A DNA stretch of 64,000 nucleotides from Bradyrhizobium sp. ORS 285. Lineage in GTDB: Bacteria; Pseudomonadota; Alphaproteobacteria; Rhizobiales; Xanthobacteraceae. Shown piece by piece: positions 1 through 64,000 of this stretch. The stretch is taken from NCBI RefSeq assembly GCF_900176205.1, contig NZ_LT859959.1, positions 4,175,001 to 4,239,000 of the forward strand, given 5' to 3'. Under the pieces are notes generated by a model that was not told where the DNA came from, made no database searches, and saw only the letters and a program-made list of their open reading frames with translations. Numbering within the stretch: position 1 is the stretch's first letter; every line of letters starts with the position of its first letter. The position numbers were made by a program, and so were the translations under genes.

Positions 1-436
1 CGATCACCGAGCGCGGCGGGATGTTGTAGATGATGATCGGAATGCCGATCGCGTCGTTGATCGCCTTGAAATGCTGATACAGGCCTTCCTGCGTCGGCTT
101 GTTGTAGTACGGCGTCACCACCAGAACCGCATCCGCTCCGGCCTTCTCGGCGTGCTGAGCCAGCTCGACGGCCTCCTTGGTCGAATTGGAGCCGGCGCCG
201 GCCACCACCGGGACCTTGCCCTTGGCCTCGGCGATGCACCACTCGACCACGCGCTTGTGCTCGTCATGGCTCAAGGTCGGGCTCTCGCCGGTCGTGCCCA
301 CCGGCACGAGACCGTTGGTGCCCTCATCGATCTGCCAGTTCACGAGGCTGCGGAACGCCGCCTCGTCCACGGAGCCGTTCTTGAAGGGGGTCACGAGGGC
401 CGTGAAAGAGCCTCGGAAATTCGTCTTGGCCGCCAT
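1..436 (-). CDS. dapA: 4-hydroxy-tetrahydrodipicolinate synthase, N-terminal part (3' end outside window)
   Basis: This enzyme condenses pyruvate with aspartate semialdehyde in the first committed step of lysine and diaminopimelate synthesis in the cytoplasm. The visible 145 residues begin the aldolase TIM barrel. They contain the pyruvate-binding loop GTTGE (about residues 47-51), the VTPYYNKP loop (Tyr110-Tyr111) and YNIPPRS (Tyr137), which match the catalytic tyrosines of the DapA family. The Schiff-base lysine lies beyond the window edge. The ATG is preceded by GGGAGGG (443-449), which fixes the start. The gene is divergent from the lytic transglycosylase. No frame damage is seen. Confidence 0.95.
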
Positions 437-792
437 GAAACTCCCTCCCAAACGCTTGTTGCCCCAGAGCGAAGCGCACTTCATACCGGGTCTGGACATC
501 CGGCGGAAGGCCTGCCCTGATCCCGGCTGCCTTCTCAACAGGCACGCGCGCCGGCCGAATCGGTCCCGGCTCGAGCCAGCGCCGGCAAGCAGCACGAGGT
601 ACCGTCCCGGCCGGACTCGGGCCGAACTGGCAGTTCCATCTGCGTTGCAGAGCCGCAGCGCCGCCCTTCGGTCGTGATTTCGCCGCGGTGTTGGCGCAGG
701 TTGAATCCGATCCCGGTACATTTAGTATTTGTTCACCTTTTCGATAGACCAAGGTCGTCAGGGATCGAAGTCACCCGCCGCAAAGGAACGCC
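437..792. other. divergent intergenic region between dapA and the lytic transglycosylase
   Basis: This 356-bp stretch carries the dapA Shine-Dalgarno on the minus strand and, at its other end, AAGGAA (784-789) in front of the GTG start of the transglycosylase. Possible short frames on either strand show no recognisable domain. Promoters for both genes should lie here, but I see no hexamer pair that I would defend. Confidence 0.5.
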
Positions 793-3117
793 GTGCCCTT
801 TTTTGCCCGCGCCGCCGCATTGCGATCGACCGCCCTGTCGATGTCTCTCTCGGTGTCCCTGGCCGCCAGCCTGACGCTCGGCTGGGCTCTGGTGGACATC
901 GCCCTTGCAAAAGACAAGGTTCCGCTGCCGAAAGCGCGGCCCATTGCGCGCAGCGCGATGCCGGCAACCGCCCCCAAGGAAGCCGAGTCCCGCAGCAAGC
1001 AGGACGCCCGCGCCGAGGCCAAGGCGGACCTAAAGGCGGACACGAAGGCCGACATCAAGAGTGGCGCCAAGGCAGCGGCGGGCGAGCCGCTTCGCGTTGC
1101 TCCCCGGGACATCACGCCGGCTGCGACGATGAGCCTGCCGCCGCGCCAGCACGCGGCCATTCCCGCTTCCCGCAAGCCGATCATGCCTGCGGCGGTCGCG
1201 GTGACGTCTTCGACCTCGCAATCCGACAAGGATGCGCTCGAAAACGTGATCGAGCTGGTGCGCAAGCGGAAGCCTGATGACGCCACCCAGGTCGAGCAGG
1301 CGATCTCCGATCCGGTCGCGCGCAAGCTTGCCGAATGGGTCATCCTGCGCAGCGACAACAACAACGCCACCGTCGAGCGCTACCGCGCCTTCATCACCGC
1401 CAATCCGAGCTGGCCGTCGCAGAGCTTCCTGCGCCGCCGGCTGGAAGCGGCGCTGTGGGACGACAAGCGCGACGATTCCGTCGTGTGGTCCTGGTTCGAG
1501 AACGAATCGCCGCTATCGGCCAAGGGCCGGTTCGCGCTCGCCCGCGCGATGCTCAACCGCGGCGATCGCGCCAATGCCGAGCGTCTGGTGCGCGAAGCCT
1601 GGCGCAACGACACGATGTCCGAGGACACCGAGAACGTCATCCTCGACCAGTTCGGCGCCCTGCTCTCCGGCGGCGACCACAAGGCGCGCATGGACACGCT
1701 GCTGTATGGCAGCGAGCACGAGGCGGCGCTGCGGGCGGCGCGTCGGCTCGGCTCGGGTCACGTCGCGCTGGCCAAGGCGCGGATCGCGACCTACCGCAAA
1801 GCCTCCAACAGCCAGGCGCTGCTCGACGCCGTTCCGCGCGAGCTGCATGGCGACGCCGGCTTTATCTTCAGCCGCATCCAGGTGCTGAGGCGCGACGAGA
1901 ACTTCACGGAAGCCGCCCAGCTGATGCTGAGCGCGCCGAAGGATCCCGGCCGGCTGCACAATCTCGACGAATGGTGGATCGAGCGCCGCCTGCTGGCGCG
2001 CAAGATGATCGACACCGGCGAGTATCGCAGCGCCTATCTGATCGCCCGCGACGCCGCGCTGCCCAACCGCGACATCTACAAGACCGAGCAGGAGTTCACC
2101 GCGGGCTGGATCGCGCTGCGATTCCTCAAGGACCCGGCGACGGCCGCCCAGCACTTTGCGCGCATCGGCGTCGGCAGCGTCAATCCGACCACGCTGGCAC
2201 GTGCGGGCTATTGGCAGGGGCGCGCAGCCGAAGCGATGGGCCGGATGCAGGAGGCTCGCGCGGCCTACACATCGGCGGCGGAGCAGTCGACGAGCTATTA
2301 CGGTCAGCTGGCGCGCGCCAAGCTCGGCCTGCCGCAGCTCGGCCTCAATGCGGCGCCGGCCGGGCGCGGCCGCGGTGTCGAGCGGCTGGAAGTGGTCCGC
2401 GCGGTGCAGCTGCTCTACGACCTCGACGAGGGCGAGGTCGCGATCCCGATCTTCTCCGACATGGGCGACAATGGCGATCCCGACGTGCTGCTGGGCCTGG
2501 CCGAAATCGCCGCCCGCAACAGCGATGCTCGGGCGACGCTGCTGGTCGGCAAGGCCGCGCTCAATCGCGGGCTGCCGTTCGATCATTACGCCTATCCGGT
2601 CAACGGCATCCCGGCGTTCCGCTCGATCGGCCCGGAGGTCGAGCAGAGCGTGATCTTCTCGATCGCGCGCCAGGAGAGCGCCTTCAACCAGGCGGTGGTG
2701 TCGCCGGCGCAAGCCTATGGCTTGATGCAGGTGACCCCCGATGCGGGCCGCTATGTCTGCAAACGCGCAGGCGTCAGCTTCGACCTGAACCGGATGAAGA
2801 CCGACCCCGTCTACAACGCCCAGCTTGGCGCAGCCGAGCTCGGCGGCCTGCTCGAGGACTATCGCGGCTCGTACATCATGACGTTCGCGGCCTATAATGC
2901 CGGCCGCGGCAGCGTGAGAAAATGGATTGAGCGCTATGGCGATCCGCGCGATCCCAAGGTCGACGCCGTCGACTGGGTGGAGCTGATCCCGTTCGCGGAG
3001 ACCCGCAACTACGTGCAGCGGGTGATGGAGAATCTGCAGGTCTATCGCGCCCGCTTCGGCGGCGGCTCGCGGCTGCAGATCGAGGCCGATCTGCGCCGCG
3101 GCGCGGTGATCGAGTAG
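793..3117 (+). CDS. soluble lytic murein transglycosylase (SLT family)
   Basis: A periplasmic enzyme that cleaves the MurNAc-GlcNAc bond of peptidoglycan with formation of 1,6-anhydro-MurNAc. At 774 residues it is longer than E. coli Slt70 because of an Ala/Lys-rich spacer (about residues 35-130) after an N-terminal signal-like hydrophobic segment. An alpha-helical, TPR-like solenoid follows (about 140-590). The C-terminal SLT domain carries the catalytic glutamate in RQESAFN (Glu628), then AYGLMQVTP and AAYNAGRG, the usual SLT motifs. The start is a GTG with AAGGAA just upstream. The stop codon TAG falls inside the first unit of a heptamer repeat. The exact Slt subclass is not certain. Confidence 0.93.
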   Translation: MPFFARAAALRSTALSMSLSVSLAASLTLGWALVDIALAKDKVPLPKARPIARSAMPATAPKEAESRSKQDARAEAKADLKADTKADIKSGAKAAAGEPLRVAPRDITPAATMSLPPRQHAAIPASRKPIMPAAVAVTSSTSQSDKDALENVIELVRKRKPDDATQVEQAISDPVARKLAEWVILRSDNNNATVERYRAFITANPSWPSQSFLRRRLEAALWDDKRDDSVVWSWFENESPLSAKGRFALARAMLNRGDRANAERLVREAWRNDTMSEDTENVILDQFGALLSGGDHKARMDTLLYGSEHEAALRAARRLGSGHVALAKARIATYRKASNSQALLDAVPRELHGDAGFIFSRIQVLRRDENFTEAAQLMLSAPKDPGRLHNLDEWWIERRLLARKMIDTGEYRSAYLIARDAALPNRDIYKTEQEFTAGWIALRFLKDPATAAQHFARIGVGSVNPTTLARAGYWQGRAAEAMGRMQEARAAYTSAAEQSTSYYGQLARAKLGLPQLGLNAAPAGRGRGVERLEVVRAVQLLYDLDEGEVAIPIFSDMGDNGDPDVLLGLAEIAARNSDARATLLVGKAALNRGLPFDHYAYPVNGIPAFRSIGPEVEQSVIFSIARQESAFNQAVVSPAQAYGLMQVTPDAGRYVCKRAGVSFDLNRMKTDPVYNAQLGAAELGGLLEDYRGSYIMTFAAYNAGRGSVRKWIERYGDPRDPKVDAVDWVELIPFAETRNYVQRVMENLQVYRARFGGGSRLQIEADLRRGAVIE

Positions 3118-3190
3118 CGAGTAGCGAGTAGCGAGTAGCGAGTAGCGAGTAGCGAGTAGCGAGTAGCGAGTAGCGAGTAGCGAGTAGCGA
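3111..3190. repeat. 11.4 tandem copies of a 7-bp unit (CGAGTAG) spanning the stop codon
   Basis: CGAGTAG is repeated eleven times without a mismatch, followed by a partial CGA. The first unit supplies the terminal glutamate-codon bases and the TAG stop of the transglycosylase gene, so the array begins exactly at the gene end. Each unit contains TAG, and because 7 is not a multiple of 3 the array closes all three forward frames. Degenerate inverted matches (CGCTACTC, CTACTCGC) lie at about 3225-3247. The array is likely to vary in copy number by slippage. Confidence 0.97.
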
Positions 3191-3193
3191 AAC

Positions 3194-3213
3194 TGACCGC
3201 GATTCGCCGGTCA
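3194..3213 (-). terminator. weak hairpin downstream of the first porin
   Basis: On the minus strand TGACCG pairs with CGGTCA around an 8-nt loop and is followed by GTTTCG. The stem is only six base pairs and the T-tract is poor. It is the only terminator-like structure between the porin stop and the heptamer array. Confidence 0.3.
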
Positions 3214-3253
3214 ACCCACTCTTCGCTACTCCCTGTTCCCTACTCGCCTCTCG

Positions 3254-4801
3254 TTACCAGTTGCGCTGAGCGCGGAGCAGCAGCGAGACCGAATCCTGGT
3301 CCTTCAGCTGATAGGTCGTCGCCGGCTTGGCGATGGCTGCCGCCGCCGGCGCATTCGCAACGCCAGCAAACTTCTGGTCCAGCCGGGTCCAGGCGACGTC
3401 GGCCGAGAAGGTCAGATTCTTGACCGGCGTCCAGCGCGTGATCACACCCAGGGTCGAGACGTTGAAGTCCGGGTTGCAGTTCGCGCCGACGATGCCGAGA
3501 GCGATCATGCCCGCACCGTTGCAGATCAATCCCTTGGCGGTTGCATTGTAGCGAACGGCGCTCCAGGAGCCGTAGAGCGCCGTGTTCCACGCCGGATCCC
3601 AATTGTGGGTGAAGGCGCCGCGGAAGCCGTAGGTCGTCGTCAGCTGCTGCTGGGTGCCGTTGGCGAAGACCGAATCAGTGACGCCGGCAAAGCCCAGGCT
3701 CTGAAACGCCCCGGCCATGTTGCTGCCGCCGTACATCGCATAGTTGATCGGCGCCAAGCTCTGGAAGTTGTATCGGCTGGCGCCGTTGGTGTAGACGCCC
3801 TGCACGTTCAACGTGTCGCCCACGCCTGTCGGGATGTTCTTGATCGACAGCGCGAGCTGACCGGCATAGCCCCACTTGTCGGCAGGGTGGCCGTTGGTCT
3901 CGAGACCAGGCCCGAAGAAGCCGGCATGATTGTCATGAGCGGCGAACGAAGCCTGGAATAGACCCCAAGCCTGATCGACGCGCACCATGCCGACGATATC
4001 CGGCGCCACCTGGCCACCGAACGAGTTGGCACCGTAGGCGCCGCCGATCACGCCCGCCGCGGTCTGCAGCGACGTGTTGTACATGTTCGACTGTCCGTAC
4101 AACGCCGATTCCTGCGCGGAGATCGCGGCCGTGATGCCGGATCCGAAGTCGGCGGTGTAGGTCAGCTGATTGACGCCGGTGATCGAACCGCCGCCGCCGG
4201 TGAGGCCGTCGAAATTGTTGCCGGGATAGTTGCTCCAGGGGGCGTCGAACTGCGACACCGCCTTACCCATCGTGAAGCCGGCAAACTGGATGAAGGCGTA
4301 GAACACGCCAAGCGTACCGCCGCCAATGCCGTCGTTGGACAAGGCGTTCACGTTGGTCAGCCCGGCGGTGTTGGCCGCGCCGGTGTTATAGAAAGTGCCG
4401 CCGTTTCCAGCCCCCGCATAGGTGCCGGACGTCCACTGGAACACCGCGTCAAAGAACGTCCGAACCACGCCGTATTCGGTCGACGTCCGGGTGTCGATGT
4501 TCAGGTCGGCGCGCGACCGCGTCGTGTAGTAGTTGCTGTAGCGATTCCGCGCGCCCGCGACCCCGTTCACGGCGTTCTGGAAGATCGTATTGGTACCGAA
4601 GCCGACCTCGGCGCGCAGATAGCCGCCCAGCTTGATGCAGGTGTCCGTGCCCGGGATATAGAAGAATCCCGCGCCGTACATCGAGCAGACCCTCACATAC
4701 TCGACCGGCTTGGCCTTGATCGGAAGGTCGGCCGCTTGAGCCCCACTCATGGCGAGCCACGTCGCCGCTGAGCCCAGAACAAGGCCCCTCACAGTCTTCA
4801 T
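3254..4801 (-). CDS. rhizobial outer-membrane porin (porin_2 family), copy 1
   Basis: A predicted outer-membrane beta-barrel channel for small hydrophilic solutes. The first 23 residues form a signal peptide ending AQA, and the mature protein starts ADLPIKAKPVEYV, a typical start in rhizobial porins. A conserved cysteine pair (CSMYG and DTCIKLGG) follows within the first 35 mature residues. The last residue is an aromatic (NW), as expected for BAM-dependent insertion. The ATG at 4801 has GGAGG about 6 bases upstream; an in-frame ATG seven codons earlier has no such site. The protein has 515 residues. It is the most diverged of the three porins in this window. Confidence 0.93.
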   Translation of the reverse strand: MKTVRGLVLGSAATWLAMSGAQAADLPIKAKPVEYVRVCSMYGAGFFYIPGTDTCIKLGGYLRAEVGFGTNTIFQNAVNGVAGARNRYSNYYTTRSRADLNIDTRTSTEYGVVRTFFDAVFQWTSGTYAGAGNGGTFYNTGAANTAGLTNVNALSNDGIGGGTLGVFYAFIQFAGFTMGKAVSQFDAPWSNYPGNNFDGLTGGGGSITGVNQLTYTADFGSGITAAISAQESALYGQSNMYNTSLQTAAGVIGGAYGANSFGGQVAPDIVGMVRVDQAWGLFQASFAAHDNHAGFFGPGLETNGHPADKWGYAGQLALSIKNIPTGVGDTLNVQGVYTNGASRYNFQSLAPINYAMYGGSNMAGAFQSLGFAGVTDSVFANGTQQQLTTTYGFRGAFTHNWDPAWNTALYGSWSAVRYNATAKGLICNGAGMIALGIVGANCNPDFNVSTLGVITRWTPVKNLTFSADVAWTRLDQKFAGVANAPAAAAIAKPATTYQLKDQDSVSLLLRAQRNW

Positions 4802-5307
4802 ACTAACCTCCAAATTGCTCACGTCGTACCGGTCGCGAAGCAGGGTCCATCGCCCCTGCTCTACGAGTCACCGCATTTCCAGCCGGCTCACACCGTGCCC
4901 GCGCATAGCGTTGCAGTCGGAACGATCGCGCGGCGAATTTGGTGTTTTATCGGACCATTCTCGTGACGCCGCGAAACGCAGCTGTGGCGAAGTCCGGGCA
5001 CGGCAAGCCGGCGCCGAACGCACGCCATCCGCACGCCCGAATTGCGGATCACCGCCGCGCTGATGCCGTCGACGTGACAGGAATGCTGCGGCGGCCGCAA
5101 AGAGGACGAATTTGCTCGGCGCGCCATGGACGCTGCGAGTCCTTCATTCGGCCCACTGCCGCGCACGGGCAGCGCCGGTCCTTTCACCCCATCGGCGATC
5201 CGCACGGCGCGGGATTATCCGGCGCTTGCGATCGGATGAATCGGGCGCGTGCCTTGGCAGGATTCCCTCGCCGAAGGCGATGCGCAGCTCTGCAGCATCG
5301 GTCAAAG
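4802..5307. other. gene-free region between porin 1 and the porin 2 terminator
   Basis: About 500 bp that should hold the promoter of porin 1, transcribed leftward. Reading both strands gives only short arginine-rich frames with no domain or start site. It does not share the leader block found upstream of porins 2 and 3, so porin 1 is probably regulated separately. Confidence 0.5.
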
Positions 5308-5336
5308 AAAAACCCCCGGCAGTTGCCTGCCGGGGG
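5308..5336 (-). terminator. Rho-independent terminator of porin 2
   Basis: On the minus strand a perfect 10-bp stem (CCCCCGGCAG with CTGCCGGGGG, loop GCAA) is followed by five T. It lies 26 bp after the porin 2 stop. The same terminator follows porin 3. Confidence 0.95.
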
Positions 5337-5362
5337 GCGTGATCGAGATCAGATGATCAGGA

Positions 5363-6913
5363 TCAGAAGTTGCGCTGGGCGCGCAGGAGCAGCGAGACCG
5401 AGTTCTGGTCCTTCAGCTCGTACACGGCAGCCGGCTTCGCGGTCGCGCCGCTGGCGGCCGGGAGAACGGCGTTGCCCGTGAACTTCTGGTCCAGGTTGGT
5501 CCAGGCCACGTCAGCCGAGAAGGTCAGGTTCTTGACCGGGGTCCAGCGGGTGATCAAGCCCAGCGAGGAGATGTTGAAGTCCGGGTTGCAGTTCGCGGCA
5601 GTGATGCCGAGACCAGCCACACCAGCGCCGCCGCAGATCAAGGCCTTGGCGTTGCCGTTGTAGCGCAGAGCAGCCCACGAACCGTAGATCGCGGTGTTCC
5701 AGGCCGGGTTCCAGTTGTGGGTGAAGCCACCACGGAAACCGTAGGAGGTGGTCAGCTCCTGAGCGGTGCCGACGCCGTACACCGAGTCGGACACGCCAGC
5801 GAAGCCGACGCTCTGATAAGCGCCGTTACCCGAGCTGCCGAACAGCTGGTAGGTGGTCGGAACGAGGCTCTGCGCGTTGTAGCGCGTCGCACCGTTGGTG
5901 TAGACGCCCTGGATGTTGATCGTGTCGCCAGGTCCGGTCGGGATGTTCTTGATCGACAGAGCCAGCTGACCAGCCCAGCCCCACTTGTCCGACGGATGAC
6001 CGGAGGTCTCGGCCACGCCGTAGTAGCCAGCGTGGTTGTCATGCGCCGCGAACGACGCCTGGAACAGACCCCAAGCCTGGTCGACGCGGACCATGCCGAC
6101 GATATCCGGAGCAACCGTGCCGCCGATCGAGTTGGTGCCGTAGGCGCCACCGAACACGCCAGCCGCCGACTGCAGAGCACCCGAGGTGTTCCAGATGTTG
6201 GTCTGGTAGTACGCCGCCTGCTCCTGAGCCGAGATCGTGGCCGTGATGCCGGAGCCGAAGTCAGCGGTGTAGCTGAACTGGTTGACACCGGTGACGGTGC
6301 CGCCGCCGCCCCACAGACCGTCGAAGTTGTTGCCCGGGTAGTTGGTCCAGGGCGTATCGAACTGCGACACGGCCTTACCCATGGTGAAGCCGGCGAACTG
6401 GATGAAGGCGTAGTACACACCGAGCGAACCGCCGGCGATGCCGTCGTTGCTCAGGCCGTTGACCGAGGTCAGGCCAGCGGTGTTGGCAGCGCCGGTGCTG
6501 TAGAAGGTGCCGCCGTTGCCCGTGCCGGCGTAGTTGCCGGAGGTCCAGGTGAAGGTCAGGTCAGCGAAGGTGCGGACCACGCCGTACTCGGTCGCGGTGC
6601 GCGTGTCGATGTTCAGGTCCTGACGCGCGCGGGTGTAGAAGTACGGGCTGTAGCGGTTGTTCAGGCCCGACGGAGCCGTGACCGCGTTGTTGAACGAACC
6701 GTTCGCCATAACCGCCGTCTCCGCACGGAGATAGCCGCCCAGCTTGATGCAGGTGTCGGTGCCGGGGATGTAGTAGAAGCCCGCACCATACAGGGAGCAA
6801 ACCTTCACATATTCGACCGCTTTGGCCTTGATCGGAAGGTCGGCCGCCTGAGCCGCGGACATGGCGAGCAGCACTGCCGCCGAGCCGAGGACAAGGCTCT
6901 TAACCGTCTTCAT
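5363..6913 (-). CDS. rhizobial outer-membrane porin (porin_2 family), copy 2
   Basis: A 516-residue predicted outer-membrane channel. The signal peptide ends AQA, the mature start is ADLPIKAKAVEYV, the cysteine pair is CSLYG and DTCIKLGG, and the C-terminal residue is Phe (RAQRNF), the standard outer-membrane protein ending. The ATG is preceded by GGAGG with suitable spacing. It is close to identical to copy 3 except for parts of the N-terminal barrel (for example AVMANGSFNN against SFASNGQYNN) and scattered sites. It ends in a strong terminator, so it is a single-gene transcript read from a leader shared with copy 3. Confidence 0.95.
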   Translation of the reverse strand: MKTVKSLVLGSAAVLLAMSAAQAADLPIKAKAVEYVKVCSLYGAGFYYIPGTDTCIKLGGYLRAETAVMANGSFNNAVTAPSGLNNRYSPYFYTRARQDLNIDTRTATEYGVVRTFADLTFTWTSGNYAGTGNGGTFYSTGAANTAGLTSVNGLSNDGIAGGSLGVYYAFIQFAGFTMGKAVSQFDTPWTNYPGNNFDGLWGGGGTVTGVNQFSYTADFGSGITATISAQEQAAYYQTNIWNTSGALQSAAGVFGGAYGTNSIGGTVAPDIVGMVRVDQAWGLFQASFAAHDNHAGYYGVAETSGHPSDKWGWAGQLALSIKNIPTGPGDTINIQGVYTNGATRYNAQSLVPTTYQLFGSSGNGAYQSVGFAGVSDSVYGVGTAQELTTSYGFRGGFTHNWNPAWNTAIYGSWAALRYNGNAKALICGGAGVAGLGITAANCNPDFNISSLGLITRWTPVKNLTFSADVAWTNLDQKFTGNAVLPAASGATAKPAAVYELKDQNSVSLLLRAQRNF

Positions 6914-7295
6914 TTAAACCTCCAAGTTGCTCTTTTGAGAAAGAACCGGATCTAGATCCCCCAGGACGATCCGCTTCCTCCGCTCCCGAAAAACCGCTTC
7001 AGCCGCTTCGCGCTCTCGGACACACCCGCGTCACGCGAGGGACTTAAGCGAACCACCTGTAACGGGACGATCGAGTAACCCCCCACCGTCGTTAGGAACT
7101 ATGCCTTCGCTCATTCGGTAAGCAAAATAGTTTATGCAGTCAGGTAATTGAATGAAGCCGAAATGTGTCCTCAGGGCAACACCAAGGCAGGCTATTGTGC
7201 GACGCAAGGGGGTCTGCGGACTACCTCCTAGATAAGTGATTTTGCTGCGGATTTTTTTTCTTTAGGGTCTCGCCTCGGATTGGAACTGCTGAGCA
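6914..7295. other. divergent intergenic region: porin 2 leader and marR upstream region
   Basis: The segment 6999-7070 is about 85% like 11406-11477 upstream of porin 3 and is therefore a candidate conserved promoter or 5' UTR for both porins. The part from about 7100 to 7260 is more AT-rich than its surroundings (for example AAAATAGTTTATGCAG near 7125) and probably holds the promoter of the MarR-family gene. A run of T lies at 7253-7262. Confidence 0.5.
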
Positions 7296-7835
7296 ATGGC
7301 GCCCTTGAAGAATACCTCTGCCGCACCTGTGGAAACGGACGCGCAGTCGCAGACGACGATAGATCTGCCGAAGAATCGCGACGCCATCATTCGCTTCGCC
7401 CGGGAGATCTCGACGATCAACGTCCATCTGGAGGAGCTGCGCTACTTCTGGGCCAAGAGAATCGGAATCAGCGGTCCGCAATGGATGATCCTGATGGCGA
7501 TCTCCGAGCTGGACCGGGGCGAAGGCGTCGCCGTCAATGCGGCGGCCAAGCGGCTCCACGTCGACCCCTCCTTCGTCACGACCCAGTCGAAGTTGCTCGA
7601 GAAGAAGGGCTTCATGGAGCGCAAGCCGGCGCCCAACGACGCCCGCGTCGTGCTGATGTCCTTGACGGCCAAGACCTCGGAGCAGTTCGCCGAGCTCGAG
7701 ACTCAGCAGGCGCAGGTCTTCGCCTTCATCTTCGAGGAGTTCGACACGCGCGAGCTCGCGACCTTCACCGACAAGCTTTCGGGCCTCAAGGACCGGTTCG
7801 AAAAAGCCAGCACGAGGCTGTCGGTCGGCCTCTGA
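7296..7835 (+). CDS. MarR-family transcriptional regulator
   Basis: A DNA-binding protein of 179 residues. After an N-terminal tail of about 25 residues, helices carry the dimerisation region, and a winged helix-turn-helix spans about residues 60-125 (VAVNAAAKRLHVDPSFVTTQ as recognition region, then the wing KPAPNDARVVLMSLT). MarR proteins usually repress a neighbouring gene and respond to small ligands. It is divergent from porin 2 and convergent with the hydrolase gene, so porin 2 is the natural candidate target. That target is an inference from position only. Confidence 0.88.
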   Translation: MAPLKNTSAAPVETDAQSQTTIDLPKNRDAIIRFAREISTINVHLEELRYFWAKRIGISGPQWMILMAISELDRGEGVAVNAAAKRLHVDPSFVTTQSKLLEKKGFMERKPAPNDARVVLMSLTAKTSEQFAELETQQAQVFAFIFEEFDTRELATFTDKLSGLKDRFEKASTRLSVGL

Positions 7836-7892
7836 CGCCGATCGACGGCACGGCCTGCTGCCTCCCACGCCACAGCGCGGGCGGGCACGGAT

Positions 7893-8987
7893 CTAGCCGG
7901 ACGATTGGGGCGGGCTCGCCAGACGATTTGCGATCCAGTCGAACACGAAGACGTCCGCGTCGCGCGAATCTGCGCACTGGCTCGAGACGATCTTCAGCGT
8001 GATGTCGGGATGCTCGCGCTTGATCTGCGCGACCAGCCGGGTCGCGATGTCGGCCCGCAGCCAGCCGCGCTCCGGCACATTCACCAGCAACGGACACATG
8101 ATTTGCCGGGCGGCCAGACCATCGCTTGCGATCGGCACTCTGCCCCGCTCCCGGGCAGCCTGACGACGCGACAGGAAGACGCGTTCATGGATGTCCCACA
8201 GCCCGGCATCGCAGACTGCCGCCGCATAACGCGGGTCGAGGGCGATGCCCCGCGCGACGAAGGATGAGCTCCAATCGTCGGCAAGGATCGCAATCCGGTC
8301 CTCGTCCACATCATCGCGCCCGGTCACATAGTCGGTGACGCTTGCGATGGCCGATTCGAGATCTCGGCTTCCGACGATCTCCTCGAAACGACAGTCCGGA
8401 CCACTTCCCAGGAGGTCGACGACGAGCAACGCCAGGCCGTGCCGCTCCGCATGAGCCGCGAGCTTGAACAGCGAGGGCTCCTTCCGACGACCGGGTTCGC
8501 CGATGCAGATGACGGTGGGCGCCCCGCCCCGCTCACCGCGGGCGGGCAGAAAATAGGCTTCGAGCTGATAGTCGGCACGCCAGGGAATCGTGACAACCTC
8601 ACCTTGCGGATCAGCACAGCGGAGGAATTCGCGGGCACAGTCGCGCATGCGCGACAGGACGACTGCCTGCCGGGGTTGCGAGCCACTGAAGGGACAGGCC
8701 GCAGCCTCATAGCAATGGACGGCGCCGGACCATTTCCGGATGGCCAGCTCGGGCCGGCCATTGCGCACGGCATCACGGGCGGCAGCGCCTAGTGCGTCGG
8801 CGCACTGCATCCACTCGCGATACCAGGACTCATCGTCGCTCGGATCGATCCGCCGGGCGGTCGCCAGGATTTCAGCCAGCTCTGCGCAGCCTTCCGGCCG
8901 CGTTTCGAGCATCCTCCTGATCGCCTCTGCCTGATCGTCCTGCTCCGACCAGGGACGCAACACTCCCAGAGAGCTTTCCAAACTCAT
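7893..8987 (-). CDS. alpha/beta-hydrolase-fold protein (FrsA/DUF1100-like) with an altered nucleophile elbow
   Basis: About 364 residues. The N-terminal helical part (WSGAVHCYEAAACPF) and the C-terminal alpha/beta-hydrolase part (PTVICIGEP, LALLVVDLLGSG, DEDRIAILADDW) resemble the FrsA or dihydropseudooxynicotine-hydrolase group. At the position where G-x-S-x-G is expected, the sequence reads ADDWSSS, and no histidine is obvious near the C-terminal DWIANRL. The usual Ser-Asp-His triad therefore seems absent, so it may be a pseudoenzyme or use aspartate as nucleophile. The start chosen has GAGGA about 11 bases upstream; an in-frame ATG at 9032 is possible. Its substrate is unknown. Confidence 0.72.
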   Translation of the reverse strand: MSLESSLGVLRPWSEQDDQAEAIRRMLETRPEGCAELAEILATARRIDPSDDESWYREWMQCADALGAAARDAVRNGRPELAIRKWSGAVHCYEAAACPFSGSQPRQAVVLSRMRDCAREFLRCADPQGEVVTIPWRADYQLEAYFLPARGERGGAPTVICIGEPGRRKEPSLFKLAAHAERHGLALLVVDLLGSGPDCRFEEIVGSRDLESAIASVTDYVTGRDDVDEDRIAILADDWSSSFVARGIALDPRYAAAVCDAGLWDIHERVFLSRRQAARERGRVPIASDGLAARQIMCPLLVNVPERGWLRADIATRLVAQIKREHPDITLKIVSSQCADSRDADVFVFDWIANRLASPPQSSG

Positions 8988-9032
8988 CTTGGACCGATTC
9001 CTCACTCGCGTGACGGTGTCAGGCTCCGTCAT

Positions 9033-9700
9033 CTCTTTGTCAGACTGTGACGACGCGGAAATGCCCGGTCAAGCCGGGGCGAGTAAGTTTTTCGACCAAT
9101 GGAATTGCCGCGGGTTCGTGGCAGGACGTTCTGCGCCGCCGGACCTACGGTCCCTTTGGCGGACTCACGTCGCGCGGCCGGGAGCTGGCGGATCAGCATC
9201 CGCAGGGGCCGAAACGAAGAAACCTCCAGCGGGGCATCGCCGGAGGCTTCGGAGGTCTAACTTCAGATCAATCCGATCGGATCAGTTGGAACCTAGGGAC
9301 CCAACTTCATCGGCAGCGCTGAAAAATTATCTTATCAACTCATCTATTTTCAACACCTTTTCTGCGAAATCTCCAACATTCTGACAAGGCATTGAAAAAC
9401 AAAGACATCTGGAGAGAATGACACGCGAATGGCGCCTCGTCTCATCTCATCGGATCATGCCACCGTGGCGCATCTCATCAGATCGCCAGCTCACGATACG
9501 CCGGTTGCCCTCAGCTGCCTCAAGGGCACGCGATGGCCGACGGCAGTTGATGACTGGCACCGGACGCCGGCGATGATGACGCTTCGTGAAGGCCATACCG
9601 TCTCCTGACCCACCGGCAGGACACGTTGCAGCGCGGCCCATGAGGCCCTCACCTGACGCGAAGAAGCGCCGGTTCACGCGCGAAAGCCAGTTACTCAAAC
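9033..9700. other. gene-free region upstream of the hydrolase
   Basis: About 670 bp. The part from about 9315 to 9420 is AT-rich for this genome (TTATCTTATCAACTCATCTA near 9329) and may contain promoters. A minus-strand frame of 83 codons at 9447-9698 has no ribosome-binding site or recognisable sequence and I do not call it. Nothing else is seen. Confidence 0.5.
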
Positions 9701-9729
9701 AAAAACCCCCGGCAGTTGCCTGCCGGGGG
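9701..9729 (-). terminator. Rho-independent terminator of porin 3
   Basis: Same 10-bp G/C stem, GCAA loop and T5 tail (minus strand) as the terminator of porin 2, 27 bp after the porin 3 stop. Confidence 0.95.
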
Positions 9730-9755
9730 TCGTGATCGAGATCAGGTGATCAGGA

Positions 9756-11306
9756 TCAGAAGTTGCGCTGAGCGCGCAGCAGCAGCGAGACCGAGTTCTG
9801 GTCCTTCAGCTGATACACGGCAGCCGGCTTGGCCGACGAACCGCTTGCAGCAGCCAGCGTGGCGTTGCCCGTGTACTTCTGGTCCAGGTTGGTCCAGGCC
9901 ACGTCAGCCGAGAAGGTCAGGTTCTTGACCGGGGTCCAGCGGGTGATCAAGCCCAGCGAGGAGATGTTGAAGTCCGGGTTGCAGTTCGCGGCAGTGATGC
10001 CGAGACCAGCCACACCGGCGCCCGAGCAGATCAGAGCCTTGGCGTTGCCGTTGTAGCGCAGAGCAGCCCACGAACCGTAGATCGCGGTGTTCCAGGCCGG
10101 GTTCCAGTTGTGCGTGAACGCACCACGGAAACCGTAGCTGGTGGTCAGCTCCTGAGCGGTGCCGACACCGTAGACCGAGTCAGACGCACCGGCGAAAGCG
10201 ACGCTCTGGTAGGCGCCGTTGTTGGAGCTACCGAAGATCTGGTAGGTGGTCGGAGCGAGGCTCTGAGCGTTGTAGCGCGTCGCACCGTTGGTGTAGACGC
10301 CCTGGATGTTGATCGTGTCGCCAGGTCCGGTCGGGATGTTCTTGATCGACAGAGCCAGCTGACCAGCCCAGCCCCACTTGTCCGACGGATGACCGGAGGT
10401 CTCGGCCACGCCGTAGTAGCCAGCGTGGTTGTCATGCGCCGCGAACGACGCCTGGAACAGACCCCAAGCCTGGTCGACGCGGACCATACCGACGATATCC
10501 GGAGCAACCGTGCCGCCGATCGAGTTGGTGCCGTAAGCGCCGCCGAGAACGCCGGAAGCCGACTGCAGAGCACCCGACGTGTTCCAGATGTTGGTCTGGT
10601 AGTACGCCGCCTGCTCCTGAGCCGAGATCGCAGCCGTGATGCCGGAGCCGAAGTCAGCGGTGTAGGTGAACTGGTTGACACCGGTGACGGTGCCGCCGCC
10701 GCCCCACAGACCGTCGAAGTTGTTGCCCGGGTAGTTGGTCCAGGGCGCGTCGAACTGCGACACGGCCTTACCCATGGTGAAGCCGGCGAACTGGATGAAG
10801 GCGTAGTACACACCGAGCGAACCGCCGGCGATGCCGTCGTTGCTCAGGCCGTTGACCGAGGTCAGGCCAGCGGTGTTGGCAGCGCCGGTGCTGTAGAAGG
10901 TGCCGCCGTTGCCCGTGCCGGCGAAGTTGCCGGAGGTCCAGGTGAAGGTGAGGTCAGCGAAGGTGCGGACCACGCCGTACTCGGTCGCGGTGCGCGTGTC
11001 GATGTTCAGGTCCTGGCGCGCGCGGGTGTAGAAGTAGTTGCTGTAGCGGTTGTTGAGGCCCGAGGGAGCCGTCACAGCGTTGTTGTACTGCCCGTTGCTG
11101 GCGAACGAGGTCTCCGCACGGAGATAGCCGCCCAGCTTGATGCAGGTGTCGGTGCCCGGGATGTAGTAGAAGCCGGCGCCGTACAGCGAGCAGACCTTCA
11201 CGTACTCGACCGCCTTGGCCTTGATCGGAAGGTCAGCTGCCTGGGCCCCAGACATGGCGACGAGAACTGCCGCCGAGCCCAGGACGAGGCTCTTGATCGT
11301 GTTCAT
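9756..11306 (-). CDS. rhizobial outer-membrane porin (porin_2 family), copy 3
   Basis: A 516-residue predicted outer-membrane channel with signal peptide (MNTIKSLVLG... ending AQA), mature start ADLPIKAKAVEYV, the conserved cysteine pair and the terminal RAQRNF. The start ATG has GGAGG about 9 bases upstream, slightly farther than in copy 2. Most differences from copy 2 lie in the first exposed segment and near the C-terminus (TLAAASGSSAKP against VLPAASGATAKP). It is monocistronic with its own terminator. Retention of two near-identical copies suggests gene dosage or differential expression, or recent gene conversion. Confidence 0.95.
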   Translation of the reverse strand: MNTIKSLVLGSAAVLVAMSGAQAADLPIKAKAVEYVKVCSLYGAGFYYIPGTDTCIKLGGYLRAETSFASNGQYNNAVTAPSGLNNRYSNYFYTRARQDLNIDTRTATEYGVVRTFADLTFTWTSGNFAGTGNGGTFYSTGAANTAGLTSVNGLSNDGIAGGSLGVYYAFIQFAGFTMGKAVSQFDAPWTNYPGNNFDGLWGGGGTVTGVNQFTYTADFGSGITAAISAQEQAAYYQTNIWNTSGALQSASGVLGGAYGTNSIGGTVAPDIVGMVRVDQAWGLFQASFAAHDNHAGYYGVAETSGHPSDKWGWAGQLALSIKNIPTGPGDTINIQGVYTNGATRYNAQSLAPTTYQIFGSSNNGAYQSVAFAGASDSVYGVGTAQELTTSYGFRGAFTHNWNPAWNTAIYGSWAALRYNGNAKALICSGAGVAGLGITAANCNPDFNISSLGLITRWTPVKNLTFSADVAWTNLDQKYTGNATLAAASGSSAKPAAVYQLKDQNSVSLLLRAQRNF

Positions 11307-12000
11307 AGTGTTAAACCTCCAAGTTGCTCAGTCAGGGAAGGTTCCGCGTCCGCTGGGTGTGAGACACCCTCGAGGTTTGGCCCTTGTCCCCCTTCGACCC
11401 GTCGCTCAGCCGCTTCGCGCTATCGGACACACCCGCATGAACGCGAGGGACTTGAGCGAACGACCTAAACGGGACGACGTCGGGATGCCCCCCTTCGTCG
11501 TGCTGGGAGAATTACCGAAGGACTTTGCACACGCAACAAAGGAACCATCATTGCGGCGGCCGGCGGGCGCCTTTTCGGAGCGGTGTTGCACAAAAGGCAC
11601 GAAACCGTGGTTCTGCGGGATCGCTTAAGCCCCTGTTTCTTTTCAGGTTTTGCAACAACGCAATCTTGGGTGCTTAAGCCGGGACACACTCGCCCGGCAA
11701 GAACCGGGCGCAACTCGGGCGTCCCGACCCTCGAATCTCGGCGGCAGCCGACAGGAATCGCCGCCGAGCCGCGGAGCTGTTGCTGATCCGCCTCAGACCT
11801 GCATGTCGGCAACTTATGAGATCAAATTTGACAAACAACACCCTGAACAGGAGCCGCGCTCCAATCAGGAGAGGTGCTCTGTGGCGACCTGTCGGGCTCA
11901 AAAGAGCAGGAGCGGAGCACGCGATCCTGTGAGGATTTGAGATCGGCGCGCAATCTGCCGCTTGCGGCTCAGCGCGCCGTGGGGCATACCGACGCCAGCC
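11307..12000. other. gene-free region between porin 3 and tRNA-Ser
   Basis: The left part holds the porin 3 leader, including the block shared with porin 2 (11406-11477). The rest, about 500 bp, should contain the tRNA promoter. A long minus-strand frame crosses the tRNA, but it is a translation of the tRNA gene and not a real coding region. I see no integrase or attachment-site duplication. Confidence 0.5.
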
Positions 12001-12093
12001 GGAGAGGTGGCCGAGTGGCTGAAGGCAACGCTTTGCTAAAGCGTCATACGGTCTCAAGCTGTATCGAGGGTTCGAATCCCTCCCTCTCCGCCA
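12001..12093 (+). tRNA. tRNA-Ser (anticodon GCT)
   Basis: The acceptor arm GGAGAGG pairs with CCTCTCC (12083-12089), followed by discriminator G and an encoded CCA (12091-12093). The anticodon loop TTGCTAA (anticodon GCT at 12035-12037, reading AGC/AGU codons) sits on the stem ACGCT/AGCGT. A long variable arm and the T loop GGTTCGAATCC confirm a class II serine tRNA. Total length is typical for tRNA-Ser. Confidence 0.98.
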
Positions 12094-12256
12094 GCCTGCA
12101 ATTGTGGCCAGTCTGCAATCAGTCCTCATCCTTGGCTGCGACGACATCCTTGCTGCGAGGACATGCGACCGGCCGCGACGTTCATTCGAACACCGGCTGA
12201 AGCTTCCGTCGGAGCCGCACTTCATCCGCCACCCGACGAATGAGGCAACGGGCGCG

Positions 12257-12613
12257 TCAATCGAACAGGCTGCGACTGATGTTGATCACGAAGGCGGCGG
12301 GCACGCCGATCACGGCACCGACGAAGCCATAGAAAAACGCGGCCCATAACGAGGCCGTGCCCCCTGCTCCCATCACCGCGCCATAGAGAAGGCCGAGACC
12401 CGCGCAAAGCGCGGTCACCACGACGAGCCGCCGGTCGTTGCTCGCCTCGATCCGCAGTCGCTGCAACTCGCGCCGGCTCTGCACGGCAGGCCCGGCCGGC
12501 TCCGTCGAGCCGCAATGCGGACACGCCAGCGCGCTGAACGACACGCCGTTCCCGCAGTCGTGGCAGTCGATCAGCTCTTGCCGTTTCGCCTGTCGCTGCT
12601 GCGCCTGCTCCAT
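12257..12613 (-). CDS. small zinc-ribbon membrane protein
   Basis: 118 residues. Two CxxC pairs (Cys17/Cys20 in CHDCG and Cys31/Cys34 in CPHCG) make a zinc-ribbon near the N-terminus. After a charged linker, two hydrophobic segments follow (about residues 62-82 and 87-110), so the protein probably sits in the inner membrane with a cytoplasmic ribbon. The start at 12613 has AGGA seven bases upstream; an in-frame ATG nine codons earlier lacks a ribosome-binding site. Function is unknown. Confidence 0.75.
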   Translation of the reverse strand: MEQAQQRQAKRQELIDCHDCGNGVSFSALACPHCGSTEPAGPAVQSRRELQRLRIEASNDRRLVVVTALCAGLGLLYGAVMGAGGTASLWAAFFYGFVGAVIGVPAAFVINISRSLFD

Positions 12614-12816
12614 GCCGTCATCCTGCTTCGATCGTCGCATGCGACGACAGATAGGAGATTTGTGGGCGGAGGACGAGGCTTGCCCCCGGAGGATGAAGCA
12701 AGGATCCGAGACCGTCGCGATGCGACGGAGGTGTCAGGCGGCCCCAGCCGCCGGCGGCCGACCTCGCATTCACCTCATGACGAGGCGCGAGGCCGGAGAG
12801 CCCCAGCACACCATCA

Positions 12817-13083
12817 TCAGCGCGCGGTCATCCAGGCGCGGGCCTCGCGCTGCGCGGCAGCGATCTCGGCCTCCGACATCTGCTCGGCGACCTCGCGACG
12901 CATCGCGACCGCATCGACGCGGCCCTTGAGCGCAGCAAGATTGAACCATTTATGCGCGGAGATCAGATCGACCACGCCGTCGCGGCCGCTCGCATAGAGC
13001 ATGCCGAGCTCGAACAGCACGTCGCCATTGGCGCCCTGCTCGGCGGTGGTCACATCAACGAAATTGAGTTGTCCCTGAAACAT
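12817..13083 (-). CDS. small Sel1-repeat-like protein
   Basis: 88 residues. The core FELGMLYASGRDGVVDLISA and HKWFNLAALKGRVDA matches the Sel1/TPR-like repeat signature (A/LG-x-x-Y-x-x-G ... A-x-K-W-x-x-x-A-A), about one and a half repeats. The C-terminal helix (REVAEQMSEAEIAAAQREAR) has the usual capping form. No signal peptide is seen, so it is probably a cytoplasmic protein-interaction module. GGAG lies 7 bases before the ATG. It appears to be a single-gene unit. Partner and role are unknown. Confidence 0.8.
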   Translation of the reverse strand: MFQGQLNFVDVTTAEQGANGDVLFELGMLYASGRDGVVDLISAHKWFNLAALKGRVDAVAMRREVAEQMSEAEIAAAQREARAWMTAR

Positions 13084-14115
13084 CGTCGCTCTCCTTCATT
13101 CAAGGAGGCGGCTCCCCTGGAGCGCGGCCCCCGTCCAACTGTTCAACGCCTGGTTAGTCCCCATGTCGTTTGACGGCTTATGCGCGAAGGATGACCGATC
13201 AAGTTTGAAGGGCAGTTTAAACATCTTGCTGAAAGAAGCTTGAACACGAAACCCGCGATTGTCCGGGCCTGACCGCAAGCGATTGATTCACATGCGATTC
13301 TCAAAAGCGGCAAACAGCGGTTTACCGTTCTGTTTGGCAATCCTCTAACCATCCGCAAAACGCGATGGGTCGGCCGCTGCAACCGCCGGCACGGATGCCC
13401 GGGATGCGATCGCTCCGGCGAGTAATCCATGGGTCGAGATCGCGCGCGAGAGCGTCGCGATGCGGGAGTTGATTAAAGGCAATCGCCGAGGGCTGCACCG
13501 TGCAGGAGGCACGTGCCTGCCGCCGCCCTTCGAAGCACGAAGCTCGTCGAGCTGTTCAGGGACAAGGCTCCGCGGCGACGCACGTCGAGCCTCTCATGGG
13601 AGAACGCTGCCTCGGGCGCGTTCAGATGATGCTCCGGCATCGCCAGCAGAACCACAGGCCTGTCCGACTTCAGCCGTCATCTGCGCCGGCACATCAGAGA
13701 CAACAGATAAGAGACGGCAGCGACCGTTGCGGCGCCGCACCGCATAAGCAATCGAGATTCAAAAAATGGAAAGGATGCCGGGCCCGCCGCCATCGGCGCG
13801 GTGCCGGGGATCGAGGGCGTCGGCGAACACGTCAGGATCAGATCTCACTCTGGCTGTTAGCCGCTCGTGAGATTGCAGACCGAAAGCGCGATCTGCACCG
13901 AACGAAGAAATCCTGTTTCTTCTACCGGACCGTCCCGCAGCAGCGAAGCTGCCTTGGAGTTCGATCCGACCGTTGACCTGATGTCTCGCCGACACCCTCT
14001 ATCGTCGATTGGAGCCTAAGATGATCCGCCGGCTCTGAACGAGCTGCGCGTGCCTTCGTTCCAATGACGTGCCGGCTTCAAGCTGCCGGACTCATCTCGC
14101 AGCGGACTGCGAGAG
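13084..14115. other. gene-free region of about 1 kb
   Basis: Frames here are short, lack ribosome-binding sites and read as arginine- and serine-rich shadows. One clean hairpin is present: CAAACAG (13311-13317) pairs with CTGTTTG (13330-13336), extended by CGGT/ACCG, and could be a terminator or RNA element, but it lacks a T-tract on either strand. A decayed gene may have existed here, since the gap is long for this genome. Confidence 0.45.
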
Positions 14116-14220
14116 TTACTTCTTCTTGGCGACCTTCTTGGTCTTCTTGGCAGTCTTCTTCGCCGCGGTCTTCGCGACCTTCTTCACTGCCTTCTTCGCC
14201 TTCTTCGCTTTCTTGGCCAT
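14116..14220 (-). CDS. 34-residue histone H1-like lysine/alanine-rich peptide
   Basis: The whole product is built of K, A, V and T (17 lysines in 34 residues), resembling the C-terminal tail of bacterial histone H1-like proteins and the tail of TopA in this same window. It should bind DNA or RNA non-specifically. The start is set by GGAGGG four bases before the ATG at 14220. The frame stays open upstream to 14487, but that part is arginine-rich, has no such site and crosses a palindrome, so I exclude it. Its smallness makes it easy to miss. Confidence 0.75.
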   Translation of the reverse strand: MAKKAKKAKKAVKKVAKTAAKKTAKKTKKVAKKK

Positions 14221-14682
14221 GTTGCCCTCCGATGTGAGTTGGCTTAGTCGATGCGTGCACTCGGGAATCGAGATGCACTCCATATCGATACACCAACGAG
14301 TGAAAAAAAACAGCTTCCGGCTTAAGGAAGTGTTGACACGCGCGCGCGTGTACGGCTGGCGAAACGCGCGAAGCAGCACGACGGCCGACATCGGAAATGC
14401 GTTTCCGCGTCGGCGCAACGCCGAGCTTGCTACTAATAGCGATCGCAAGAAAAGCCTACGCTGCAAGGATTTCCTGAATTGCTGCAAGACAGAGCGGCAG
14501 CGGCGACAACTCCATTACGCCGCGTAGACTCACGTCAGAAGAGCCGCGCGCGGACTCCGAGTCGTAAATTTTGGCAACGAAAAAATTTTCATCGTACACA
14601 CCGTCGTGCGCGTTCGATCGCTCGCGAACGGTGGCTTTTTTGCGAATCGCGTGCGGCGATTCGCTGGACGCGAGCCCAAACG
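14221..14682. other. leader of the H1-like gene with an alternating CG palindrome
   Basis: ACACGCGCGCGCGTGT (14336-14351) is a perfect 16-bp palindrome of alternating purines and pyrimidines, a sequence type prone to Z-DNA or cruciform formation. It lies about 115 bp upstream of the H1-like start. A second inverted repeat, GCGAATCGC with GCGATTCGC (14642-14663), lies to the right. No protein gene is seen. Confidence 0.55.
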
Positions 14683-14710
14683 AAAACGGCGCGCACCTTG
14701 GTGCGCGCCG
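14683..14710 (-). terminator. Rho-independent terminator of the gat cluster
   Basis: On the minus strand an 11-bp stem CGGCGCGCACC/GGTGCGCGCCG with a tiny AA loop is followed by TTTTCGTTT. It lies 27 bp after the gatB stop. Confidence 0.9.
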
Positions 14711-14737
14711 CCGGAACGAAGAACAGCGATCGTCGTT

Positions 14738-16216
14738 TCAGATGCCGAGCTTGCTCTTCAGGAGATCGTTGACCGCCTGCGGGTTGGCCTTGCCGCCCGA
14801 CGACTTCATCACCTGGCCGACGAACCAGCCGGCGAGCTGCGGCTTCGCCTTGGCCTGCGCGACCTTGTCCGGGTTGGCGGCGATGATCTCGTCGACCACC
14901 TTCTCGATCGCGCCGAGGTCGGTAACCTGCTTCATGCCGCGGCTCTCGACCAGCTCGCGCGGATCGCCGCCCTCGCTCCAGACGATCTCGAACAGGTCCT
15001 TGGCGATCTTGCCGGAGATCGTGCCCTCGCCGATCAGCGCGACGATGGACGCGAGCTGAGACGCCGATACCGGAGAGGACGAGATGTCGCGGCCTTCCTT
15101 GTTGAGACGTCCGAACAGCTCGTTGATCACCCAGTTGGCGGCGAGCTTGCCGTCGCGCGCCCGGTCGGACAGCGTCTCCAGCACGCCTTCATAGAAGGCG
15201 GCGCTCTCGCGCTCGGCGACCAGCACGGAGGCATCGTAGGGCGACAGGCCGAGATCGGCGATGAAGCGCGCCTTTTTCTGGTCGGGCAGCTCCGGCAAGG
15301 CAGCCTTCAGCTCGTCGACGAAGGACTGCGAGAACTCGAGCGGCAGCAGATCCGGGTCGGGGAAGTAACGGTAATCATGCGCCTCCTCCTTGGAGCGCAT
15401 CGAGCGGGTCTCGCCCTTGTCGGGATCGAAGCGGCGGGTTTCCTGCTCGATGACGCCGCCGTCCTCGATGATCTCGATCTGGCGCCGCGCCTCGGCCTCG
15501 ACCGCCTGGCCGATGAAGCTGATCGAGTTGATGTTCTTGATCTCGCAGCGGGTGCCGAGTGGCCCGCCCGGCTTACGGACGGAGACGTTGACGTCGGCGC
15601 GCAGGCTTCCCTTCTCCATGTCGCCGTCGCAGGTGCCGAGATAGCGCATGATCGAGCGCAGCTTGGTGACGTAGGCCTTGGCCTGCTCGGCATCGCGGAT
15701 ATGAGGCTTGGAGACGATCTCCATCAGCGCCACGCCGCAGCGGTTGTAGTCGATATAGGACAGCGACGGCGACTGGTCGTGCAGCATCTTGCCGGGATCC
15801 TGCTCGATGTGCAGGCGCTCGATGCCGATGGTGGCGGTCTTGCCGCCGTCGAGTTCGACCGTGATCTCGCCCTCGCCGACGATCGGGTCCTTGTACTGGC
15901 TGATCTGGTAGCCCTGCGGCAGGTCGGGGTAGAAATAGTTCTTGCGGTCGAACACCGAGCGCAGGTTGATCTTGGCGTTCAGCCCGAGCCCGGTGCGCAC
16001 GGCCTGGCGCACGCACTCCTCGTTGATGACCGGCAGCATGCCCGGCATTGCGACGTCGACCAGCGACACATGGCTATTGGGATCGCCGCCGAAGGCGGTG
16101 GAGGCGCCCGAGAACAGTTTGGACTTGGAGGTGACCTGGGCATGGATCTCCATGCCGATCACGACCTCCCAGTCGCCGGTGGCGCCCTTCATCAGCTTGC
16201 CGCTGGTTGCCGTCAT
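14738..16216 (-). CDS. gatB: aspartyl/glutamyl-tRNA(Asn/Gln) amidotransferase subunit B
   Basis: GatB binds mischarged Glu-tRNA(Gln) or Asp-tRNA(Asn), activates the side chain with ATP and receives ammonia from GatA. The 492-residue product has the family signatures [19 protein letters not shown] near the N-terminus, [14 protein letters not shown] in the kinase-like cradle, and the C-terminal YqeY-like tail domain ending [10 protein letters not shown]. The ATG at 16216 is 5 bp after the stop of the preceding small gene. The reading frame is open farther upstream, but only this start gives the normal GatB N-terminus. A terminator follows. Confidence 0.97.
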
Positions 16217-16221
16217 GGCCC

Positions 16222-16518
16222 TCAACTCCCCATCAGCGCGGAGACGATCCGCTCGAATTCGATATCCAACGCATCGGTCGCCACCGGCTGCCCGGCCTGG
16301 CGGTACCAGTAGCCGGCATTGCCGAGGTCGCCCTCGACGCGATGCAGATGCGCGTGCGCCCAGGCCGCGTCGCGGCCGGTCTCGTCCTGAATGATCTTGT
16401 GCGCTCGGTCCCAGTCGCCCTTCGCCAGCCACCATAGGCCGGTCAGTACGGGCGTGAGCCCAGTCGCGGGCTGATCGCCCGCGAGGCTCGTCCTGAAGTC
16501 GGCGACGCCTACCACCAA
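16222..16518 (-). CDS. conserved hypothetical protein between gatA and gatB
   Basis: 98 residues starting with TTG, or GTG one codon later, overlapping the end of gatA by about 10 bp and ending 5 bp before gatB, so it is surely co-translated with them. The centre ([19 protein letters not shown], then [20 protein letters not shown]) reads like a helical TPR-like hairpin with conserved tryptophans. I cannot assign a function; a role tied to the amidotransferase is only suggested by position. Confidence 0.78.
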
Positions 16519-17984
16519 CGGACCGGCGTGAAGCGTCCCGCCGCCTGCTCGATGACCTCGCCGAGCGAGAACAACGTCTCCTCGTCGAACGGGCGGCCGA
16601 TCAGCTGCAGGCCGAGCGGCAGGCCTTGCGCGTCCTTGCCGGCGGGCACCGCGATGCCCGGCAAACCGGCCATGTTCACGGTCACCGTGAAGATGTCGTT
16701 GAGATACATCTCGACCGGATCGGCGCCGCCCTTCTCGCCGATGCCGAAGGCGGCCGACGGCGTCGCCGGCGTCAGGATCGCGTTGACGCCCTTGGCGAAG
16801 CAGTCCTCGAAGTCCTTCTTGATGAGGGTGCGGACCCGCTGCGCCCGGATGTAATAGGCGTCGTAATAGCCGGCCGACAGCACATAGGTGCCGATCATCA
16901 CGCGGCGCCGCACCTCGGGCCCAAAACCCTCGGCACGGGTGTTCTCGTAGAGCTCGCCGATCGACTTGCCGGGCACGCGCAGGCCGTAGCGGACGCCGTC
17001 ATAGCGCGCGAGGTTCGACGACGCCTCGGCCGGCGCCACGATGTAATACGCCGGCAGCGCATATTTGGTGTGCGGCAGCGACACCTCGACCAGCTCGGCG
17101 CCGGCCGCCTTCAGCCACGCCGCGCCCTCGCTCCACAGCTTTTCGATCTCGGCCGGCATGCCGTCGAGCCGATACTCCTTGGGGATGCCGATCTTCATCC
17201 CCTTCACCGACTTGCCGATCGCGGCCTCGTAGTCCGGCACGGGGATGTCGACCGAGGTCGTATCCTTCGGATCGTGTCCGGCCATCGAGCGCAGCAGGAT
17301 CGCGGCATCGCGCGTCGAGCGCGCGATCGGGCCGGCTTGGTCGAGCGACGAGGCGAAGGCGACGATGCCCCAGCGCGAGCAGCGGCCATAGGTCGGCTTG
17401 ATGCCGACGGTGGCGGTGAACGCGGCGGGCTGGCGGATCGAGCCGCCGGTGTCGGTCGCGGTCGCGCCCATGCAGAGCAGCGCCGCCACGGCCGAGGCCG
17501 AGCCGCCGGACGAGCCGCCCGGCACCAGCGTGGTGTTCGACCCCTCGCGGCGCCAGGGGTTGCCGACCGGTCCGAAATACGAGGTCTCGTTCGACGAGCC
17601 CATCGCGAACTCGTCATTGTTGAGCTTGCCGAGCATGACCGCGCCGTCGCGCCACAGCTGCGAGGTGACGGTCGACTCGTAGGTCGGTACGAAATTGCCG
17701 AGGATCTTCGAGCACGCCGTGGTGCGAACGTCCTTGGTGGCGAACAGGTCCTTGATCCCGAGCGGAATACCCGCCAGCGGACCGCCCTCGCCCTTATTGA
17801 TCTTCGCGTCGGCGTCGCGCGCCATCGCGCGCGCCTGGTCCGGCGTCTCCATCACAAACGCATTCAGCGCCCGCGCATCTTCCATCGCCTTGAGATGGGC
17901 GTCGGTCAGCTCGAGCGACGTGAAGGTCCTGCTGTCGAGACCCTTGCGAGCCTCGGCGAGCGTCATCGAAGTCAAATCGGTCAT
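16509..17984 (-). CDS. gatA: aspartyl/glutamyl-tRNA(Asn/Gln) amidotransferase subunit A
   Basis: GatA is the glutaminase/amidase subunit that releases ammonia for the transamidation done with GatB. The 491-residue protein shows the amidase-signature triad: Lys78 in GIKDLF, Ser158 in [12 protein letters not shown] and the nucleophile Ser182 in [10 protein letters not shown]. Length and motifs are normal. Its start overlaps the stop of the 77-residue upstream gene by 4 bp and its end overlaps the downstream small gene, so the cluster is read as one operon. Confidence 0.98.
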
Positions 17985-18214
17985 TTGTTGATCGGGCTGC
18001 AGAAGAATGGGGAGAGCGTCTTGTCGTCGGCGGCATCGTCGGCGAAGAACTTGTTGTTCGCCGGCTTGGGCTTGTTGGCATTGGCCGCCTCGAGCTGGTC
18101 GAGGATCTCGTTGACGGTCTTGTCCGGATCGGCGGCCTTACCCTGCCGCTCCATCGCGTCGAGATAGTCCATATAGGCCTTGTAGGCCGCTTCATCGTCG
18201 CAGAGCAGGCACAT
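17981..18214 (-). CDS. small conserved hypothetical protein between gatC and gatA
   Basis: 77 residues with an N-terminal CLLC pair followed by an acidic helix ([20 protein letters not shown]) and a second helix ([13 protein letters not shown]), then a low-complexity tail ending SPINK. The ATG/TGA overlap with gatA implies translational coupling. The CxxC may bind metal. No function is known to me; placement inside the gat cluster is the only clue. Confidence 0.8.
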
Positions 18215-18292
18215 GGCGTTGGCTCGCTTGTCGGTTGAAGGAACAGATGGCGCGCGAGGGGCGCGCCGACCTGTCTTTGCTATTCCACCTGG

Positions 18293-18580
18293 CTATTCCA
18301 CGACCTTCGGCACGAGAAAGAAGTTGTTCTCGGTCATGGGCGCGTTCTTGACGATGTCCTCGGCGATCTCGCCGTCGGTGACGACGTCCTGGCGCTTCTT
18401 CATCGCCATCGGGGTCACCGAGGTCATCGGCTCGACGCCCTCGACATTGACCTCCGAGAGCTGCTCGACAAAGGCCAGCATCGCGTTGAGCTCGCCCTGC
18501 AGATGCGGGACCTCGGCGTCAGTGACAGCGATCCGCGCCAATTGCGCGATCCGGCGGACAGTGGCGGCATCGACCGACAT
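18293..18580 (-). CDS. gatC: aspartyl/glutamyl-tRNA(Asn/Gln) amidotransferase subunit C
   Basis: GatC is the small belt-like subunit that stabilises GatA against GatB. The 95 residues show the family pattern: [17 protein letters not shown] at the N-terminus, [21 protein letters not shown] in the middle and the hinge [14 protein letters not shown] at the C-terminus. The frame is open 21 codons upstream, but the ATG at 18580 gives the standard [12 protein letters not shown] start. It is the first gene of the gat operon. Confidence 0.96.
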
Positions 18581-18700
18581 TATATAGGGCCTCACGGGAA
18601 ACAGTGAACCCGCCCTATAGCAGAGCCCGCTTTCGCGCCGCAACCGGCAGGGTTCAGGCTTTCCCGGGGCAGCGCCCTGCCCTTGACGTCTCCTTCGGCG

Positions 18701-19777
18701 TCAGCCCGCCAGCTTGGCGAGCCGCGCCAGCGCCTGCTCCGCCAGCGTCCGCGTCAGCTCGGCCGCCGGTATCTCCCGCCCCAGCGGCAACGCCTGTCCC
18801 GCCCAGAGATTGGTGAAATCGACCTTGCCCTGCTTCTCCGCGGCCGCCTTGAGCGGGCCGAGAGCGGTCGCCGCATGCGGGAACGCCGGCGCGTCGGGCG
18901 AGATCGGTCCGACCTCGCGCATCACCCGGTTGGCGACGCCGCGCGCCAGCCGGCCGGTCATCACGTTGGTGATGACCGTCGATTCGTCGTCGGCCGCGGC
19001 GAGCGCGGCGCGCGCGATGGCACTGACCTTCGATTCCGGGCAGCGCAGAAAGGCGCTGCCGATCTGCACGCCTGACGCGCCGAGCGCGAACGCCGCCGCA
19101 ATGCCGCGCCCATCGGCAATGCCGCCGGCCGCGATCACCGGCAGCTTCACCGCATCGACGATCTGCGGCACCAGCGCAAAGGTGCCGACCTGCTCGGCAA
19201 GCTTGTCGGTCAGGAACATGCCGCGATGGCCACCGGCCTCGGCGCCTTGCGCGATGACGACGTCGGCGCCGTTCCGCTCCAGCCATACCGCCTCGCGCAC
19301 GACGGTCGCGGACGCCATCACCACCGCCCCGGTGGCCTTCACGCGCGCCAGCAGCGCCGGCTCGGGCAAGCCAAAATGAAAGCTGATGATCTCCGGCTTC
19401 AGCTCTTCCACGACGCCGCACATCGCCGCGTCGAACGGCGCGCGGTTCGCCGCGGTGACAGGCGCCGCCGGATCAACGCCATATTCTCGATAGTACGCGC
19501 CCAGCCGCTGCTTCCAGCCCGCCTCACGGGCCGCGTCGGCCTCGACCGGCGTATGGCAGAAGAAGTTCAGGTTGATCGGTGCCGAGACGCGCTGCCGGAT
19601 GATGTTGACCTGCTCGCGCACCTTGTCGGGGGTGAGCATCGCTGACGGCAGCGAGCCGAGCCCGCCGCCTTCCGCGACGGCGATGACCAACTCCGCGTCC
19701 ATCACACCGGCCATCGGCGCGAGTACGATCGGATGCTCCGTCTTGACGAGATCGAGAAAGCGACGATCGGGCCACAT
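18701..19777 (-). CDS. NAD(P)H-dependent flavin oxidoreductase / nitronate monooxygenase family, 358 aa
   Basis: An FMN-binding TIM-barrel protein related to nitronate monooxygenase and 2-nitropropane dioxygenase. Visible family motifs are APMAGVMDAELVIAVAEGGG at the N-terminus, FHFGLP in the middle, AQGAEAGGHRG at the phosphate-binding loop and AAGGIADGRG, with GVQIGSAFL after it. These match the class that oxidises nitronates or reduces quinones. It is 8 bp downstream of a second member, so the two are probably co-transcribed. Substrate specificity cannot be read from the sequence. Confidence 0.88.
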   Translation of the reverse strand: MWPDRRFLDLVKTEHPIVLAPMAGVMDAELVIAVAEGGGLGSLPSAMLTPDKVREQVNIIRQRVSAPINLNFFCHTPVEADAAREAGWKQRLGAYYREYGVDPAAPVTAANRAPFDAAMCGVVEELKPEIISFHFGLPEPALLARVKATGAVVMASATVVREAVWLERNGADVVIAQGAEAGGHRGMFLTDKLAEQVGTFALVPQIVDAVKLPVIAAGGIADGRGIAAAFALGASGVQIGSAFLRCPESKVSAIARAALAAADDESTVITNVMTGRLARGVANRVMREVGPISPDAPAFPHAATALGPLKAAAEKQGKVDFTNLWAGQALPLGREIPAAELTRTLAEQALARLAKLAG

Positions 19778-19785
19778 GGTTCACC

Positions 19786-20781
19786 TCACTCTTTCGTTCC
19801 ATTGCGCGGCAGCCGCGACGAGTTGCTCCGCCCTGCCAGGATCTGCTCGGCCTCGCCGACGATCCGCGCGACGATCTCGCCGGCCGGCGGGATATCATGG
19901 ATCAGCCCGACCGCCTCGCCGGCGATGACGGCGGCGACCTCGAAATTACCCTCGGTCCTCGCCTTCATGTAATCGGCCGAGACGCGCTCGACCTGCTGCA
20001 GCAGCTCGACCTCGCGCCCCATCCAGCGACGCGCATGGTCGTTGATCAGACACCGTCCGGTGAACGGCGCCGGCCAGACATTGTTGCGCGACAAATCGAA
20101 GATGATGCCGCGCACCGTCTCGCCGGATTTTGCCGCGCAGATGCGCCGCTTGGCTTCGTCGGCCCCGGCGGCTTCCTGGCTGGCATAGAAGCGCGTGCCG
20201 AGCAGCACGCCATCGGCGCCGAGCGTGAGCATGGCGGCTAGGCCGCGGCCATCCGCGAGTCCGCCAGCAGCAACGACCGGCACCCGGCCAGCCGCGAGAT
20301 CGACGACCGCCGGCACGATGTCGAGCGTCGTACGCAACGCCCCATGGCCGCCCGCCTCGGTTCCCTGTGCGATCAGGATGTCGGCGCCGGCCATCAGCGC
20401 CTGCCCTGCCATCGCTTCATCCTGCACCTGGCAGATCAAGCGCGCGCCTTCTTGCTTGATATCAGGTGCGAAGCGCGCGGGATCACCAAACGACAGCATG
20501 ATCGCGGCGGGCTTGGCGGCCAGCGCGATGTCGAGCAGTTCCGGCTGCTTGGCCAGCGACCAAGTGATGAACCCGATGCCGAACGGCTGACGCAAGCCGG
20601 CGAGCTTCGCCGTTTCCTGCGCGAGCCACGCGCGGTTGCCATAGCCGCCGCCGAGGATGCCGAAGCCGCCGGCCGCGCTGACCGCGCGCACCAGCTTCGC
20701 ATCGGCAACGACATCCATCGGCGCAGACAGGACCGGATGGTCGATGCCGAGCGTCTCCGTCAGCCGCGTTCGCAGCGCCAT
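19786..20781 (-). CDS. nitronate monooxygenase-family flavoprotein, 331 aa
   Basis: A second TIM-barrel flavoprotein of the same superfamily with SAPMDVVADAKLVRAVSAAGG, FGIGFITW, AQGTEAGGHGA and AAGGLADGRG. The two neighbours are clearly different paralogues and not a recent duplication. I chose the second ATG because GGAGAG lies 6 bases before it; the first ATG, two codons upstream, sits too close to that site. A LysR gene is divergent, with an inverted repeat between the two genes, so the pair is a likely LysR-regulated unit. Confidence 0.87.
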   Translation of the reverse strand: MALRTRLTETLGIDHPVLSAPMDVVADAKLVRAVSAAGGFGILGGGYGNRAWLAQETAKLAGLRQPFGIGFITWSLAKQPELLDIALAAKPAAIMLSFGDPARFAPDIKQEGARLICQVQDEAMAGQALMAGADILIAQGTEAGGHGALRTTLDIVPAVVDLAAGRVPVVAAGGLADGRGLAAMLTLGADGVLLGTRFYASQEAAGADEAKRRICAAKSGETVRGIIFDLSRNNVWPAPFTGRCLINDHARRWMGREVELLQQVERVSADYMKARTEGNFEVAAVIAGEAVGLIHDIPPAGEIVARIVGEAEQILAGRSNSSRLPRNGTKE

Positions 20782-20831
20782 GCGCATCTCTCCTCACGTC
20801 TGGACGCGAACCCTAGGCGCGGCTAGCATTC

Positions 20832-20852
20832 TCTCAAAATGAATAGTTGAGA
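20832..20852. promoter_or_regulatory. palindromic LysR-type operator
   Basis: TCTCAA and TTGAGA form a perfect inverted repeat separated by nine A/T-rich bases. The site lies between divergent lysR and the flavoprotein genes, 51 bp from one start and 36 bp from the other, the usual place and form (interrupted dyad) of a LysR-type binding site. Confidence 0.65.
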
Positions 20853-20887
20853 ACCCTGCCATCGCAGATTCAAAACGGAGAGCGGCC

Positions 20888-21778
20888 GTGGAACTGAGCG
20901 ACCTCGAGACCTTCGCCGCAGTGGCCCGCACTGGCGGCATCACGCGCGCCGCTGAAATCCTCAACACGGTGCAGTCCAACGTCACGCAGCGGATCAAGGC
21001 GCTGGAAGCCGAGATCGGCACCGCCTTGTTCGAACGCCACAGCCGCGGCATGACCCTGACCAGCGCCGGACAGCGGCTCCTGCCCTATGCAGATCGCATG
21101 GCGGCGCTGTCGCGTGAAGCCGTGCTCGCCGCCCGCGACGACGGCGAGCCGCAGGGCCCGCTGATGATCGGCTCGATGGAGACGACCGCCGCGGTGCGCC
21201 TGCCAACGCGGCTCGCCGACTTTCACCGGCGCTTTCCTGCCGTGGCCTTGAGCCTGCGCACCGCGCCGACGGCGGATCTCGTGGCGGGCGTGCTCGACGG
21301 CTCACTCGACGGCGCCTTCGTCGCCGGTCCGATCGACCACCCGGAGCTGACCGGCGTGGTCGCGTTCGAGGAGGAGTTGATGCTGGTGACCGCCCGGCGG
21401 TTCGAAAGCCTGTCCGCGTTGCGTGCAGCCACCGCGGGGTCCGGCCCGACCGCGCTGGTGTTCAGGGCCGGCTGCACCTATCGGCAGCGGCTGGAGCAGG
21501 TGTTCAACGATTTCGGCTGGCCTGCCGCATCCCGCATCGAACTCGGCACGCTCGACGGCATGATCGGCTGCGTCGCCGCCGGGATGGGCGTCGCGCTGCT
21601 GCCGCGCGCGGTGGTGACGCGGCACGCGATGAGCGGCAGCATCGGCTTGCATCCGCTCGATCCGTCCCATGCGCAGGTCGAGACGCTCTTTATCCACCGC
21701 CGCGCGGGGCACCGCAGCAGCGCGCTTTCCGCGTTCATGGAAGGCCTGAGCCGCCGGGATCGCGACATCGCCGCATAG
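20888..21778 (+). CDS. LysR-family transcriptional regulator
   Basis: 296 residues. The N-terminal winged helix (residues 1-60: MELSDLETFAAVARTGGITR, then AAEILNTVQSNVTQRIKALE) is a textbook LysR DNA-binding domain. The C-terminal periplasmic-binding-fold domain senses a co-inducer. Helix residues SNVTQRIKALE correspond to the recognition helix. It is transcribed away from two nitronate-monooxygenase-type genes across a 106-bp gap containing a dyad, so it probably controls them and itself. The inducer is unknown. Confidence 0.93.
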   Translation: MELSDLETFAAVARTGGITRAAEILNTVQSNVTQRIKALEAEIGTALFERHSRGMTLTSAGQRLLPYADRMAALSREAVLAARDDGEPQGPLMIGSMETTAAVRLPTRLADFHRRFPAVALSLRTAPTADLVAGVLDGSLDGAFVAGPIDHPELTGVVAFEEELMLVTARRFESLSALRAATAGSGPTALVFRAGCTYRQRLEQVFNDFGWPAASRIELGTLDGMIGCVAAGMGVALLPRAVVTRHAMSGSIGLHPLDPSHAQVETLFIHRRAGHRSSALSAFMEGLSRRDRDIAA

Positions 21779-22005
21779 GCCTGCTCGCCCAGAGATTGTG
21801 CATCGGCGATGCCGGAACGCGACCCATTCCACGGCGCGAAATGACCGGATGCTATAGTAAAACACGGCCATTTCGACCGATGCGACGTTCGGGCGCTGTG
21901 CAGCGCACGCACCGGAAAAACACTTTGTCCGGCGGTCCCGCACTACGCTAGGATGCAGCGCTGGCCAGCGCGAAACACAACAAACAACATGTCGGAGGAA
22001 ATGCG

Positions 22006-22941
22006 ATGCGCAACGCGGTCGTGTTGTGCTGCTCGATCGCCATGATGGGGGCGATCGGGACGGCGAATGCTCAGGACTGGACCAAATCGAAATGGGGACC
22101 GGACGACGAGATCGGCGCGGCCAACTACATGACGCCGGAGCTCGTGGTCAAAGCGGCCTCGCTCGTGAAGACCGGCAAGACCTACCCGCTCGGCATGATC
22201 GTGGATTCGAAGACCCCGGCCTACCCGCCGCGCTCGTTCAAGATCACGGTGGTGCAGCCCGGACAGGCCGGCATCCCCGGACTCGGGCCGAACAAGGCGA
22301 CCTATAATGACGACATCGTCGAAGGTTGGGTCGGCGTCGGCAGCCAGATCGACGGCCTCGGCCATCTCGGCATCGAGCACGTCTACTACAACGGCAACAA
22401 GCTGCTCGACTTCGCCGACCCGACCGGCCTGAAGAAGCTGGGCATCGAGAAGGTCCCCCCGCTGGTCGCGCGCGGCGTGCTGCTCGACATGGCCGCCTAT
22501 TACGGCACCGATGTCGTCAAGGAAGGCACCGCCTTCAACGTCAAGGAGATCGAGGAGGCCGCCAAGAAACAGGGCGTCGAGATCCGCCAGGGCGACATCG
22601 TGATCTTCCACACCGGCTGGCTCGGGCTGATCGGCAAGGACGACAAGCGCTACAGCGCCGGCGAGCCGGGGCTCGGCGTCGAGGGCGCGAAGTACCTGAC
22701 CTCGAAGGGCGTCGTCGCCGTCGGCGCCGACAACTGGGCGGTGGAAGCGATCCCGTTCGAATCGAACAACCTGTTCGAAGTGCACCAGATCCTGCTCGCG
22801 ATGAACGGGACCTACATCCTGGAGAACATGGACACGGCAGCGCTCGCCAAGGACAAGGGCTACGAGTTCCTCTTCGTCCTCGGCCAGCCGCGCTGGCGCG
22901 GCGGCGTGCAAGGCAACATCAACCCGATTGCGATCCGGTAG
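22006..22941 (+). CDS. secreted cyclase-family protein (kynurenine formamidase-like fold)
   Basis: 311 residues with a signal peptide (cleavage probable after ANA, about residue 22), so exported to the periplasm. The body matches the putative cyclase family: [14 protein letters not shown] at the metal site, [24 protein letters not shown] and [12 protein letters not shown]. The classical HxGTHxDxPxH motif is changed to a DGLGHxxxEH form seen in a distinct subgroup, so cyclase or amidase chemistry is uncertain. GGAGG sits upstream of the ATG. It appears to be transcribed alone. Confidence 0.85.
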
Positions 22942-22987
22942 CCTACGGCTTTGCCTCTCGGGCTTGGCGCGTGCTAAGCGGCGCGCC

Positions 22988-23473
22988 ATGCCTGCTCCCA
23001 TCCTTCCCCTCATCGAAGCCGCCGGCCGCTGGCCCGAGCGCGGCGCGCTCGTCGGCCTCGATCTCGGCACGAAGACCATCGGCGTGGCCGTGTCCGATCC
23101 GGACCGCCGTCTCGCGACCGGTGTCGAGACCATCCAGCGCAAGGCGTTCAAGGCTGATGCTGCGCGGCTGCTTGCCATCTGCGCCGAGCGCAAGGTGGTC
23201 GGCTTCGTGCTGGGCTTGCCGATCAACATGGACGGCAGCGAAGGACCGCGCGCGCAGTCGACGCGGGCGTTTGCGCGCAACCTCGCTAGCCTCACCGACC
23301 TGCCGATCGGGCTGTGGGACGAGCGGCTGTCGACGGCGGCCGTCGAGCGCGAGCTGATCGGCATGGATGTCAGCCGCGCCAGGCGCGCCGAGGTGATCGA
23401 CACCCATGCGGCGATCTTCATTCTGCAGGGCGCGCTCGACCGGCTGACGACGCTGCGCCGCTCCGGCCAGTAA
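22988..23473 (+). CDS. ruvX: YqgF/RuvX family, putative pre-16S rRNA nuclease
   Basis: 161 residues with an RNase H-like fold. Motifs are [17 protein letters not shown] (Asp25 as first acidic ligand), [27 protein letters not shown] and the final acidic residue in EVIDTHAA. The family is linked to 16S rRNA 5'-end maturation and was first named for a resolvase resemblance. The ATG at 22988 gives the standard length; the longer open frame upstream has no support. It is followed 4 bp later by a permease gene. Confidence 0.9.
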
Positions 23474-23477
23474 GCCC

Positions 23478-24401
23478 ATGAGCGCAGTCGTCGCGGCGCT
23501 GGCGCCGGTGTTCCTGCTGATCGTGATCGGCTTCGGGCTGCGGCGCAGCCTGATCCGGCTCGAGGCGCATTGGCACGGGCTCGAGCGCCTCACTTATTAC
23601 GTGCTGTTCCCTGCTTTGCTGCTGCAAAGTCTGATCAAGGCGGATCTCAGTACGGTGCCGGTGGCCGGCGTCGGCGGCGCCCTGTTCCTGGCGATGCTGG
23701 CGATGTCGGCGCTGTGTCTTACGCTGCGCCCTTTGCTCGCGCGTGCCGGCGTCGACGGCCCGGCCTTCACCTCGATCTTCCAGGGCGCGACGCGCTGGCA
23801 GACCTATGTCGCACTCGGCGTCGCCCGCAGCCTGTTCGGACCGACCGGCCTTGCGGTCGCCTCGGTCGCGATGATCGCGATCATTCCGATGGTCAACGTC
23901 TTCAGCGTCGCGGTGCTCGCGCATTACGCCTCGCCGGTTCGCCGCTCGCTCAGCCAAATCCTCGCCACGATCCTGCGCAACCCACTGATCTGGGCCTGCG
24001 TCGTCGGGCTCGCGCTCAACGTCGCGCAGGTGCCGCTGCCGAAGCTCTGGCACGATGCCGCCGATGCGCTCGGCCAGGCCTCGCTGCCGATCGGCCTCCT
24101 GGTCACCGGCGCCGGCCTACACTTCGAAGGCCTGCGACGCGCCGGACCGGCCGCCGCGCTCGGCGTCGTGCTCAAGCTGGTGCTGATGCCGATCCTCGCG
24201 ATCGGGCTTGCCGGATGGTTCGGCGTCACCGGCCCGAGCCTCGTGGTGGTCGCGATCTGCGCCGCGGTGCCGACCTCGCCGAGCGCCTACGTCCTCGCCA
24301 AGCAGATGGGCGGCGACGCGCCGCTGCTGGCCCAGATCATCTCGCTGCAGACGGTGCTGGCGGCGATCACCATGCCGCTCGCGATCGCCTGGACGAGCTG
24401 A
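23478..24401 (+). CDS. AEC-family (auxin efflux carrier-like) permease
   Basis: 307 residues with about ten hydrophobic segments and the family features: an N-terminal APVFLLIVIGFGLRR helix, a central charged region, and a second bundle containing NPLIWACVVGLALN and CAAVPTSPSAYVLAKQMGGD. Members export carboxylates such as malonate or malate, or auxin-like acids; the substrate here is unknown. It starts 4 bp after ruvX and is convergent with the CPBP gene 7 bp away. Confidence 0.9.
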   Translation: MSAVVAALAPVFLLIVIGFGLRRSLIRLEAHWHGLERLTYYVLFPALLLQSLIKADLSTVPVAGVGGALFLAMLAMSALCLTLRPLLARAGVDGPAFTSIFQGATRWQTYVALGVARSLFGPTGLAVASVAMIAIIPMVNVFSVAVLAHYASPVRRSLSQILATILRNPLIWACVVGLALNVAQVPLPKLWHDAADALGQASLPIGLLVTGAGLHFEGLRRAGPAAALGVVLKLVLMPILAIGLAGWFGVTGPSLVVVAICAAVPTSPSAYVLAKQMGGDAPLLAQIISLQTVLAAITMPLAIAWTS

Positions 24402-24408
24402 GGTCCTC

Positions 24409-25233
24409 TCAGGATTGGCCGCTCGCCAGCCACATCGTCTGGATCGTGGCCGCGAGGTTGTTCAGGCCGTGCAGCACCATGGTCAGATAAAGCGAGTGGG
24501 TGCGGTAGCGCAGATAGCCGAACCACACGCCGAGCGAAAACACGTTCAGCAGGGCGAACCAGTCGTATTGAAGATGCAGGACGGTCCAGACCGCTGATGA
24601 TAGCAGGATGGCCCCGGGCACCCGCAGGAAGGAGTCCGACCAGCCGCGATAGAGAAAGCCGCGCGCCATCAGCTCTTCGGACACCGGCGCCGCGACGCAG
24701 AAGGCGATGACCATCAGCCAGACCACGCCGTCGCCTCTCGCCGTCTTCAAGATGTCCACCATGAAGCTCGACGAGGTGTCGCCACGTCCGGTCAGATGCG
24801 CCGCCAGCTCCCAGCAGCCGAGGATCACGACCATCCCGACCACGCCGAGGGCAAAATTCTTCCAGCCGGTCCAGCGCAGGCCCAGATAGTCGGCGAAGGA
24901 CATGCGGGTGTGGCGGACGGCGAAATAGATCGGCAGCAGGATCGCCGGCACGCCCATGATCGCCGACAGCGACACCGTCAGAGACCGGCTTGCGATCTGG
25001 ACTGCGGCGGTCTGGAGCTCGACGGGCCCCGTGAATGCGCCATCATGGCGCAGCAGCAGATAGAGGATCGGCGTCAGCTGACCGATGAAGAAGAGGACGA
25101 TGATGAGGAGGCCCCACAACGTCGTCCGCCAGAAGCCGAGCGTGCGCGGCTGATGCTGCGCCGGAGCGATCTGCTGTGGCGGCTCGAGCGGGTCGAGGGA
25201 ATCGACGACGGCGGCGTCAGGCGTATCGGTCAA
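24409..25233 (-). CDS. CPBP-family intramembrane glutamic endopeptidase
   Basis: 274 residues with a proline-rich cytoplasmic N-terminus and about seven transmembrane helices. The CAAX-protease/bacteriocin-processing motifs are present: SEELMARGFLYRG (EExxxR), AVWTVLHLQYDWF (the FxxxH-type motif) and a histidine/asparagine in VLHGLNNL. The start codon is TTG and overlaps the TGA stop of the acyl-CoA dehydrogenase gene (TTGA), so translation is coupled to it. The substrate is unknown. No prenylation or bacteriocin genes lie nearby. Confidence 0.87.
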   Translation of the reverse strand: MTDTPDAAVVDSLDPLEPPQQIAPAQHQPRTLGFWRTTLWGLLIIVLFFIGQLTPILYLLLRHDGAFTGPVELQTAAVQIASRSLTVSLSAIMGVPAILLPIYFAVRHTRMSFADYLGLRWTGWKNFALGVVGMVVILGCWELAAHLTGRGDTSSSFMVDILKTARGDGVVWLMVIAFCVAAPVSEELMARGFLYRGWSDSFLRVPGAILLSSAVWTVLHLQYDWFALLNVFSLGVWFGYLRYRTHSLYLTMVLHGLNNLAATIQTMWLASGQS

Positions 25234-26873
25234 GGCAGGGCGCGCTCCAGCAAGGCACGGGTGGCGGCGGGTCCGAGATCGACGGCGCCATACATGCTCG
25301 GATGAATGTTGGCGAGCCGGGTGGTGGCGAACAGCTCGGCGTGAGCAGGCGTCACCGCATTGAGCGCGGCCGCGGCCGCCAGCAGAGCGAGCTTCTCGAC
25401 GGCGAGGCGTGCGATACGCTCGCTGTCGCCACGCCGGAAGGCCTGGCCGATCATGGCGACCGCGTCCGCTGCGCCGGGCAAGCCACGCGTCTCATCGGCC
25501 AGGGTTTTCATGACGGCAGTCGCCGCCTCCGCCTCGCGCGACAGCGCGCGCAACACGTCGAGGCACATCACATTGCCCGAGCCTTCCCATATCGCGTTGA
25601 CCGGCGATTCCCGGAAGTGGCGCGCGAGGATGCCGTCCTCGACATAGCCATTGCCGCCGAGGCACTCCATCGCCTCATAAAGAAACGGCGGCGCGCTCTT
25701 GCATACCCAGTATTTGATCGCGGGCGTCAGCAATCGCATGTAGGCCGCTTCGTCCGGGTCCCCATGCATGCGATCGAACGCGCGGCACAGCCGCATCACC
25801 AGCGCCACCGTCGCCTCGACATGAAGCGCCATGTCGGCGAGCACCGACTGCATCAGCGGCTGGTTGGCGAGATGCTTCTGGAACACGCTGCGATGGCGCG
25901 CGTGATGCAGCGCATGCGCCAGCCCCGAGCGCATCAGGCCGGCGGACGAGATCGCGCAGTCCTGCCGGGTCAGCTGCACCATCTGGATGATGGTGCTGAT
26001 GCCCCTGCCCTCCTCGCCGACGCGCTCGGCATAGGCGCCTGTGAACTCCACCTCGGAGGACGCATTGGAGCGATTGCCGAGCTTGTCCTTCAGCCGCTGG
26101 AAGCGCAGCGCGTTGACTGATCCGTCCGGCGCAAAGCGCGGCATGAAGAAACAGGTCAGGCCGCCCTCGGCCTGCGCCAGCACCAGGAAGGCGTCGCACA
26201 TCGGCGCCGACATGAACCATTTGTGCCCGGTGATGCGATAGCCCTCACTCGTACGCTCAGCTGATGTCATGTTGGCGCGCACGTCGGTGCCACCCTGCTT
26301 CTCGGTCATGCCCATGCCGAGCGTCATGCCGCGCTTCTGCCACCACGGCGCAAACGCCGGGTCGTAGCCGCGGGTGGCAATCACGGGCATCGTCCGCGCC
26401 AGCAGATCGGGCTGCGCGGCCAGCGCCGCGACTGAAGCGCGCGTCATCGTGATCGGACACAGGTGCCCGCTCTCGACCTGAGAGGCGATGTAGAATTTGG
26501 CCGCGCGCACGACCTCGGAGCTGCCGCCTGCGGGCTTGCCCTGCGCGGTCCAGGTCGAGTTGTGCAGACCGGCTTCGACCGAGCGCGTCATCATCCGATG
26601 ATAGGCCGGATGAAACTCGACGAGGTCGCGACGAAAGCCCTTGGCGTCGAAGCTGCGCAGCTTCGGCGTGCTCTCATTCGCGAGCCGGCCCTGCTCGGCC
26701 ATCTCGGCCGATCCCCACAGCGCGCCAAAAGCCGTCAGTTCGTGCTCGGCGTCAGCGCCGCCACTCGCCTTCACGGCCTCCATCAGCGGCCGGTCGGCCG
26801 TGAACAGGTTCACGTCCTCGAACGGCGGAGATTGATTGAAGACCTCGTGGGTCTCGAACGATGTCGGGGTCAT
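25230..26873 (-). CDS. AidB-like acyl-CoA dehydrogenase family protein
   Basis: 547 residues. The N-terminus (THEVFNQSPPFEDVNLF) and the motifs MTEKQGGTDVRAN, TGHKWFMSAP and AMECLGGNGYVEDG match AidB and related FAD-binding dehydrogenases. AidB protects DNA during alkylation stress in E. coli; whether this homologue has that role or isovaleryl-CoA dehydrogenase activity is not decided by the sequence. The ATG at 26873 gives the family N-terminus. An upstream open extension lacks similarity. It is coupled to the downstream CPBP protease gene. Confidence 0.88.
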   Translation of the reverse strand: MTPTSFETHEVFNQSPPFEDVNLFTADRPLMEAVKASGGADAEHELTAFGALWGSAEMAEQGRLANESTPKLRSFDAKGFRRDLVEFHPAYHRMMTRSVEAGLHNSTWTAQGKPAGGSSEVVRAAKFYIASQVESGHLCPITMTRASVAALAAQPDLLARTMPVIATRGYDPAFAPWWQKRGMTLGMGMTEKQGGTDVRANMTSAERTSEGYRITGHKWFMSAPMCDAFLVLAQAEGGLTCFFMPRFAPDGSVNALRFQRLKDKLGNRSNASSEVEFTGAYAERVGEEGRGISTIIQMVQLTRQDCAISSAGLMRSGLAHALHHARHRSVFQKHLANQPLMQSVLADMALHVEATVALVMRLCRAFDRMHGDPDEAAYMRLLTPAIKYWVCKSAPPFLYEAMECLGGNGYVEDGILARHFRESPVNAIWEGSGNVMCLDVLRALSREAEAATAVMKTLADETRGLPGAADAVAMIGQAFRRGDSERIARLAVEKLALLAAAAALNAVTPAHAELFATTRLANIHPSMYGAVDLGPAATRALLERALP

Positions 26874-26895
26874 GGCCGTACCCTGGAGAGTTCGA

Positions 26896-27651
26896 TCATC
26901 GGCGCGGCCGAATGGGAAAAACATAGGTGGTCGCGCCGGCGCCCGGCAGTGAAAAGTGCCACCACTCCCTGGCATAGTTCACAAACCCTTGCCGCGCCAT
27001 CACAGTCACCAGCTCGTTGCGCCAGCGGCGCTGCTCCGGCGTCAGGTCTCGTGCTGCAGTATGAGCCTTGACGTCGAAACAATCGTAGCCGGTCCCCATA
27101 TCGACGCTGCCTTCCGGCGCACGCAGCGCCGCCGGCGCCGTGCAGTCCGCATAGTCTTTGGCAGGATCGAACACGGCGGAATTGTCGGCCGCCAGCTCGA
27201 CCAGCGTCAGATCGAGCGCCGCCCCGGTCGAATGGCTGGAACGCACGGCGATGTAGCCGAGCCGGAACAGGTCGCGCTTCGCAACGCCCGGCGTATAGCG
27301 GCGGCCGGCGGTGGTCTCGACGCCATCTTCGGACCACGCCAGCATCTCCGCGACGGCGCGCACCGGCCGGTAGCAGTCGAGCATCTTCAACGACAAGCCG
27401 CGCGGCCGCAGCTCGGTCTGAGCCGCCTGCAGCCGCAGCCCGACATCACGCCTCACGATGCATTCGGCCGCCTCGTAGCGCGGCAAGGGACGGCCGACGA
27501 AGTTGTTGCTTCCGGCATAGCGGATGTCCTGCTGGATCGTCGGGTCGATGTCGCGGAGGTAGACGAAATCCGCCAGCAGCTTGGCCGCCGAGGCGGGAAC
27601 GATGCCCGCCAGCAGGACCGCCCATGGAAGCAGGACACCGGCGGCGATCAA
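26896..27651 (-). CDS. VanX/DdpX-like D-alanyl-D-alanine dipeptidase, exported
   Basis: A zinc dipeptidase that hydrolyses D-Ala-D-Ala released from the cell wall. The zinc-site motifs are clear: [13 protein letters not shown] (SxHxxGxAxD) and EWWHFSLPG (ExxWH type). The N-terminal hydrophobic stretch ([15 protein letters not shown] then ASAA) is a signal peptide, so the enzyme is periplasmic. I chose a TTG at 27651, preceded by GAGGTGG, giving 251 residues. The frame stays open to 27843 but would run antisense into pyrB and has no ATG before the signal peptide, so the start is uncertain. It is divergent from pyrB. Confidence 0.82.
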
Positions 27652-27760
27652 CCGCCACCTCGCGAATGTCCGGCGGCCCCGGGACGGAACGGGGGATAAC
27701 TCGGAACCCCGGCTTTCGGCCTTGCCCGCCGTGGAAACCGCGCCTATAGCTCTGGCTTTA

Positions 27761-28714
27761 ATGGCAACCTCTCCGAAATCGACTTTCGTCCTCGGGCACC
27801 GGCATTTGCTGGGAATCGAGGGCCTTTCCGCCCACGACATCACCGGTCTCCTCGACCTGTCCGAGGAGTATGTCGAACTGAATCGTCAGGTCGACAAGAA
27901 GCGCACCGTGCTGCGCGGCCGGACCCAGGTCAACCTGTTCTTCGAGGCGTCGACGCGGACACAATCCTCGTTCGAGCTCGCCGGCAAGCGGCTCGGCGCC
28001 GACGTCATGAACATGTCGGTGTCGTCCTCGTCCATCAAGAAGGGCGAGACCCTGATGGACACCGCCGTCACGCTCAATGCGATGCATCCGGACATCCTGG
28101 TGGTCCGTCACCACGCCTCCGGCGCGGTGGAGCTCCTGGCCCGCAAGGTCGACGGCTCCGTCATCAATGCCGGTGACGGCGCGCATGAGCATCCCACGCA
28201 AGCGCTGCTGGACGCACTGACGATCCGCCGCAACAAGGGCCGCATCGAGGGGCTGGTGATCGCGATCTGCGGCGACGTGCTGCATTCGCGCGTCGCGCGC
28301 TCCAACATCCTCCTGCTGAACACGATGGGCGCGCGCGTGCGCGTCGTCGCGCCCTCCACGCTGCTGCCGCCGGGCATCGAGCGGATGGGCGTCGAGGTCG
28401 CGCGCGACATGCGCGAGGGCCTCAACGGCGCCGACATCGTCATGATGCTCCGCCTGCAGCGCGAGCGCATGAACGGCTCGTTCGTGCCGTCCTCGTCGGA
28501 ATATTTCCAATATTTCGGCCTCGACCAGAAGAAGCTCGCCTACGCCAAGCCCGATGCGCTCGTCATGCATCCCGGCCCGATGAACCGCGGCGTCGAGATC
28601 GACTCCATCGTCGCCGACGGCGCGCAGTCGCTGATCCGGGAACAGGTGGAAATGGGTGTCGCCGTGCGCATGGCCGTGCTCGAGGCGCTGGCCCGCAACC
28701 TGCCCAATGCTTGA
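27761..28714 (+). CDS. pyrB: aspartate carbamoyltransferase catalytic subunit
   Basis: Catalyses carbamoyl phosphate plus L-aspartate to N-carbamoyl-aspartate in pyrimidine synthesis. The 317 residues show the carbamoyl-phosphate loop [25 protein letters not shown], the [12 protein letters not shown] motif and LRLQRERM. No pyrI gene is adjacent; instead a dihydroorotase-like gene lies 24 bp downstream, the arrangement of dodecameric ATCases that pair with a PyrC-like subunit. The start at 27761 gives the normal N-terminus; the open frame before it overlaps the divergent dipeptidase gene. Confidence 0.97.
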
Positions 28715-28738
28715 TTTGAGACCTCGGGACGAAACGAC

Positions 28739-30040
28739 ATGCTGACCGATCGCCGCCCGATCCTGCTCGCCAATGCGCGCGTCATCGATCCCTCCCGCGA
28801 CATCGACGGGCCCGGTGACGTGCTGATCGCCGACGGCGTCATCCGCGACATCAAGCGCGGCATCGGCGCCGCAGGCGTGCCCGAAGGAACCGACGTCATC
28901 AACTGCGCCGGCCAGATCGTCGCGCCCGGCCTGGTCGACATCTGCGCCTTCGTCGGCGAGCCGGGCCTCGGCCATCGCGAGACCTTTGCGAGCGCGAGCC
29001 AAGCGGCAGCGACCGGCGGCATCACCACCATCATCTGTCAGCCCGGCACCGAGCCGGTCATCGACAATTCGGCGACCGTCGACTTCGTGCTGCGCCGCGC
29101 CCGCGATACCGCGATCGTCAACATCCAGCCGATGGCGGCCTTGACCAAGGGCCTGCGCGGCGAGGAGATGACCGAGATCGGGCTGTTGCGCGCCGCCGGC
29201 GCGGTCGCCTTCTCCAACGGCCATACCAGCGTGATGAACGCTCAGGTGATGCGCCGCGCGCTGACCTACGCGCGCGACTTCGACGCCTTGATCGTGCATC
29301 ACACCGAGGACCCGAATCTCGTCGGCGAAGGCGTCATGAACGAAGGCGAGTTCGCCTCGCGCCTCGGCCTCTCCGGCATTCCGCCCGCGGCCGAAGCCGT
29401 GGTGCTCGAGCGCGACATGCGCCTCGTGGCGCTGACCAAGGGCCGCTATCACGCGGCCGCGCTGAGTTCGGTGGACTCGCTCGACGTCCTCAAGCGCGCG
29501 CGTGACGCGGGGCTCGCCGTCAGCGCCTCGGTCTCGATCAACCACGTCACGCTGAACGAGAACGACATCGGCCCCTACCGCACCTTCCTCAAGCTGACGC
29601 CGCCGCTGCGCACCGAGGTCGACCGCCGCGCGCTGGTCGAGGCGCTCGCGTCCGGCCTGATCGACGTCATCATGTCCGACCACAATCCGCAGGACGTCGA
29701 GGTCAAGCGGCTGCCGTTCGCGGAGGCCGCGAGCGGCGCCGTCGGCCTGGAGACGATGCTGTCGGCCGCGCTGCGGCTGGTGCACAGCGGCGAGCTGAGC
29801 TGGACCACCTTGATCCGCGCGATGTCGACGCGCCCCGCGGAACTGCTCGGCCTGCCCGGCGGCACCCTGCGCGCTGGCGCGCCGGCCGACATCATCGTGA
29901 TCGATCCGGACGTGCCCTGGATCCTCGATCCGGCCGACCTCAAATCGCTGTGCAAGAACACGCCGTTCGACGAGGCCCGCTTCACCGGCCGCGTGGTCCG
30001 CACCATCGTCGGCGGCCGCACGGTATTCGAACATGTCTGA
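28739..30040 (+). CDS. dihydroorotase-like protein lacking the HxH metal motif (PyrC'-type, probably non-catalytic)
   Basis: 433 residues with the amidohydrolase fold. Where active dihydroorotases read PGLxDxHxH, this protein reads PGLVDICAFVGEPG, so both histidines of the first metal-binding motif are missing. Later ligand regions remain recognisable (HHTEDPNL, INHVTL, SDHNPQ). Inactive PyrC' proteins of this kind are known from Pseudomonas, where they assemble with PyrB and are needed for ATCase activity. The 24-bp gap after pyrB supports the same role here. A separate active pyrC is expected elsewhere in the genome. The next gene, plsY, follows by 30 bp. Confidence 0.88.
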   Translation: MLTDRRPILLANARVIDPSRDIDGPGDVLIADGVIRDIKRGIGAAGVPEGTDVINCAGQIVAPGLVDICAFVGEPGLGHRETFASASQAAATGGITTIICQPGTEPVIDNSATVDFVLRRARDTAIVNIQPMAALTKGLRGEEMTEIGLLRAAGAVAFSNGHTSVMNAQVMRRALTYARDFDALIVHHTEDPNLVGEGVMNEGEFASRLGLSGIPPAAEAVVLERDMRLVALTKGRYHAAALSSVDSLDVLKRARDAGLAVSASVSINHVTLNENDIGPYRTFLKLTPPLRTEVDRRALVEALASGLIDVIMSDHNPQDVEVKRLPFAEAASGAVGLETMLSAALRLVHSGELSWTTLIRAMSTRPAELLGLPGGTLRAGAPADIIVIDPDVPWILDPADLKSLCKNTPFDEARFTGRVVRTIVGGRTVFEHV

Positions 30041-30070
30041 CGCACGGCATCGCGCGCAAGGAGTTGTGTG

Positions 30071-30667
30071 ATGGGTTCCGAAGCCTTCCTGCCCGTGGCT
30101 CTCATCATCGGCTATCTGCTGGGCTCGATCCCGTTCGGCCTGATCCTGACCAGGCTCGCCGGCACCCAGGACCTGCGCAGCATCGGCTCCGGCAATATCG
30201 GCGCCACCAACGTGCTGCGCACCGGCCGCAAGGGGCTGGCCGCAGCCACCTTACTTGGCGACGCGCTGAAGGGCACGGCCGCCGTCCTGATTGCCGGCTA
30301 CCTGGGCGGCCCAAATGCTGCGATGGCGGCGGGGCTCGGCGCCTTCCTCGGGCACTTGTTCCCGGTGTGGCTGAAATTCCGCGGTGGCAAGGGCGTCGCG
30401 GTGTATATCGGCATCCTCATCGGCCTGTTCTGGCCCGGCGCGATCTTCTTCTGCCTGGTCTGGCTCGCGACCGCATTCGCGTTCCGCTACTCATCATTGG
30501 CTGCACTCGTCGCGAGCGTGCTGACGCCGATCGTATTGTGGGCTTTCGGTCACACCGCGCTGGCCGCGTTGTTTGCCCTGCTCACCTTGTTGCTCATTTA
30601 CATGCATCGCGAAAACATCAGGCGCTTGCAGGCCGGCACCGAGAGCAAGATCGGCGCCAAGAAGTAA
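30071..30667 (+). CDS. plsY: glycerol-3-phosphate acyltransferase PlsY
   Basis: An inner-membrane enzyme that transfers the acyl group from acyl-phosphate to glycerol-3-phosphate, the first step of phospholipid synthesis. 198 residues with about five hydrophobic helices and the three PlsY motifs: [28 protein letters not shown] and the [12 protein letters not shown] loop. AAGGAG lies 7 bases before the ATG at 30071; a GTG one codon earlier is less likely. It lies in the pyrB cluster, probably co-transcribed. Confidence 0.95.
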
Positions 30668-30891
30668 TCACTCCGAACAAATACGGAGCAAATGCGGATA
30701 TCCTGTGTCTCGCCCTGGAATTACAGAGGCAACGCAGCAACACCGCCACATCATCAGCTAATAAGTTAACGCCGACTCTGGTGTGAATCATGATTGCCTG
30801 TCATGATTCCGGCATCTGAACACGCAAGACCAATTCAAGCGGCGCGCGACTTCCGCGCGAGCACCGCACTGATGAGGAGTCGGCGCAGCAA

Positions 30892-32220
30892 ATGTCTACA
30901 CCCATTCGATCGAGCGCCAGCGCCCTCCTCTCCGCGGCCCAGATCTGGTCGACCGACGACCCGTTCGCATCCACCGGCAACACCGCCGAACCGACGCAGG
31001 CTGCAGCGATCGAGCCGGTCGCTCACGAGGTCGCAGCCGATCCGATTGCCGAGAGCCCGGCTGCCCCGATTGCGTCAACCGCCGCGACCACGCCATCCGA
31101 AAGCGCCACGGCCGTCGTCGAGATGATGATCGCCGCTACGGGCTCGGCCGCCACCACGGAGCCAAAGACCGCCGACGCGCCGGAGCGATCCCTGGCCGAG
31201 ACGATCGCCAACGCCAAGCTGCCGCCGCCGCCGCGCGTGTGGCCGCCGCGCAAGCTGTCGCTGGCGCTGCAGGGCGGAGGAACCTTTTCGGCCTTCACCT
31301 GGGGCGTGCTGGACCGCCTGCTGGAGGAGCCGGCCTGCGATTTCGACACGATCAGCGGCGCCAGCGCCGGCGCGATCAATGCGGCGCTGCTCGCGAGCGG
31401 GCTCGCCAATGGCGGCCGCGACGAAGCCCGCGGCCGTCTCGCCGAGTTCTGGACAGGGCTTGCCGATGACGCCTCGTTCCGCGCGCTGATGCTGATCGGC
31501 GGCTATTCGCCGGCCAGCAGCGCGGTCTCTTTCGGCACTGGCCTGCGCGGCGGCCGCGCCGACCCCCTCGATCTGGCGCCGCTCCGCGACATCCTCACCA
31601 CGACAATCGATTTCGCCGCCGTGCAGGGCGCAGGCGCGCCGCGGCTGCTGGTCGCGGCCACCCGGGTCCGCGATGGCCAGCCGCAGATCTTCCGCAACGG
31701 CGACATCACGCCGGACGTGCTGCTCGCCTCGACCTGCCCGGCCCAGATGCTTGCGGCCGTCGAGATCGACGACGAAAGCTACTGGGACGGCGGCTACGCG
31801 GCCAATCCGCCGCTGATCCAGATTGCGCATGAGTCCAGCGCAGCCGATCTGCTGGTCATTCAGGTCACGCCGGCGCGGGACGGCTTCGTGCCGATGACCT
31901 CGGCCGCGATCGATCGCCGCCTCGACCAGATCGCAGCCAATGCCGTGCTCAACGCCGAGCTTGCGGCGCTGGAATGGGCCCGCAGCGACGGCCTGCACCC
32001 GCCCCGCCTGCATCGGCTCGCCGCCGAGGACGAGATCGAGTCGCTGGCGCAGCGCGAGGCCACCGACTTCGGCAGCGACTTCATCGCCATGCTGCATCAG
32101 CGCGGGCGCGAGGCCGCCGATCGCTGGCTGCGCGAGGCCCCTGCGGGCACGATGCCGGCGATCGCCGAGGAGCGGCCGGCCACCGCGACCGAAGAGGTGC
32201 GCGAGGTCGCTCCGGCGTAG
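30892..32220 (+). CDS. patatin-like phospholipase
   Basis: 442 residues. The first ~115 are a low-complexity Ala/Thr/Pro/Glu region without a clear signal peptide. The patatin domain follows with the oxyanion loop LALQGGGTFSAF, the nucleophile Ser158 in SGASAGAINA (G-x-S-x-G) and the dyad Asp299 in YWDGGYAANPP. Such enzymes hydrolyse phospholipid or other acyl esters. The long disordered N-terminus is unusual. GAGGAG lies about 13 bases upstream of the ATG, rather far. Substrate and location are unknown. Confidence 0.9.
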   Translation: MSTPIRSSASALLSAAQIWSTDDPFASTGNTAEPTQAAAIEPVAHEVAADPIAESPAAPIASTAATTPSESATAVVEMMIAATGSAATTEPKTADAPERSLAETIANAKLPPPPRVWPPRKLSLALQGGGTFSAFTWGVLDRLLEEPACDFDTISGASAGAINAALLASGLANGGRDEARGRLAEFWTGLADDASFRALMLIGGYSPASSAVSFGTGLRGGRADPLDLAPLRDILTTTIDFAAVQGAGAPRLLVAATRVRDGQPQIFRNGDITPDVLLASTCPAQMLAAVEIDDESYWDGGYAANPPLIQIAHESSAADLLVIQVTPARDGFVPMTSAAIDRRLDQIAANAVLNAELAALEWARSDGLHPPRLHRLAAEDEIESLAQREATDFGSDFIAMLHQRGREAADRWLREAPAGTMPAIAEERPATATEEVREVAPA

Positions 32221-32253
32221 CGCGCCCTCTTCCCTGCGCCCTCGGGTTGCTCC

Positions 32254-33399
32254 ATGCTGGCCTTCTTCGAGGAGGCTGGCGTGGACGCGATCAACACGAC
32301 GATCGAGCTGAGCGACACCGAGCGGCGCGACCGGCTGCGCCTGATCCGCTCCGACAATGTCGGCCCGCGCACCTTCCGTGCGCTGCTCGACCAGTTCGGC
32401 ACCGCCCGCGCCGCGCTGGAGCGTCTGCCGGATCTGGCGCGCCGCGGCGGCGCAGCGACGAGCGGCCGGATCTGCACCGCAAGCCAGGCCGAAGCCGAGC
32501 TCGAGGCCTGTAAACGCCAGAGCGTCCAGCTCCGGGCGCCGGACGAGGACGGCTATCCGCCCCGCCTCGCCACCTGCGAGGATGCGCCGCCTTTGCTCGC
32601 CGTGCGCGGCGCCCGCGACGCCCTGATGCGCCCGATGATCGCCATCGTCGGCTCGCGCAATGCTTCCGCCGCCGGGCTCAAATTCGCTGGCCAGATCGCC
32701 CATGAGCTCGGCCAGGCCGGCTTCGTCATCATCTCAGGCCTGGCGCGCGGCATCGATCAGGCCGCCCATCGCGCGAGCCTCGGAAGGGGCACGGTCGCGG
32801 TGCTCGCCGGCGGCCACGACCGCATCTATCCGCCCGAGCATGTCGATCTGCTCGGAGCCATCGTGAGCGGCAGCGGCGCCGCCATCTCCGAGATGCCGCT
32901 CGGACACGAGCCGCGCGCCCGCGACTTCCCCCGCCGCAACCGGCTGATCTCGGGCGCCTCGCTCGGCGTCGTCGTGGTCGAGGCCGCGCACCGCTCGGGG
33001 TCGCTGATCACCGCCCGGATGGCCGGCGAACAGGGCCGCGAGGTGTTCGCAGTTCCCGGCTCGCCGCTGGATCCCCGCTCGGCCGGCACCAACGACCTGA
33101 TCAAGCAGGGCGCCACGCTGGTCACCGAGGCCGCCGACGTCATCCAGGCTGTCGGCCCCATTCTGGAGCGGCCGCTGCCATTGTCGCTGGGCGAGCCCGA
33201 CGAGGAGCTGTTCGCGCCCGATCCCGAGAGCCACGACCGCGCGCAGATCACGGCCCTTCTCGGCCCGACGCCGGTGTCGATCGACGACCTGATCCGGCTC
33301 AGCGGCCTGTCGCCCGCAGTGCTGCGCATGGTGCTGCTGGAACTCGAGCTGGCGGGCCGGCTGGAACGTCACGGCGGCGGGATGGTGTCGCTGACCTGA
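32254..33399 (+). CDS. dprA: DNA-processing protein DprA
   Basis: 381 residues. DprA binds incoming single-stranded DNA and loads RecA during natural transformation. A helical N-terminal SAM-like part ([20 protein letters not shown]) precedes the Rossmann domain with [40 protein letters not shown] and [14 protein letters not shown] winged-helix DML1-type domain closes the protein ([20 protein letters not shown]). The stop is 3 bp from that of the convergent hxlR gene. A GTG nine codons downstream is an alternative start. Confidence 0.95.
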
Positions 33400-33402
33400 C
33401 GC

Positions 33403-33801
33403 TCAGCCGCCATCTTTGCGTGCGTCGAAGCGCGAGCGTGCCTGCTCGATCTTGTCCTGGTGCTCGATGGCCCAGTGCCCGAGCGCCTGCACCGGCTGCG
33501 ACAAGCCGCGGCCGAGATCGGTCAGCTCATAGTCGACCCGCGGCGGGATGGTCGGAAACACCGTACGCGTCACCAGCCCGTCGCGCTCGAGCCCGCGCAG
33601 CGTCAAGGTCAGCATGCGCTGGGAGATGCCGCCGACCAGGCGCTTCAGCTCGTTGAAGCGCTTCGGCCCGTCCTGCAGCATCATGATGACGAACACGCTC
33701 CATTTGTCGCCGACACGCGCCAGGATCGACGCGACGCCGCGGCAGTCATTGTACTGCGGCACCGGCGGGAGGTCAGGATCATCGCTGTCAGCAGGTGTCA
33801 C
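33403..33801 (-). CDS. HxlR-family transcriptional regulator
   Basis: 132 residues forming a winged helix of the HxlR class: CRGVASILARVGDKWSVFVI, GPKRFNELKRLVGGISQRML, and the wing TRTVFPTIPPRVDYELTDLG. These regulators often sense redox or electrophile stress through an N-terminal cysteine; Cys19 is at the expected position. It is divergent from azoR with 97 bp between the starts, a classical arrangement in which HxlR/YodB-type proteins repress the azoreductase gene. Confidence 0.92.
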   Translation of the reverse strand: MTPADSDDPDLPPVPQYNDCRGVASILARVGDKWSVFVIMMLQDGPKRFNELKRLVGGISQRMLTLTLRGLERDGLVTRTVFPTIPPRVDYELTDLGRGLSQPVQALGHWAIEHQDKIEQARSRFDARKDGG

Positions 33802-33898
33802 GGATGTGCCCGGGTTTCAAAAATGTGCGTTCTTGTGGGGTTACAGCACAGTCACTCATAGTGCGCCAGTTACAAACCAATACCGAGGTGACTGACCT

Positions 33899-34507
33899 AT
33901 GACACAACTGCTCCATATCGACTCCAGCGTGCTCGGCCCCAACTCCGTCAGCCGTCAGGTGTCAGCCGCGATCGTCAATCGCTTGCGCGAGATCACGCCG
34001 AGTCTCGAAGTCACCTACCGGGATCTCGCAGCGACGCCGCTGTCGCATCTGTCCGGAGCGCATGTGGCGATTGCTCATGGCGGATCGGTTGCAGACCCGG
34101 CCGTGCAGGCGGACGTTGCCGCCGGGCAAGCGGTGCTCGAAGAATTTCTCAGCGCCGATATCATCGTGATCGGCGCCCCCATGTACAACTTTTCTGTTCC
34201 GAGCCAGCTGAAGGCCTGGATCGATCGCATCCTGATCCCGGGCAAGACATTCAGATATGACGCCAATGGCCCCGAGGGACTCGTTGGCGGTAAGCGCGTG
34301 ATCGTCGCGCTGTCACGCGGCGGCTTTTACGGCTCTGCACCAGCGGCAGCACTCGAGCATCTCGAAACCTATCTGCGCGGTGTGCTCGGCTTCATCGGCG
34401 TGACGGCGCCCGAATTCGTTGCGGCCGACGGCATCATGGTCGGACCCGAGCAACGCGAGCAGGCGCTGGCAAATGCGTTGAAGACGGCAAGCGATCTCGC
34501 GGCCTGA
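33899..34507 (+). CDS. azoR: FMN-dependent NADH:quinone/azo oxidoreductase
   Basis: 202 residues with a flavodoxin-like fold. Motifs are [19 protein letters not shown] at the FMN phosphate loop, [19 protein letters not shown] at the isoalloxazine site and [10 protein letters not shown]. AzoR reduces azo compounds and quinones with NADH and protects against thiol stress. The divergent HxlR-type gene is a likely repressor. An 11-bp hairpin follows the stop codon. It is a single-gene transcript by appearance. Confidence 0.95.
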
Positions 34508-34514
34508 GATGCTT

Positions 34515-34546
34515 CGGCGACTGCCGCAAGCGCTAGGCAGTCGCCG
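34515..34546 (+). terminator. hairpin after azoR
   Basis: CGGCGACTGCC (34515-34525) pairs perfectly with GGCAGTCGCCG (34536-34546) around a 10-nt loop, 7 bp after the azoR stop. There is no T-tract, so it may be a stabilising 3' hairpin or a weak terminator. Confidence 0.5.
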
Positions 34547-34605
34547 TTCGCATCGTCAGGGACGCGGCGAGCTGTCGGGTTAGATCGGCACGCCGGCTGG
34601 CAAAC

Positions 34606-34828
34606 TGGTGCGGCGCCATCGAGGAACAGCTCTTGTCCCTGCATGTGCGCGGCATCGTCCCAGGCACGAACAGCACGGTACCAGCGATGTTGGACCGAGC
34701 GGCGTCGTCGCAGCGATCCTGGCTCGACGATCTTCGCGTCGCCAACGCGGCGTGCGGATCGCAGCCGGCGCGACCATGTTGAGGCGGATGCCGCGCGGGG
34801 ACAGATCGGACACCAACGCGCCCGCCAT
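34606..34828 (-). pseudogene. remnant of a short-chain dehydrogenase (C-terminal third, frameshifted)
   Basis: On the minus strand one frame reads ALVSDLSPRGIRLNMVAPAA then IRTP and IAATTPLG, the standard C-terminal half of a classical SDR. The following segments continue the same alignment in two other frames: NIAGTVLFVPG, then HMQGQELFLDGAAP, corresponding to the family pattern AxxVLFLAS... TGQxLxVDGG. At least two frameshifts separate them, and the Rossmann N-terminus is absent. This is a decayed gene and not a functional one. Confidence 0.75.
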
Positions 34829-34900
34829 TCTGCTCTACTCAAATGACTGGACGCCGCTGCCCCCCCAGGAGACGACCTTGGTGCCGCGTCGAGCCGCAAT

Positions 34901-35065
34901 TCAGGACAGCTTGCGCCGGCTGCGCAGCCGCAGGTGCTCCTCCGCTTCGAGATTGGCCATCCGCAGCAGATAATCGAGCATGTCCAGATTATGCCGCTGC
35001 GCGAGCTGCGACAGGCTCGCCGTGACCTCGGCAATCAGCGCCGCCGCGGCATCGGGATCCTCCAT
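34901..35065 (-). CDS. small conserved hypothetical protein
   Basis: About 54 residues from the ATG at 35065 (MEDPDAAAALIAEVTASLSQ, then LAQRHNLDMLDYLLRMANLE), forming one or two amphipathic helices with a basic tail ending RSRRKLS. The pattern of an alanine-rich helix followed by DMLxYLLxMAxLEAEE looks conserved and coding, but I know no function. Longer starts upstream (TTG, then ATG at 35161) remain open and cannot be excluded. It is divergent from topA. Confidence 0.6.
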   Translation of the reverse strand: MEDPDAAAALIAEVTASLSQLAQRHNLDMLDYLLRMANLEAEEHLRLRSRRKLS

Positions 35066-35334
35066 CGACTCTTCTATATCCGGGCCGCGTTTGTCCGCTT
35101 CCTTGACCAATCGACCTATCCCATGACGGGTATTCGGGGAAAAACATCGGAAAAAGAGCACGGTTCCAATGGCGCTCCCTACAACCTGATAGGTACTTCC
35201 CCAGGGGGACGCAATCGACTTTCGGCGCCCCCCGATTTGACAGGAACCCCCTCACCACCCATGTTCGGGTCAACGAGGCAGGCGCGAATCCCGCGAAACC
35301 GGCTTCAATCCCTCCACTAAGTCATTGGAAATAC

Positions 35335-38082
35335 ATGAATATCGTCATCGTGGAGTCGCCTGCCAAGGCCAAGACGATCAATAAGTATCTGGGCTCCTCC
35401 TATGAGGTTCTGGCCTCGTTCGGCCATGTCCGCGACCTCCCTGCGAAGAACGGCTCCGTCGATCCGGAAGAAAATTTCCGGATGATCTGGGAGGTCGACC
35501 CCAAGGCGGCCGGCCGACTCAACGACATCGCCAAGTCCCTGAAAGGCGCCGACCGCCTGATTCTCGCCACCGACCCTGATCGCGAGGGCGAGGCGATCTC
35601 TTGGCACGTGCTGGAGGTGCTGAAGGAGAAGCGTGCGCTCAAGGATCAGAAGATCGAGCGCGTCGTCTTCAACGCGATCACGAAGCAGGCCGTCTCCGAG
35701 GCCATGAAGAACCCGCGCCAGATCGACGGCGCGCTGGTCGACGCCTACATGGCGCGCCGCGCCCTCGATTACCTCGTCGGCTTTACGCTCTCCCCCGTGT
35801 TGTGGCGCAAGCTGCCGGGCGCGCGCTCCGCGGGCCGCGTGCAGTCGGTGGCGCTGCGCCTCGTCTGCGACCGCGAGATGGAGATCGAGAAGTTCGTCCC
35901 GCGCGAATACTGGTCGCTGATCGCCACCCTCGCGACGCCGCGCGGCGACACGTTCGAAGCGCGCCTCGTCGGCGCCGACGGCAAGAAGATCCAGCGACTC
36001 GACATCGGCACCGGCGCCGAAGCGGAAGACTTCAAGAACACGCTGAACGCGGCGACCTACACGGTCGCGACCGTCGACGCCAAGCCGGCCCGGCGCAATC
36101 CGCAGGCGCCCTTCACCACCTCGACCCTGCAGCAGGAAGCGAGCCGCAAGCTCGGCTTCGCGCCGGCGCATACGATGCGCATTGCGCAGCGGCTCTATGA
36201 GGGCATCGACATCGGCGGCGAGACCACCGGTCTCATTACTTATATGCGTACCGACGGCGTGCAGATCGACGGCTCGGCAATCACCCAGGCGCGCAAGGTG
36301 ATCGGCGAGATCTACGGCAACAAATACGTGCCGGACAGCCCGCGCCAGTATCAGACCAAGGCCAAGAACGCCCAGGAAGCGCACGAGGCGATCCGCCCGA
36401 CCGACCTGTCGCGCAAGCCGGCCGATCTGCGCAAGCGGCTCGATGACGACCAGGCCAAGCTCTATGAGCTGATCTGGACCCGCACGATCGCCAGCCAGAT
36501 GGAATCCGCCGAGCTGGAGCGCACCACGGTTGACATCGTCGCCAAGGCAGGCGGCCGCACCTTGGAGCTGCGCGCCACCGGCCAGGTCGTCAAGTTCGAC
36601 GGCTTCCTCGCGCTGTACCAGGAAGGCCGCGACGACGAGGAGGACGAGGACAGCCGCCGCCTGCCGCAGATGAGCCCGAACGATCCGCTCAAGCGCCAGA
36701 ACCTCGCGGTCACCCAGCACTTCACCGAGCCGCCGCCGCGCTTCTCGGAGGCCTCGCTGGTCAAGCGCATGGAAGAACTCGGCATCGGCCGGCCCTCCAC
36801 CTACGCCTCGATCCTCGATGTGCTCAAGGCGCGCGGCTATGTGAAGCTGGAGAAGAAGCGCCTGCACGGCGAGGACAAGGGCCGCGTCGTCATCGCCTTC
36901 CTGGAGAACTTCTTCCGCCGCTATGTCGAATACGATTTCACGGCGGACCTGGAGGAGCAGCTCGACCGCATCTCCAACAACGAGATCGCCTGGCAGCAGG
37001 TCCTGAAGGATTTCTGGACCGGCTTCATCGGCGCCGTCGACGAGATCAAGGATCTGCGCGTGGCGCAGGTGCTCGACGCGCTCGACGAGATGTTGGGTCC
37101 GCACATCTATCCGCCGCGCGAGGATGGTGGCGACGTCCGGCAGTGCCCGACCTGCGGCACCGGCAGGCTGAACTTGAAGGCCGGCAAATTCGGCGCCTTC
37201 GTCGGCTGCTCCAACTATCCGGAGTGCCGCTACACCCGCCCGCTCGCCGCCGATAGCGAGGCCGCGGCCGACCGCATGCTCGGTCAGGATCCGGACTCCG
37301 GCCTCGAGGTCGCTGTCAAGGCCGGCCGGTTCGGACCCTACATCCAGCTCGGCGAGCAGAAGGATTATGCCGAGGGCGAGAAGCCGAAGCGCGCCGGCAT
37401 CCCCAAGGGCACGCAGCCCTCGGACGTCGATCTCGACCTGGCGCTGAAGCTGCTGTCGCTGCCGCGTGAGATCGGCAAGCATCCGGAGACGGGTCTGCCG
37501 ATCACCGCGGGGCTCGGCCGCTTCGGGCCGTTCGTCAAGCACGACAAGACCTATGCGAGCCTGGAAGCCGGCGACGAGGTGTTCGACATCGGCCTCAACC
37601 GCGCGGTCACCCTGATTGCCGAGAAGGTCGCCAAGGGCCCGAGCAAGCGGTTCGGTGCGGATCCCGGCAAGGCGCTGGGTGATCATCCCTCGCTCGGACC
37701 GGTGGCCGTGAAGGCCGGCCGCTACGGCGCCTATGTCACCGCTGGCGGCGTCAACGCCACTATCCCCGGCGACAAGGAGAAGGACACGATCACGCTCGCG
37801 GAAGCGATCGCCCTGATCGACGAGCGCGCCGCGAAGGGCGGCGGCAAGGCGAAGGCGGCAAAGAAGGCTGCGAAGCATGCCAAGGCCGCCAAGCCGAAGG
37901 CGGGCGGAGACGACGACACACCGAAGCCGGCCAAGAAGGCCGTGGCGAAGAAGGCCGCGGCCAAGCCGAAATCAGAGTCCACCAGCAAGGCGCGTGCGCC
38001 GGTTGCCAAGGCCGCCAAGACATCGGCCAAGCCCGCGACCAAGGCCACGCCCAAGAAGAGCGCCGGCAAGGCCCGCGGATGA
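35335..38082 (+). CDS. topA: DNA topoisomerase I
   Basis: 915 residues. This type IA enzyme relaxes negative supercoils. The TOPRIM domain is at the N-terminus (IVIVESPAKAKTI, ATDPDREGEAISWH). The active-site tyrosine is Tyr303 in GLITYMRTDGVQ. A zinc-finger C-terminal part (CPTCGTGRLNLKAGKFGAF, GCSNYPECRYTR) is followed by topo-C repeats (GRFGPYIQLG, GRFGPFVKHD, GRYGAYVTAG) and an about 85-residue Lys/Ala/Pro-rich tail of histone H1 type. Its stop lies 4 bp before rnr. The frame opposite is long but is a high-GC shadow. Confidence 0.98.
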   Translation: MNIVIVESPAKAKTINKYLGSSYEVLASFGHVRDLPAKNGSVDPEENFRMIWEVDPKAAGRLNDIAKSLKGADRLILATDPDREGEAISWHVLEVLKEKRALKDQKIERVVFNAITKQAVSEAMKNPRQIDGALVDAYMARRALDYLVGFTLSPVLWRKLPGARSAGRVQSVALRLVCDREMEIEKFVPREYWSLIATLATPRGDTFEARLVGADGKKIQRLDIGTGAEAEDFKNTLNAATYTVATVDAKPARRNPQAPFTTSTLQQEASRKLGFAPAHTMRIAQRLYEGIDIGGETTGLITYMRTDGVQIDGSAITQARKVIGEIYGNKYVPDSPRQYQTKAKNAQEAHEAIRPTDLSRKPADLRKRLDDDQAKLYELIWTRTIASQMESAELERTTVDIVAKAGGRTLELRATGQVVKFDGFLALYQEGRDDEEDEDSRRLPQMSPNDPLKRQNLAVTQHFTEPPPRFSEASLVKRMEELGIGRPSTYASILDVLKARGYVKLEKKRLHGEDKGRVVIAFLENFFRRYVEYDFTADLEEQLDRISNNEIAWQQVLKDFWTGFIGAVDEIKDLRVAQVLDALDEMLGPHIYPPREDGGDVRQCPTCGTGRLNLKAGKFGAFVGCSNYPECRYTRPLAADSEAAADRMLGQDPDSGLEVAVKAGRFGPYIQLGEQKDYAEGEKPKRAGIPKGTQPSDVDLDLALKLLSLPREIGKHPETGLPITAGLGRFGPFVKHDKTYASLEAGDEVFDIGLNRAVTLIAEKVAKGPSKRFGADPGKALGDHPSLGPVAVKAGRYGAYVTAGGVNATIPGDKEKDTITLAEAIALIDERAAKGGGKAKAAKKAAKHAKAAKPKAGGDDDTPKPAKKAVAKKAAAKPKSESTSKARAPVAKAAKTSAKPATKATPKKSAGKARG

Positions 38083-38086
38083 GAAA

Positions 38087-40477
38087 ATGATCAAAAAGCG
38101 CGACATCGGCTTCCCTCCGCGGGAGGCCATCGTCGCCTTCATCCGCGCCAATCCGGGCAAGATTGGCACCAAGGACATCGCGCGCGAGTTCGGCCTGAAG
38201 AACGCCGACCGCGCAGCACTCAAAGAGCTGCTGCGCGAGCTCATCGCCGACGGCACGGTCAAGAAGAGCGGCCGCAAGAAGATCGTCGAGCCCGCGACAT
38301 TGCCGGCGACACTGGTGGCCGACATCACCGGCCGTGACAGCGATGGCGAGTTGATTGCAAAGCCGGCCGAATGGGACGAGGCCGAGCAGTCCGAGCCGCC
38401 GCGCATCCGCATCTACGCCTCTCGCTTGGCCAAGCCAGGCGCCACCGCCGGCGTCGGCGATCGCGCCCTGCTCCGCGTCGAGCCGATCAATGATACCGAC
38501 GGGATCGCCTATCGCGGCCGTGTGCTGAAGGTGCTCGACCAGGCGCGCAACCGCGTGCTCGGCATCTTCAAGAGCAACCCCAATGGCAACGGCGGCCGCC
38601 TGATCCCGGTCGACAAGAAGCAGGCCGGACGCGAGCTGTCGATTGCCCCTGGCGATACGAAGGATGCCCAGGACGGCGACCTCATCAGCGTCGATCTGCT
38701 GCGCGGCCGCGGCTATGGCCTGCCCGCGGGACGCGTCAAGGAGCGCTACGGCTCGGTCGCGACCGAGAAGGCGATCAGCCTGATCGCTATCCATGCCCAC
38801 GAGATCCCGATGGAGTTCTCGGCTGCTGCCGTTGCAGAAGCCGAGGCGGCGCAGCCGGCGACCCTGAAGGGCCGCGAGGACTGGCGCGAGCTGCCGCTGG
38901 TCACAATCGATCCGCCCGACGCCAAGGACCATGACGACGCCGTTCACGCCGAGCCGGATCCCGACCCGAACAATGTCGGCGGCTTCATCCTCCATGTCGC
39001 GATCGCCGACGTCGCCTACTACGTGCGTCCGGGCTCGGCGCTCGATCGCGACGCGCTGATCCGCGGCAACTCGGTCTACTTCCCCGACCGCGTCGTGCCG
39101 ATGCTGCCGGAGCGCATCTCCAACAATCTGTGCTCGCTGGTGCCGGGCGAGGCGCGCGGCGCGCTCGCGGTGCGCATGGTGATGGGCGCCGACGGTCGCA
39201 AGCGCTCGCACTCGTTCCACCGCGTGCTGATGCGCTCGGCCGCAAAGCTCTCCTACGCGCAGGCGCAGGCCGCCATCGACGGCAAGCCGGACGACGTCAC
39301 GGGTCCCCTGCTCGAGCCGATCCTCAAGCCGCTCTACGCTGCCTATGAGGTCGCCAAGCGCGGCCGCGACGCGCGCGATCCGCTCGATCTCGATCTTCCC
39401 GAGCGCAAGATCCTGCTGAAGACGGACGGCACCGTCGACCGCGTCGTCGTGCCGGAGCGGCTCGACGCGCACCGGCTCATCGAGGAGTTCATGATCCTCG
39501 CCAATGTCGCCGCGGCGGAAGCGCTGGAGAAGAAGGCGCTGCCGCTGATCTACCGCGTGCATGACGAGCCGACGGTCGAGAAGGTGCATGCGCTGCAGGA
39601 GTTCCTGAAGACGCTCGACGTGCCCTTCGCCAAGTCGGGCGCGCTGCGGCCGTCGCTGTTCAACCGCGTGCTGACCTTGGTCGCCGGCCAGGATTACGAG
39701 AAGCTCGTCAACGAGGTCGTGCTGCGCTCGCAGGCGCAGGCCGAGTACTCCTCGGAAAACTACGGGCATTTCGGCCTGAACTTGCGCCGCTACGCCCACT
39801 TCACCTCGCCGATCCGCCGCTATGCCGACCTCGTCGTCCATCGCGGGCTGCTGCGCGCGCTGGGTCTCGGCGACGGCGCCCTGCCCGACAGCGAGACGCC
39901 GGATCATCTGGCCGAGGTCGCGGCGCAGATCTCGGTAACGGAGCGGCGCGCGATGAAGGCCGAGCGCGAAACCGCCGACCGGCTGATCGCGCATCACCTC
40001 GCCGACCGCGTCGGCGCGACCTTCCAGGGCCGCATCTCCGGCGTCACCCGCGCGGGCCTCTTCATCAAGCTCGAGGACACCGGCGCCGACGGCCTGGTTC
40101 CGATCCGAACCCTCGGCACGGAATATTTCGATTACGACGAGACGCGCCATGCGCTGATCGGCCAGCGCAGTGGTGCCATGCACCGGCTCGGTGACGTCGT
40201 CGACGTGCGTCTGGTAGAAGCTCAGCCAGTGGCCGGCGCGCTGCGCTTCGAGCTGCTGACGCAGGCCGATGTCCTGGTGTCGCGGCATCCGCGCGGCGCC
40301 GGACCGAGGCGCAAGAATACCGTCGGGACGAACGCCAAAGCGGTTGCCAAGGCGACCAAGCGGGGCAAGTCCGAAGCGCGCACGAAGCATAAAGACAAGA
40401 GCCGTAAGAAAAGCCAGAAGGCAGGGGCAAAACGCAAGCCCGGCACATCGAAGAAAGGCCAATCATGGACGCCATGA
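38087..40477 (+). CDS. rnr: ribonuclease R
   Basis: 796 residues. This 3'-5' exoribonuclease degrades structured RNA. A winged-helix N-terminus (IVAFIRANPGKIGTKDIARE) is followed by cold-shock domains, the RNB catalytic domain with the acidic cluster IDPPDAKDHDDAVHAEPD, and HFTSPIRRYADLVVHRGL. A C-terminal S1 domain (TFQGRISGVTRAGLFIKLED) ends in a lysine-rich tail. The start at 38087 is 4 bp after topA. An open frame before it overlaps topA and has no similarity. It overlaps the next gene by 13 bp. Confidence 0.97.
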   Translation: MIKKRDIGFPPREAIVAFIRANPGKIGTKDIAREFGLKNADRAALKELLRELIADGTVKKSGRKKIVEPATLPATLVADITGRDSDGELIAKPAEWDEAEQSEPPRIRIYASRLAKPGATAGVGDRALLRVEPINDTDGIAYRGRVLKVLDQARNRVLGIFKSNPNGNGGRLIPVDKKQAGRELSIAPGDTKDAQDGDLISVDLLRGRGYGLPAGRVKERYGSVATEKAISLIAIHAHEIPMEFSAAAVAEAEAAQPATLKGREDWRELPLVTIDPPDAKDHDDAVHAEPDPDPNNVGGFILHVAIADVAYYVRPGSALDRDALIRGNSVYFPDRVVPMLPERISNNLCSLVPGEARGALAVRMVMGADGRKRSHSFHRVLMRSAAKLSYAQAQAAIDGKPDDVTGPLLEPILKPLYAAYEVAKRGRDARDPLDLDLPERKILLKTDGTVDRVVVPERLDAHRLIEEFMILANVAAAEALEKKALPLIYRVHDEPTVEKVHALQEFLKTLDVPFAKSGALRPSLFNRVLTLVAGQDYEKLVNEVVLRSQAQAEYSSENYGHFGLNLRRYAHFTSPIRRYADLVVHRGLLRALGLGDGALPDSETPDHLAEVAAQISVTERRAMKAERETADRLIAHHLADRVGATFQGRISGVTRAGLFIKLEDTGADGLVPIRTLGTEYFDYDETRHALIGQRSGAMHRLGDVVDVRLVEAQPVAGALRFELLTQADVLVSRHPRGAGPRRKNTVGTNAKAVAKATKRGKSEARTKHKDKSRKKSQKAGAKRKPGTSKKGQSWTP

Positions 40478-40929
40478 GCTCAACGCCCCGCGCATTGCCC
40501 CAAGCTTTGCCCCAGACTTGGACCCGCGACACCGGCCTCGCCGAGAAGCGCGACGTCTGGACCGCGATGAAGCGCGGCCTGCGCTGCCGCTGCCCGCGCT
40601 GCGGCCAGGGCAAGCTGTTCCGCGCCTTCCTGAAAGTGGCCGACAATTGCGATCGCTGCGGCCAGGATTTCTCCGGCCATCGCGCCGACGATCTGCCCGC
40701 CTATCTCGTCATCGTCATCGTCGGCCACATCATCGTGCCGATGGCGCTGTCGATCGAGACCAACTACGCGCCGCCGGTCGCGCTGCAGCTCGCGGTGTAT
40801 TTGCCGGTCACGCTGATCTCGTCGCTCGCCTTGATTCAGCCGATCAAGGGCGCCGTGGTCGGGCTGCAATGGGCGTTCCGCATGCACGGCTTCGACGACA
40901 ATCCGGCAGACGGCATTCCGCCGGTTTGA
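40465..40929 (+). CDS. DUF983 family membrane protein
   Basis: 154 residues. The N-terminal part holds a zinc-ribbon-like CRCPRCGQGKLF and a second pair DNCDRCGQDF, followed by two transmembrane helices (LVIVIVGHIIVPMALSI and LAVYLPVTLISSLALIQ), as in DUF983 proteins. It overlaps the end of rnr; the second ATG at 40474 is also possible. Function is unknown. The family often lies near cytochrome-oxidase assembly genes, but not here. Confidence 0.87.
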   Translation: MDAMSSTPRALPQALPQTWTRDTGLAEKRDVWTAMKRGLRCRCPRCGQGKLFRAFLKVADNCDRCGQDFSGHRADDLPAYLVIVIVGHIIVPMALSIETNYAPPVALQLAVYLPVTLISSLALIQPIKGAVVGLQWAFRMHGFDDNPADGIPPV

Positions 40930-40967
40930 GCGGATTGATCAACTCATAAGAAAAAAACGGGGAGGCT

Positions 40968-41726
40968 ATGAGCGAGACGGCACAGGCGACGAGCGCGCCG
41001 GCGGGCAAGCCCGCCGAGAAGGAAGCGGATCATCATCCCTACACCAAGCCGCGCGATGCCGCGACGTTGATCCTGGTCGACCGCAGCGGCGCCGTGCCGA
41101 AGGTGCTGGTCGGCAAGCGCCACGACAAGGTCGTGTTCATGCCCGGCAAGTTCGTCTTCCCCGGCGGCCGCGTCGACAAGACCGATCACCGCATCCCGGT
41201 CGCCGCTCCCATGCCGGCCGAGCTCGAAGCCAACCTGTTCAAGGGCAAGCCGCAAACCACAGCGTCGCGCGCTAAATCGCTGGCCGTCGCCGCGATCCGC
41301 GAAGCCTGCGAGGAGACGGGTCTCTGTCTCGGCCGCAAGGTCGACGGCCCCGCGCCGAAGCTCGAAGGCCCCTGGGCGCCCTTCACTGAAGCCGGCCTCC
41401 TGCCCGATCCCTCCGGCCTGTTCCTGATCGCCCGCGCCATCACCCCGCCCGGCCGCATCAAGCGCTTCGACACCCGCTTCTTCACAGCGGATGCCTCCGC
41501 CATCACCCACCGCGTCGACGGCGTCATCCACGCCGATGCCGAGCTGGTCGAACTGGTCTGGGTCGAGCTCGGCTCCAAGCCGCTGGCCGATTTGCACCCG
41601 ATGACCAAGAACGTCCTCCACGAACTCGACAAGCGCCTCGCCACCGGCCCGCTCCGCCACGACGCTGACGTGCCGTTCTTCCACTTTTACGGCGGCAAAA
41701 TGCAGAAGGACGTGCTGGGCGCGTAG
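40968..41726 (+). CDS. Nudix hydrolase with expanded Nudix box
   Basis: 252 residues. The core reads MPGKFVFPGGRVDKTDHR, then about 38 residues later AAIREACEETGL, so the G-x5-E part and the REUxEExGU part of the Nudix box are separated by an insertion. This is the pattern of the NUDT7/NUDT19 (CoA or acyl-CoA diphosphatase-like) group. The first ~25 residues are low-complexity. It lies 38 bp after the DUF983 gene, GGAGG precedes the ATG, and it closes the topA-rnr run. Its substrate is unproven. Confidence 0.88.
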   Translation: MSETAQATSAPAGKPAEKEADHHPYTKPRDAATLILVDRSGAVPKVLVGKRHDKVVFMPGKFVFPGGRVDKTDHRIPVAAPMPAELEANLFKGKPQTTASRAKSLAVAAIREACEETGLCLGRKVDGPAPKLEGPWAPFTEAGLLPDPSGLFLIARAITPPGRIKRFDTRFFTADASAITHRVDGVIHADAELVELVWVELGSKPLADLHPMTKNVLHELDKRLATGPLRHDADVPFFHFYGGKMQKDVLGA

Positions 41727-41809
41727 CATCGACGCGGCGATGCACTCGCTTCTCGCGAATGAACTCCGCTGCGCTCGCAATGAGACGGCGATCACGCCAA
41801 CACAACAAA

Positions 41810-41968
41810 GGTGTTGTCCCGGACAAGCCGCGACGCGCGCAAGCGCGACGCTGCGCTGATCCGGGACCCATACTCTGCGGCGGTCGTGATAGGTACAAAT
41901 GCCAATGACCAGCCTGCCTCGAACTCCTCCCTGGGGGTATGGGTCCCGGCGTTCGCCGGGACGACACC
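41810..41968. repeat. dispersed intergenic palindrome with nested inverted arms
   Basis: Outer arms GGTGTTGTCCCGG (41810-41822) and CCGGGACGACACC (41956-41968) pair almost perfectly, and inner arms CCGGGACCCATAC (41861-41873) and GTATGGGTCCCGG (41937-41949) pair perfectly. The gene-free gap 41727-42116 also holds a partial copy of another family (CTGCGCTCGCAATGA at about 41768). I recognise such arms from Bradyrhizobium intergenic repeats, from memory. Confidence 0.8.
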
Positions 41969-42116
41969 GTTGATTGGGTCGGCTGCTCGACTCTCATCGA
42001 CATGAGCGTGCTACGCGCGGCCCCAAAAACGAAATCGTGTTCTGCGGCGGGTTGCTGACACGCATTGGCAGAGTTCCTATCTCCTGAAAGACAGCAACCA
42101 TCCGCGGACGCCCCTC

Positions 42117-43442
42117 ATGGCCCCTCGTCAACTCAAGCTCGGCGCCTTCATGCGCCCGGTGTCGATCCATACCGGCGCGTGGCGCTATCCCGGCGCCTGG
42201 CCGGACGCCAATTTCAACTTCGCGCATCTGAAGCAGCTGATCCGCAAGCTCGAGGCCGGCAAGTTCGACGCCTTCTTCATGGCGGATCACCTCGCCGTGC
42301 TGAACATGCCGATCGATGCGCTCAAGCGCAGCCATACCGTGACCTCGTTCGAGCCGTTCACGCTGCTGTCGGCATTGTCGGCGGTCACAGAGAACATCGG
42401 CCTGATCGCGACGGGATCGACCACGTTCGACGAGCCCTATCACGTCGCCCGCCGCTTCGCCTCGCTCGACCATATCTCGGGCGGGCGTGCGGGGTGGAAT
42501 ATCGTCACCACGTCGAACCCCGACGCCGCGCTGAACTTCGGTCTCGACGATCACATGGAGCACGCCGAGCGCTACAAGCGCGCCCGCGAATTCTACGACG
42601 TCGTCACGGGGCTCTGGGACTCCTTCGCCGACGACGCCTTCGTGCGCGATGTCGAGAGCGGGCTGTTCTTCGATCCCGAAAAGATGCATGTGCTCGACCA
42701 CAAGGGCAAATACCTGAAAGTCCGCGGCCCGCTGAACATCGCCCGTCCGGTGCAGGGCTGGCCGGTCATCGTTCAGGCGGGCGCGTCCGAGGACGGCAAG
42801 CAGCTCGCGGCCGAGACGGCGGAAGCCGTGTTCACCGGCGGCGGCAGCCTCGCCGATGGCCAAAAACTCTATGCCGACATCAAGGGCCGCATGGAGAAGG
42901 TCGGGCGCAACCCGGAGCATCTGAAGATCCTGCCCGGCGCCTTCGTCGTGGTCGGCGACAGCGTCGATGAAGCGAAGGAGAAGCGCGCGCTGCTCGACAG
43001 CCGGGTGCACTACGACAGCGCCATCGCCTCGCTCTCGGTCATCCTCGGCACCGATGCCTCGGGCTTTGATCCCGACGGCCCGCTGCCCGAGATCCCCGAG
43101 ACCAACGCCTCCAAGAGCGGCCGCCAGCGCCTGGTCGACGTCGCCGCCCGCGACAAGCTGACGGTGCGGCAGTTGGCGCAGCGGGTCGGCGGCTATGGCG
43201 GGCTCGCCTTCGTCGGGACGGCAAAAACCATCGCCGACCAGATGCAGGACTGGCTGGAGAGCCGCGGCTCGGACGGCTTTAACATCATGTTCCCGTTCCT
43301 GCCGGCCGGGCTCGACGACTTCGTGGACAAGGTGATTCCCGAGCTGCAGCGCCGCGGGATCTTCCGGACGGAATACGAAGGCCCCACCTTGCGGGACAAT
43401 CTCGGCCTGCCCCGGCCGAAAAACCGGTTCTTCGCGGCCTAG
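42117..43442 (+). CDS. LLM-class flavin-dependent monooxygenase (NtaA/SnaA/DszA family)
   Basis: 441 residues with a TIM-barrel luciferase-like fold. Family signatures are LKLGAFMRPVSIHTGAWRYP at the N-terminus, FDAFFMADHLAVLN, RFASLDHISGGRAGWNIVTT and WPVIVQAGASEDGK, typical of FMNH2-dependent monooxygenases acting on nitrilotriacetate, pristinamycin or dibenzothiophene sulfone. The flavin reductase partner is not adjacent. It begins after a repeat-bearing gap of 390 bp and is followed by rpmG. The substrate cannot be inferred. Confidence 0.92.
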   Translation: MAPRQLKLGAFMRPVSIHTGAWRYPGAWPDANFNFAHLKQLIRKLEAGKFDAFFMADHLAVLNMPIDALKRSHTVTSFEPFTLLSALSAVTENIGLIATGSTTFDEPYHVARRFASLDHISGGRAGWNIVTTSNPDAALNFGLDDHMEHAERYKRAREFYDVVTGLWDSFADDAFVRDVESGLFFDPEKMHVLDHKGKYLKVRGPLNIARPVQGWPVIVQAGASEDGKQLAAETAEAVFTGGGSLADGQKLYADIKGRMEKVGRNPEHLKILPGAFVVVGDSVDEAKEKRALLDSRVHYDSAIASLSVILGTDASGFDPDGPLPEIPETNASKSGRQRLVDVAARDKLTVRQLAQRVGGYGGLAFVGTAKTIADQMQDWLESRGSDGFNIMFPFLPAGLDDFVDKVIPELQRRGIFRTEYEGPTLRDNLGLPRPKNRFFAA

Positions 43443-43478
43443 GGGCCGAGAATCTGCCCCGGATCTCGCCCGGCAACC

Positions 43479-43506
43479 TTGACTTTGGGGGCTGGCTGGG
43501 TAGGTT
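43479..43506 (+). promoter_or_regulatory. candidate sigma-70-like promoter of rpmG
   Basis: TTGACT (43479-43484) and TAGGTT (43501-43506) are separated by 16 bases, about 65 bp upstream of the rpmG start. The -35 match is good and the -10 match moderate. Confidence 0.35.
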
Positions 43507-43571
43507 GCCGGCCAACGGCGCCCCCTCTTTGGCCGGCGTCCACCCCCGATTCCATTGCAGAGGTTCAAGAC

Positions 43572-43739
43572 ATGGCCAAAGCGGTCACCATCAAGGTCAA
43601 GCTCGTGTCGTCGGCCGACACCGGCTTCTATTACGTTGCCAAGAAGAATTCGCGCACCATGACCGACAAGATGGTCAAGAAGAAGTACGACCCGGTCGCG
43701 CGCAAGCACGTCGAATTCCGCGAAGCCAAGATCAAGTAA
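43572..43739 (+). CDS. rpmG: 50S ribosomal protein L33
   Basis: 55 residues: a small basic protein of the large ribosomal subunit near the E site. [20 protein letters not shown] is the normal N-terminus, and it ends with [12 protein letters not shown]. It is the zinc-free (C-minus) form, lacking the CxxC pairs. The start at 43572 is internal to a longer open frame that lacks similarity upstream. A terminator follows at 43777. Confidence 0.97.
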
Positions 43740-43776
43740 GTGCTCAAGTAAGATCGCGGATCTGCTTTCGACTTCG

Positions 43777-43801
43777 ACGGGGCCGTTCGGCCCCGTTTTT
43801 T
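43777..43801 (+). terminator. Rho-independent terminator of rpmG
   Basis: An 8-bp stem ACGGGGCC/GGCCCCGT with a GTTC loop runs into a T6 tract. It lies 38 bp after the rpmG stop. Confidence 0.95.
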
Positions 43802-43986
43802 ATTGCGCCTCCCTCTCGCTCGATCGGCCAAGCCAAGGCCGGCCGCCGGTAATATTCGCCGGTCGGTTGGAATTGAGGTTCCGGCCGTAAGGAACCATCA
43901 ACCAAACCCATGCAAATTCAGGGTAGAGAAGCACCCGCGCGTCGGCGGGGCCTCCTCCTGTTCACCCAGCTTACCGGGCCCTTGCG

Positions 43987-45339
43987 ATGACCGACCCACA
44001 GACCCTGCAGTCTCGTCTCGACTTCATCGGCATCGACAATGCGACCCGCGAACATCTGCGCGAGCTGCGGCCGCTGATCGGCAAGGTGCTGCCCGGCCTG
44101 CTCGACCAGTTCTATGCCCATGTCGGCAAGGTCCCCTCGCTCGCCAAGATGTTCTCCAGCCAGGCCGCCATGCGCCACGCCCACAAGGCCCAGCTCGACC
44201 ATTGGATGTCGCTGGCATCGGCCAAGTTCGACGCTGACTACGTGAAATCGGTGACCCGCATCGGCCAGGCCCACAACCGGATGGGGCTGGAGCCGCGCTG
44301 GTACATCGCCGGCTATTCGCTGATCGTCACCGGCTTGCAGAAGGCGATCGAGACCGAGCTGTCCGACGGCTGGTTCGCTGGCCAGGCCGCGCGCGAGAAG
44401 AAGGCGGCGCTGCAGGCGGCGATCACCAAGGCCGCGATGATCGACATGGACCTCGCGATCTCGGTCTATCTCGACGCCGCCAAGACCGAGCAGCACACCG
44501 CCATGCAGCGCATGGCCGACGAGTTCGAATCCACCGTGGGCCAGATCATCAACAAGGTCCATGCCGACGCGCGCACGCTCGAGGTTTCGGCCAATACGCT
44601 GAGCAAGACTGCCGAGCAGACCCAGCAGCTGTCGACCAGCGCCGCCGCGGCCTCCGGACAAGTCTCGGCCACGGTGCAGTCGGTCGCATCGGCCGCGGGT
44701 GAGATGACATCGTCGGTCCACGAGATCGGCCGCCGCGTGACGGAATCGACCAGCATCGCCAAGGAAGCGGTCCGCCAGATCGAGCAGACCGATGTCGGGA
44801 TCAGCGAGCTGTCGCGCACCGCCGAGCGCATCGGCGATGTCTTGAAGCTGATCACCTCGATCGCGGCCCAGACCAACCTGCTCGCGCTGAATGCCACCAT
44901 CGAGGCGGCCCGCGCCGGCGATGCCGGCCGCGGTTTTGCGGTGGTCGCCTCGGAGGTCAAGGCGCTGGCGTCGCAGACCGCCAAGGCGACCGAGGAGATC
45001 GGCCAGCAGATCGAGGGCATCCAGAACGCGACGCAGTCGTCGGTAGCCTCGATCAAGCAGATCGGCGGCACCATCCAGCAGATTTCGGAAATCGCCGCCG
45101 GCATCGCCGCGGCCGTCGAGCAGCAGGGCGCCGCCACGGGACAGATCTCGCGCAACGTCCAGGAGGTCGCCGGCGGCACAGCGCGCGTCGCCGGCAACAT
45201 CGGTGACGTCAGCAAGGGCGCTGACGCCACCGGATCCGCGTCCTCCCAAGTCCTCACGTCAGCACACTCGCTGTCGCGCGAGAGCGATCGGCTGAAGGAC
45301 GAGCTGGAGAAATTCCTGCGGAAGGTCCGCGCCGCCTGA
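43987..45339 (+). CDS. globin-coupled methyl-accepting chemotaxis protein (HemAT-like)
   Basis: 450 residues without transmembrane segments, so a soluble cytoplasmic transducer. Residues about 10-160 are a globin-sensor domain; the proximal heme histidine is probably His96 in [20 protein letters not shown]. The MCP signalling domain follows, with the hairpin tip [20 protein letters not shown] and [15 protein letters not shown]. It should sense oxygen, CO or NO and control CheA activity. No che genes lie nearby, so it acts as an orphan transducer. The start ATG directly follows GCCCTTGCG with no strong ribosome-binding site. Confidence 0.93.
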
Positions 45340-45353
45340 CCGGCGCTTGCGAA

Positions 45354-45584
45354 CTACATGCCGTGGCTCTGGAATACCGCCGAGCAGCGCTTGCTGAGCT
45401 TGGCGCGGTTCTGCGTCAGGCAGTTCTGCACGCCGAAATCATCGCCGAGCTGAGCGCGGCAGAAGCGCTTGGCGTCTCCGGCGCACGCCTTCTGCTCCTG
45501 CGGCGTGCCCATATGGCCCTGCGCCAGGGCAAACGACGGCAGAACGGACAGCGACACGGCAACCGCGAACATCAGCTTTGTCAT
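45354..45584 (-). CDS. small secreted cysteine-containing protein
   Basis: 76 residues with a signal peptide (MTKLMFAVAVSLSVLPSFALA, cleaved after ALA) and a short mature domain with four cysteines in CAGDAKRFC and NCLTQNRAKLSKRC. The spacing resembles cysteine-rich (GLG1-like) repeats common in rhizobial small exported proteins. AAGGAGG lies 7 bases before the ATG at 45584. The mature protein should be periplasmic with two disulfides. Function is unknown. Confidence 0.85.
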   Translation of the reverse strand: MTKLMFAVAVSLSVLPSFALAQGHMGTPQEQKACAGDAKRFCRAQLGDDFGVQNCLTQNRAKLSKRCSAVFQSHGM

Positions 45585-45771
45585 TGGGATTCCTCCTTGG
45601 GGCCCAGACAAACGTCCGCCGCGCCGGGCGGTTCCGGCTCGCACCTCCGGCGTCCGAAACCGATGTTGCAGCGGTTTCAGAGTTGTAACAAAGTACCTTA
45701 TCTGAGGGTTGGACCAACCTGCCGGACCGGTGCTGTCGACCGTAGTTGGCGTCTTGACGAGACAAGAACAA

Positions 45772-46770
45772 ATGAACCTCGAAGATCTGTATCGGCTTCT
45801 CCGCAGCAGCCATGTTCAGGCGCAGGGGATCGTGGACACGATCGATGAGCCGCTGCTGGTTCTCGACGAGAGGGGCGTCGTGCTCGAAGCCAACCGCGCC
45901 TTCTTCGCCACCTTCCTCGTCGAGCGCGACGACACGATCGGGACGCCGCTGTCCAATCTCGGCAATGGCCAGTGGAACATCCCTGAGCTCAAGCGTCTCA
46001 TGGCCGACATTGTCCCGAAATCCGCTGCGGTGATCGACTACGAGGTGACGCACGAGTTTCCGGTCATCGGCCGTCGCACCTTCCTGCTGACGGCCCGGCG
46101 CCTGATCAAGCCGGACAACAACAGCACGCATCTGTTGCTGGTGTTCTCCGACGTGACCGCGAGCAAGGCCAAAGAGCGTGAAAACTCCCTGCTGTTCTCA
46201 GAGCTCCGCCACCGCCTGATCAATCTGCTCGGTGTCGTCCAGGCGATCGCCAACCAGACCGAGACGAAGGGCGTGACGGCGGAGGACTACAAGAGCGCCT
46301 TCCTGGCGCGCTTCCAGGCGCTGGCCAAGGCCCAGGCGCTGATGGCCGGCGGAAGCGGATCCATCGACCTCGCCACGCTCCTGTCTCACATCCTGTCGTC
46401 CTGGAAAGCCGGACAGCTGATGTTGTCGGGAGGGCCCGCGGTGACCGTCCCGGACAAGCAGGTCGTCCCGCTGGCGATGATCGTCAGCGAGCTCGCCACC
46501 AATGCGTTGAAATACGGAGCGCTCGGCCAGGACGGCGGCACGGTCGAGCTGAGCTGGCAGATCACCTCCGCTGCGCCGGAGCAGCGTTCGCTTCACCTCG
46601 TCTGGCAGGAAGCCTGCACGACCCCGGTCTCACCGCCCGATCGCGCAGGCACGGGAACGCTGATCATCGAGGAGATCACGAAATTCAGCCTGCAAGGAAA
46701 GGTGGAACTTAACTTCGACAATGGCGCTTTACGAGCAGACCTCGTTTTTCCACTGACCGAGTCGCGATGA
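45772..46770 (+). CDS. PAS-containing HWE-family sensor histidine kinase
   Basis: 333 residues. A PAS domain (VDTIDEPLLVLDERGVVLEA) lies at the N-terminus. The dimerisation box ELRHRLINLLGVVQAIANQT contains the phospho-accepting histidine, and the ATPase part shows MIVSELATNALKYGAL (N box), LHLVWQE (the W-x-E of HWE kinases) and GTGTLIIEEI (G box). No membrane segment is seen, so it is cytosolic. A TTG at 45709 would add 21 residues but has a poor ribosome-binding site. Its stop overlaps the start of the response regulator (ATGA). Confidence 0.9.
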   Translation: MNLEDLYRLLRSSHVQAQGIVDTIDEPLLVLDERGVVLEANRAFFATFLVERDDTIGTPLSNLGNGQWNIPELKRLMADIVPKSAAVIDYEVTHEFPVIGRRTFLLTARRLIKPDNNSTHLLLVFSDVTASKAKERENSLLFSELRHRLINLLGVVQAIANQTETKGVTAEDYKSAFLARFQALAKAQALMAGGSGSIDLATLLSHILSSWKAGQLMLSGGPAVTVPDKQVVPLAMIVSELATNALKYGALGQDGGTVELSWQITSAAPEQRSLHLVWQEACTTPVSPPDRAGTGTLIIEEITKFSLQGKVELNFDNGALRADLVFPLTESR

Positions 46771-47183
46771 ACGGAAACGGCGATCAAGCCTTCGTTGCAA
46801 TGGCTCGAGCTCGGCTCGTGCTCGTGGTCGAGGACGAATATTTCATCGCCATGGACCTCCAGGCCGTGTTGGCCGACGCGGGCTACGATGTGCTGGGCCC
46901 CGCCAGCACAGCGACGGACGCGCTGAAACTGCTGGACGACAACAGCCCGTCCGCCGCGGTTCTCGATGTCAATTTGGGAGATCATCGCGTGACTCCCGTC
47001 GCTCACGCGCTCGCCGTGAGGCGCATCCCCTTCGTGCTGGCCAGCGCCTACTCCGATCTGGACCTCGCCAACGAGCCTCTGCTCGCCAAAGCGCCGAACG
47101 TGGGGAAGCCGACCGCGCCCGGCCCGCTTCTCGATGCAGTCGGGCGCATGCTCAGCGCAGTGCCAGTCGCGGATGAGCGCTAA
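46767..47183 (+). CDS. single-domain response regulator, partner of the HWE kinase
   Basis: 138 residues forming one receiver domain: acidic pair VVEDEYF, phospho-accepting aspartate in AVLDVNLGD, then FVLASAYSD and the lysine in NVGKPTAP. There is no output domain, as usual for partners of HWE kinases. The 4-bp overlap with the kinase gene indicates translational coupling. Downstream lie two dispersed palindromes. The target of this pair is unknown. Confidence 0.92.
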   Translation: MNGNGDQAFVAMARARLVLVVEDEYFIAMDLQAVLADAGYDVLGPASTATDALKLLDDNSPSAAVLDVNLGDHRVTPVAHALAVRRIPFVLASAYSDLDLANEPLLAKAPNVGKPTAPGPLLDAVGRMLSAVPVADER

Positions 47184-47184
47184 A

Positions 47185-47284
47185 GCATGATCCGGAAAAG
47201 TGCGCAGCGGTTTTCCGAATAGATCATGCGCAAACAACAACCTAAAGCGCGATGATGATTCATCCTGATCTCATCGCGCTTTAG
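47185..47284. repeat. two adjacent dispersed palindromes
   Basis: The first (47185-47229) pairs GCATGATC with GATCATGC and GGAAAA with TTTTCC. The second (47242-47284) pairs CTAAAGCGCGATGA with TCATCGCGCTTTAG perfectly. The first family recurs at 55800-55848. Both are families I remember as frequent in Bradyrhizobium intergenic DNA. Confidence 0.85.
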
Positions 47285-47418
47285 CGGGCGCGATTCCGAT
47301 GACGCCGTCGTGAACGGCACGTCCTTCAACAACGTGCATCATCTGGGCAGGCAGCATCGTCAGGGCAGATCGAGCTGATCCACCCTGCCGAAAGATCTGC
47401 TCACAGCGATGGCCGCAG

Positions 47419-47820
47419 CTACATCACGCCGTGCGACATCATGACATTCGCCATGTCGTATCTGAGGCGCTCGAGGGTGCGGTGGGCTGCGAGATGATCG
47501 AGGTCGCCTTGCGACAGGCCGATGTCGATCAGCTGCGCCTCGCTCAAGTCACGCAGATGGAGTCGCATTCTCCTGCGCCGACCGCTGTCCTGAAAGGCGT
47601 GCCAGGAGCGTGCAATCAGTCTGAACAGCCACGACGTCGCCAAGCCCGGCGGCCCGGCCGCATTCTTTTCCGACAGCGCATCGCGCAGCCCATTGGCGGA
47701 TGCGCCTGGGCGCGGCGCCGCTGGCACCAGATGCGCCGCGTTCTTTACCAATGTGAGGTGACGATCGCGCGTGGCGGCATTGTGCGCGATCTCGGCTGTG
47801 AGGTGGGTCTGAGGTGGCAT
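47419..47820 (-). CDS. DUF1127 protein, copy 1 of the tandem module
   Basis: 133 residues. The C-terminal part (RLIARSWHAFQDSGRRRRMR, then LHLRDLSEAQLIDIGLSQGD) is a DUF1127 domain, a short arginine-rich motif linked to RNA turnover and stress in several alphaproteobacteria. The N-terminal ~60 residues are of low similarity. GGAG lies 7 bases before the ATG at 47820. The same frame is open for 65 further codons upstream in both copies, so an extended form is possible, but that stretch contains a terminator-like hairpin. Copy 2 is at 48289-48699. Confidence 0.85.
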   Translation of the reverse strand: MPPQTHLTAEIAHNAATRDRHLTLVKNAAHLVPAAPRPGASANGLRDALSEKNAAGPPGLATSWLFRLIARSWHAFQDSGRRRRMRLHLRDLSEAQLIDIGLSQGDLDHLAAHRTLERLRYDMANVMMSHGVM

Positions 47821-47864
47821 CGGTCGCTCCTGCTGCGTGATGCCGGCAGGGAACGTGACCCAAC

Positions 47865-47894
47865 AAAAAGGCCCCGTCCGATGCCGGCGGGGCC
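47865..47894 (-). promoter_or_regulatory. terminator-like leader hairpin of DUF1127 copy 1 (candidate attenuator)
   Basis: On the minus strand GGCCCCG pairs with CGGGGCC, with an inner CCG/CGG extension, and is followed by TTTTTG. It lies 44 bp before the DUF1127 start, inside the leader. TGCCGGCA (47841-47848), just before the ribosome-binding site, is complementary to GCCGGCA in the hairpin, allowing an alternative pairing. The same arrangement is present in copy 2. Confidence 0.7.
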
Positions 47895-47921
47895 TGGTGG
47901 AATGATCGTGTCGTCGAAATC

Positions 47922-47999
47922 CTAGCGCACGACTCCTCCCACGGCCCGGCTGCAGCGGGTCGTATGTTTGCGGTTGGAGCGGCGCACGACGTTGATCAT
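47922..47999 (-). CDS. candidate 25-codon upstream ORF of DUF1127 copy 1
   Basis: ATG to TAG, 25 residues, in a different frame from the DUF1127 gene. The copy in the second module has exactly the same length, and both end in a G-V-x-R-stop pattern (GGVVR and EGVAR). There is no clear ribosome-binding site; a promoter-like element ends only 6 bp upstream, so translation might be leaderless. Coding status is unproven, and the conservation could reflect RNA. Confidence 0.35.
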   Translation of the reverse strand: MINVVRRSNRKHTTRCSRAVGGVVR

Positions 48000-48005
48000 G
48001 GTTTG

Positions 48006-48035
48006 CAAGTACCACGAGGATTGCGCCAGATCAAG
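48006..48035 (-). promoter_or_regulatory. conserved promoter-like element of DUF1127 module 1
   Basis: CTTGAT (48030-48035) and TACTTG (48006-48011) are separated by 18 bases. Module 2 has CTTGAT and TATTGA with the same spacing and the same distance to its uORF. CTTG-type -35 boxes are typical of alphaproteobacterial RpoH promoters; assignment to RpoH is inference. Confidence 0.35.
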
Positions 48036-48149
48036 GCATGTAGTTCCTGCGCTCACAGATGAGCACCTATGCGCTCAGCTTGCCGGGTGCTTTTACGCTC
48101 GACCATTTTTCGACAGAGCGCTGGTTCGAAGAGAAGCCGATCTCTCCTC

Positions 48150-48226
48150 CGTCATTGCGAGCGCAGCGAAGCAATCCAGAGTGATGTGCGAGACCCTGGA
48201 TTGCTTCGCTGGCGCTCGCAATGACG
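48150..48226. repeat. dispersed palindrome (CATTGCGAGCGCAGCGAAGC family)
   Basis: A 30-base left arm (48150-48179) pairs with a 31-base right arm (48196-48226) with a single extra base and a 16-base loop. It lies between the two DUF1127 modules (gap 48000-48288), downstream of copy 2. Confidence 0.9.
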
Positions 48227-48288
48227 TCGCGGCGACCATCGCGCGCAATCGGCCGACCGTCCCCTGCATCGCGACGGTCCGCGACCGG

Positions 48289-48699
48289 CTACACTCCCCT
48301 CCGCGAAACGAGCCCGACATATCGCGGGTCGTGCCTCAAGCTCTCGAGCGTCTGCAGCGCGGCGATGTGCTCGATCTCGGCACGGGTGATGCCGATATCG
48401 GTGAGCTCGCGTTCGCTCAGCTCGGACAGGCTTGCCCGCACGTACTCCCGGCGTTGCCGCGCTTGGATGGCGCGCCAGCACCGGCCGATCAGGCGGATGA
48501 TCAGCCAAGTCGGCGTGGCCGGCGGACCGGCCGCGTCCTTTTCCGACAACACCTCGCGCAACGCAGCGATCGACGCATCGGATTGCGTCGATGGCTGCAC
48601 GCTGCTGATCGCGCCGGTGGCTGACGCGATCGAGAGATCAACGTTGAGCCCTGACACATGCCCGGCGTCGATCGTCGAATGAGTCTGGTGGGGTGGCAT
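48289..48699 (-). CDS. DUF1127 protein, copy 2 of the tandem module
   Basis: 136 residues with a C-terminal DUF1127 motif (RCWRAIQARQRREYVRASLS, then ELSERELTDIGITRAEIEHI). It aligns with copy 1 over the C-terminal half (LREVLSEKDAAGPP against LRDALSEKNAAGPP), while the N-terminal parts differ. GGAG lies 6 bases before the ATG at 48699. Its leader repeats the uORF, hairpin and promoter-like element of copy 1, so the whole expression unit was duplicated and then diverged. Confidence 0.85.
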   Translation of the reverse strand: MPPHQTHSTIDAGHVSGLNVDLSIASATGAISSVQPSTQSDASIAALREVLSEKDAAGPPATPTWLIIRLIGRCWRAIQARQRREYVRASLSELSERELTDIGITRAEIEHIAALQTLESLRHDPRYVGLVSRRGV

Positions 48700-48744
48700 C
48701 CTATGCTCCTGCTGTTGTGCCGGCAGGGGAGCAAAGGCCAAACG

Positions 48745-48773
48745 AAAAGGCCCCGTCCGATGCCGGCGGGGCC
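48745..48773 (-). promoter_or_regulatory. terminator-like leader hairpin of DUF1127 copy 2 (candidate attenuator)
   Basis: GGCCCCG/CGGGGCC with inner CCG/CGG and a TTTT tail on the minus strand, identical in stem and loop to the hairpin of copy 1. It is 45 bp before the start codon. TGCCGGCA recurs at 48718-48725 next to the ribosome-binding site. Confidence 0.7.
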
Positions 48774-48800
48774 TGGTGAGAACATCGCGTCGTCGATCTC

Positions 48801-48878
48801 CTAGCGCGCGACTCCTTCCATGGCCCGGCCAAGGCCGGTCATGTGATCGAAGTTGACAATGCGGATCGATGTTCTCAT
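48801..48878 (-). CDS. candidate 25-codon upstream ORF of DUF1127 copy 2
   Basis: ATG to TAG, 25 residues, beginning MRTSIR and ending GRAMEGVAR. Equal in length to the uORF of copy 1, with the same distance to the hairpin and gene start. A promoter-like element ends 6 bp upstream. Translation is unproven. Confidence 0.35.
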   Translation of the reverse strand: MRTSIRIVNFDHMTGLGRAMEGVAR

Positions 48879-48884
48879 GGCATT

Positions 48885-48914
48885 TCAATACCACAATGCA
48901 TCTGCCGTATCAAG
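48885..48914 (-). promoter_or_regulatory. conserved promoter-like element of DUF1127 module 2
   Basis: CTTGAT (48909-48914) and TATTGA (48885-48890) with an 18-base spacer, matching module 1 in sequence and placement. Confidence 0.35.
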
Positions 48915-49023
48915 CGATAGTTCTGGATTTAACATCCTCAAGGCGAGTTGCCGCGAACTAACAACACCTGCCCAGACGACCTGCACGCCGCACTATGCTG
49001 GCCGCCACCTGCATGAAATCGCC

Positions 49024-49398
49024 CTACGACTGCCCTGCTTCTGGATCTACGCTTGGGACCAGATACATGTGCAACTGTTCAGAATATAGCTCGAAGCTGG
49101 TTGCTCCATCGGTCGCTTCGATTCCGAAGGGGACGAGTGTGTTGACATGAATGACGTCGCGACCTGCGTGGTCCATCGCTGTTGCGACGACCTCGCAAGC
49201 GATCAAAGCCGGCTGAGGATATTTGCTCCCGCGTCGAAGATCGTCGGTAGAGACCACCGGCAATTTGTCGACGATTGACCACTCTTTGCCAAAGCGATCA
49301 GTGAAGCGACACTCGACCCAGCCGGGAAAGTCATCGCTGACCCATCGCGTGATAAGGGCACGAATATGTGCGGTCGGCGTTTTCTTTTGCATGCCCAT
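49024..49398 (-). CDS. conserved hypothetical protein, 124 aa
   Basis: No signal peptide or membrane segment. The sequence has a strongly patterned beta-rich look (DDFPGWVECRFTDRFGKEWS, IVDKLPVV, PALIACEVVATAMD), with tryptophans and aromatic residues typical of a small folded domain. I have seen similar small proteins of unknown role, but cannot name the family. The ATG two codons downstream is an alternative start. It is monocistronic and flanked by repeats, in the accessory stretch. Confidence 0.7.
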   Translation of the reverse strand: MGMQKKTPTAHIRALITRWVSDDFPGWVECRFTDRFGKEWSIVDKLPVVSTDDLRRGSKYPQPALIACEVVATAMDHAGRDVIHVNTLVPFGIEATDGATSFELYSEQLHMYLVPSVDPEAGQS

Positions 49399-49418
49399 GG
49401 CCGTTCCCCATCCAGTAT

Positions 49419-49500
49419 CGTAGGGCGGATTTAGCGTAGCGTAATCCGCCGTTTGACGGGCAAACAGGCGGCGGATTACGCTGCGCTCATCCGCCCTACG
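49419..49500. repeat. dispersed palindrome (CGTAGGGCGGAT family)
   Basis: Outer arms CGTAGGGCGGAT (49419-49430) and ATCCGCCCTACG (49489-49500) and inner arms GCGTAGCGTAATCCGCCG (49434-49451) with its near-complement (49468-49485) form one long hairpin. Confidence 0.9.
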
Positions 49501-49528
49501 CAGTTGATCCGCTCTACAGCACTCGCGC

Positions 49529-49735
49529 TCATTCGCAGAGCGGTCTCATTGTTGCTGCCGTCCGCCAATCTGACAGCACCAGCGTGACTTCTGCCCTGGC
49601 GATGGCCTCGTCCACGGGCATGTCGACCAGGATCTCGATTATCCGGTGCAACCCCGGTCCGTCGGTTGTATCGCCGACATACATCCCCGGGCGTCGTTGG
49701 ACGACATCGCTACCATCAGGAGCCATGGGATCCAA
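49529..49735 (-). pseudogene. GyrB/ParE N-terminal fragment (68 codons)
   Basis: Residues 9-45 match the start of the DNA gyrase B ATPase domain: DVVQRRPGMYVGDTTDGPGL corresponds to the motif xxVRxRPGMYIGDTxDGxGL, followed by a DEA segment. The Mg2+-binding asparagine of the xVDNxxDEA motif is replaced (VDMPVDEA), and the Bergerat-fold D-x-G-x-G is absent because the frame ends at 68 codons. It is either a decayed duplicate or a small stand-alone protein derived from GyrB. It has no close ribosome-binding site. Confidence 0.6.
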
Positions 49736-49789
49736 CCATCGCAGTTGTCGTGGGGCTAGACACTACCATTTTTCACTTTCTTTTTTTCA

Positions 49790-50215
49790 GAACTCATGCT
49801 ACATTTCGCCCATCCCACCTCGCCAGAGGGGCGCGATCGCGATCGTCACGAGCGTGAGGTGGGTTGCGGTGGGCGTGTCGGGGTGCAGCGTGGCTTGGCC
49901 GCGCGGACGAACATCCTGATGCGCACGGTGAAGCCGTGTGGTCCTGGCCTCCCGACGCTGAGGCCAAGCGGGCGCTGACGAAGCGCGCTCGTGACGGGGG
50001 CAAGAACGCCGGTCCCCGGGGAGAGCACGGAGTAAGCCGTAAAGCCATCGCGCAGGGAGGGCCGGATGTCCGGTCCGTACCTGTGGTTCTGCCGCGTGCT
50101 TTTTTTGCTGCACGCGGACCATGGGTGCGACCAGCACCCGGCCTTCCCTGCGCCCTCTGTTCTCGAAGAGGGTTTTGATGGGCACAACTCGGGCGCGGAG
50201 GCGCGGCGAGGATGA
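49790..50215. repeat. probable dispersed repeat with branched RNA-like fold
   Basis: No coding signal. The core 50051-50152 is bounded by a 15-bp stem: CGCAGGGAGGGCCGG (50051-50065) with CCGGCCTTCCCTGCG (50138-50152), with one G-U pair. Inside are CCGCGTGC/GCACGCGG (50092-50099 with 50110-50117) around a T-rich loop and GGGTGC/GCACC. From memory, similar sequence is common in Bradyrhizobium and Nitrobacter intergenic regions. Long minus-strand frames across it are arginine/proline shadows. Confidence 0.6.
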
Positions 50216-50252
50216 TTGCTTATGTCTTGGAGTCTGCAGACACACACTCGCT

Positions 50253-50293
50253 GTCATTCCGGGGCGCGACGCAGTCGCGAGCCCCGGAATGAC
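50253..50293. repeat. dispersed palindrome (GTCATTCCGGGGC family)
   Basis: GTCATTCCGGGGC (50253-50265) pairs perfectly with GCCCCGGAATGAC (50281-50293) around a 15-base loop. Confidence 0.9.
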
Positions 50294-50381
50294 GTGTGGA
50301 GAAAGTGGTGGCCGCTTGCAATCAGCTCATTCGCAGCAGCAATCGGGCTATCGACCCGCCCAGCCCGTCACCGCCCGCGGA

Positions 50382-50543
50382 CGTCCTTCGAGACGCACGC
50401 CTGCGGCGTGCTCCTCAGGACGAGGTCGGTGGGCTTGGTGTGGTCTCTGAGGGAGCTCGGAGCGATCCTGACGACACTCTCACCCCTCATGCTCACCCCT
50501 CATGCTGAGGAGCGCCGCTTGCGGCGCGTCTCGAAGCACGAGG
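50382..50543. repeat. inverted pair of one dispersed element
   Basis: The segment 50382-50425 (CGTCCTTCGAGACGCACGCC...) and the segment 50498-50543 (ending GCGTCTCGAAGCACGAGG) are diverged inverted copies of the same ~45-bp element. Each also has a small internal hairpin (ACGCCTGCGGCGT, CGCCGCTTGCGGCG). They could form one large hairpin. They end about 90 bp before the pleD stop. Confidence 0.8.
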
Positions 50544-50632
50544 CCCGGATAAATGCGATGGCGGACGCGATACGGTCGACAGATGCGGGGCAACTTCAGC
50601 GGAGCACTGAAGGCGCGGATTCTCTCCGCCCT

Positions 50633-52054
50633 CTATCGGCCCCTGCCCGCGGCCTGCGGCAGGAAGGGCGGCGCCTGATGCACAGGTGCGATCGCGACCG
50701 CGCGGTTGCGGCCTTCGTTCTTGGCGCGGTACAGCGCGACGTCGGCGCGCTTCATGACGTCGGCGATCGGCTCGCCCTTCTGCTCCAAAGTGGAGATGCC
50801 GATCGAGACCGTGACATCGATGCGCTTCTCGCCCTTGTGCACGGCGAACGGCTCGTTGGCGACCGAGCGGCGCAGACGCTCGGCGACCATGCCGGCGACG
50901 TGCAGGTCGGTCTCGGGCATCACGATCACGAACTCCTCGCCGCCGTAGCGGCAGGCGAGATCGATGCCGCGGATCGACTTGCGCACCCGCATCGCGAACT
51001 CGCGCAGCACGTCGTCGCCGGCATCGTGGCCGTAACTGTCGTTGATCGACTTGAAGTAATCAATGTCGAGCATCATCAGCGCCAGCGGCTTGCCGCGGCT
51101 CGCGGCCTGGTCGGCGAGGGTCGCCAGATGCGTCTCCATGTAGCGGCGGTTGTGCAGGCCGGTCAGCGCATCGGTGATCGCCATCTCGATCGAGTTCTGC
51201 ACGTTGTCGCGCAGATGATCGGTATAGCGCCGCTTGCGGATCTGGGTGCGGGCGCGCGCCAACAGCTCGTTCTTGTCGACCGGGCGCAACAGATAGTCGT
51301 TGACGCCGATCTCCAGCCCACGCAGCAGCCGCGAATTGTTCTCGGCCTCCGCGATCGCCAGGATCGGCACGTGCCGGGTGCGCTCCAGGGAGCGCAGCTG
51401 GCTGCACAGCCTGAGACCATCGAAATCATTGAGGTCGAGCGAGACGATGACGAGGTCGTAATTGCCGTCGGCGGCGTTGAACACCGCCTCCGACGGATGG
51501 GTCTCAACGTCGACCGTGTGGTCGATCGCGAGCATCGGTCCGAGCCGCTCATAGGACGACGGCCGGTCGTCGACCAGCAGCACCTTGCCGCCCCGGCCGC
51601 TGTCGGCCACCGCATTGCGCTCGGGCGCCTGCACGCCGATTTCCAACGAGGTCAGCGCACGCATGCGCAGCTCGTCGGTCATCATCTTCAGCCGCGTCAG
51701 CGAGCGCACGCGCGCGATCAGCACGACGTCGGAGACCGGCTTGGTCAGGAAATCATCGGCGCCCGCCTCAAGGCCACGCACGCGGTCGGCGGGACTGTCG
51801 AGCGCCGTCACCATGACGACGGGAATGAAATGCGTGGCGGGGTTGGACTTCAGCCGGCGGCACACCTCGAAGCCGTCCATGTCCGGCATCATGACGTCGA
51901 GCAGGATGATGTCGCATTCGGCGCGCTGGCAGATCTGCAGCGCCTCGGCCCCGTTCGAGGCGGTCAGCACGTCGAAATACTCAGCCGACAGCCGCGCCTC
52001 CAACAGCTTGACGTTGGCGGGGACGTCGTCGACCACAAGGATGCGCGCGGACAC
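50633..52054 (-). CDS. pleD: PleD-type response regulator diguanylate cyclase
   Basis: 473 residues: receiver domain 1 (phospho-Asp53 in LLDVMMPDMDGFEV), a degenerate second receiver (VLLVDDRPSSYERLGP) and a GGDEF domain with active-site motif GGEEF. RGID five residues before it is the RxxD inhibitory site for c-di-GMP feedback. Phosphorylation drives dimerisation and c-di-GMP synthesis, which controls the motile-to-sessile cell switch. It follows divK by 12 bp in the order known from Caulobacter. Domain order and length are normal. Confidence 0.97.
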   Translation of the reverse strand: MSARILVVDDVPANVKLLEARLSAEYFDVLTASNGAEALQICQRAECDIILLDVMMPDMDGFEVCRRLKSNPATHFIPVVMVTALDSPADRVRGLEAGADDFLTKPVSDVVLIARVRSLTRLKMMTDELRMRALTSLEIGVQAPERNAVADSGRGGKVLLVDDRPSSYERLGPMLAIDHTVDVETHPSEAVFNAADGNYDLVIVSLDLNDFDGLRLCSQLRSLERTRHVPILAIAEAENNSRLLRGLEIGVNDYLLRPVDKNELLARARTQIRKRRYTDHLRDNVQNSIEMAITDALTGLHNRRYMETHLATLADQAASRGKPLALMMLDIDYFKSINDSYGHDAGDDVLREFAMRVRKSIRGIDLACRYGGEEFVIVMPETDLHVAGMVAERLRRSVANEPFAVHKGEKRIDVTVSIGISTLEQKGEPIADVMKRADVALYRAKNEGRNRAVAIAPVHQAPPFLPQAAGRGR

Positions 52055-52066
52055 TGCAAAAACTCC

Positions 52067-52432
52067 TCAGCCGATAAAACGTCGCACGGTTTCTATGAAT
52101 TTTCCGACCGAAATCGGCTTAGAAAGATAGGCTTCGCAGCCACCCTCGCGGATGCGCTCCTCGTCGCCCTTCATGGCAAAAGCCGTCACCGCGACCACCG
52201 GGATCGCGCGCAGATCCGGATCGTCCTTGATCCATTTCGTCACTTCCAGCCCCGAGACCTGCGGCAGCTGAATGTCCATCAGGATCAGGTCGGGCCGCGT
52301 CTTGCGAACGATGTCGAGCGCCTCCACGCCGCTGGACGTGCCGGACGTCTGGTACCCATGGGCTTCCAACAGATCGCGGAAGAGCTTCATGTTGAGCTCA
52401 TTGTCTTCCACGATCAGGACGGTCTTGCCCAT
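52067..52432 (-). CDS. divK: DivK single-domain response regulator
   Basis: 121 residues, one receiver domain with phospho-acceptor Asp53 ([13 protein letters not shown]), as in Caulobacter Div[12 protein letters not shown] and the lysine in [11 protein letters not shown]. DivK relays DivJ/PleC phosphorylation state to the CtrA pathway in asymmetric division. It lies directly upstream of pleD in the same operon and is divergent from the DUF3572-dinB pair. Confidence 0.97.
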
Positions 52433-52650
52433 CCGCCCCTCCGAATCACTGACACCGGCATGTCCTCTGGCGGACGCCTGTCCACCGCTACTGATCTAAT
52501 TCAAACTAGCCCCAGATTCGTTCAAAGCCGTTAAGTCGGTATTCCATCTTTGCCCGAGATGGTTTCCACTTGCTTGAACCGGCTCCGAAGACTCGGGCAT
52601 GTTGGCCCGCAAAGTAGAGACGACAAGTTAATGGAAAGGCAAATGTCCCG

Positions 52651-52950
52651 TTGAAAAAGCGTTCTCAAAATCCGCGCGAAGTGGCTGAAATCGTTGCTGT
52701 TCAGGCCCTTTCTTTCCTGGCCGGGGAACCCGAGCGCATCGGCCGTTTCCTGGCCGAGACCGGGATCGGGCCGGAGACGCTGCGATCCTCGGCGGCCGAC
52801 CCCAATTTCCTGGTCAGCGTGCTCGATTTCGTGCTGCGCGACGAGGAAACGGTAAAGGCTTTTGCCGCCCACTCCAAGTTACATCCGACCAATATCATGG
52901 CCGCGCGGCAGGTATTGGGCGACCGCCAATGGGAGCGCGACGTGCCGTGA
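52651..52950 (+). CDS. DUF3572 family protein
   Basis: 99 residues, all helical: REVAEIVAVQALSFLAGEPE, then RIGRFLAETGIGPETLR and FLVSVLDFVLRDEETVKAFA, the pattern of DUF3572, a family found almost only in alphaproteobacteria. The start is TTG; no in-frame ATG is nearby. It overlaps the start of dinB by a few bases (GTGA), so the two are co-translated. The function is unknown; the divK-pleD neighbourhood on the other side is common in rhizobia. Confidence 0.85.
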   Translation: MKKRSQNPREVAEIVAVQALSFLAGEPERIGRFLAETGIGPETLRSSAADPNFLVSVLDFVLRDEETVKAFAAHSKLHPTNIMAARQVLGDRQWERDVP

Positions 52951-54254
52951 CCACGCTGGCGCCAGAGGGTGCATCGCGCGGCGCAGGCGGGCCGACCGGC
53001 TTCTGCCGCGACTGTCTGGCGGACTTGGCCCCTGCCGTGCGGCGCTGCTCCGCCTGCGGCTCGCCGCGCCTGGTCCGCCACCGCACCCTCTCGGCGCTGA
53101 CGCTCGCCCATATCGACTGCGACGCCTTCTATGCGACGGTCGAGAAGCGCGACAATCCCGAGGTTGCCGACCGTCCGGTCATCATCGGCGGCGGCAAGCG
53201 CGGCGTGGTCTCGGCCGCCTGCTACATCGCCCGCACCTATGGGGTGCGCTCGGCGATGCCGATGTTCAAGGCGATGGAGCTGTGCCCTTCCGCGGTGGTG
53301 ATTCGCCCTGATATGGCGAAATACGTCCGGGTCGGTCGCGAGGTCCGCCAGGCGATGCAGGCGCTGACACCGCTGGTCGAGCCGCTGTCGATCGACGAGG
53401 CGTTCCTGGACCTCGCCGGCACCGAGCGGGTCCACGGCATGATCCCCGCGAAAGTGCTGGCGCGCTTCGCCCGCGATGTCGAGCGCGACATCGGCATCAC
53501 CGTCTCGGTCGGGCTGTCCTGCAACAAATTCCTCGCCAAGATCGCCTCCGATCTCGACAAGCCCCGCGGCTTCGCCGCGCTCGACCAGGACGAGGCCGTG
53601 ACGTTGCTGGCCGACAAGCCGGTCGGCTTCATCTTTGGCGTCGGCCCCGCCACCCAGCAGAAGCTGGCAAGCCACGGATTTCGTCTGATCGCCGATTTGC
53701 AGCGCGCCGACGAGATCGAGCTGATGAAGCAGTTCGGCGGCGATGGTCGCCGGCTGTGGCGGCTGGCGCGCGGCATCGACGATCGCAAGGTGGTGGTCGA
53801 CCGCGGCGCCAAGACGATCTCGAGCGAGACCACCTTCGACACCGATATCCGAGACTATGCGACCTTGGAAAAGCTGCTGTGGCGGCTGTCGGAGAAAGTC
53901 TCGGCGCGGCTGAAGGCGAGCCAGCTTGCCGGCTCGACCATCACGCTCAAGCTGAAGACATCAGATTTCCGCCAGCGCACCCGCTCGCAGTCGATCGCGG
54001 CCCCTACTCAGCTGGCCGGCAAGATCTTCGCGATCTGCAAGGAGATGCTGGCGCGCGAGACCGACGGCACCGCGTTCCGCCTGATGGGCGCCGGCGTCAG
54101 CGCGCTGCGTCCGGGCTCGGAGTCGTCAGACACCGACATGCTCGACCGCCGCTCGGCTTCGGCCGAGCGCGCGATGGATTTGCTGCGCAAGAAGTTCGGC
54201 CAGGCCGCGGTCATCCGCGGCATCGCCTATGACGGGCCGGAGCAGATCGAATGA
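52947..54254 (+). CDS. dinB: DNA polymerase IV (Y family) with N-terminal zinc-ribbon-like extension
   Basis: 435 residues from a GTG that overlaps the previous stop; an ATG at 52929 is possible. The polymerase core has HIDCDAFYATVEKRDNP with the metal-binding aspartates, then PLSIDEAFLDLAG and SVGLSCNKFLAKIASD. Before it lies about 50 residues with FCRDCLADL and CSACGSPRLVRH, two CxxC pairs that look like a zinc ribbon. DinB makes error-prone bypass of lesions. A C-terminal beta-clamp-type motif is not evident. The zinc-ribbon part is unusual compared with E. coli DinB. Confidence 0.93.
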   Translation: MTTLAPEGASRGAGGPTGFCRDCLADLAPAVRRCSACGSPRLVRHRTLSALTLAHIDCDAFYATVEKRDNPEVADRPVIIGGGKRGVVSAACYIARTYGVRSAMPMFKAMELCPSAVVIRPDMAKYVRVGREVRQAMQALTPLVEPLSIDEAFLDLAGTERVHGMIPAKVLARFARDVERDIGITVSVGLSCNKFLAKIASDLDKPRGFAALDQDEAVTLLADKPVGFIFGVGPATQQKLASHGFRLIADLQRADEIELMKQFGGDGRRLWRLARGIDDRKVVVDRGAKTISSETTFDTDIRDYATLEKLLWRLSEKVSARLKASQLAGSTITLKLKTSDFRQRTRSQSIAAPTQLAGKIFAICKEMLARETDGTAFRLMGAGVSALRPGSESSDTDMLDRRSASAERAMDLLRKKFGQAAVIRGIAYDGPEQIE

Positions 54255-54262
54255 CGCCCGCC

Positions 54263-55120
54263 TCAGTTATTGCAGGCCTTCACGTCCTTGGTGTCCTTGA
54301 CGTCGAACTTGCCCAGGGAGCCTGCGATGACGAAGTCGTTGTAGTCGAGCACGAGCGCGCGCGAGACGCCGTTCTCGTACAGCTCGAACGACATCGCATA
54401 GACCGGCGTCTGCTCGCCCTCGGTGCGCTTGGCATCGCGATCGTAGTAACTGACCGTCACCGGCCAGCGCGTCAGTGTCTTCATCTCGCTGTTGTCGGTC
54501 GAGGCGTCCGGCTTGGCGACCGCCTTGTCGCCCGGCACGGCCGCGCCGATCACGGTCAGCGTGTTGTAGACCTTCTCGCCATTGTCGGAGCCGTCATAGA
54601 CGGACAATTCGAGCAGCGACTTGCCCTCCCGGGCGGCTGCGATGATGCGCTGGATCTGCTCGGTCGGAAACACGGTGGAGCCGTCGAGCGTGAAGGTCTT
54701 CGCCTCCGGCTGCTTCAGCTTGACGGTGATGTGGTCGCCGGTGCGCTCGGCCATGCCGTCGACCGGGCTGGAGGCCTGGTCGTTCATGCGCGAGTCGATC
54801 TTGAAGCGATAGCTCTTGCCGGCGCCGTCCTCCCACGCCGTCGAGCGCAGGTCACTCAGGGTCGTCTTGCCCTCGCCGAGATCGAGCTCGGAGACCTGGC
54901 GGAAGTCCGACGTGTAGCCGGTGCAGGCATTGCCCGAGAAATTGTAGAGGATGCGGCCGCGGGCGCTGTTGACCGGGCTCGATCCGCGGGACTTGAGCAG
55001 GCTCAGCTCATAGAGCGCCTGATGTGGCAGGAACGGCACCCCGGCTCCGGCTTGCGCCGGACCGAACGTGATCGCCGCGACAGCCAGCGCTCCCATCGAC
55101 AGTCGAAACGAATGAGCCAT
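54263..55120 (-). CDS. eipB: EipB-like cell-envelope integrity protein (DUF1849)
   Basis: 285 residues with a signal peptide (cleaved about AQAGA, residue 22-26) and a periplasmic domain. FLPHQALYELSLLKSRGSSP and the two cysteines Cys66 (GNACTGYTSDF) and Cys283 (KACNN) match EipB of Brucella, a spiral beta-barrel in which these cysteines form a disulfide. It supports envelope integrity there. It is divergent from the RidA-family gene and transcribed alone. Confidence 0.9.
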   Translation of the reverse strand: MAHSFRLSMGALAVAAITFGPAQAGAGVPFLPHQALYELSLLKSRGSSPVNSARGRILYNFSGNACTGYTSDFRQVSELDLGEGKTTLSDLRSTAWEDGAGKSYRFKIDSRMNDQASSPVDGMAERTGDHITVKLKQPEAKTFTLDGSTVFPTEQIQRIIAAAREGKSLLELSVYDGSDNGEKVYNTLTVIGAAVPGDKAVAKPDASTDNSEMKTLTRWPVTVSYYDRDAKRTEGEQTPVYAMSFELYENGVSRALVLDYNDFVIAGSLGKFDVKDTKDVKACNN

Positions 55121-55325
55121 GAGTTTTCCTCGGGGGACGTATCGTTAAGGCGTCACATTAGAGACCGCTGCATTGCGTCGCAACTGCGGCTGGCTCACGG
55201 AAACGTGCGCTCCAGGCGGCCAATTCGCGCTCGCGCTGGCTGCTTGCATGTCACTGGCAACTGCGCCAAACAGGGCCGCGGTCCGGCACGGGACCGGCGC
55301 TCTCGCGACAGAATGGGGATTTCAG

Positions 55326-55793
55326 ATGGCGGGTACGGTTGAACAGACTCTGGCGGCACAGGGCATCAATTTGCCGGCACCGAAGGCGCCGGTCGCCAAT
55401 TATGTCCCGTTCGTGCGCACCGGCAACCTGCTGTTCGTCTCGGGCCAGGTCTGCCTCGGAGGCGACGGCAAGCTGATCGCGGCCGGCAAGCTCGGCTACA
55501 ACGTTTCGCTCGAGGACGGCTATGCGGCCGCCAAGGGTTGCGGCGTCAATTTGCTGGCCCAGGTGAAGGCCGCCGTCGGCGACCTGGACAAGGTCGTGCG
55601 CGTGGTCCGTCTTGGCGGCTTCGTCAACTCGGCGCCCGACTTCCTCGACGGACCGAAGGTGCTCAACGGCGCCTCCGACCTGATGGTCGCCGCGTTCGGC
55701 GACAAGGGCCGCCATGCCCGCACCACGGTCGGCGTATCGTCGCTGCCGTCGGATGCGGCGGTGGAAGTCGAAGGCGTGTTCGAGGTTGAATAG
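55326..55793 (+). CDS. RidA-family protein
   Basis: 155 residues of the YjgF/YER057c/UK114 fold: VPFVRTGNLLFVSGQVCLGG, then VNLLAQVKAAVGDLDKVVRV and RTTVGVSSLPSDAAVEVEG. The position normally holding the catalytic arginine of RidA (RxxxGxxxLP) is present as RTTVGVSSLP. RidA deaminates reactive enamines, but this longer subfamily may differ. The start at 55326 gives the normal N-terminus; the frame continues upstream by 51 codons without similarity. Confidence 0.88.
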   Translation: MAGTVEQTLAAQGINLPAPKAPVANYVPFVRTGNLLFVSGQVCLGGDGKLIAAGKLGYNVSLEDGYAAAKGCGVNLLAQVKAAVGDLDKVVRVVRLGGFVNSAPDFLDGPKVLNGASDLMVAAFGDKGRHARTTVGVSSLPSDAAVEVEGVFEVE

Positions 55794-55799
55794 TCGAGC

Positions 55800-55848
55800 G
55801 CGCATGATCCGGAAACGAGTGAAGCGGTTTTCCGGCGAGATCATGCGC
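55800..55848. repeat. dispersed palindrome, second copy of the GCATGATCCGG family
   Basis: GCGCATGATC (55800-55809) pairs with GATCATGCGC (55839-55848), with inner CCGGAAA/TTTTCCGG. It is related to 47185-47229 and fills the gap between the RidA and glycerophosphodiesterase genes. Confidence 0.85.
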
Positions 55849-55868
55849 CAGCAAAATGGACGGGGCGA

Positions 55869-56621
55869 ATGCGCGCACCTGACTGGCTGACGGCCCGCCC
55901 CGTCGCCCACCGCGGCCTGCATGATGCGGCCCGCGGCATCATCGAGAACATGCCCGCCGCCGCCCGCGGCGCCGTCGCCGGCCATTTCGCCATCGAATGC
56001 GACATCCAGCTGTCGGCCGATGGCGAGGCGATGGTGCATCACGACTACGAGCTCGGCCGCCTCACCGAGGGCTCTGGTCTGCTGATCGAAAAAACCGCGG
56101 CCGAGTTGAAGGCTGTCCGCTTCAAGCAGACCGATGAGCGGATGATGACCCTCAAGGACCTCTGCGACCTGATCGGCGGACGCGTGCCGCTGGTGGTCGA
56201 GGTCAAGAGCACCTTCCAAGGCGATCGCCGGTTGGTCCGGCGCATGGCCGAGGTGCTGTCCGCCTATTCCGGCCCGGCCGTCGGCATGTCGTTTGATCCG
56301 GACCTGGTTCGTGCCATGCGCGAGATCATGCCGAACCTGACGCGCGGCATCGTCGCTCAGCGCACCTACAAGGACGGCTATTGGGACAAGCTCACCGAGG
56401 CGCAGCGCGACAGCATGCTGCATCTCAAGCACGGCATGAGCACGCAGCCGCACTTCGTCGCCTATTGGGTGCAGCAGTTGCCGGCGCCAGCGCCCTGGAT
56501 CGCGCGCAACGTGTTCGGCTGCCCGCTGCTGACCTGGACCGTCCGCACGCCGGAGCAGCGCGCCACCGCGGCGCGCTATGCGGATCAGATGATCTTCGAA
56601 GGGTTTACGCCGGAGACGTGA
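55869..56621 (+). CDS. glycerophosphodiester phosphodiesterase family protein
   Basis: 250 residues with the GDPD TIM-barrel. VAHRGLHDAARGIIENM holds the catalytic HRG and the ExN loop, followed by AIECDIQLSADGEAMVHHDY with the ExD and second histidine, the general acid/base pair. The enzyme hydrolyses glycerophosphodiesters to glycerol-3-phosphate and alcohol. There is no signal peptide, so it is cytoplasmic, like UgpQ. The Gram-negative context suggests salvage of phospholipid breakdown products. Confidence 0.93.
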   Translation: MRAPDWLTARPVAHRGLHDAARGIIENMPAAARGAVAGHFAIECDIQLSADGEAMVHHDYELGRLTEGSGLLIEKTAAELKAVRFKQTDERMMTLKDLCDLIGGRVPLVVEVKSTFQGDRRLVRRMAEVLSAYSGPAVGMSFDPDLVRAMREIMPNLTRGIVAQRTYKDGYWDKLTEAQRDSMLHLKHGMSTQPHFVAYWVQQLPAPAPWIARNVFGCPLLTWTVRTPEQRATAARYADQMIFEGFTPET

Positions 56622-56722
56622 GGCCGGCCTTGAAGTCGGTGCTGCGATGCACGATCTTGGAAGCAAGGCAATCCGGACGCGTCCGCTGAGCGTTCCCTGC
56701 CCGTCTCGTTTGCAAGGGTTCG

Positions 56723-57931
56723 ATGGCCTCACCTGAGATCACACTCGAAGCCGTTCCCGGGATCTCCGAGATTCCGGCCGCCGCCTGGGACGCCTGCGCC
56801 AATCCCGCCGGCCGCCTCGCGCCCGGCTCATCCCCCGCCTGCGGCCCCTCCTTCAACCCGTTCGTCTCCCACGCCTTTTTGTCCGCCTGCGAAGCCTCCG
56901 GCTCCGCGACGCTCCGCACCGGCTGGGCCCCTCGGCATCTCGTGGCGAAGCTCGGCGACGAGGTCCTCGGCGTCGTGCCGTGCTATCTGAAATCGCATTC
57001 GCAGGGCGAGTACGTCTTCGACCGCGGTTGGGCCGACGCCTATGAGCGTGCCGGCGGGCGCTATTATCCGAAGCTCCAGGTCTCCGTGCCCTTCACCCCG
57101 GCCACCGGGCCGCGGCTCCTGATCCGGCCCGACCAGGACCGCGAAATGCTCGGCAACGCCCTTGCCCAGGGCCTGAAGGCGCTGTGCGGGATCAGCGAAG
57201 CCTCCTCGGTCCACGTCACCTTCGCCAAGCAGGCCGAGTGGGAACTGCTCGCCGCGCAGGGCTTCCTGCAGCGGACCGACCAGCAGTTCCACTGGCACAA
57301 CCAGGGCTTTTCCAGCTTCGACGATTTCCTGGCGACGATGAATTCGCGCCACCGCAAATCGATCAAGCGCGAGCGGCGCGATGCGATCAGCGCAGGCATC
57401 ACCATCCATTGGCTGACCGGCAAGGATATCACCGAGGACGCCTGGGACGCGTTCTTCGATTTCTACATGGACACCGGCTCGCGCAAATGGGGCCGGCCTT
57501 ACCTGAACCGCAAGTTCTTCTCGCTGATCGACGAGAGCATGGCCGACGACGTGCTGCTGGTGATGGCCAAGCGCGACGGCCGCTGGATCGCCGGCGCCAT
57601 CAACTTCATCGGCTCGGACACCTTGTTCGGCCGCAACTGGGGGGCGATCGAGCATCACCCGTTCCTGCATTTCGAGGTCTGCTACTACCAGGCGATCGAT
57701 TTTGCGATCCAGCACAAGCTCGCAGTGGTCGAAGCGGGTGCGCAGGGCGAGCACAAGATCGTGCGCGGCTACCTGCCGCAGACCACCTACTCCGCCCACT
57801 ACATCGCCGACCGCGGCCTGCGCCGCGCCATCGACGACTATCTCAAGCGCGAGCGCGCCTATGTCGAGCAGGCCGGCCGCGAGCTCGCCGAATCCGGCCC
57901 GTTCCGGAAAGGCATGGACGAGCAATCTTGA
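56723..57931 (+). CDS. GNAT/FemAB-like N-acyltransferase family protein (COG3146-like)
   Basis: 402 residues without membrane segment. Visible signatures are GDEVLGVVPCYLKSHSQGEY and the N-terminal SSPACGPSFNPFVSHAFLSA, then SRHRKSIKRERRD, typical of the FemAB/GNAT-like proteins annotated as peptidoglycan-related acyltransferases, followed by FFDFYMDTGSRKWGRPYLNR and VVEAGAQGEHKIVRGYLP. It is followed 60 bp later by a HIT-family gene. The substrate is unknown; a link to cell-wall synthesis is inherited from the family name only. Confidence 0.88.
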   Translation: MASPEITLEAVPGISEIPAAAWDACANPAGRLAPGSSPACGPSFNPFVSHAFLSACEASGSATLRTGWAPRHLVAKLGDEVLGVVPCYLKSHSQGEYVFDRGWADAYERAGGRYYPKLQVSVPFTPATGPRLLIRPDQDREMLGNALAQGLKALCGISEASSVHVTFAKQAEWELLAAQGFLQRTDQQFHWHNQGFSSFDDFLATMNSRHRKSIKRERRDAISAGITIHWLTGKDITEDAWDAFFDFYMDTGSRKWGRPYLNRKFFSLIDESMADDVLLVMAKRDGRWIAGAINFIGSDTLFGRNWGAIEHHPFLHFEVCYYQAIDFAIQHKLAVVEAGAQGEHKIVRGYLPQTTYSAHYIADRGLRRAIDDYLKRERAYVEQAGRELAESGPFRKGMDEQS

Positions 57932-57991
57932 CCGGCGGCACGGGCCAATGAGAGTAAGGCGCACCACGAGGAACCGCACGAGGACCTGCCG

Positions 57992-58417
57992 ATGACCGCC
58001 TACGATCCCAACAACCCGTTCGCAAAGATCCTGCGCGGCGAATTCCCCTGCGTGAAGGTCTACGAGAACGACCACGTGCTGGCCTTCCTCGACATCATGC
58101 CGCGCGTCCCCGGCCACACGCTGGTGATCCCGAAGGCCCCGGCCCGTAACATCCTCGATATCACCGAGGAAGACTACCTCCATGTCGGCCGCGCCGTGCG
58201 CTTAATCGCCCGCGCCGCCAAGACTGCCTTCGCCGCCGACGGCATCACCGTGCAGCAGTTCAACGAGCATGCCGGCGGCCAGATGGTGTTTCACCTCCAC
58301 GTCCACATCATGCCGCGCCACAACGGGGATTCCCTGCTGCCGCCGGCAAGCCGCAAGGAGGATCCGAAAGTGCTGGAGGAGAACGCCGCGAAGCTGATCG
58401 CGGCGCTGAAGGGCTGA
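57992..58417 (+). CDS. HIT-family nucleotide hydrolase/transferase
   Basis: 141 residues. FAKILRGEFPCVKVYENDHV at the N-terminus and the histidine triad FHLHVHIMPRH at the active site (H-x-H-x-H). HIT proteins hydrolyse nucleotide phosphoramidates or dinucleoside polyphosphates. GAGG lies about 8 bases before the ATG. The stop abuts exactly the end of the convergent nadC gene. The subclass is HinT-like. Confidence 0.94.
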   Translation: MTAYDPNNPFAKILRGEFPCVKVYENDHVLAFLDIMPRVPGHTLVIPKAPARNILDITEEDYLHVGRAVRLIARAAKTAFAADGITVQQFNEHAGGQMVFHLHVHIMPRHNGDSLLPPASRKEDPKVLEENAAKLIAALKG

Positions 58418-59266
58418 TCAGGCGTCGTCGAGGCCGATGTCGAGCGCGGCCGAGGAATGCGTGATCCAGCCGACCGAGATCAGGTCGACCCCCGCAGCGG
58501 CAATCGCGGGCGCGGTGTCGACCGTGATCCGGCCCGACGCCTCGGTGATGGCCTTGCCGCGGGCCATGCCGACCGCGCGCTCGAGCTCCGCCGGAATCAT
58601 GTTGTCGAGCAGCACGGCATCGACACCGAGCGCCAGCGCCTCCTCGAGCTGCGCGAGGTTGTCGACCTCCACCTCGATCTTCACGAGATGGCCGGCATGA
58701 GCCTTGGCCCGTGTGATCGCCGCCTCGATGCCGCCAGCAATGGCGATGTGGTTGTCCTTGATCAGCACGGCATCATCGAGCCCGAACCGATGATTACCGC
58801 CGCCTCCGGCGCGCACCGCATATTTTTCCAGCGCACGCAGCCCGGGCGTCGTCTTGCGCGTGCAAACGATCTGCGCCCGCGTCCCCTTCACCGCGGCGAC
58901 CAGCGACGCGGTCGCGGAGGCGACGCCGCTAAGGTGACAGAGGAAGTTGAGCGCGACGCGCTCGCCGGTCAGCAACGCCCGCGCCGGGCCGCTGAGGGTG
59001 GCGATGACGTCTCCAGGCGCGACGACGCTGCCGTCGCCGCGGATGATCTCCATGCGGACCTCGGGCGAGACCGTCCGGAAGGCGCAGCGCGCGACCTCAA
59101 GCCCGGCGATCACGCCACGCTGGCGCGCCCGCAGCTTAAGAGACGCGCGCTGCTCGGCGGGCACGATCGCATCGGTGGTGATGTCACCGGCGCGGCCAAG
59201 ATCCTCCAGCAGCGCCATGCGGACCAGCGGCTCATAGAGCAAGGGCGAGAGTGGATTGAGGGTCAT
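58418..59266 (-). CDS. nadC: nicotinate-nucleotide pyrophosphorylase (carboxylating)
   Basis: 282 residues. Converts quinolinate and PRPP to nicotinate mononucleotide. The motifs ALLEDLGRAGDITTDAIVP, CTRKTTPGLRALEKYAV and the GGGGNHRFGLDDAVLIKDNH loop are typical of NadC. The start ATG overlaps the nadB stop (ATGA), and AGGAG lies upstream. The frame upstream lies inside nadB and is not used. It is the last gene of nadABC. Confidence 0.97.
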   Translation of the reverse strand: MTLNPLSPLLYEPLVRMALLEDLGRAGDITTDAIVPAEQRASLKLRARQRGVIAGLEVARCAFRTVSPEVRMEIIRGDGSVVAPGDVIATLSGPARALLTGERVALNFLCHLSGVASATASLVAAVKGTRAQIVCTRKTTPGLRALEKYAVRAGGGGNHRFGLDDAVLIKDNHIAIAGGIEAAITRAKAHAGHLVKIEVEVDNLAQLEEALALGVDAVLLDNMIPAELERAVGMARGKAITEASGRITVDTAPAIAAAGVDLISVGWITHSSAALDIGLDDA

Positions 59267-60816
59267 GATGCGACGCTCCTGAACGATGGCTGCCTGGTCT
59301 CGGCGATCTCGCGCGCGGCCGCGATCGCTGAGGACAACGTGAGGCGGGACGGCTGCGCGACGGGCAGCGTGTCCGGACAATCGGTGCGGCAATGCCCGCC
59401 GCGGCTCTCCTCGCGCGCCAGAGCCGCAACCGACATCATCAGGCCCACCAGGGCAGGATCGGCCGCAGCGCCTGGTCCGAGCGTGAGCGGGAGCAGGCTC
59501 CGGATGGCGGCTGTCATCCGATCACGATCGCGAAGCACGCCGAGCGCATCGGACAGGAGCGGACGCACCGCAGCGGGATCGGATGCACCGGGGATTGCTT
59601 CGGCCTCTGTAGCCTTGGCCGCGCGCGCCGACGTGCCAGCGACGCTCTCGGCCACCCATTGCGCGCAGACGATCGCTTCCATCAGCGAGTTGCTGGCGAG
59701 CCGGTTGGCGCCGTGCAGGCCGGTGCGACTGGCTTCGCCGCACGCCCACAGGCCATCGACCGAGCTGCGCCCCATCGCATCAACGGCGATGCCGCCCATA
59801 TGGTAGTGCACCGCAGGCCGCACCGGGATCGGATCGACAGCCGGATCAATTCCGGCCATGCGGCAGAACGCGCTGATCACCGGATAGCGCGCGGCAAACG
59901 CCGAGCCTGGCTTCTCCCGCGCATCGAGGAACGTGCGGTGGCCCGCTGCGCGATGACGCCACACCGCCCGCGCCACCACGTCGCGCGGCGCCAATTCCGC
60001 GCCGGGCTCGTCGGCCATGAAGCGCGTGCCGGTCTCGTCGATCAGCACCGCACCGTCGCCACGGATCGCCTCGGTGAGCAGCGGCAACGGCCGCGACGGA
60101 CCGTCGAAGGCGGTCGGGTGAAACTGCACGAATTCGAGATCGGACAGCACCGCCCCTGCCCGCGCCGCCAGCGCCAGGCCCTGGCCGAAGCAGCCAGAGG
60201 GATTGGTGCTGTCGAGGAACAGGCCGCCGATGCCGCCGGTCGCGATGACGACGCGCGTCGTGGCGAGCACGAGCGGCTCCTCGCCACGCACCGCAAGAAT
60301 GCCCTGGACCACATTGTCCTCGACGATCAGCCGGCGCGCCTCGACGTCCTCCAGCAGCGTCACCGAAGGGCACCGCCTGACGGCCGCGATCAGCGCGCGC
60401 ATGATCTCGCGCCCGGTGCCGTCGCCGGTTGCATGGACGATGCGGTTGCGACTATGGGCGGCTTCCAGTCCCAGGCGCCAGCGCCCTGCAGCGTCGCGGT
60501 CGAACGCGACGCCGAGTCGGACGAGGCGCTCGACCGCGGCCGGGGCAGCTTCGATGATGCGGCGTGCGGCGGCGTCATCGCACAGACCCGCACCGGCGAG
60601 GATGGTGTCCTGCAGATGCAGCGCCGCATCGTCGTCAGCACCGACGGCAGCCGCCAGGCCGCCCTGCGCCCACATGCTCGACGCCTCCGCGCCGAGCGGC
60701 GACTTCGACAGCAGCACCACCGGCTCGGGTGCGAGAGCAAGCGCGGTCATCAGTCCGGCGGCACCGCCGCCGATGATCACGGGACGACCTGCGAGGTCAG
60801 AAAGATCAATACTCAT
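59263..60816 (-). CDS. nadB: L-aspartate oxidase
   Basis: 517 residues. Oxidises L-aspartate to iminoaspartate, the substrate of NadA. The FAD-binding motif [16 protein letters not shown] is at the N-terminus, with [22 protein letters not shown] and the succinate-dehydrogenase-like active site ([11 protein letters not shown]). Length is normal. Its start overlaps the nadA stop by 4 bp (ATGA) and its end overlaps nadC, so all three are translated from one mRNA. Confidence 0.97.
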
Positions 60817-61799
60817 AGCGCCAGCATCCTTTCCACCGAACGCCGCGCGCGCTCGGCCATCCCGGGATCGATCGTCACCTCATGCGTGTTGGTTTCGAGC
60901 GCATGACGGATGTTCTTCAAGGTGATCCGCTTCATGTGCGGGCACAGGTTGCAGGGCCGGACGAACTCGATGTCCGGATACATCACCGCGACGTTGTCGC
61001 TCATCGAGCACTCCGTCAGCAGCACCACCCGCGCCGGTCGCTTCATGCCCACAAAATCAGACATCGCAGCGGTGGATCCGGCGAAGTCGGCTTCCGCCAC
61101 GACCTCGGGCGGACACTCCGGATGCGCCAGTACGGTGACGCCGGGATGGTTGTCACGCAAGGTGCGGACGTCCTCGGCGCTAAAGCGCTCGTGCACCTCG
61201 CAATGGCCCTTCCACGCCGTGATCCTCACCTTGGTCTGCGCAGCCACGTTGCGCGCGAGATACTCGTCGGGCAGCATGATGACGTGATCCGTGCCGAGCG
61301 ACTCCACGATCGCAAGGGCATTGCCCGAGGTGCAGCAGACATCGGACTCCGCCTTCACCGTGACGGACGTGTTGACATAGGCAACCACCGGCACGCCGGG
61401 ATGGCGCGCGCGCATCAGCCGGACATCGTCAGCGGTGATGGATTCCGCGAGCGAGCAGCCCGCCTCCATGTCCGGGATCAGCACCGTCTTCTCAGGATTG
61501 AGCAGCTTGGCGGTCTCCGCCATGAAGTGCACGCCGGCGAGCACGATCACCTCGGCATCCACCTTGGTCGCTTCCCGGGCCAGCAGCAGGCTGTCGCCGA
61601 CGATGTCGGCGACGCCGTGGAAGATCTCGGGCGTCTGATAGTTATGCGCGAGCACCACGGCATTGCGCCGGCGCTTGAGCGCCAGGATGGCGTCGACATC
61701 CTCCTCATAAACAGCCCATTCCGGCGGCGGGATCACCCGCCGCAAGCGATCAGACAGCGCTCCATCAGGCGCGACAACAGGCAGGACAAGCTCGGCCAT
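60813..61799 (-). CDS. nadA: quinolinate synthase
   Basis: 328 residues. Condenses iminoaspartate with dihydroxyacetone phosphate to quinolinate using a [4Fe-4S] cluster. Three cysteine regions supply the ligands: [18 protein letters not shown] and [11 protein letters not shown]. Other motifs are [12 protein letters not shown] and [12 protein letters not shown]. The ATG at 61799 follows GGAGAGTATAA, where the ribosome-binding site is part of a palindromic operator. It is the first gene of the nad operon. Confidence 0.97.
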
Positions 61800-61820
61800 T
61801 TATACTCTCCATGAGCATAA
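61800..61820. promoter_or_regulatory. predicted NadQ operator 1, overlapping the nadA ribosome-binding site
   Basis: Inverted repeat TTATACT-N7-AGCATAA immediately next to the nadA start codon. The GGAGAG of nadA lies inside it, so a bound repressor would cover the translation start region of the DNA. Confidence 0.75.
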
Positions 61821-61826
61821 GATGGA

Positions 61827-61847
61827 TTATACTTATCCTGAGTATAA
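61827..61847. promoter_or_regulatory. predicted NadQ operator 2
   Basis: Perfect inverted repeat TTATACT-N7-AGTATAA, the same form as operator 1, centred 27 bp farther upstream. The whole gap between nadQ and nadA is 68 bp, so these two sites occupy most of the promoter. Confidence 0.8.
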
Positions 61848-61867
61848 GTCGTGTCAAGGGCCGTCGA

Positions 61868-62815
61868 TCACGAGCGCGAGAGCGGCAGCTTGGTTCCGAC
61901 GACGGCCCGTTCGGCCAGAACGCCCTGGCGGAAGCGGAACAGCTTGGCCGGCCGCCCGATGGTGTCAGCCGCTATTGCGCCAGTCTCCTCAACGAGTTCC
62001 TGCTGCTCGATGAGACGGCGGAAGTTCTGCTTGTGGACCAGCCGGCCGGCCAGCGCCTCGACGCTGCGTTGCAGTTGCAACAACGTGAATTCGTCCGGCA
62101 GCAGCTCGAACACGACCGGCCGGTATTTGATCTTGGCGCGCAGCCGGGCAATGCCCGTGGCGAGAATGCGCCGGTGGTCACCCGTCATCGCGCGGCCGGG
62201 GACGGCCGCCTCGCCGCCCTTCTCACGCACGCTCTCCGGGATCAGTACGGCCTCGTACAGCAGTTCGTAGCGCTGCAGCGCCAGCTCTTCATTCCACTCG
62301 CGCCCGTCGAGGCCGAAGGTGATCGCGGCCCGCCGCCATCGCGTCTTTTGCAGCGCCGGTTCATCAGCGGACCGCGCCCACGCCTTCAGCTTCGGCGCGA
62401 TGATCTTCGACAAGATGGCGGGATCACCATCGCGATGATCCTCCCAGGGGAAGTACTCGTACCAGGACGACCATTGCGCATCGGCGCCCTCTCGCCCCTC
62501 CTCCTCGCGCGTCAGCCCAAGATAGCTGATGGAGATGCGGTGCGGCGCGTCGGGGTCACCCGAGCGACCACGATCGGCGAAGGTGTAGAGCTGCTCGACA
62601 TAGCCCAGGGGATGCCCGGTCTGCGCCTCCACCCAGGCGCGCAAGCCCGTCTGCAGCGAGCGGTGACCGAACTGAAACGGTCCGCTCGGCAAAGCCGCGG
62701 CGTGTGCGATGGTCATGATCCTCGGCTGCCCGTCGGTCACCGCCACCAGTACCGCGACGAGGTCCGCGGTGATTGCATCGAGAGCCGTTACGGTCTTCTG
62801 CGGCCGCTTGTTCAC
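61868..62815 (-). CDS. nadQ: NadQ-type Nudix/winged-helix transcriptional regulator of NAD synthesis
   Basis: 315 residues. The N-terminal two-thirds have a Nudix-like fold (SLQTGLRAWVEAQTGHPLGY, VEQLYTFADRGR, RISISYLGLT), and the C-terminal part is a winged helix (FELLPDEFTLLQLQRSVEAL, VHKQNFRRLIEQQELVEETG). This architecture (COG4111-like) is the predicted alphaproteobacterial repressor NadQ of nadABC, from comparative genomics I recall. The start is GTG. It lies just upstream of the nad operon with two palindromes between them, supporting the assignment. The ligand is unproven here. Confidence 0.87.
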   Translation of the reverse strand: MNKRPQKTVTALDAITADLVAVLVAVTDGQPRIMTIAHAAALPSGPFQFGHRSLQTGLRAWVEAQTGHPLGYVEQLYTFADRGRSGDPDAPHRISISYLGLTREEEGREGADAQWSSWYEYFPWEDHRDGDPAILSKIIAPKLKAWARSADEPALQKTRWRRAAITFGLDGREWNEELALQRYELLYEAVLIPESVREKGGEAAVPGRAMTGDHRRILATGIARLRAKIKYRPVVFELLPDEFTLLQLQRSVEALAGRLVHKQNFRRLIEQQELVEETGAIAADTIGRPAKLFRFRQGVLAERAVVGTKLPLSRS

Positions 62816-62839
62816 GTTGAGTATCGAGCTCCGTCGATC

Positions 62840-63328
62840 TTATGCGTTGTCGTTGTCCCCCGACGCACGCGCCTGCGTAAACACGCAATGATCGGGCTTC
62901 AGATCGATCAACGGCGTCTCGTCGAGACAGTCGAGGCCACGCACCAGCACCGTGCTGCCCTCCAGCGCGACGAAGCGGACGGTCGAGACGCCGATCGGAT
63001 TGGGGCGCACCGGCGAGCGTAGCGCGAAGGTGCCGCGCGTCTCGCCGTCATGGTGGCGCGGGCTCTGCTTGACGAGGTCGCGGCGCGCGCGGTTGAGCCA
63101 ATACAGCACCTGGAGATGGCTGAAGCCGTCGATGCCCTGCAGCGCCGGCACCCAGGGCTCGAAGATTTCGAGTCGGCACACCGGGCCCTCGAAGCTGCCC
63201 TGCCGTGGCGTTTCCAGCCGCGAGGTCCAGGGCGTGCGGATGCGGCCGATGAAGTACAGCGAAGCATCACGCGGCTGCGGCGCCTCGATCGCGACTTCAC
63301 CCGGGCGGAGATCGGCATCAGTGGTCAT
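62840..63328 (-). CDS. TrmO-like (UPF0066/TsaA) tRNA methyltransferase family protein
   Basis: 162 residues. FIGRIRTPWTSRLETPRQGS, FEPWVPALQGIDGFSHLQVL and SPVRPNPIGVSTVRFVAL are the signature segments of TrmO, which N6-methylates t6A37 in tRNA using S-adenosylmethionine. It lacks the C-terminal domain present in E. coli TrmO. It ends 24 bp before nadQ and may be co-transcribed with it. Confidence 0.9.
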   Translation of the reverse strand: MTTDADLRPGEVAIEAPQPRDASLYFIGRIRTPWTSRLETPRQGSFEGPVCRLEIFEPWVPALQGIDGFSHLQVLYWLNRARRDLVKQSPRHHDGETRGTFALRSPVRPNPIGVSTVRFVALEGSTVLVRGLDCLDETPLIDLKPDHCVFTQARASGDNDNA

Positions 63329-63395
63329 TTCGAAATCCTCAGATCTCCCCGCAATCTAGCCGAACGCGGCGGCATCGCAATTGCGGTCGCGCAAC

Positions 63396-63740
63396 TCAGC
63401 CGAGCCACCATTTGCCGGCCAGCATGACCGCCTCGCCGCAGACGACCCCGGCGAAGATCGAGCGGCGCGTCACGAGAAAGGCCGCGAGGCCGGCTGCGAC
63501 AGCGCCATAGCGCAGCTCCCAGGGCACGCTGGCGAGCGCGCCCGGCGGCTGCACGAGGATCTGTGCGATGACGCCGGCGAGGATCGCAGTCGCAACTGCC
63601 TTGACCCACATCAGCAGGTCCGAGCCCTCGTCGAGGCCACTGCCGAACCACAGGCCGAGCAGCCGCCAGATCTGGTTCGGGATGACGCCCGCGACCAGCA
63701 GCACCACCAGGGCATGCCAATCGCCGATGAAGTCACTCAT
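63396..63740 (-). CDS. AzlD-family branched-chain amino-acid transport protein
   Basis: 114 residues, about four hydrophobic segments, matching AzlD/YgaH: WHALVVLLVAGVIPNQIWRL, LLMWVKAVATAILAGVIAQI and VVCGEAVMLAGKWWL. AzlC/AzlD form an exporter of branched-chain amino acids. The start at 63740 overlaps the azlC stop by 4 bp (ATGA). The longer open frame is not needed. Confidence 0.93.
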   Translation of the reverse strand: MSDFIGDWHALVVLLVAGVIPNQIWRLLGLWFGSGLDEGSDLLMWVKAVATAILAGVIAQILVQPPGALASVPWELRYGAVAAGLAAFLVTRRSIFAGVVCGEAVMLAGKWWLG

Positions 63741-64000
63741 GCCGCCTCCCGCCGCTCGCGCCATTTGTGGACGGCGAAGGCAATCGTACCGGCGACGACG
63801 CCGCTGACCAGGATGTCGACGCCGCTGTTGAGCCGGGCAGCCAACGGATACAGCACGAGGCCGAGGCCGAGCGCGAGCACGTCGGCGAGCTCCTTGGCAT
63901 TGCGCAAGGTGGAGAACAGGAACGCCAGCGGCGTCAGCAGCAGCACGGCGGCGCCGAAGGTCTGGGACAGGTTGGCGGCGAGCAGATAGCCGATGATGGT
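63737..64000 (-). CDS. AzlC-family permease, C-terminal part (5' end outside window)
   Basis: The last ~87 residues of the large AzlC subunit: TIIGYLLAANLSQTFGAAVL, then ADVLALGLGLVLYPLAARLN and the end KWRERREAA. Three hydrophobic helices are visible. It is coupled to azlD by a 4-bp overlap. Its start lies beyond the window. Confidence 0.88.
   Translation of the reverse strand, partial: TIIGYLLAANLSQTFGAAVLLLTPLAFLFSTLRNAKELADVLALGLGLVLYPLAARLNSGVDILVSGVVAGTIAFAVHKWRERREAA

Follow-up and report, generated by a model that had tools for sequence, protein, structure and literature searches.

DUF1127 proteins have been linked to RNA turnover, to stress and to phosphate and carbon metabolism, and to our knowledge the signals to which their genes respond are poorly known. 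For duf1127_1 of Sinorhizobium meliloti, transcription attenuation depending on the translation of an upstream ORF (uORF) was reported and Rho was proposed to be involved (Kothe et al. 2025; PMC12218461). According to the accessible text of this report, the attenuator is a proposed sensor of the translation status and is induced by tetracycline and chloramphenicol. Its uORF has a ribosome binding site (RBS) of its own and begins at nt 31 of the transcript, and the C-rich codons 3–10 represent a key element.

A second related system is trpL/rnTrpL of S. meliloti, where the first nucleotides of the leader RNA are the start codon ATG of a small ORF, and a small terminated RNA arises by attenuation; the trpL peptide also occurs in Bradyrhizobium (accessible parts of PMC7298713 and PMC10117765). 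The trpL ORFs of rhizobia comprise 14–19 codons with consecutive Trp codons and serve trpE, whereas the Bradyrhizobium leaders described here comprise 25 codons without such a run and serve DUF1127 genes. A transcript start at the ATG of the small ORF, as in the leaderless trpL, would be common to both.

Organization of the two DUF1127 loci

The window (the whole stretch of 64,000 nt that was analysed) contains two modules on the minus strand, as established by direct reading, from the ORF list and in the alignment. The upstream module starts with a −35 box CTTGAT (48909..48914), identified by direct reading and pattern search, and an extended −10 box TGGTA (48889..48893). These are followed by a uORF of 25 codons (MRTSIRIVNFDHMTGLGRAMEGVAR; 48801..48878, ATG at 48878, TAG at 48803-48801), a predicted intrinsic terminator hairpin GGCCCCG..CGGGGCC with the U-tract UUUU (48745..48773, hairpin proper 48773-48749) and a DUF1127 gene encoding 136 aa (48289..48699). 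In the downstream module the same elements are found at 48030..48035 (CTTGAT), 48010..48014 (TGGTA), 47922..47999 (25-codon uORF MINVVRRSNRKHTTRCSRAVGGVVR, ATG at 47999, TAG ending at 47922), 47866..47894 (predicted terminator hairpin and U-tract, hairpin proper 47894-47870) and 47419..47820 (DUF1127 gene, 133 aa). Both proteins exceed the gathering cut-off of Pfam PF06568 (23.3 bits), with 43.4 bits for the upstream and 28.2 bits for the downstream copy.

A preliminary description had stated that both leaders share the same parts, order and spacing, and indeed in both copies the uORF ATG precedes the hairpin by 105 nt and the gene starts 74 nt downstream of the hairpin start. Of the promoter given there as CTTGAT-N18-hexamer the boxes stand, with the hexamer now read as part of the extended TGnTA box, and the uORF, described as 25 or 26 codons long, encodes 25 amino acids and has 26 codons only if the stop is counted. 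The description also knew of no uORF-plus-attenuator leader of this form. Attenuation of a DUF1127 gene by a uORF has now been reported in Sinorhizobium, as a Rho type (PMC12218461), while in the main texts of the open-licence literature (two papers on ncRNA discovery being covered by search term only) neither an experiment on the Bradyrhizobium module nor an earlier description of it was found.

The modules resemble S. meliloti duf1127_1 in that a DUF1127 gene of the long type is preceded by a uORF with a predicted link to attenuation (PMC12218461). Since this gene class has such a uORF in S. meliloti, termination might also here be Rho-dependent and tied to uORF translation, with the hairpin being secondary. 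Among the readings considered we regard this one as the least probable. The accessible text of PMC12218461 describes a uORF with RBS, no intrinsic terminator and a candidate stem-loop that is not a terminator, whereas the Bradyrhizobium modules, which were collected partly through their hairpin and U-tract, combine a strong GC hairpin and U-tract with a predicted paired antiterminator, and their ATG lies at the expected +1 of an apparently leaderless uORF.

Distribution and conservation of the module

The search of Bradyrhizobium genomes that the preliminary description had outlined revealed homologous modules: at least 90 such leaders occur, distributed over at least 85 of the 146 genomes searched. 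The full module was not met in at most 61 of the 146 genomes, an upper bound, as at most five candidates were scored per genome. Members were also found in three other genera, in one of which the leader precedes a gene for a GNAT acetyltransferase. For the covariance model R1, 64 of 88 aligned leaders with an identity under 95.5% were used. Two modules are outside the 88-row statistics, namely L054, which has a frameshifted uORF, and L105, which was missed by the hairpin pattern and whose frame was read by eye. L153-L156 and about a dozen weak matches without locus were left out of the relatives. Eight further weak matches of the covariance model (L144, L145, L147-L152) were rejected, as they resemble unrelated terminators or are not assignable.

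The two leaders of the window are 74% alike, but each is 84–85% like leaders of other species. Thus a recent tandem duplication is ruled out as source of the conservation, and the earlier term "tandem duplicated" holds only loosely. The objection raised in the same description, that conservation may be limited to this pair, also fails, since such leaders occur in many other genomes of the genus and in three further genera. Its statement that the leader is more constrained than part of the protein agrees with a mean pairwise nucleotide identity of 85% for the leader versus 49% amino acid identity for the N-terminal part of the protein.

Promoter and putative leaderless start

The pattern CTTGAT-N14-16-TGNTA-N9-11-ATG, which was written after the modules had been seen, has exactly two matches in the 7.8-Mb genome, both at the modules, and the reversed control pattern has none. 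TTGAT is present in 86 of 88 aligned modules (exactly 35 nt upstream of the ATG in 81, 36 nt in five). TGnTA is present in all 88 (exactly 15 nt before the ATG in 80, at 16 nt in five, elsewhere in three) versus 5.1 of 88 in shuffled sequences. In B. japonicum, the same motif was described in front of leaderless mRNAs (accessible text of PMC4842269). Because the extended −10 box is spaced such that +1 would fall on or close to the A of the ATG, both uORFs are probably leaderless, and from this promoter geometry we infer that a sigma-70-type RNA polymerase starts at this A. A box of the FixK type, for which the consensus is TTG[AC]-N6-[TG]CAA, overlaps the −35 region in only four of 88 leaders (L021b, L022b, L069, L087) and was rejected as a common element.

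Conservation of the uORF

The short frame is kept in 89 of the 90 leaders found in the genus; it is intact with 24–26 codons in 88 of 89 modules (all except L054) and additionally in L105. No stop codon occurs in this frame in 88 leaders, versus 5.8 expected by column shuffling (shuffling minimum 0), which is weakly informative. Over 39 nearest-neighbour pairs, pN/pS is 0.93 for the whole uORF, and selection on the peptide is thus unsupported. The ratio is 0.6 in alignment columns 2–13 (P 0.04) and 2.3 in columns 14–27 (P 0.09); the latter value suggests that the constraint on the second half acts on the RNA. All 88 leaders use GGA for Gly codon 22, a codon that makes up 5% of the Gly codons in the long GC3-rich ORFs of the window.

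The leader might also be mainly a small RNA gene. Its product would be a structured RNA of ~130 nt with its 3′ end at the hairpin and a function in trans, the frame would be incidental, and DUF1127 would be expressed from a different promoter or by read-through. For rnTrpL of S. meliloti, such a function in trans of a terminated attenuator RNA has been described (accessible text of PMC7298713). We consider this explanation rather unlikely, since ATG and stop codon are retained in nearly all modules, insertions of +2 and +1 in L041 and L095 jointly restore the frame, and in another genus (L136-L138) 25 codons are retained with TGA in place of TAG. Furthermore, in 87 of 88 modules an ATG frame of at least 60 codons begins 66–74 nt downstream of the hairpin start (L092 lacks a long frame at the gene start), a DUF1127 profile match lies downstream of 87 of 89 modules, and the ribosome switch point described below is common to thrS leaders.

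Predicted antiterminator and terminator structures

In the predicted fold of the upstream leader, a hairpin H1 (CCGGC-CUUG-GCCGG, 48825..48838) lies within the uORF and overlaps with its 3′ arm an antiterminator segment (GGCCGGGCC, 48822..48830) that is complementary to the terminator 5′ arm. A stem H2 pairs the end of the uORF with the segment preceding the terminator and can be extended into the terminator 5′ arm. The 5′ strand of H2 (48810..48821) comprises late uORF codons including the SD-like GGAAGGAG, and its 3′ strand (48776..48785, limits approximate) directly precedes the terminator. The corresponding elements of the downstream leader are H1 (CCCGC-UGCA-GCCGGG, 47945..47959), the antiterminator segment GCCGGGCC (47943..47950) and the two strands of H2 (47931..47942 and, with approximate limits, 47897..47906).

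As in trp-type attenuators, a short leader ORF is followed in the sequence by a predicted intrinsic terminator and then the gene. A mutually exclusive antiterminator, built from the leader ORF and the terminator 5′ arm, is predicted for the nascent RNA (the leader cut before the terminator 3′ arm) with a mean pairing probability of 0.85 and above 0.5 in 87 of 88 leaders. Synonymous recoding of the last codons lowers this pairing to 0.51, and the native value is reached by 10% of the recodings; the same stretch is also more stable than its recodings (mean z −1.5, 14% of recodings as stable). Outside the genus, the antiterminator fold forms without ribosome in five of seven leaders in the folding model. 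In an alignment of 78 rows, five pairs show changes on both sides, all of them in H2 (11 cells), and shuffles scored as high in 4 and 0 of 500 cases. A control slid by +1 gave 23 cells with two-sided changes, in one pair, versus 11 for the structure itself. No compensatory change was found in H1 or in the antiterminator extension because both hardly vary; covariation thus supports H2 only.

For the full-length RNA, the minimum-energy fold contains the terminator in eight of eight leaders of the genus and in 12 of 13 others, L138 being the exception. Therefore antitermination would have to be kinetic. A hairpin hiding the Shine-Dalgarno sequence of the DUF1127 gene was predicted in 87 of 87 leaders but also in 81% of shuffles, and we therefore make no claim of it.

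Predicted effect of the ribosome position

In the folding model, a ribosome was placed on the 81 leaders with exactly 25 codons. The mean antiterminator probability is 0.85–0.86 with the A-site at codons 2–12 and falls to 0.55 at codon 13, 0.24 at codon 14 and 0.01 at codon 15. This switch point is, like the conservation and the alternative folds, a computed property. The antiterminator is also allowed without ribosome (0.86) and with a ribosome on the stop codon (0.83). For the upstream copy of the window it reaches only 0.24 without ribosome and 0.89 with a ribosome at codons 2–10.

Leaders of a similar design were found in front of thrS (L109, L110, L140-L142, L158, L159) and dapA (L139, L143, L146), encoding threonyl-tRNA synthetase and dihydrodipicolinate synthase. 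They share the frame of 24–25 codons, an ATG right after a promoter-like box (by eye), the terminator and the following gene; by eye, their upstream boxes differ from those of the DUF1127 leaders. Thr codons lie mid-frame in thrS leaders and Lys codons in the dapA leaders L143 and L146. Four tested thrS leaders (Thr codons 10–12 and 14) lose the antiterminator over the same codons as the DUF1127 leaders, with a switch point at codons 12–14. The module looks like an antiterminator/terminator switch and in this design resembles the thrS leaders. In contrast to the DUF1127 leaders, the antiterminator of three of these four is poor or only half formed without ribosome (0.00, 0.05, 0.49 and 0.80 for the four) and reaches 0.12–0.24 with a ribosome on the stop codon. 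Therefore the logic of the DUF1127 leaders is not a clean copy of trp attenuation.

The run of end-product codons that characterizes attenuators of amino acid biosynthesis was not found in the DUF1127 leaders. In the modules of the genus, the nearest thing to a run of codons for a single amino acid are Asn/His (NAY) codons at position 12 in 78, position 9 in 69 and position 11 in 46 of the 81 leaders with 25 codons. A stall at these positions would still permit antitermination, so that they could be the regulatory codons of an amino-acid-specific attenuator like those of thrS and dapA. This appears highly improbable to us, because no run of one amino acid exists, because outside the genus only L133 among seven relatives has NAY at codon 12 (Arg, Pro, Ser, Thr or Ile in the others) and because we know of no connection of DUF1127 with Asn or His supply.

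Proposed mechanism

We regard it as probable that each module is a transcription attenuator of the ribosome-mediated (trp) type in which the leader ORF is leaderless. As there is no single-amino-acid run, the leader may sense a general slowdown of translation. We infer a leaderless start, translation of the uORF, termination in the cell and such a slowdown, not one amino acid, as the input. Transcription would begin at the first base of the uORF. If the 25 codons are translated briskly, the ribosome would pass codons 13–15 and cover that part of the antiterminator which lies in the uORF. The terminator hairpin would then form, and the RNA would end at ~130 nt. If the pioneer ribosome moves slowly or stalls in the first dozen codons, due to translation inhibitors or scarce charged tRNA, H2 would be free to zip on into GGCNGGGCC:GGCCCCGCC. 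The terminator 5′ arm would then be sequestered and transcription would proceed into the DUF1127 gene.

More tentatively, a mini-ORF that is leaderless could form, together with an intrinsic terminator, a codon-unspecific sensor of the translation status. In Bradyrhizobium this sensor could have been placed on DUF1127 genes without any relation to the Rho-based uORF sensor of Sinorhizobium, and in a third lineage on the GNAT acetyltransferase gene. Leaderless RNAs are initiated by a different route from RBS-led RNAs, and in this reading the module would therefore report on that route in particular; the terminated RNA and the 25-aa peptide could also act in trans like rnTrpL and peTrpL. If long DUF1127 genes came under the control of translation-sensing leaders separately in two rhizobial lineages, a role of these proteins when translation fails would be suggested. 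The module is small, has at least 90 copies within a single genus and lends itself to clear mutational tests. In a nitrogen-fixing symbiont, it could be used as a natural reporter of leaderless translation.

Other features of the locus

No Rfam family matched the modules above its gathering score, and window-wide only a tRNA passed. Cuckoo RNA (CcsR-type small RNA) was considered as a candidate, and the accessible text of one review gave no link to the leader. A possible genomic island between two tRNA-Ser calls was rejected since the second tRNA-Ser does not align with the first. An inverted repeat is present between the two modules. A relaxed Rfam scan of 47400-49000 gave three sub-threshold matches, namely asX2 and two microRNA models, which lie on this inverted repeat.

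Two DUF1127 modules on the minus strand

Direct sequence reading, the ORF list and an alignment confirmed two minus-strand modules where the preliminary description had placed them. The upstream copy comprises a −35 box CTTGAT (48914–48909), a 25-codon uORF extending from its ATG at 48878 to the end of a TAG stop at 48801, a hairpin (48773–48749) with a U-tract, and a DUF1127 gene (48699–48289). In the downstream copy the CTTGAT box lies at 48035–48030, the uORF extends from ATG 47999 to the end of its TAG at 47922, and the hairpin (47894–47870) precedes the gene at 47820–47419. Both proteins score above the Pfam cut-off for DUF1127 (43.4 and 28.2 bits, respectively, versus 23.3). Six above-cut-off DUF1127 matches exist in the ORS 285 genome, and the covariance model located the leader at only two of them, those of the window. 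A strict promoter-to-ATG pattern, composed only once the modules were known, matched twice in 7.8 Mb, at both window modules, while the reversed control gave no match.

A long inverted repeat at 48153–48224 (CATTGCGAGCGCAGCGAAGCAATCC and its near complement), with one match in the window, lies between the modules and is perhaps a dispersed intergenic palindrome. Two more inverted repeats (CTAAAGCGCGATGA... and GCATGATC..CGGAAAA...) lie 3′ of the second gene (47160–47320) and are perhaps dispersed intergenic repeats. A second tRNA-Ser(GCT) predicted by ARAGORN (31613–31704) was rejected as a probable false call, as it has no Rfam support and no alignment to the tRNA at 12001.

Conservation and distribution of the leader

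A DNA search with the leader yielded matches in 99 of 146 genomes of the genus, 14 of which have only a short partial match, in most cases to the terminator. By manual count (E below 1e-20, at most five candidates scored per genome) there are at least 90 modules in at least 85 genomes. A DUF1127 match was found 3′ of 87 of 89 extracted modules, using a profile constructed from the modules' own proteins; the exceptions are locus L027 and one L071 module. A degenerate uORF-end pattern matched 68 stretches in a named genome collection; apart from three contigs belonging to two Xanthobacteraceae MAGs, all carry the name Bradyrhizobium or Bradyrhizobiaceae.

The two window leaders share 74% identity. 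After an equivalent pair from a close relative (97 and 99%), their highest identities, 84 and 85%, are to leaders in other genomes. Two like modules do stand side by side, and "tandem duplicated" applies in a loose sense, but recent duplication is rejected and conservation is not confined to this pair. A second leader pair, about 1.2 kb apart in genome G064, likewise has each member nearest to different leaders from other genomes. Among 87 modules, pairwise nucleotide identity of the leader averages 85%, against mean amino-acid identities of 77% in the DUF1127 core and 49% in the N-terminal part of the protein, which bears out the earlier proposal that the leader is more constrained than part of the protein.

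The covariance-model search suggested earlier was run with a model (R1) trained on 64 leaders, which gave matches in 41 of 295 family genomes (E up to 0.001) and in 24 of 297 order genomes (E up to 0.01). Beyond the genus, strong matches scoring above 74 bits come from two g43, two g26 and three g3 genomes, representing three other genera. DUF1127 follows the leader at the single g43 locus tested (L125) and in the two g26 loci tested, L135 scoring 22.6 bits, slightly below the cut-off. The gene after the g3 leader, judged from the one locus tested (L138), encodes a GNAT acetyltransferase (PF00583, 39.9 bits); its top NCBIfam hit, to a kasugamycin acetyltransferase model, scores 24 bits, a long way under the cut-off of 510. 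These leaders (L136:1139-1271, L137, L138, L214), from a Xanthobacteraceae genus other than Bradyrhizobium, are of the same kind, with a TGA stop, and have the GNAT gene in place of DUF1127. The leader is real and conserved.

Promoter and start of the uORF

TTGAT is present in 86 of 88 aligned modules (exactly 35 nt upstream of the ATG in 81) and TGnTA in all 88 (exactly 15 nt upstream in 80; shuffles, 5.1/88). TGnTA is reported as a motif upstream of leaderless mRNAs in a dRNA-seq study of B. japonicum (PMC4842269). If the A of the ATG is taken as +1, both boxes fall at standard −35 and extended −10 positions. This leaves no room for a Shine-Dalgarno sequence and the uORF is therefore, judging from sequence, probably leaderless. 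In 4 of the 88 leaders (L021, L022, L069, L087), the downstream window copy among them, a FixK-like sequence (TTGA-N6-[TG]CAA) lies across the −35 box.

Reading frame of the uORF

A frame of 24–26 codons with its stop shortly upstream of the hairpin occurs in 88 of 89 extracted modules, and also in L105, which module extraction had overlooked. In L054 it is split by a one-base deletion. uORF lengths are 78 nt (81 modules), 81 nt (6) and 75 nt (1), in contrast to the stop-to-hairpin stretch, which varies by single bases from 23 to 29 nt. In L041 and L095, insertions of +2 and +1 jointly restore the frame, giving peptides shared with L048, L070, L094 and L096. The stop is TAG (85) or TAA (3) in the genus and TGA in g3. 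The frame is stop-free in 88/88, where column shuffling predicts stops in merely 5.8, and Gly codon 22 is GGA in 88/88, a codon rare within the window.

No synonymous excess was found among 39 nearest-neighbour uORF pairs (pN/pS 0.93); by alignment columns the ratio is 0.6 (2–13) and 2.3 (14–27). These values argue against a selected peptide. On the simplest reading, translation of the uORF is important, its amino-acid sequence scarcely so, and the RNA of its second half very much so. The first frame of the frameshifted L054 uORF (L054:714-850) ends in an ATGA overlap, and reinitiation could still read the conserved second half.

Alternative folds and ribosome position

Complete leaders are predicted to form H1 within the uORF (CCCGC-UUCG-GCUGGG), H2 between the uORF end and the segment before the terminator (GUGGAAGGAGUC with GACAUCUUUUCCAC), and the terminator. 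In nascent leaders without the terminator 3′ arm, GGCUGGGCC:GGCCCCGCC is predicted to prolong H2 into the terminator 5′ arm (7/8, no masking), forming an antiterminator. Across 88 nascent leaders this pairing has a mean probability of 0.85 (above 0.5 in 87), versus 0.51 after synonymous recoding. The sole exception is the upstream window copy (0.24), with a long helix between uORF start and pre-terminator; it reaches 0.89 with a ribosome at codons 2–10. Beyond the genus, five of seven leaders show the antiterminator fold without a ribosome (not L133 and L137).

Two-sided changes occur in five pairs (11 cells), all in H2, exceeding nearly all shuffles (78 leaders, 76 distinct), in an alignment fitted to the H1-H2-terminator structure and hence biased in its favour; one slid control gave 23 two-sided cells in a single pair versus 11 for the structure. 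H1 and the antiterminator extension are too invariant in this 78-leader alignment for a covariation test.

Footprint masking codon by codon in 81 leaders gave mean antiterminator probabilities of 0.85–0.86 (codons 2–12), 0.55 (13), 0.24 (14) and 0.01 (15–17). The attenuator reading has two weak points. In the model, antitermination is also permitted when no ribosome is present (0.86) or when the ribosome sits at the stop codon (0.83), and the minimum-energy fold predicted for the full-length leader RNA contains the terminator in 8/8 genus leaders and 12/13 others, including thrS.

According to Kothe et al. (2025, PMC12218461), the long DUF1127 gene duf1127_1 of S. meliloti is attenuated via uORF translation, probably with action of Rho, and is induced by tetracycline and chloramphenicol. 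The trpL uORF is reported to be leaderless in S. meliloti, and the trpL peptide occurs also in Bradyrhizobium (PMC7298713, PMC10117765). No description of the present leader in Bradyrhizobium was found in the open-licence literature searched. From sequence and folding models, a leaderless-uORF attenuator with intrinsic terminator appears the best reading and a reasonably probable one, our confidence being lowered slightly by the no-ribosome and slid-control results. Of interest are that no run of one amino acid is present, that the start is probably leaderless, and that Sinorhizobium offers an apparent parallel.

Related thrS and dapA leaders

R1 also recovered thrS leaders at seven loci (thrS, 451 bits, at L140, the one tested) and dapA leaders at three (DHDPS in Pfam at the two tested). 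In the thrS leader ORF, which is 25 codons long, codons 10, 11, 12 and 14 specify Thr. In the four thrS leaders modelled, the antiterminator is lost across the same codons 12–14 as in DUF1127 leaders, which ties the latter to a recognisable attenuator design; unlike these, thrS leaders mostly forbid antitermination without a ribosome or with one on the stop. The thrS loci (L109:371-504, L110:388-522, L140:1501-1635, L141, L142, L158, L159) come from several genomes, carry a terminator after the frame and look like Thr attenuators with a leaderless leader ORF. The dapA-type loci (L139:1501-1631, L143:1501-1634, L146:1501-1634) have frames of 24–25 codons followed by a terminator, with Lys codons mid-frame in L143 and L146.
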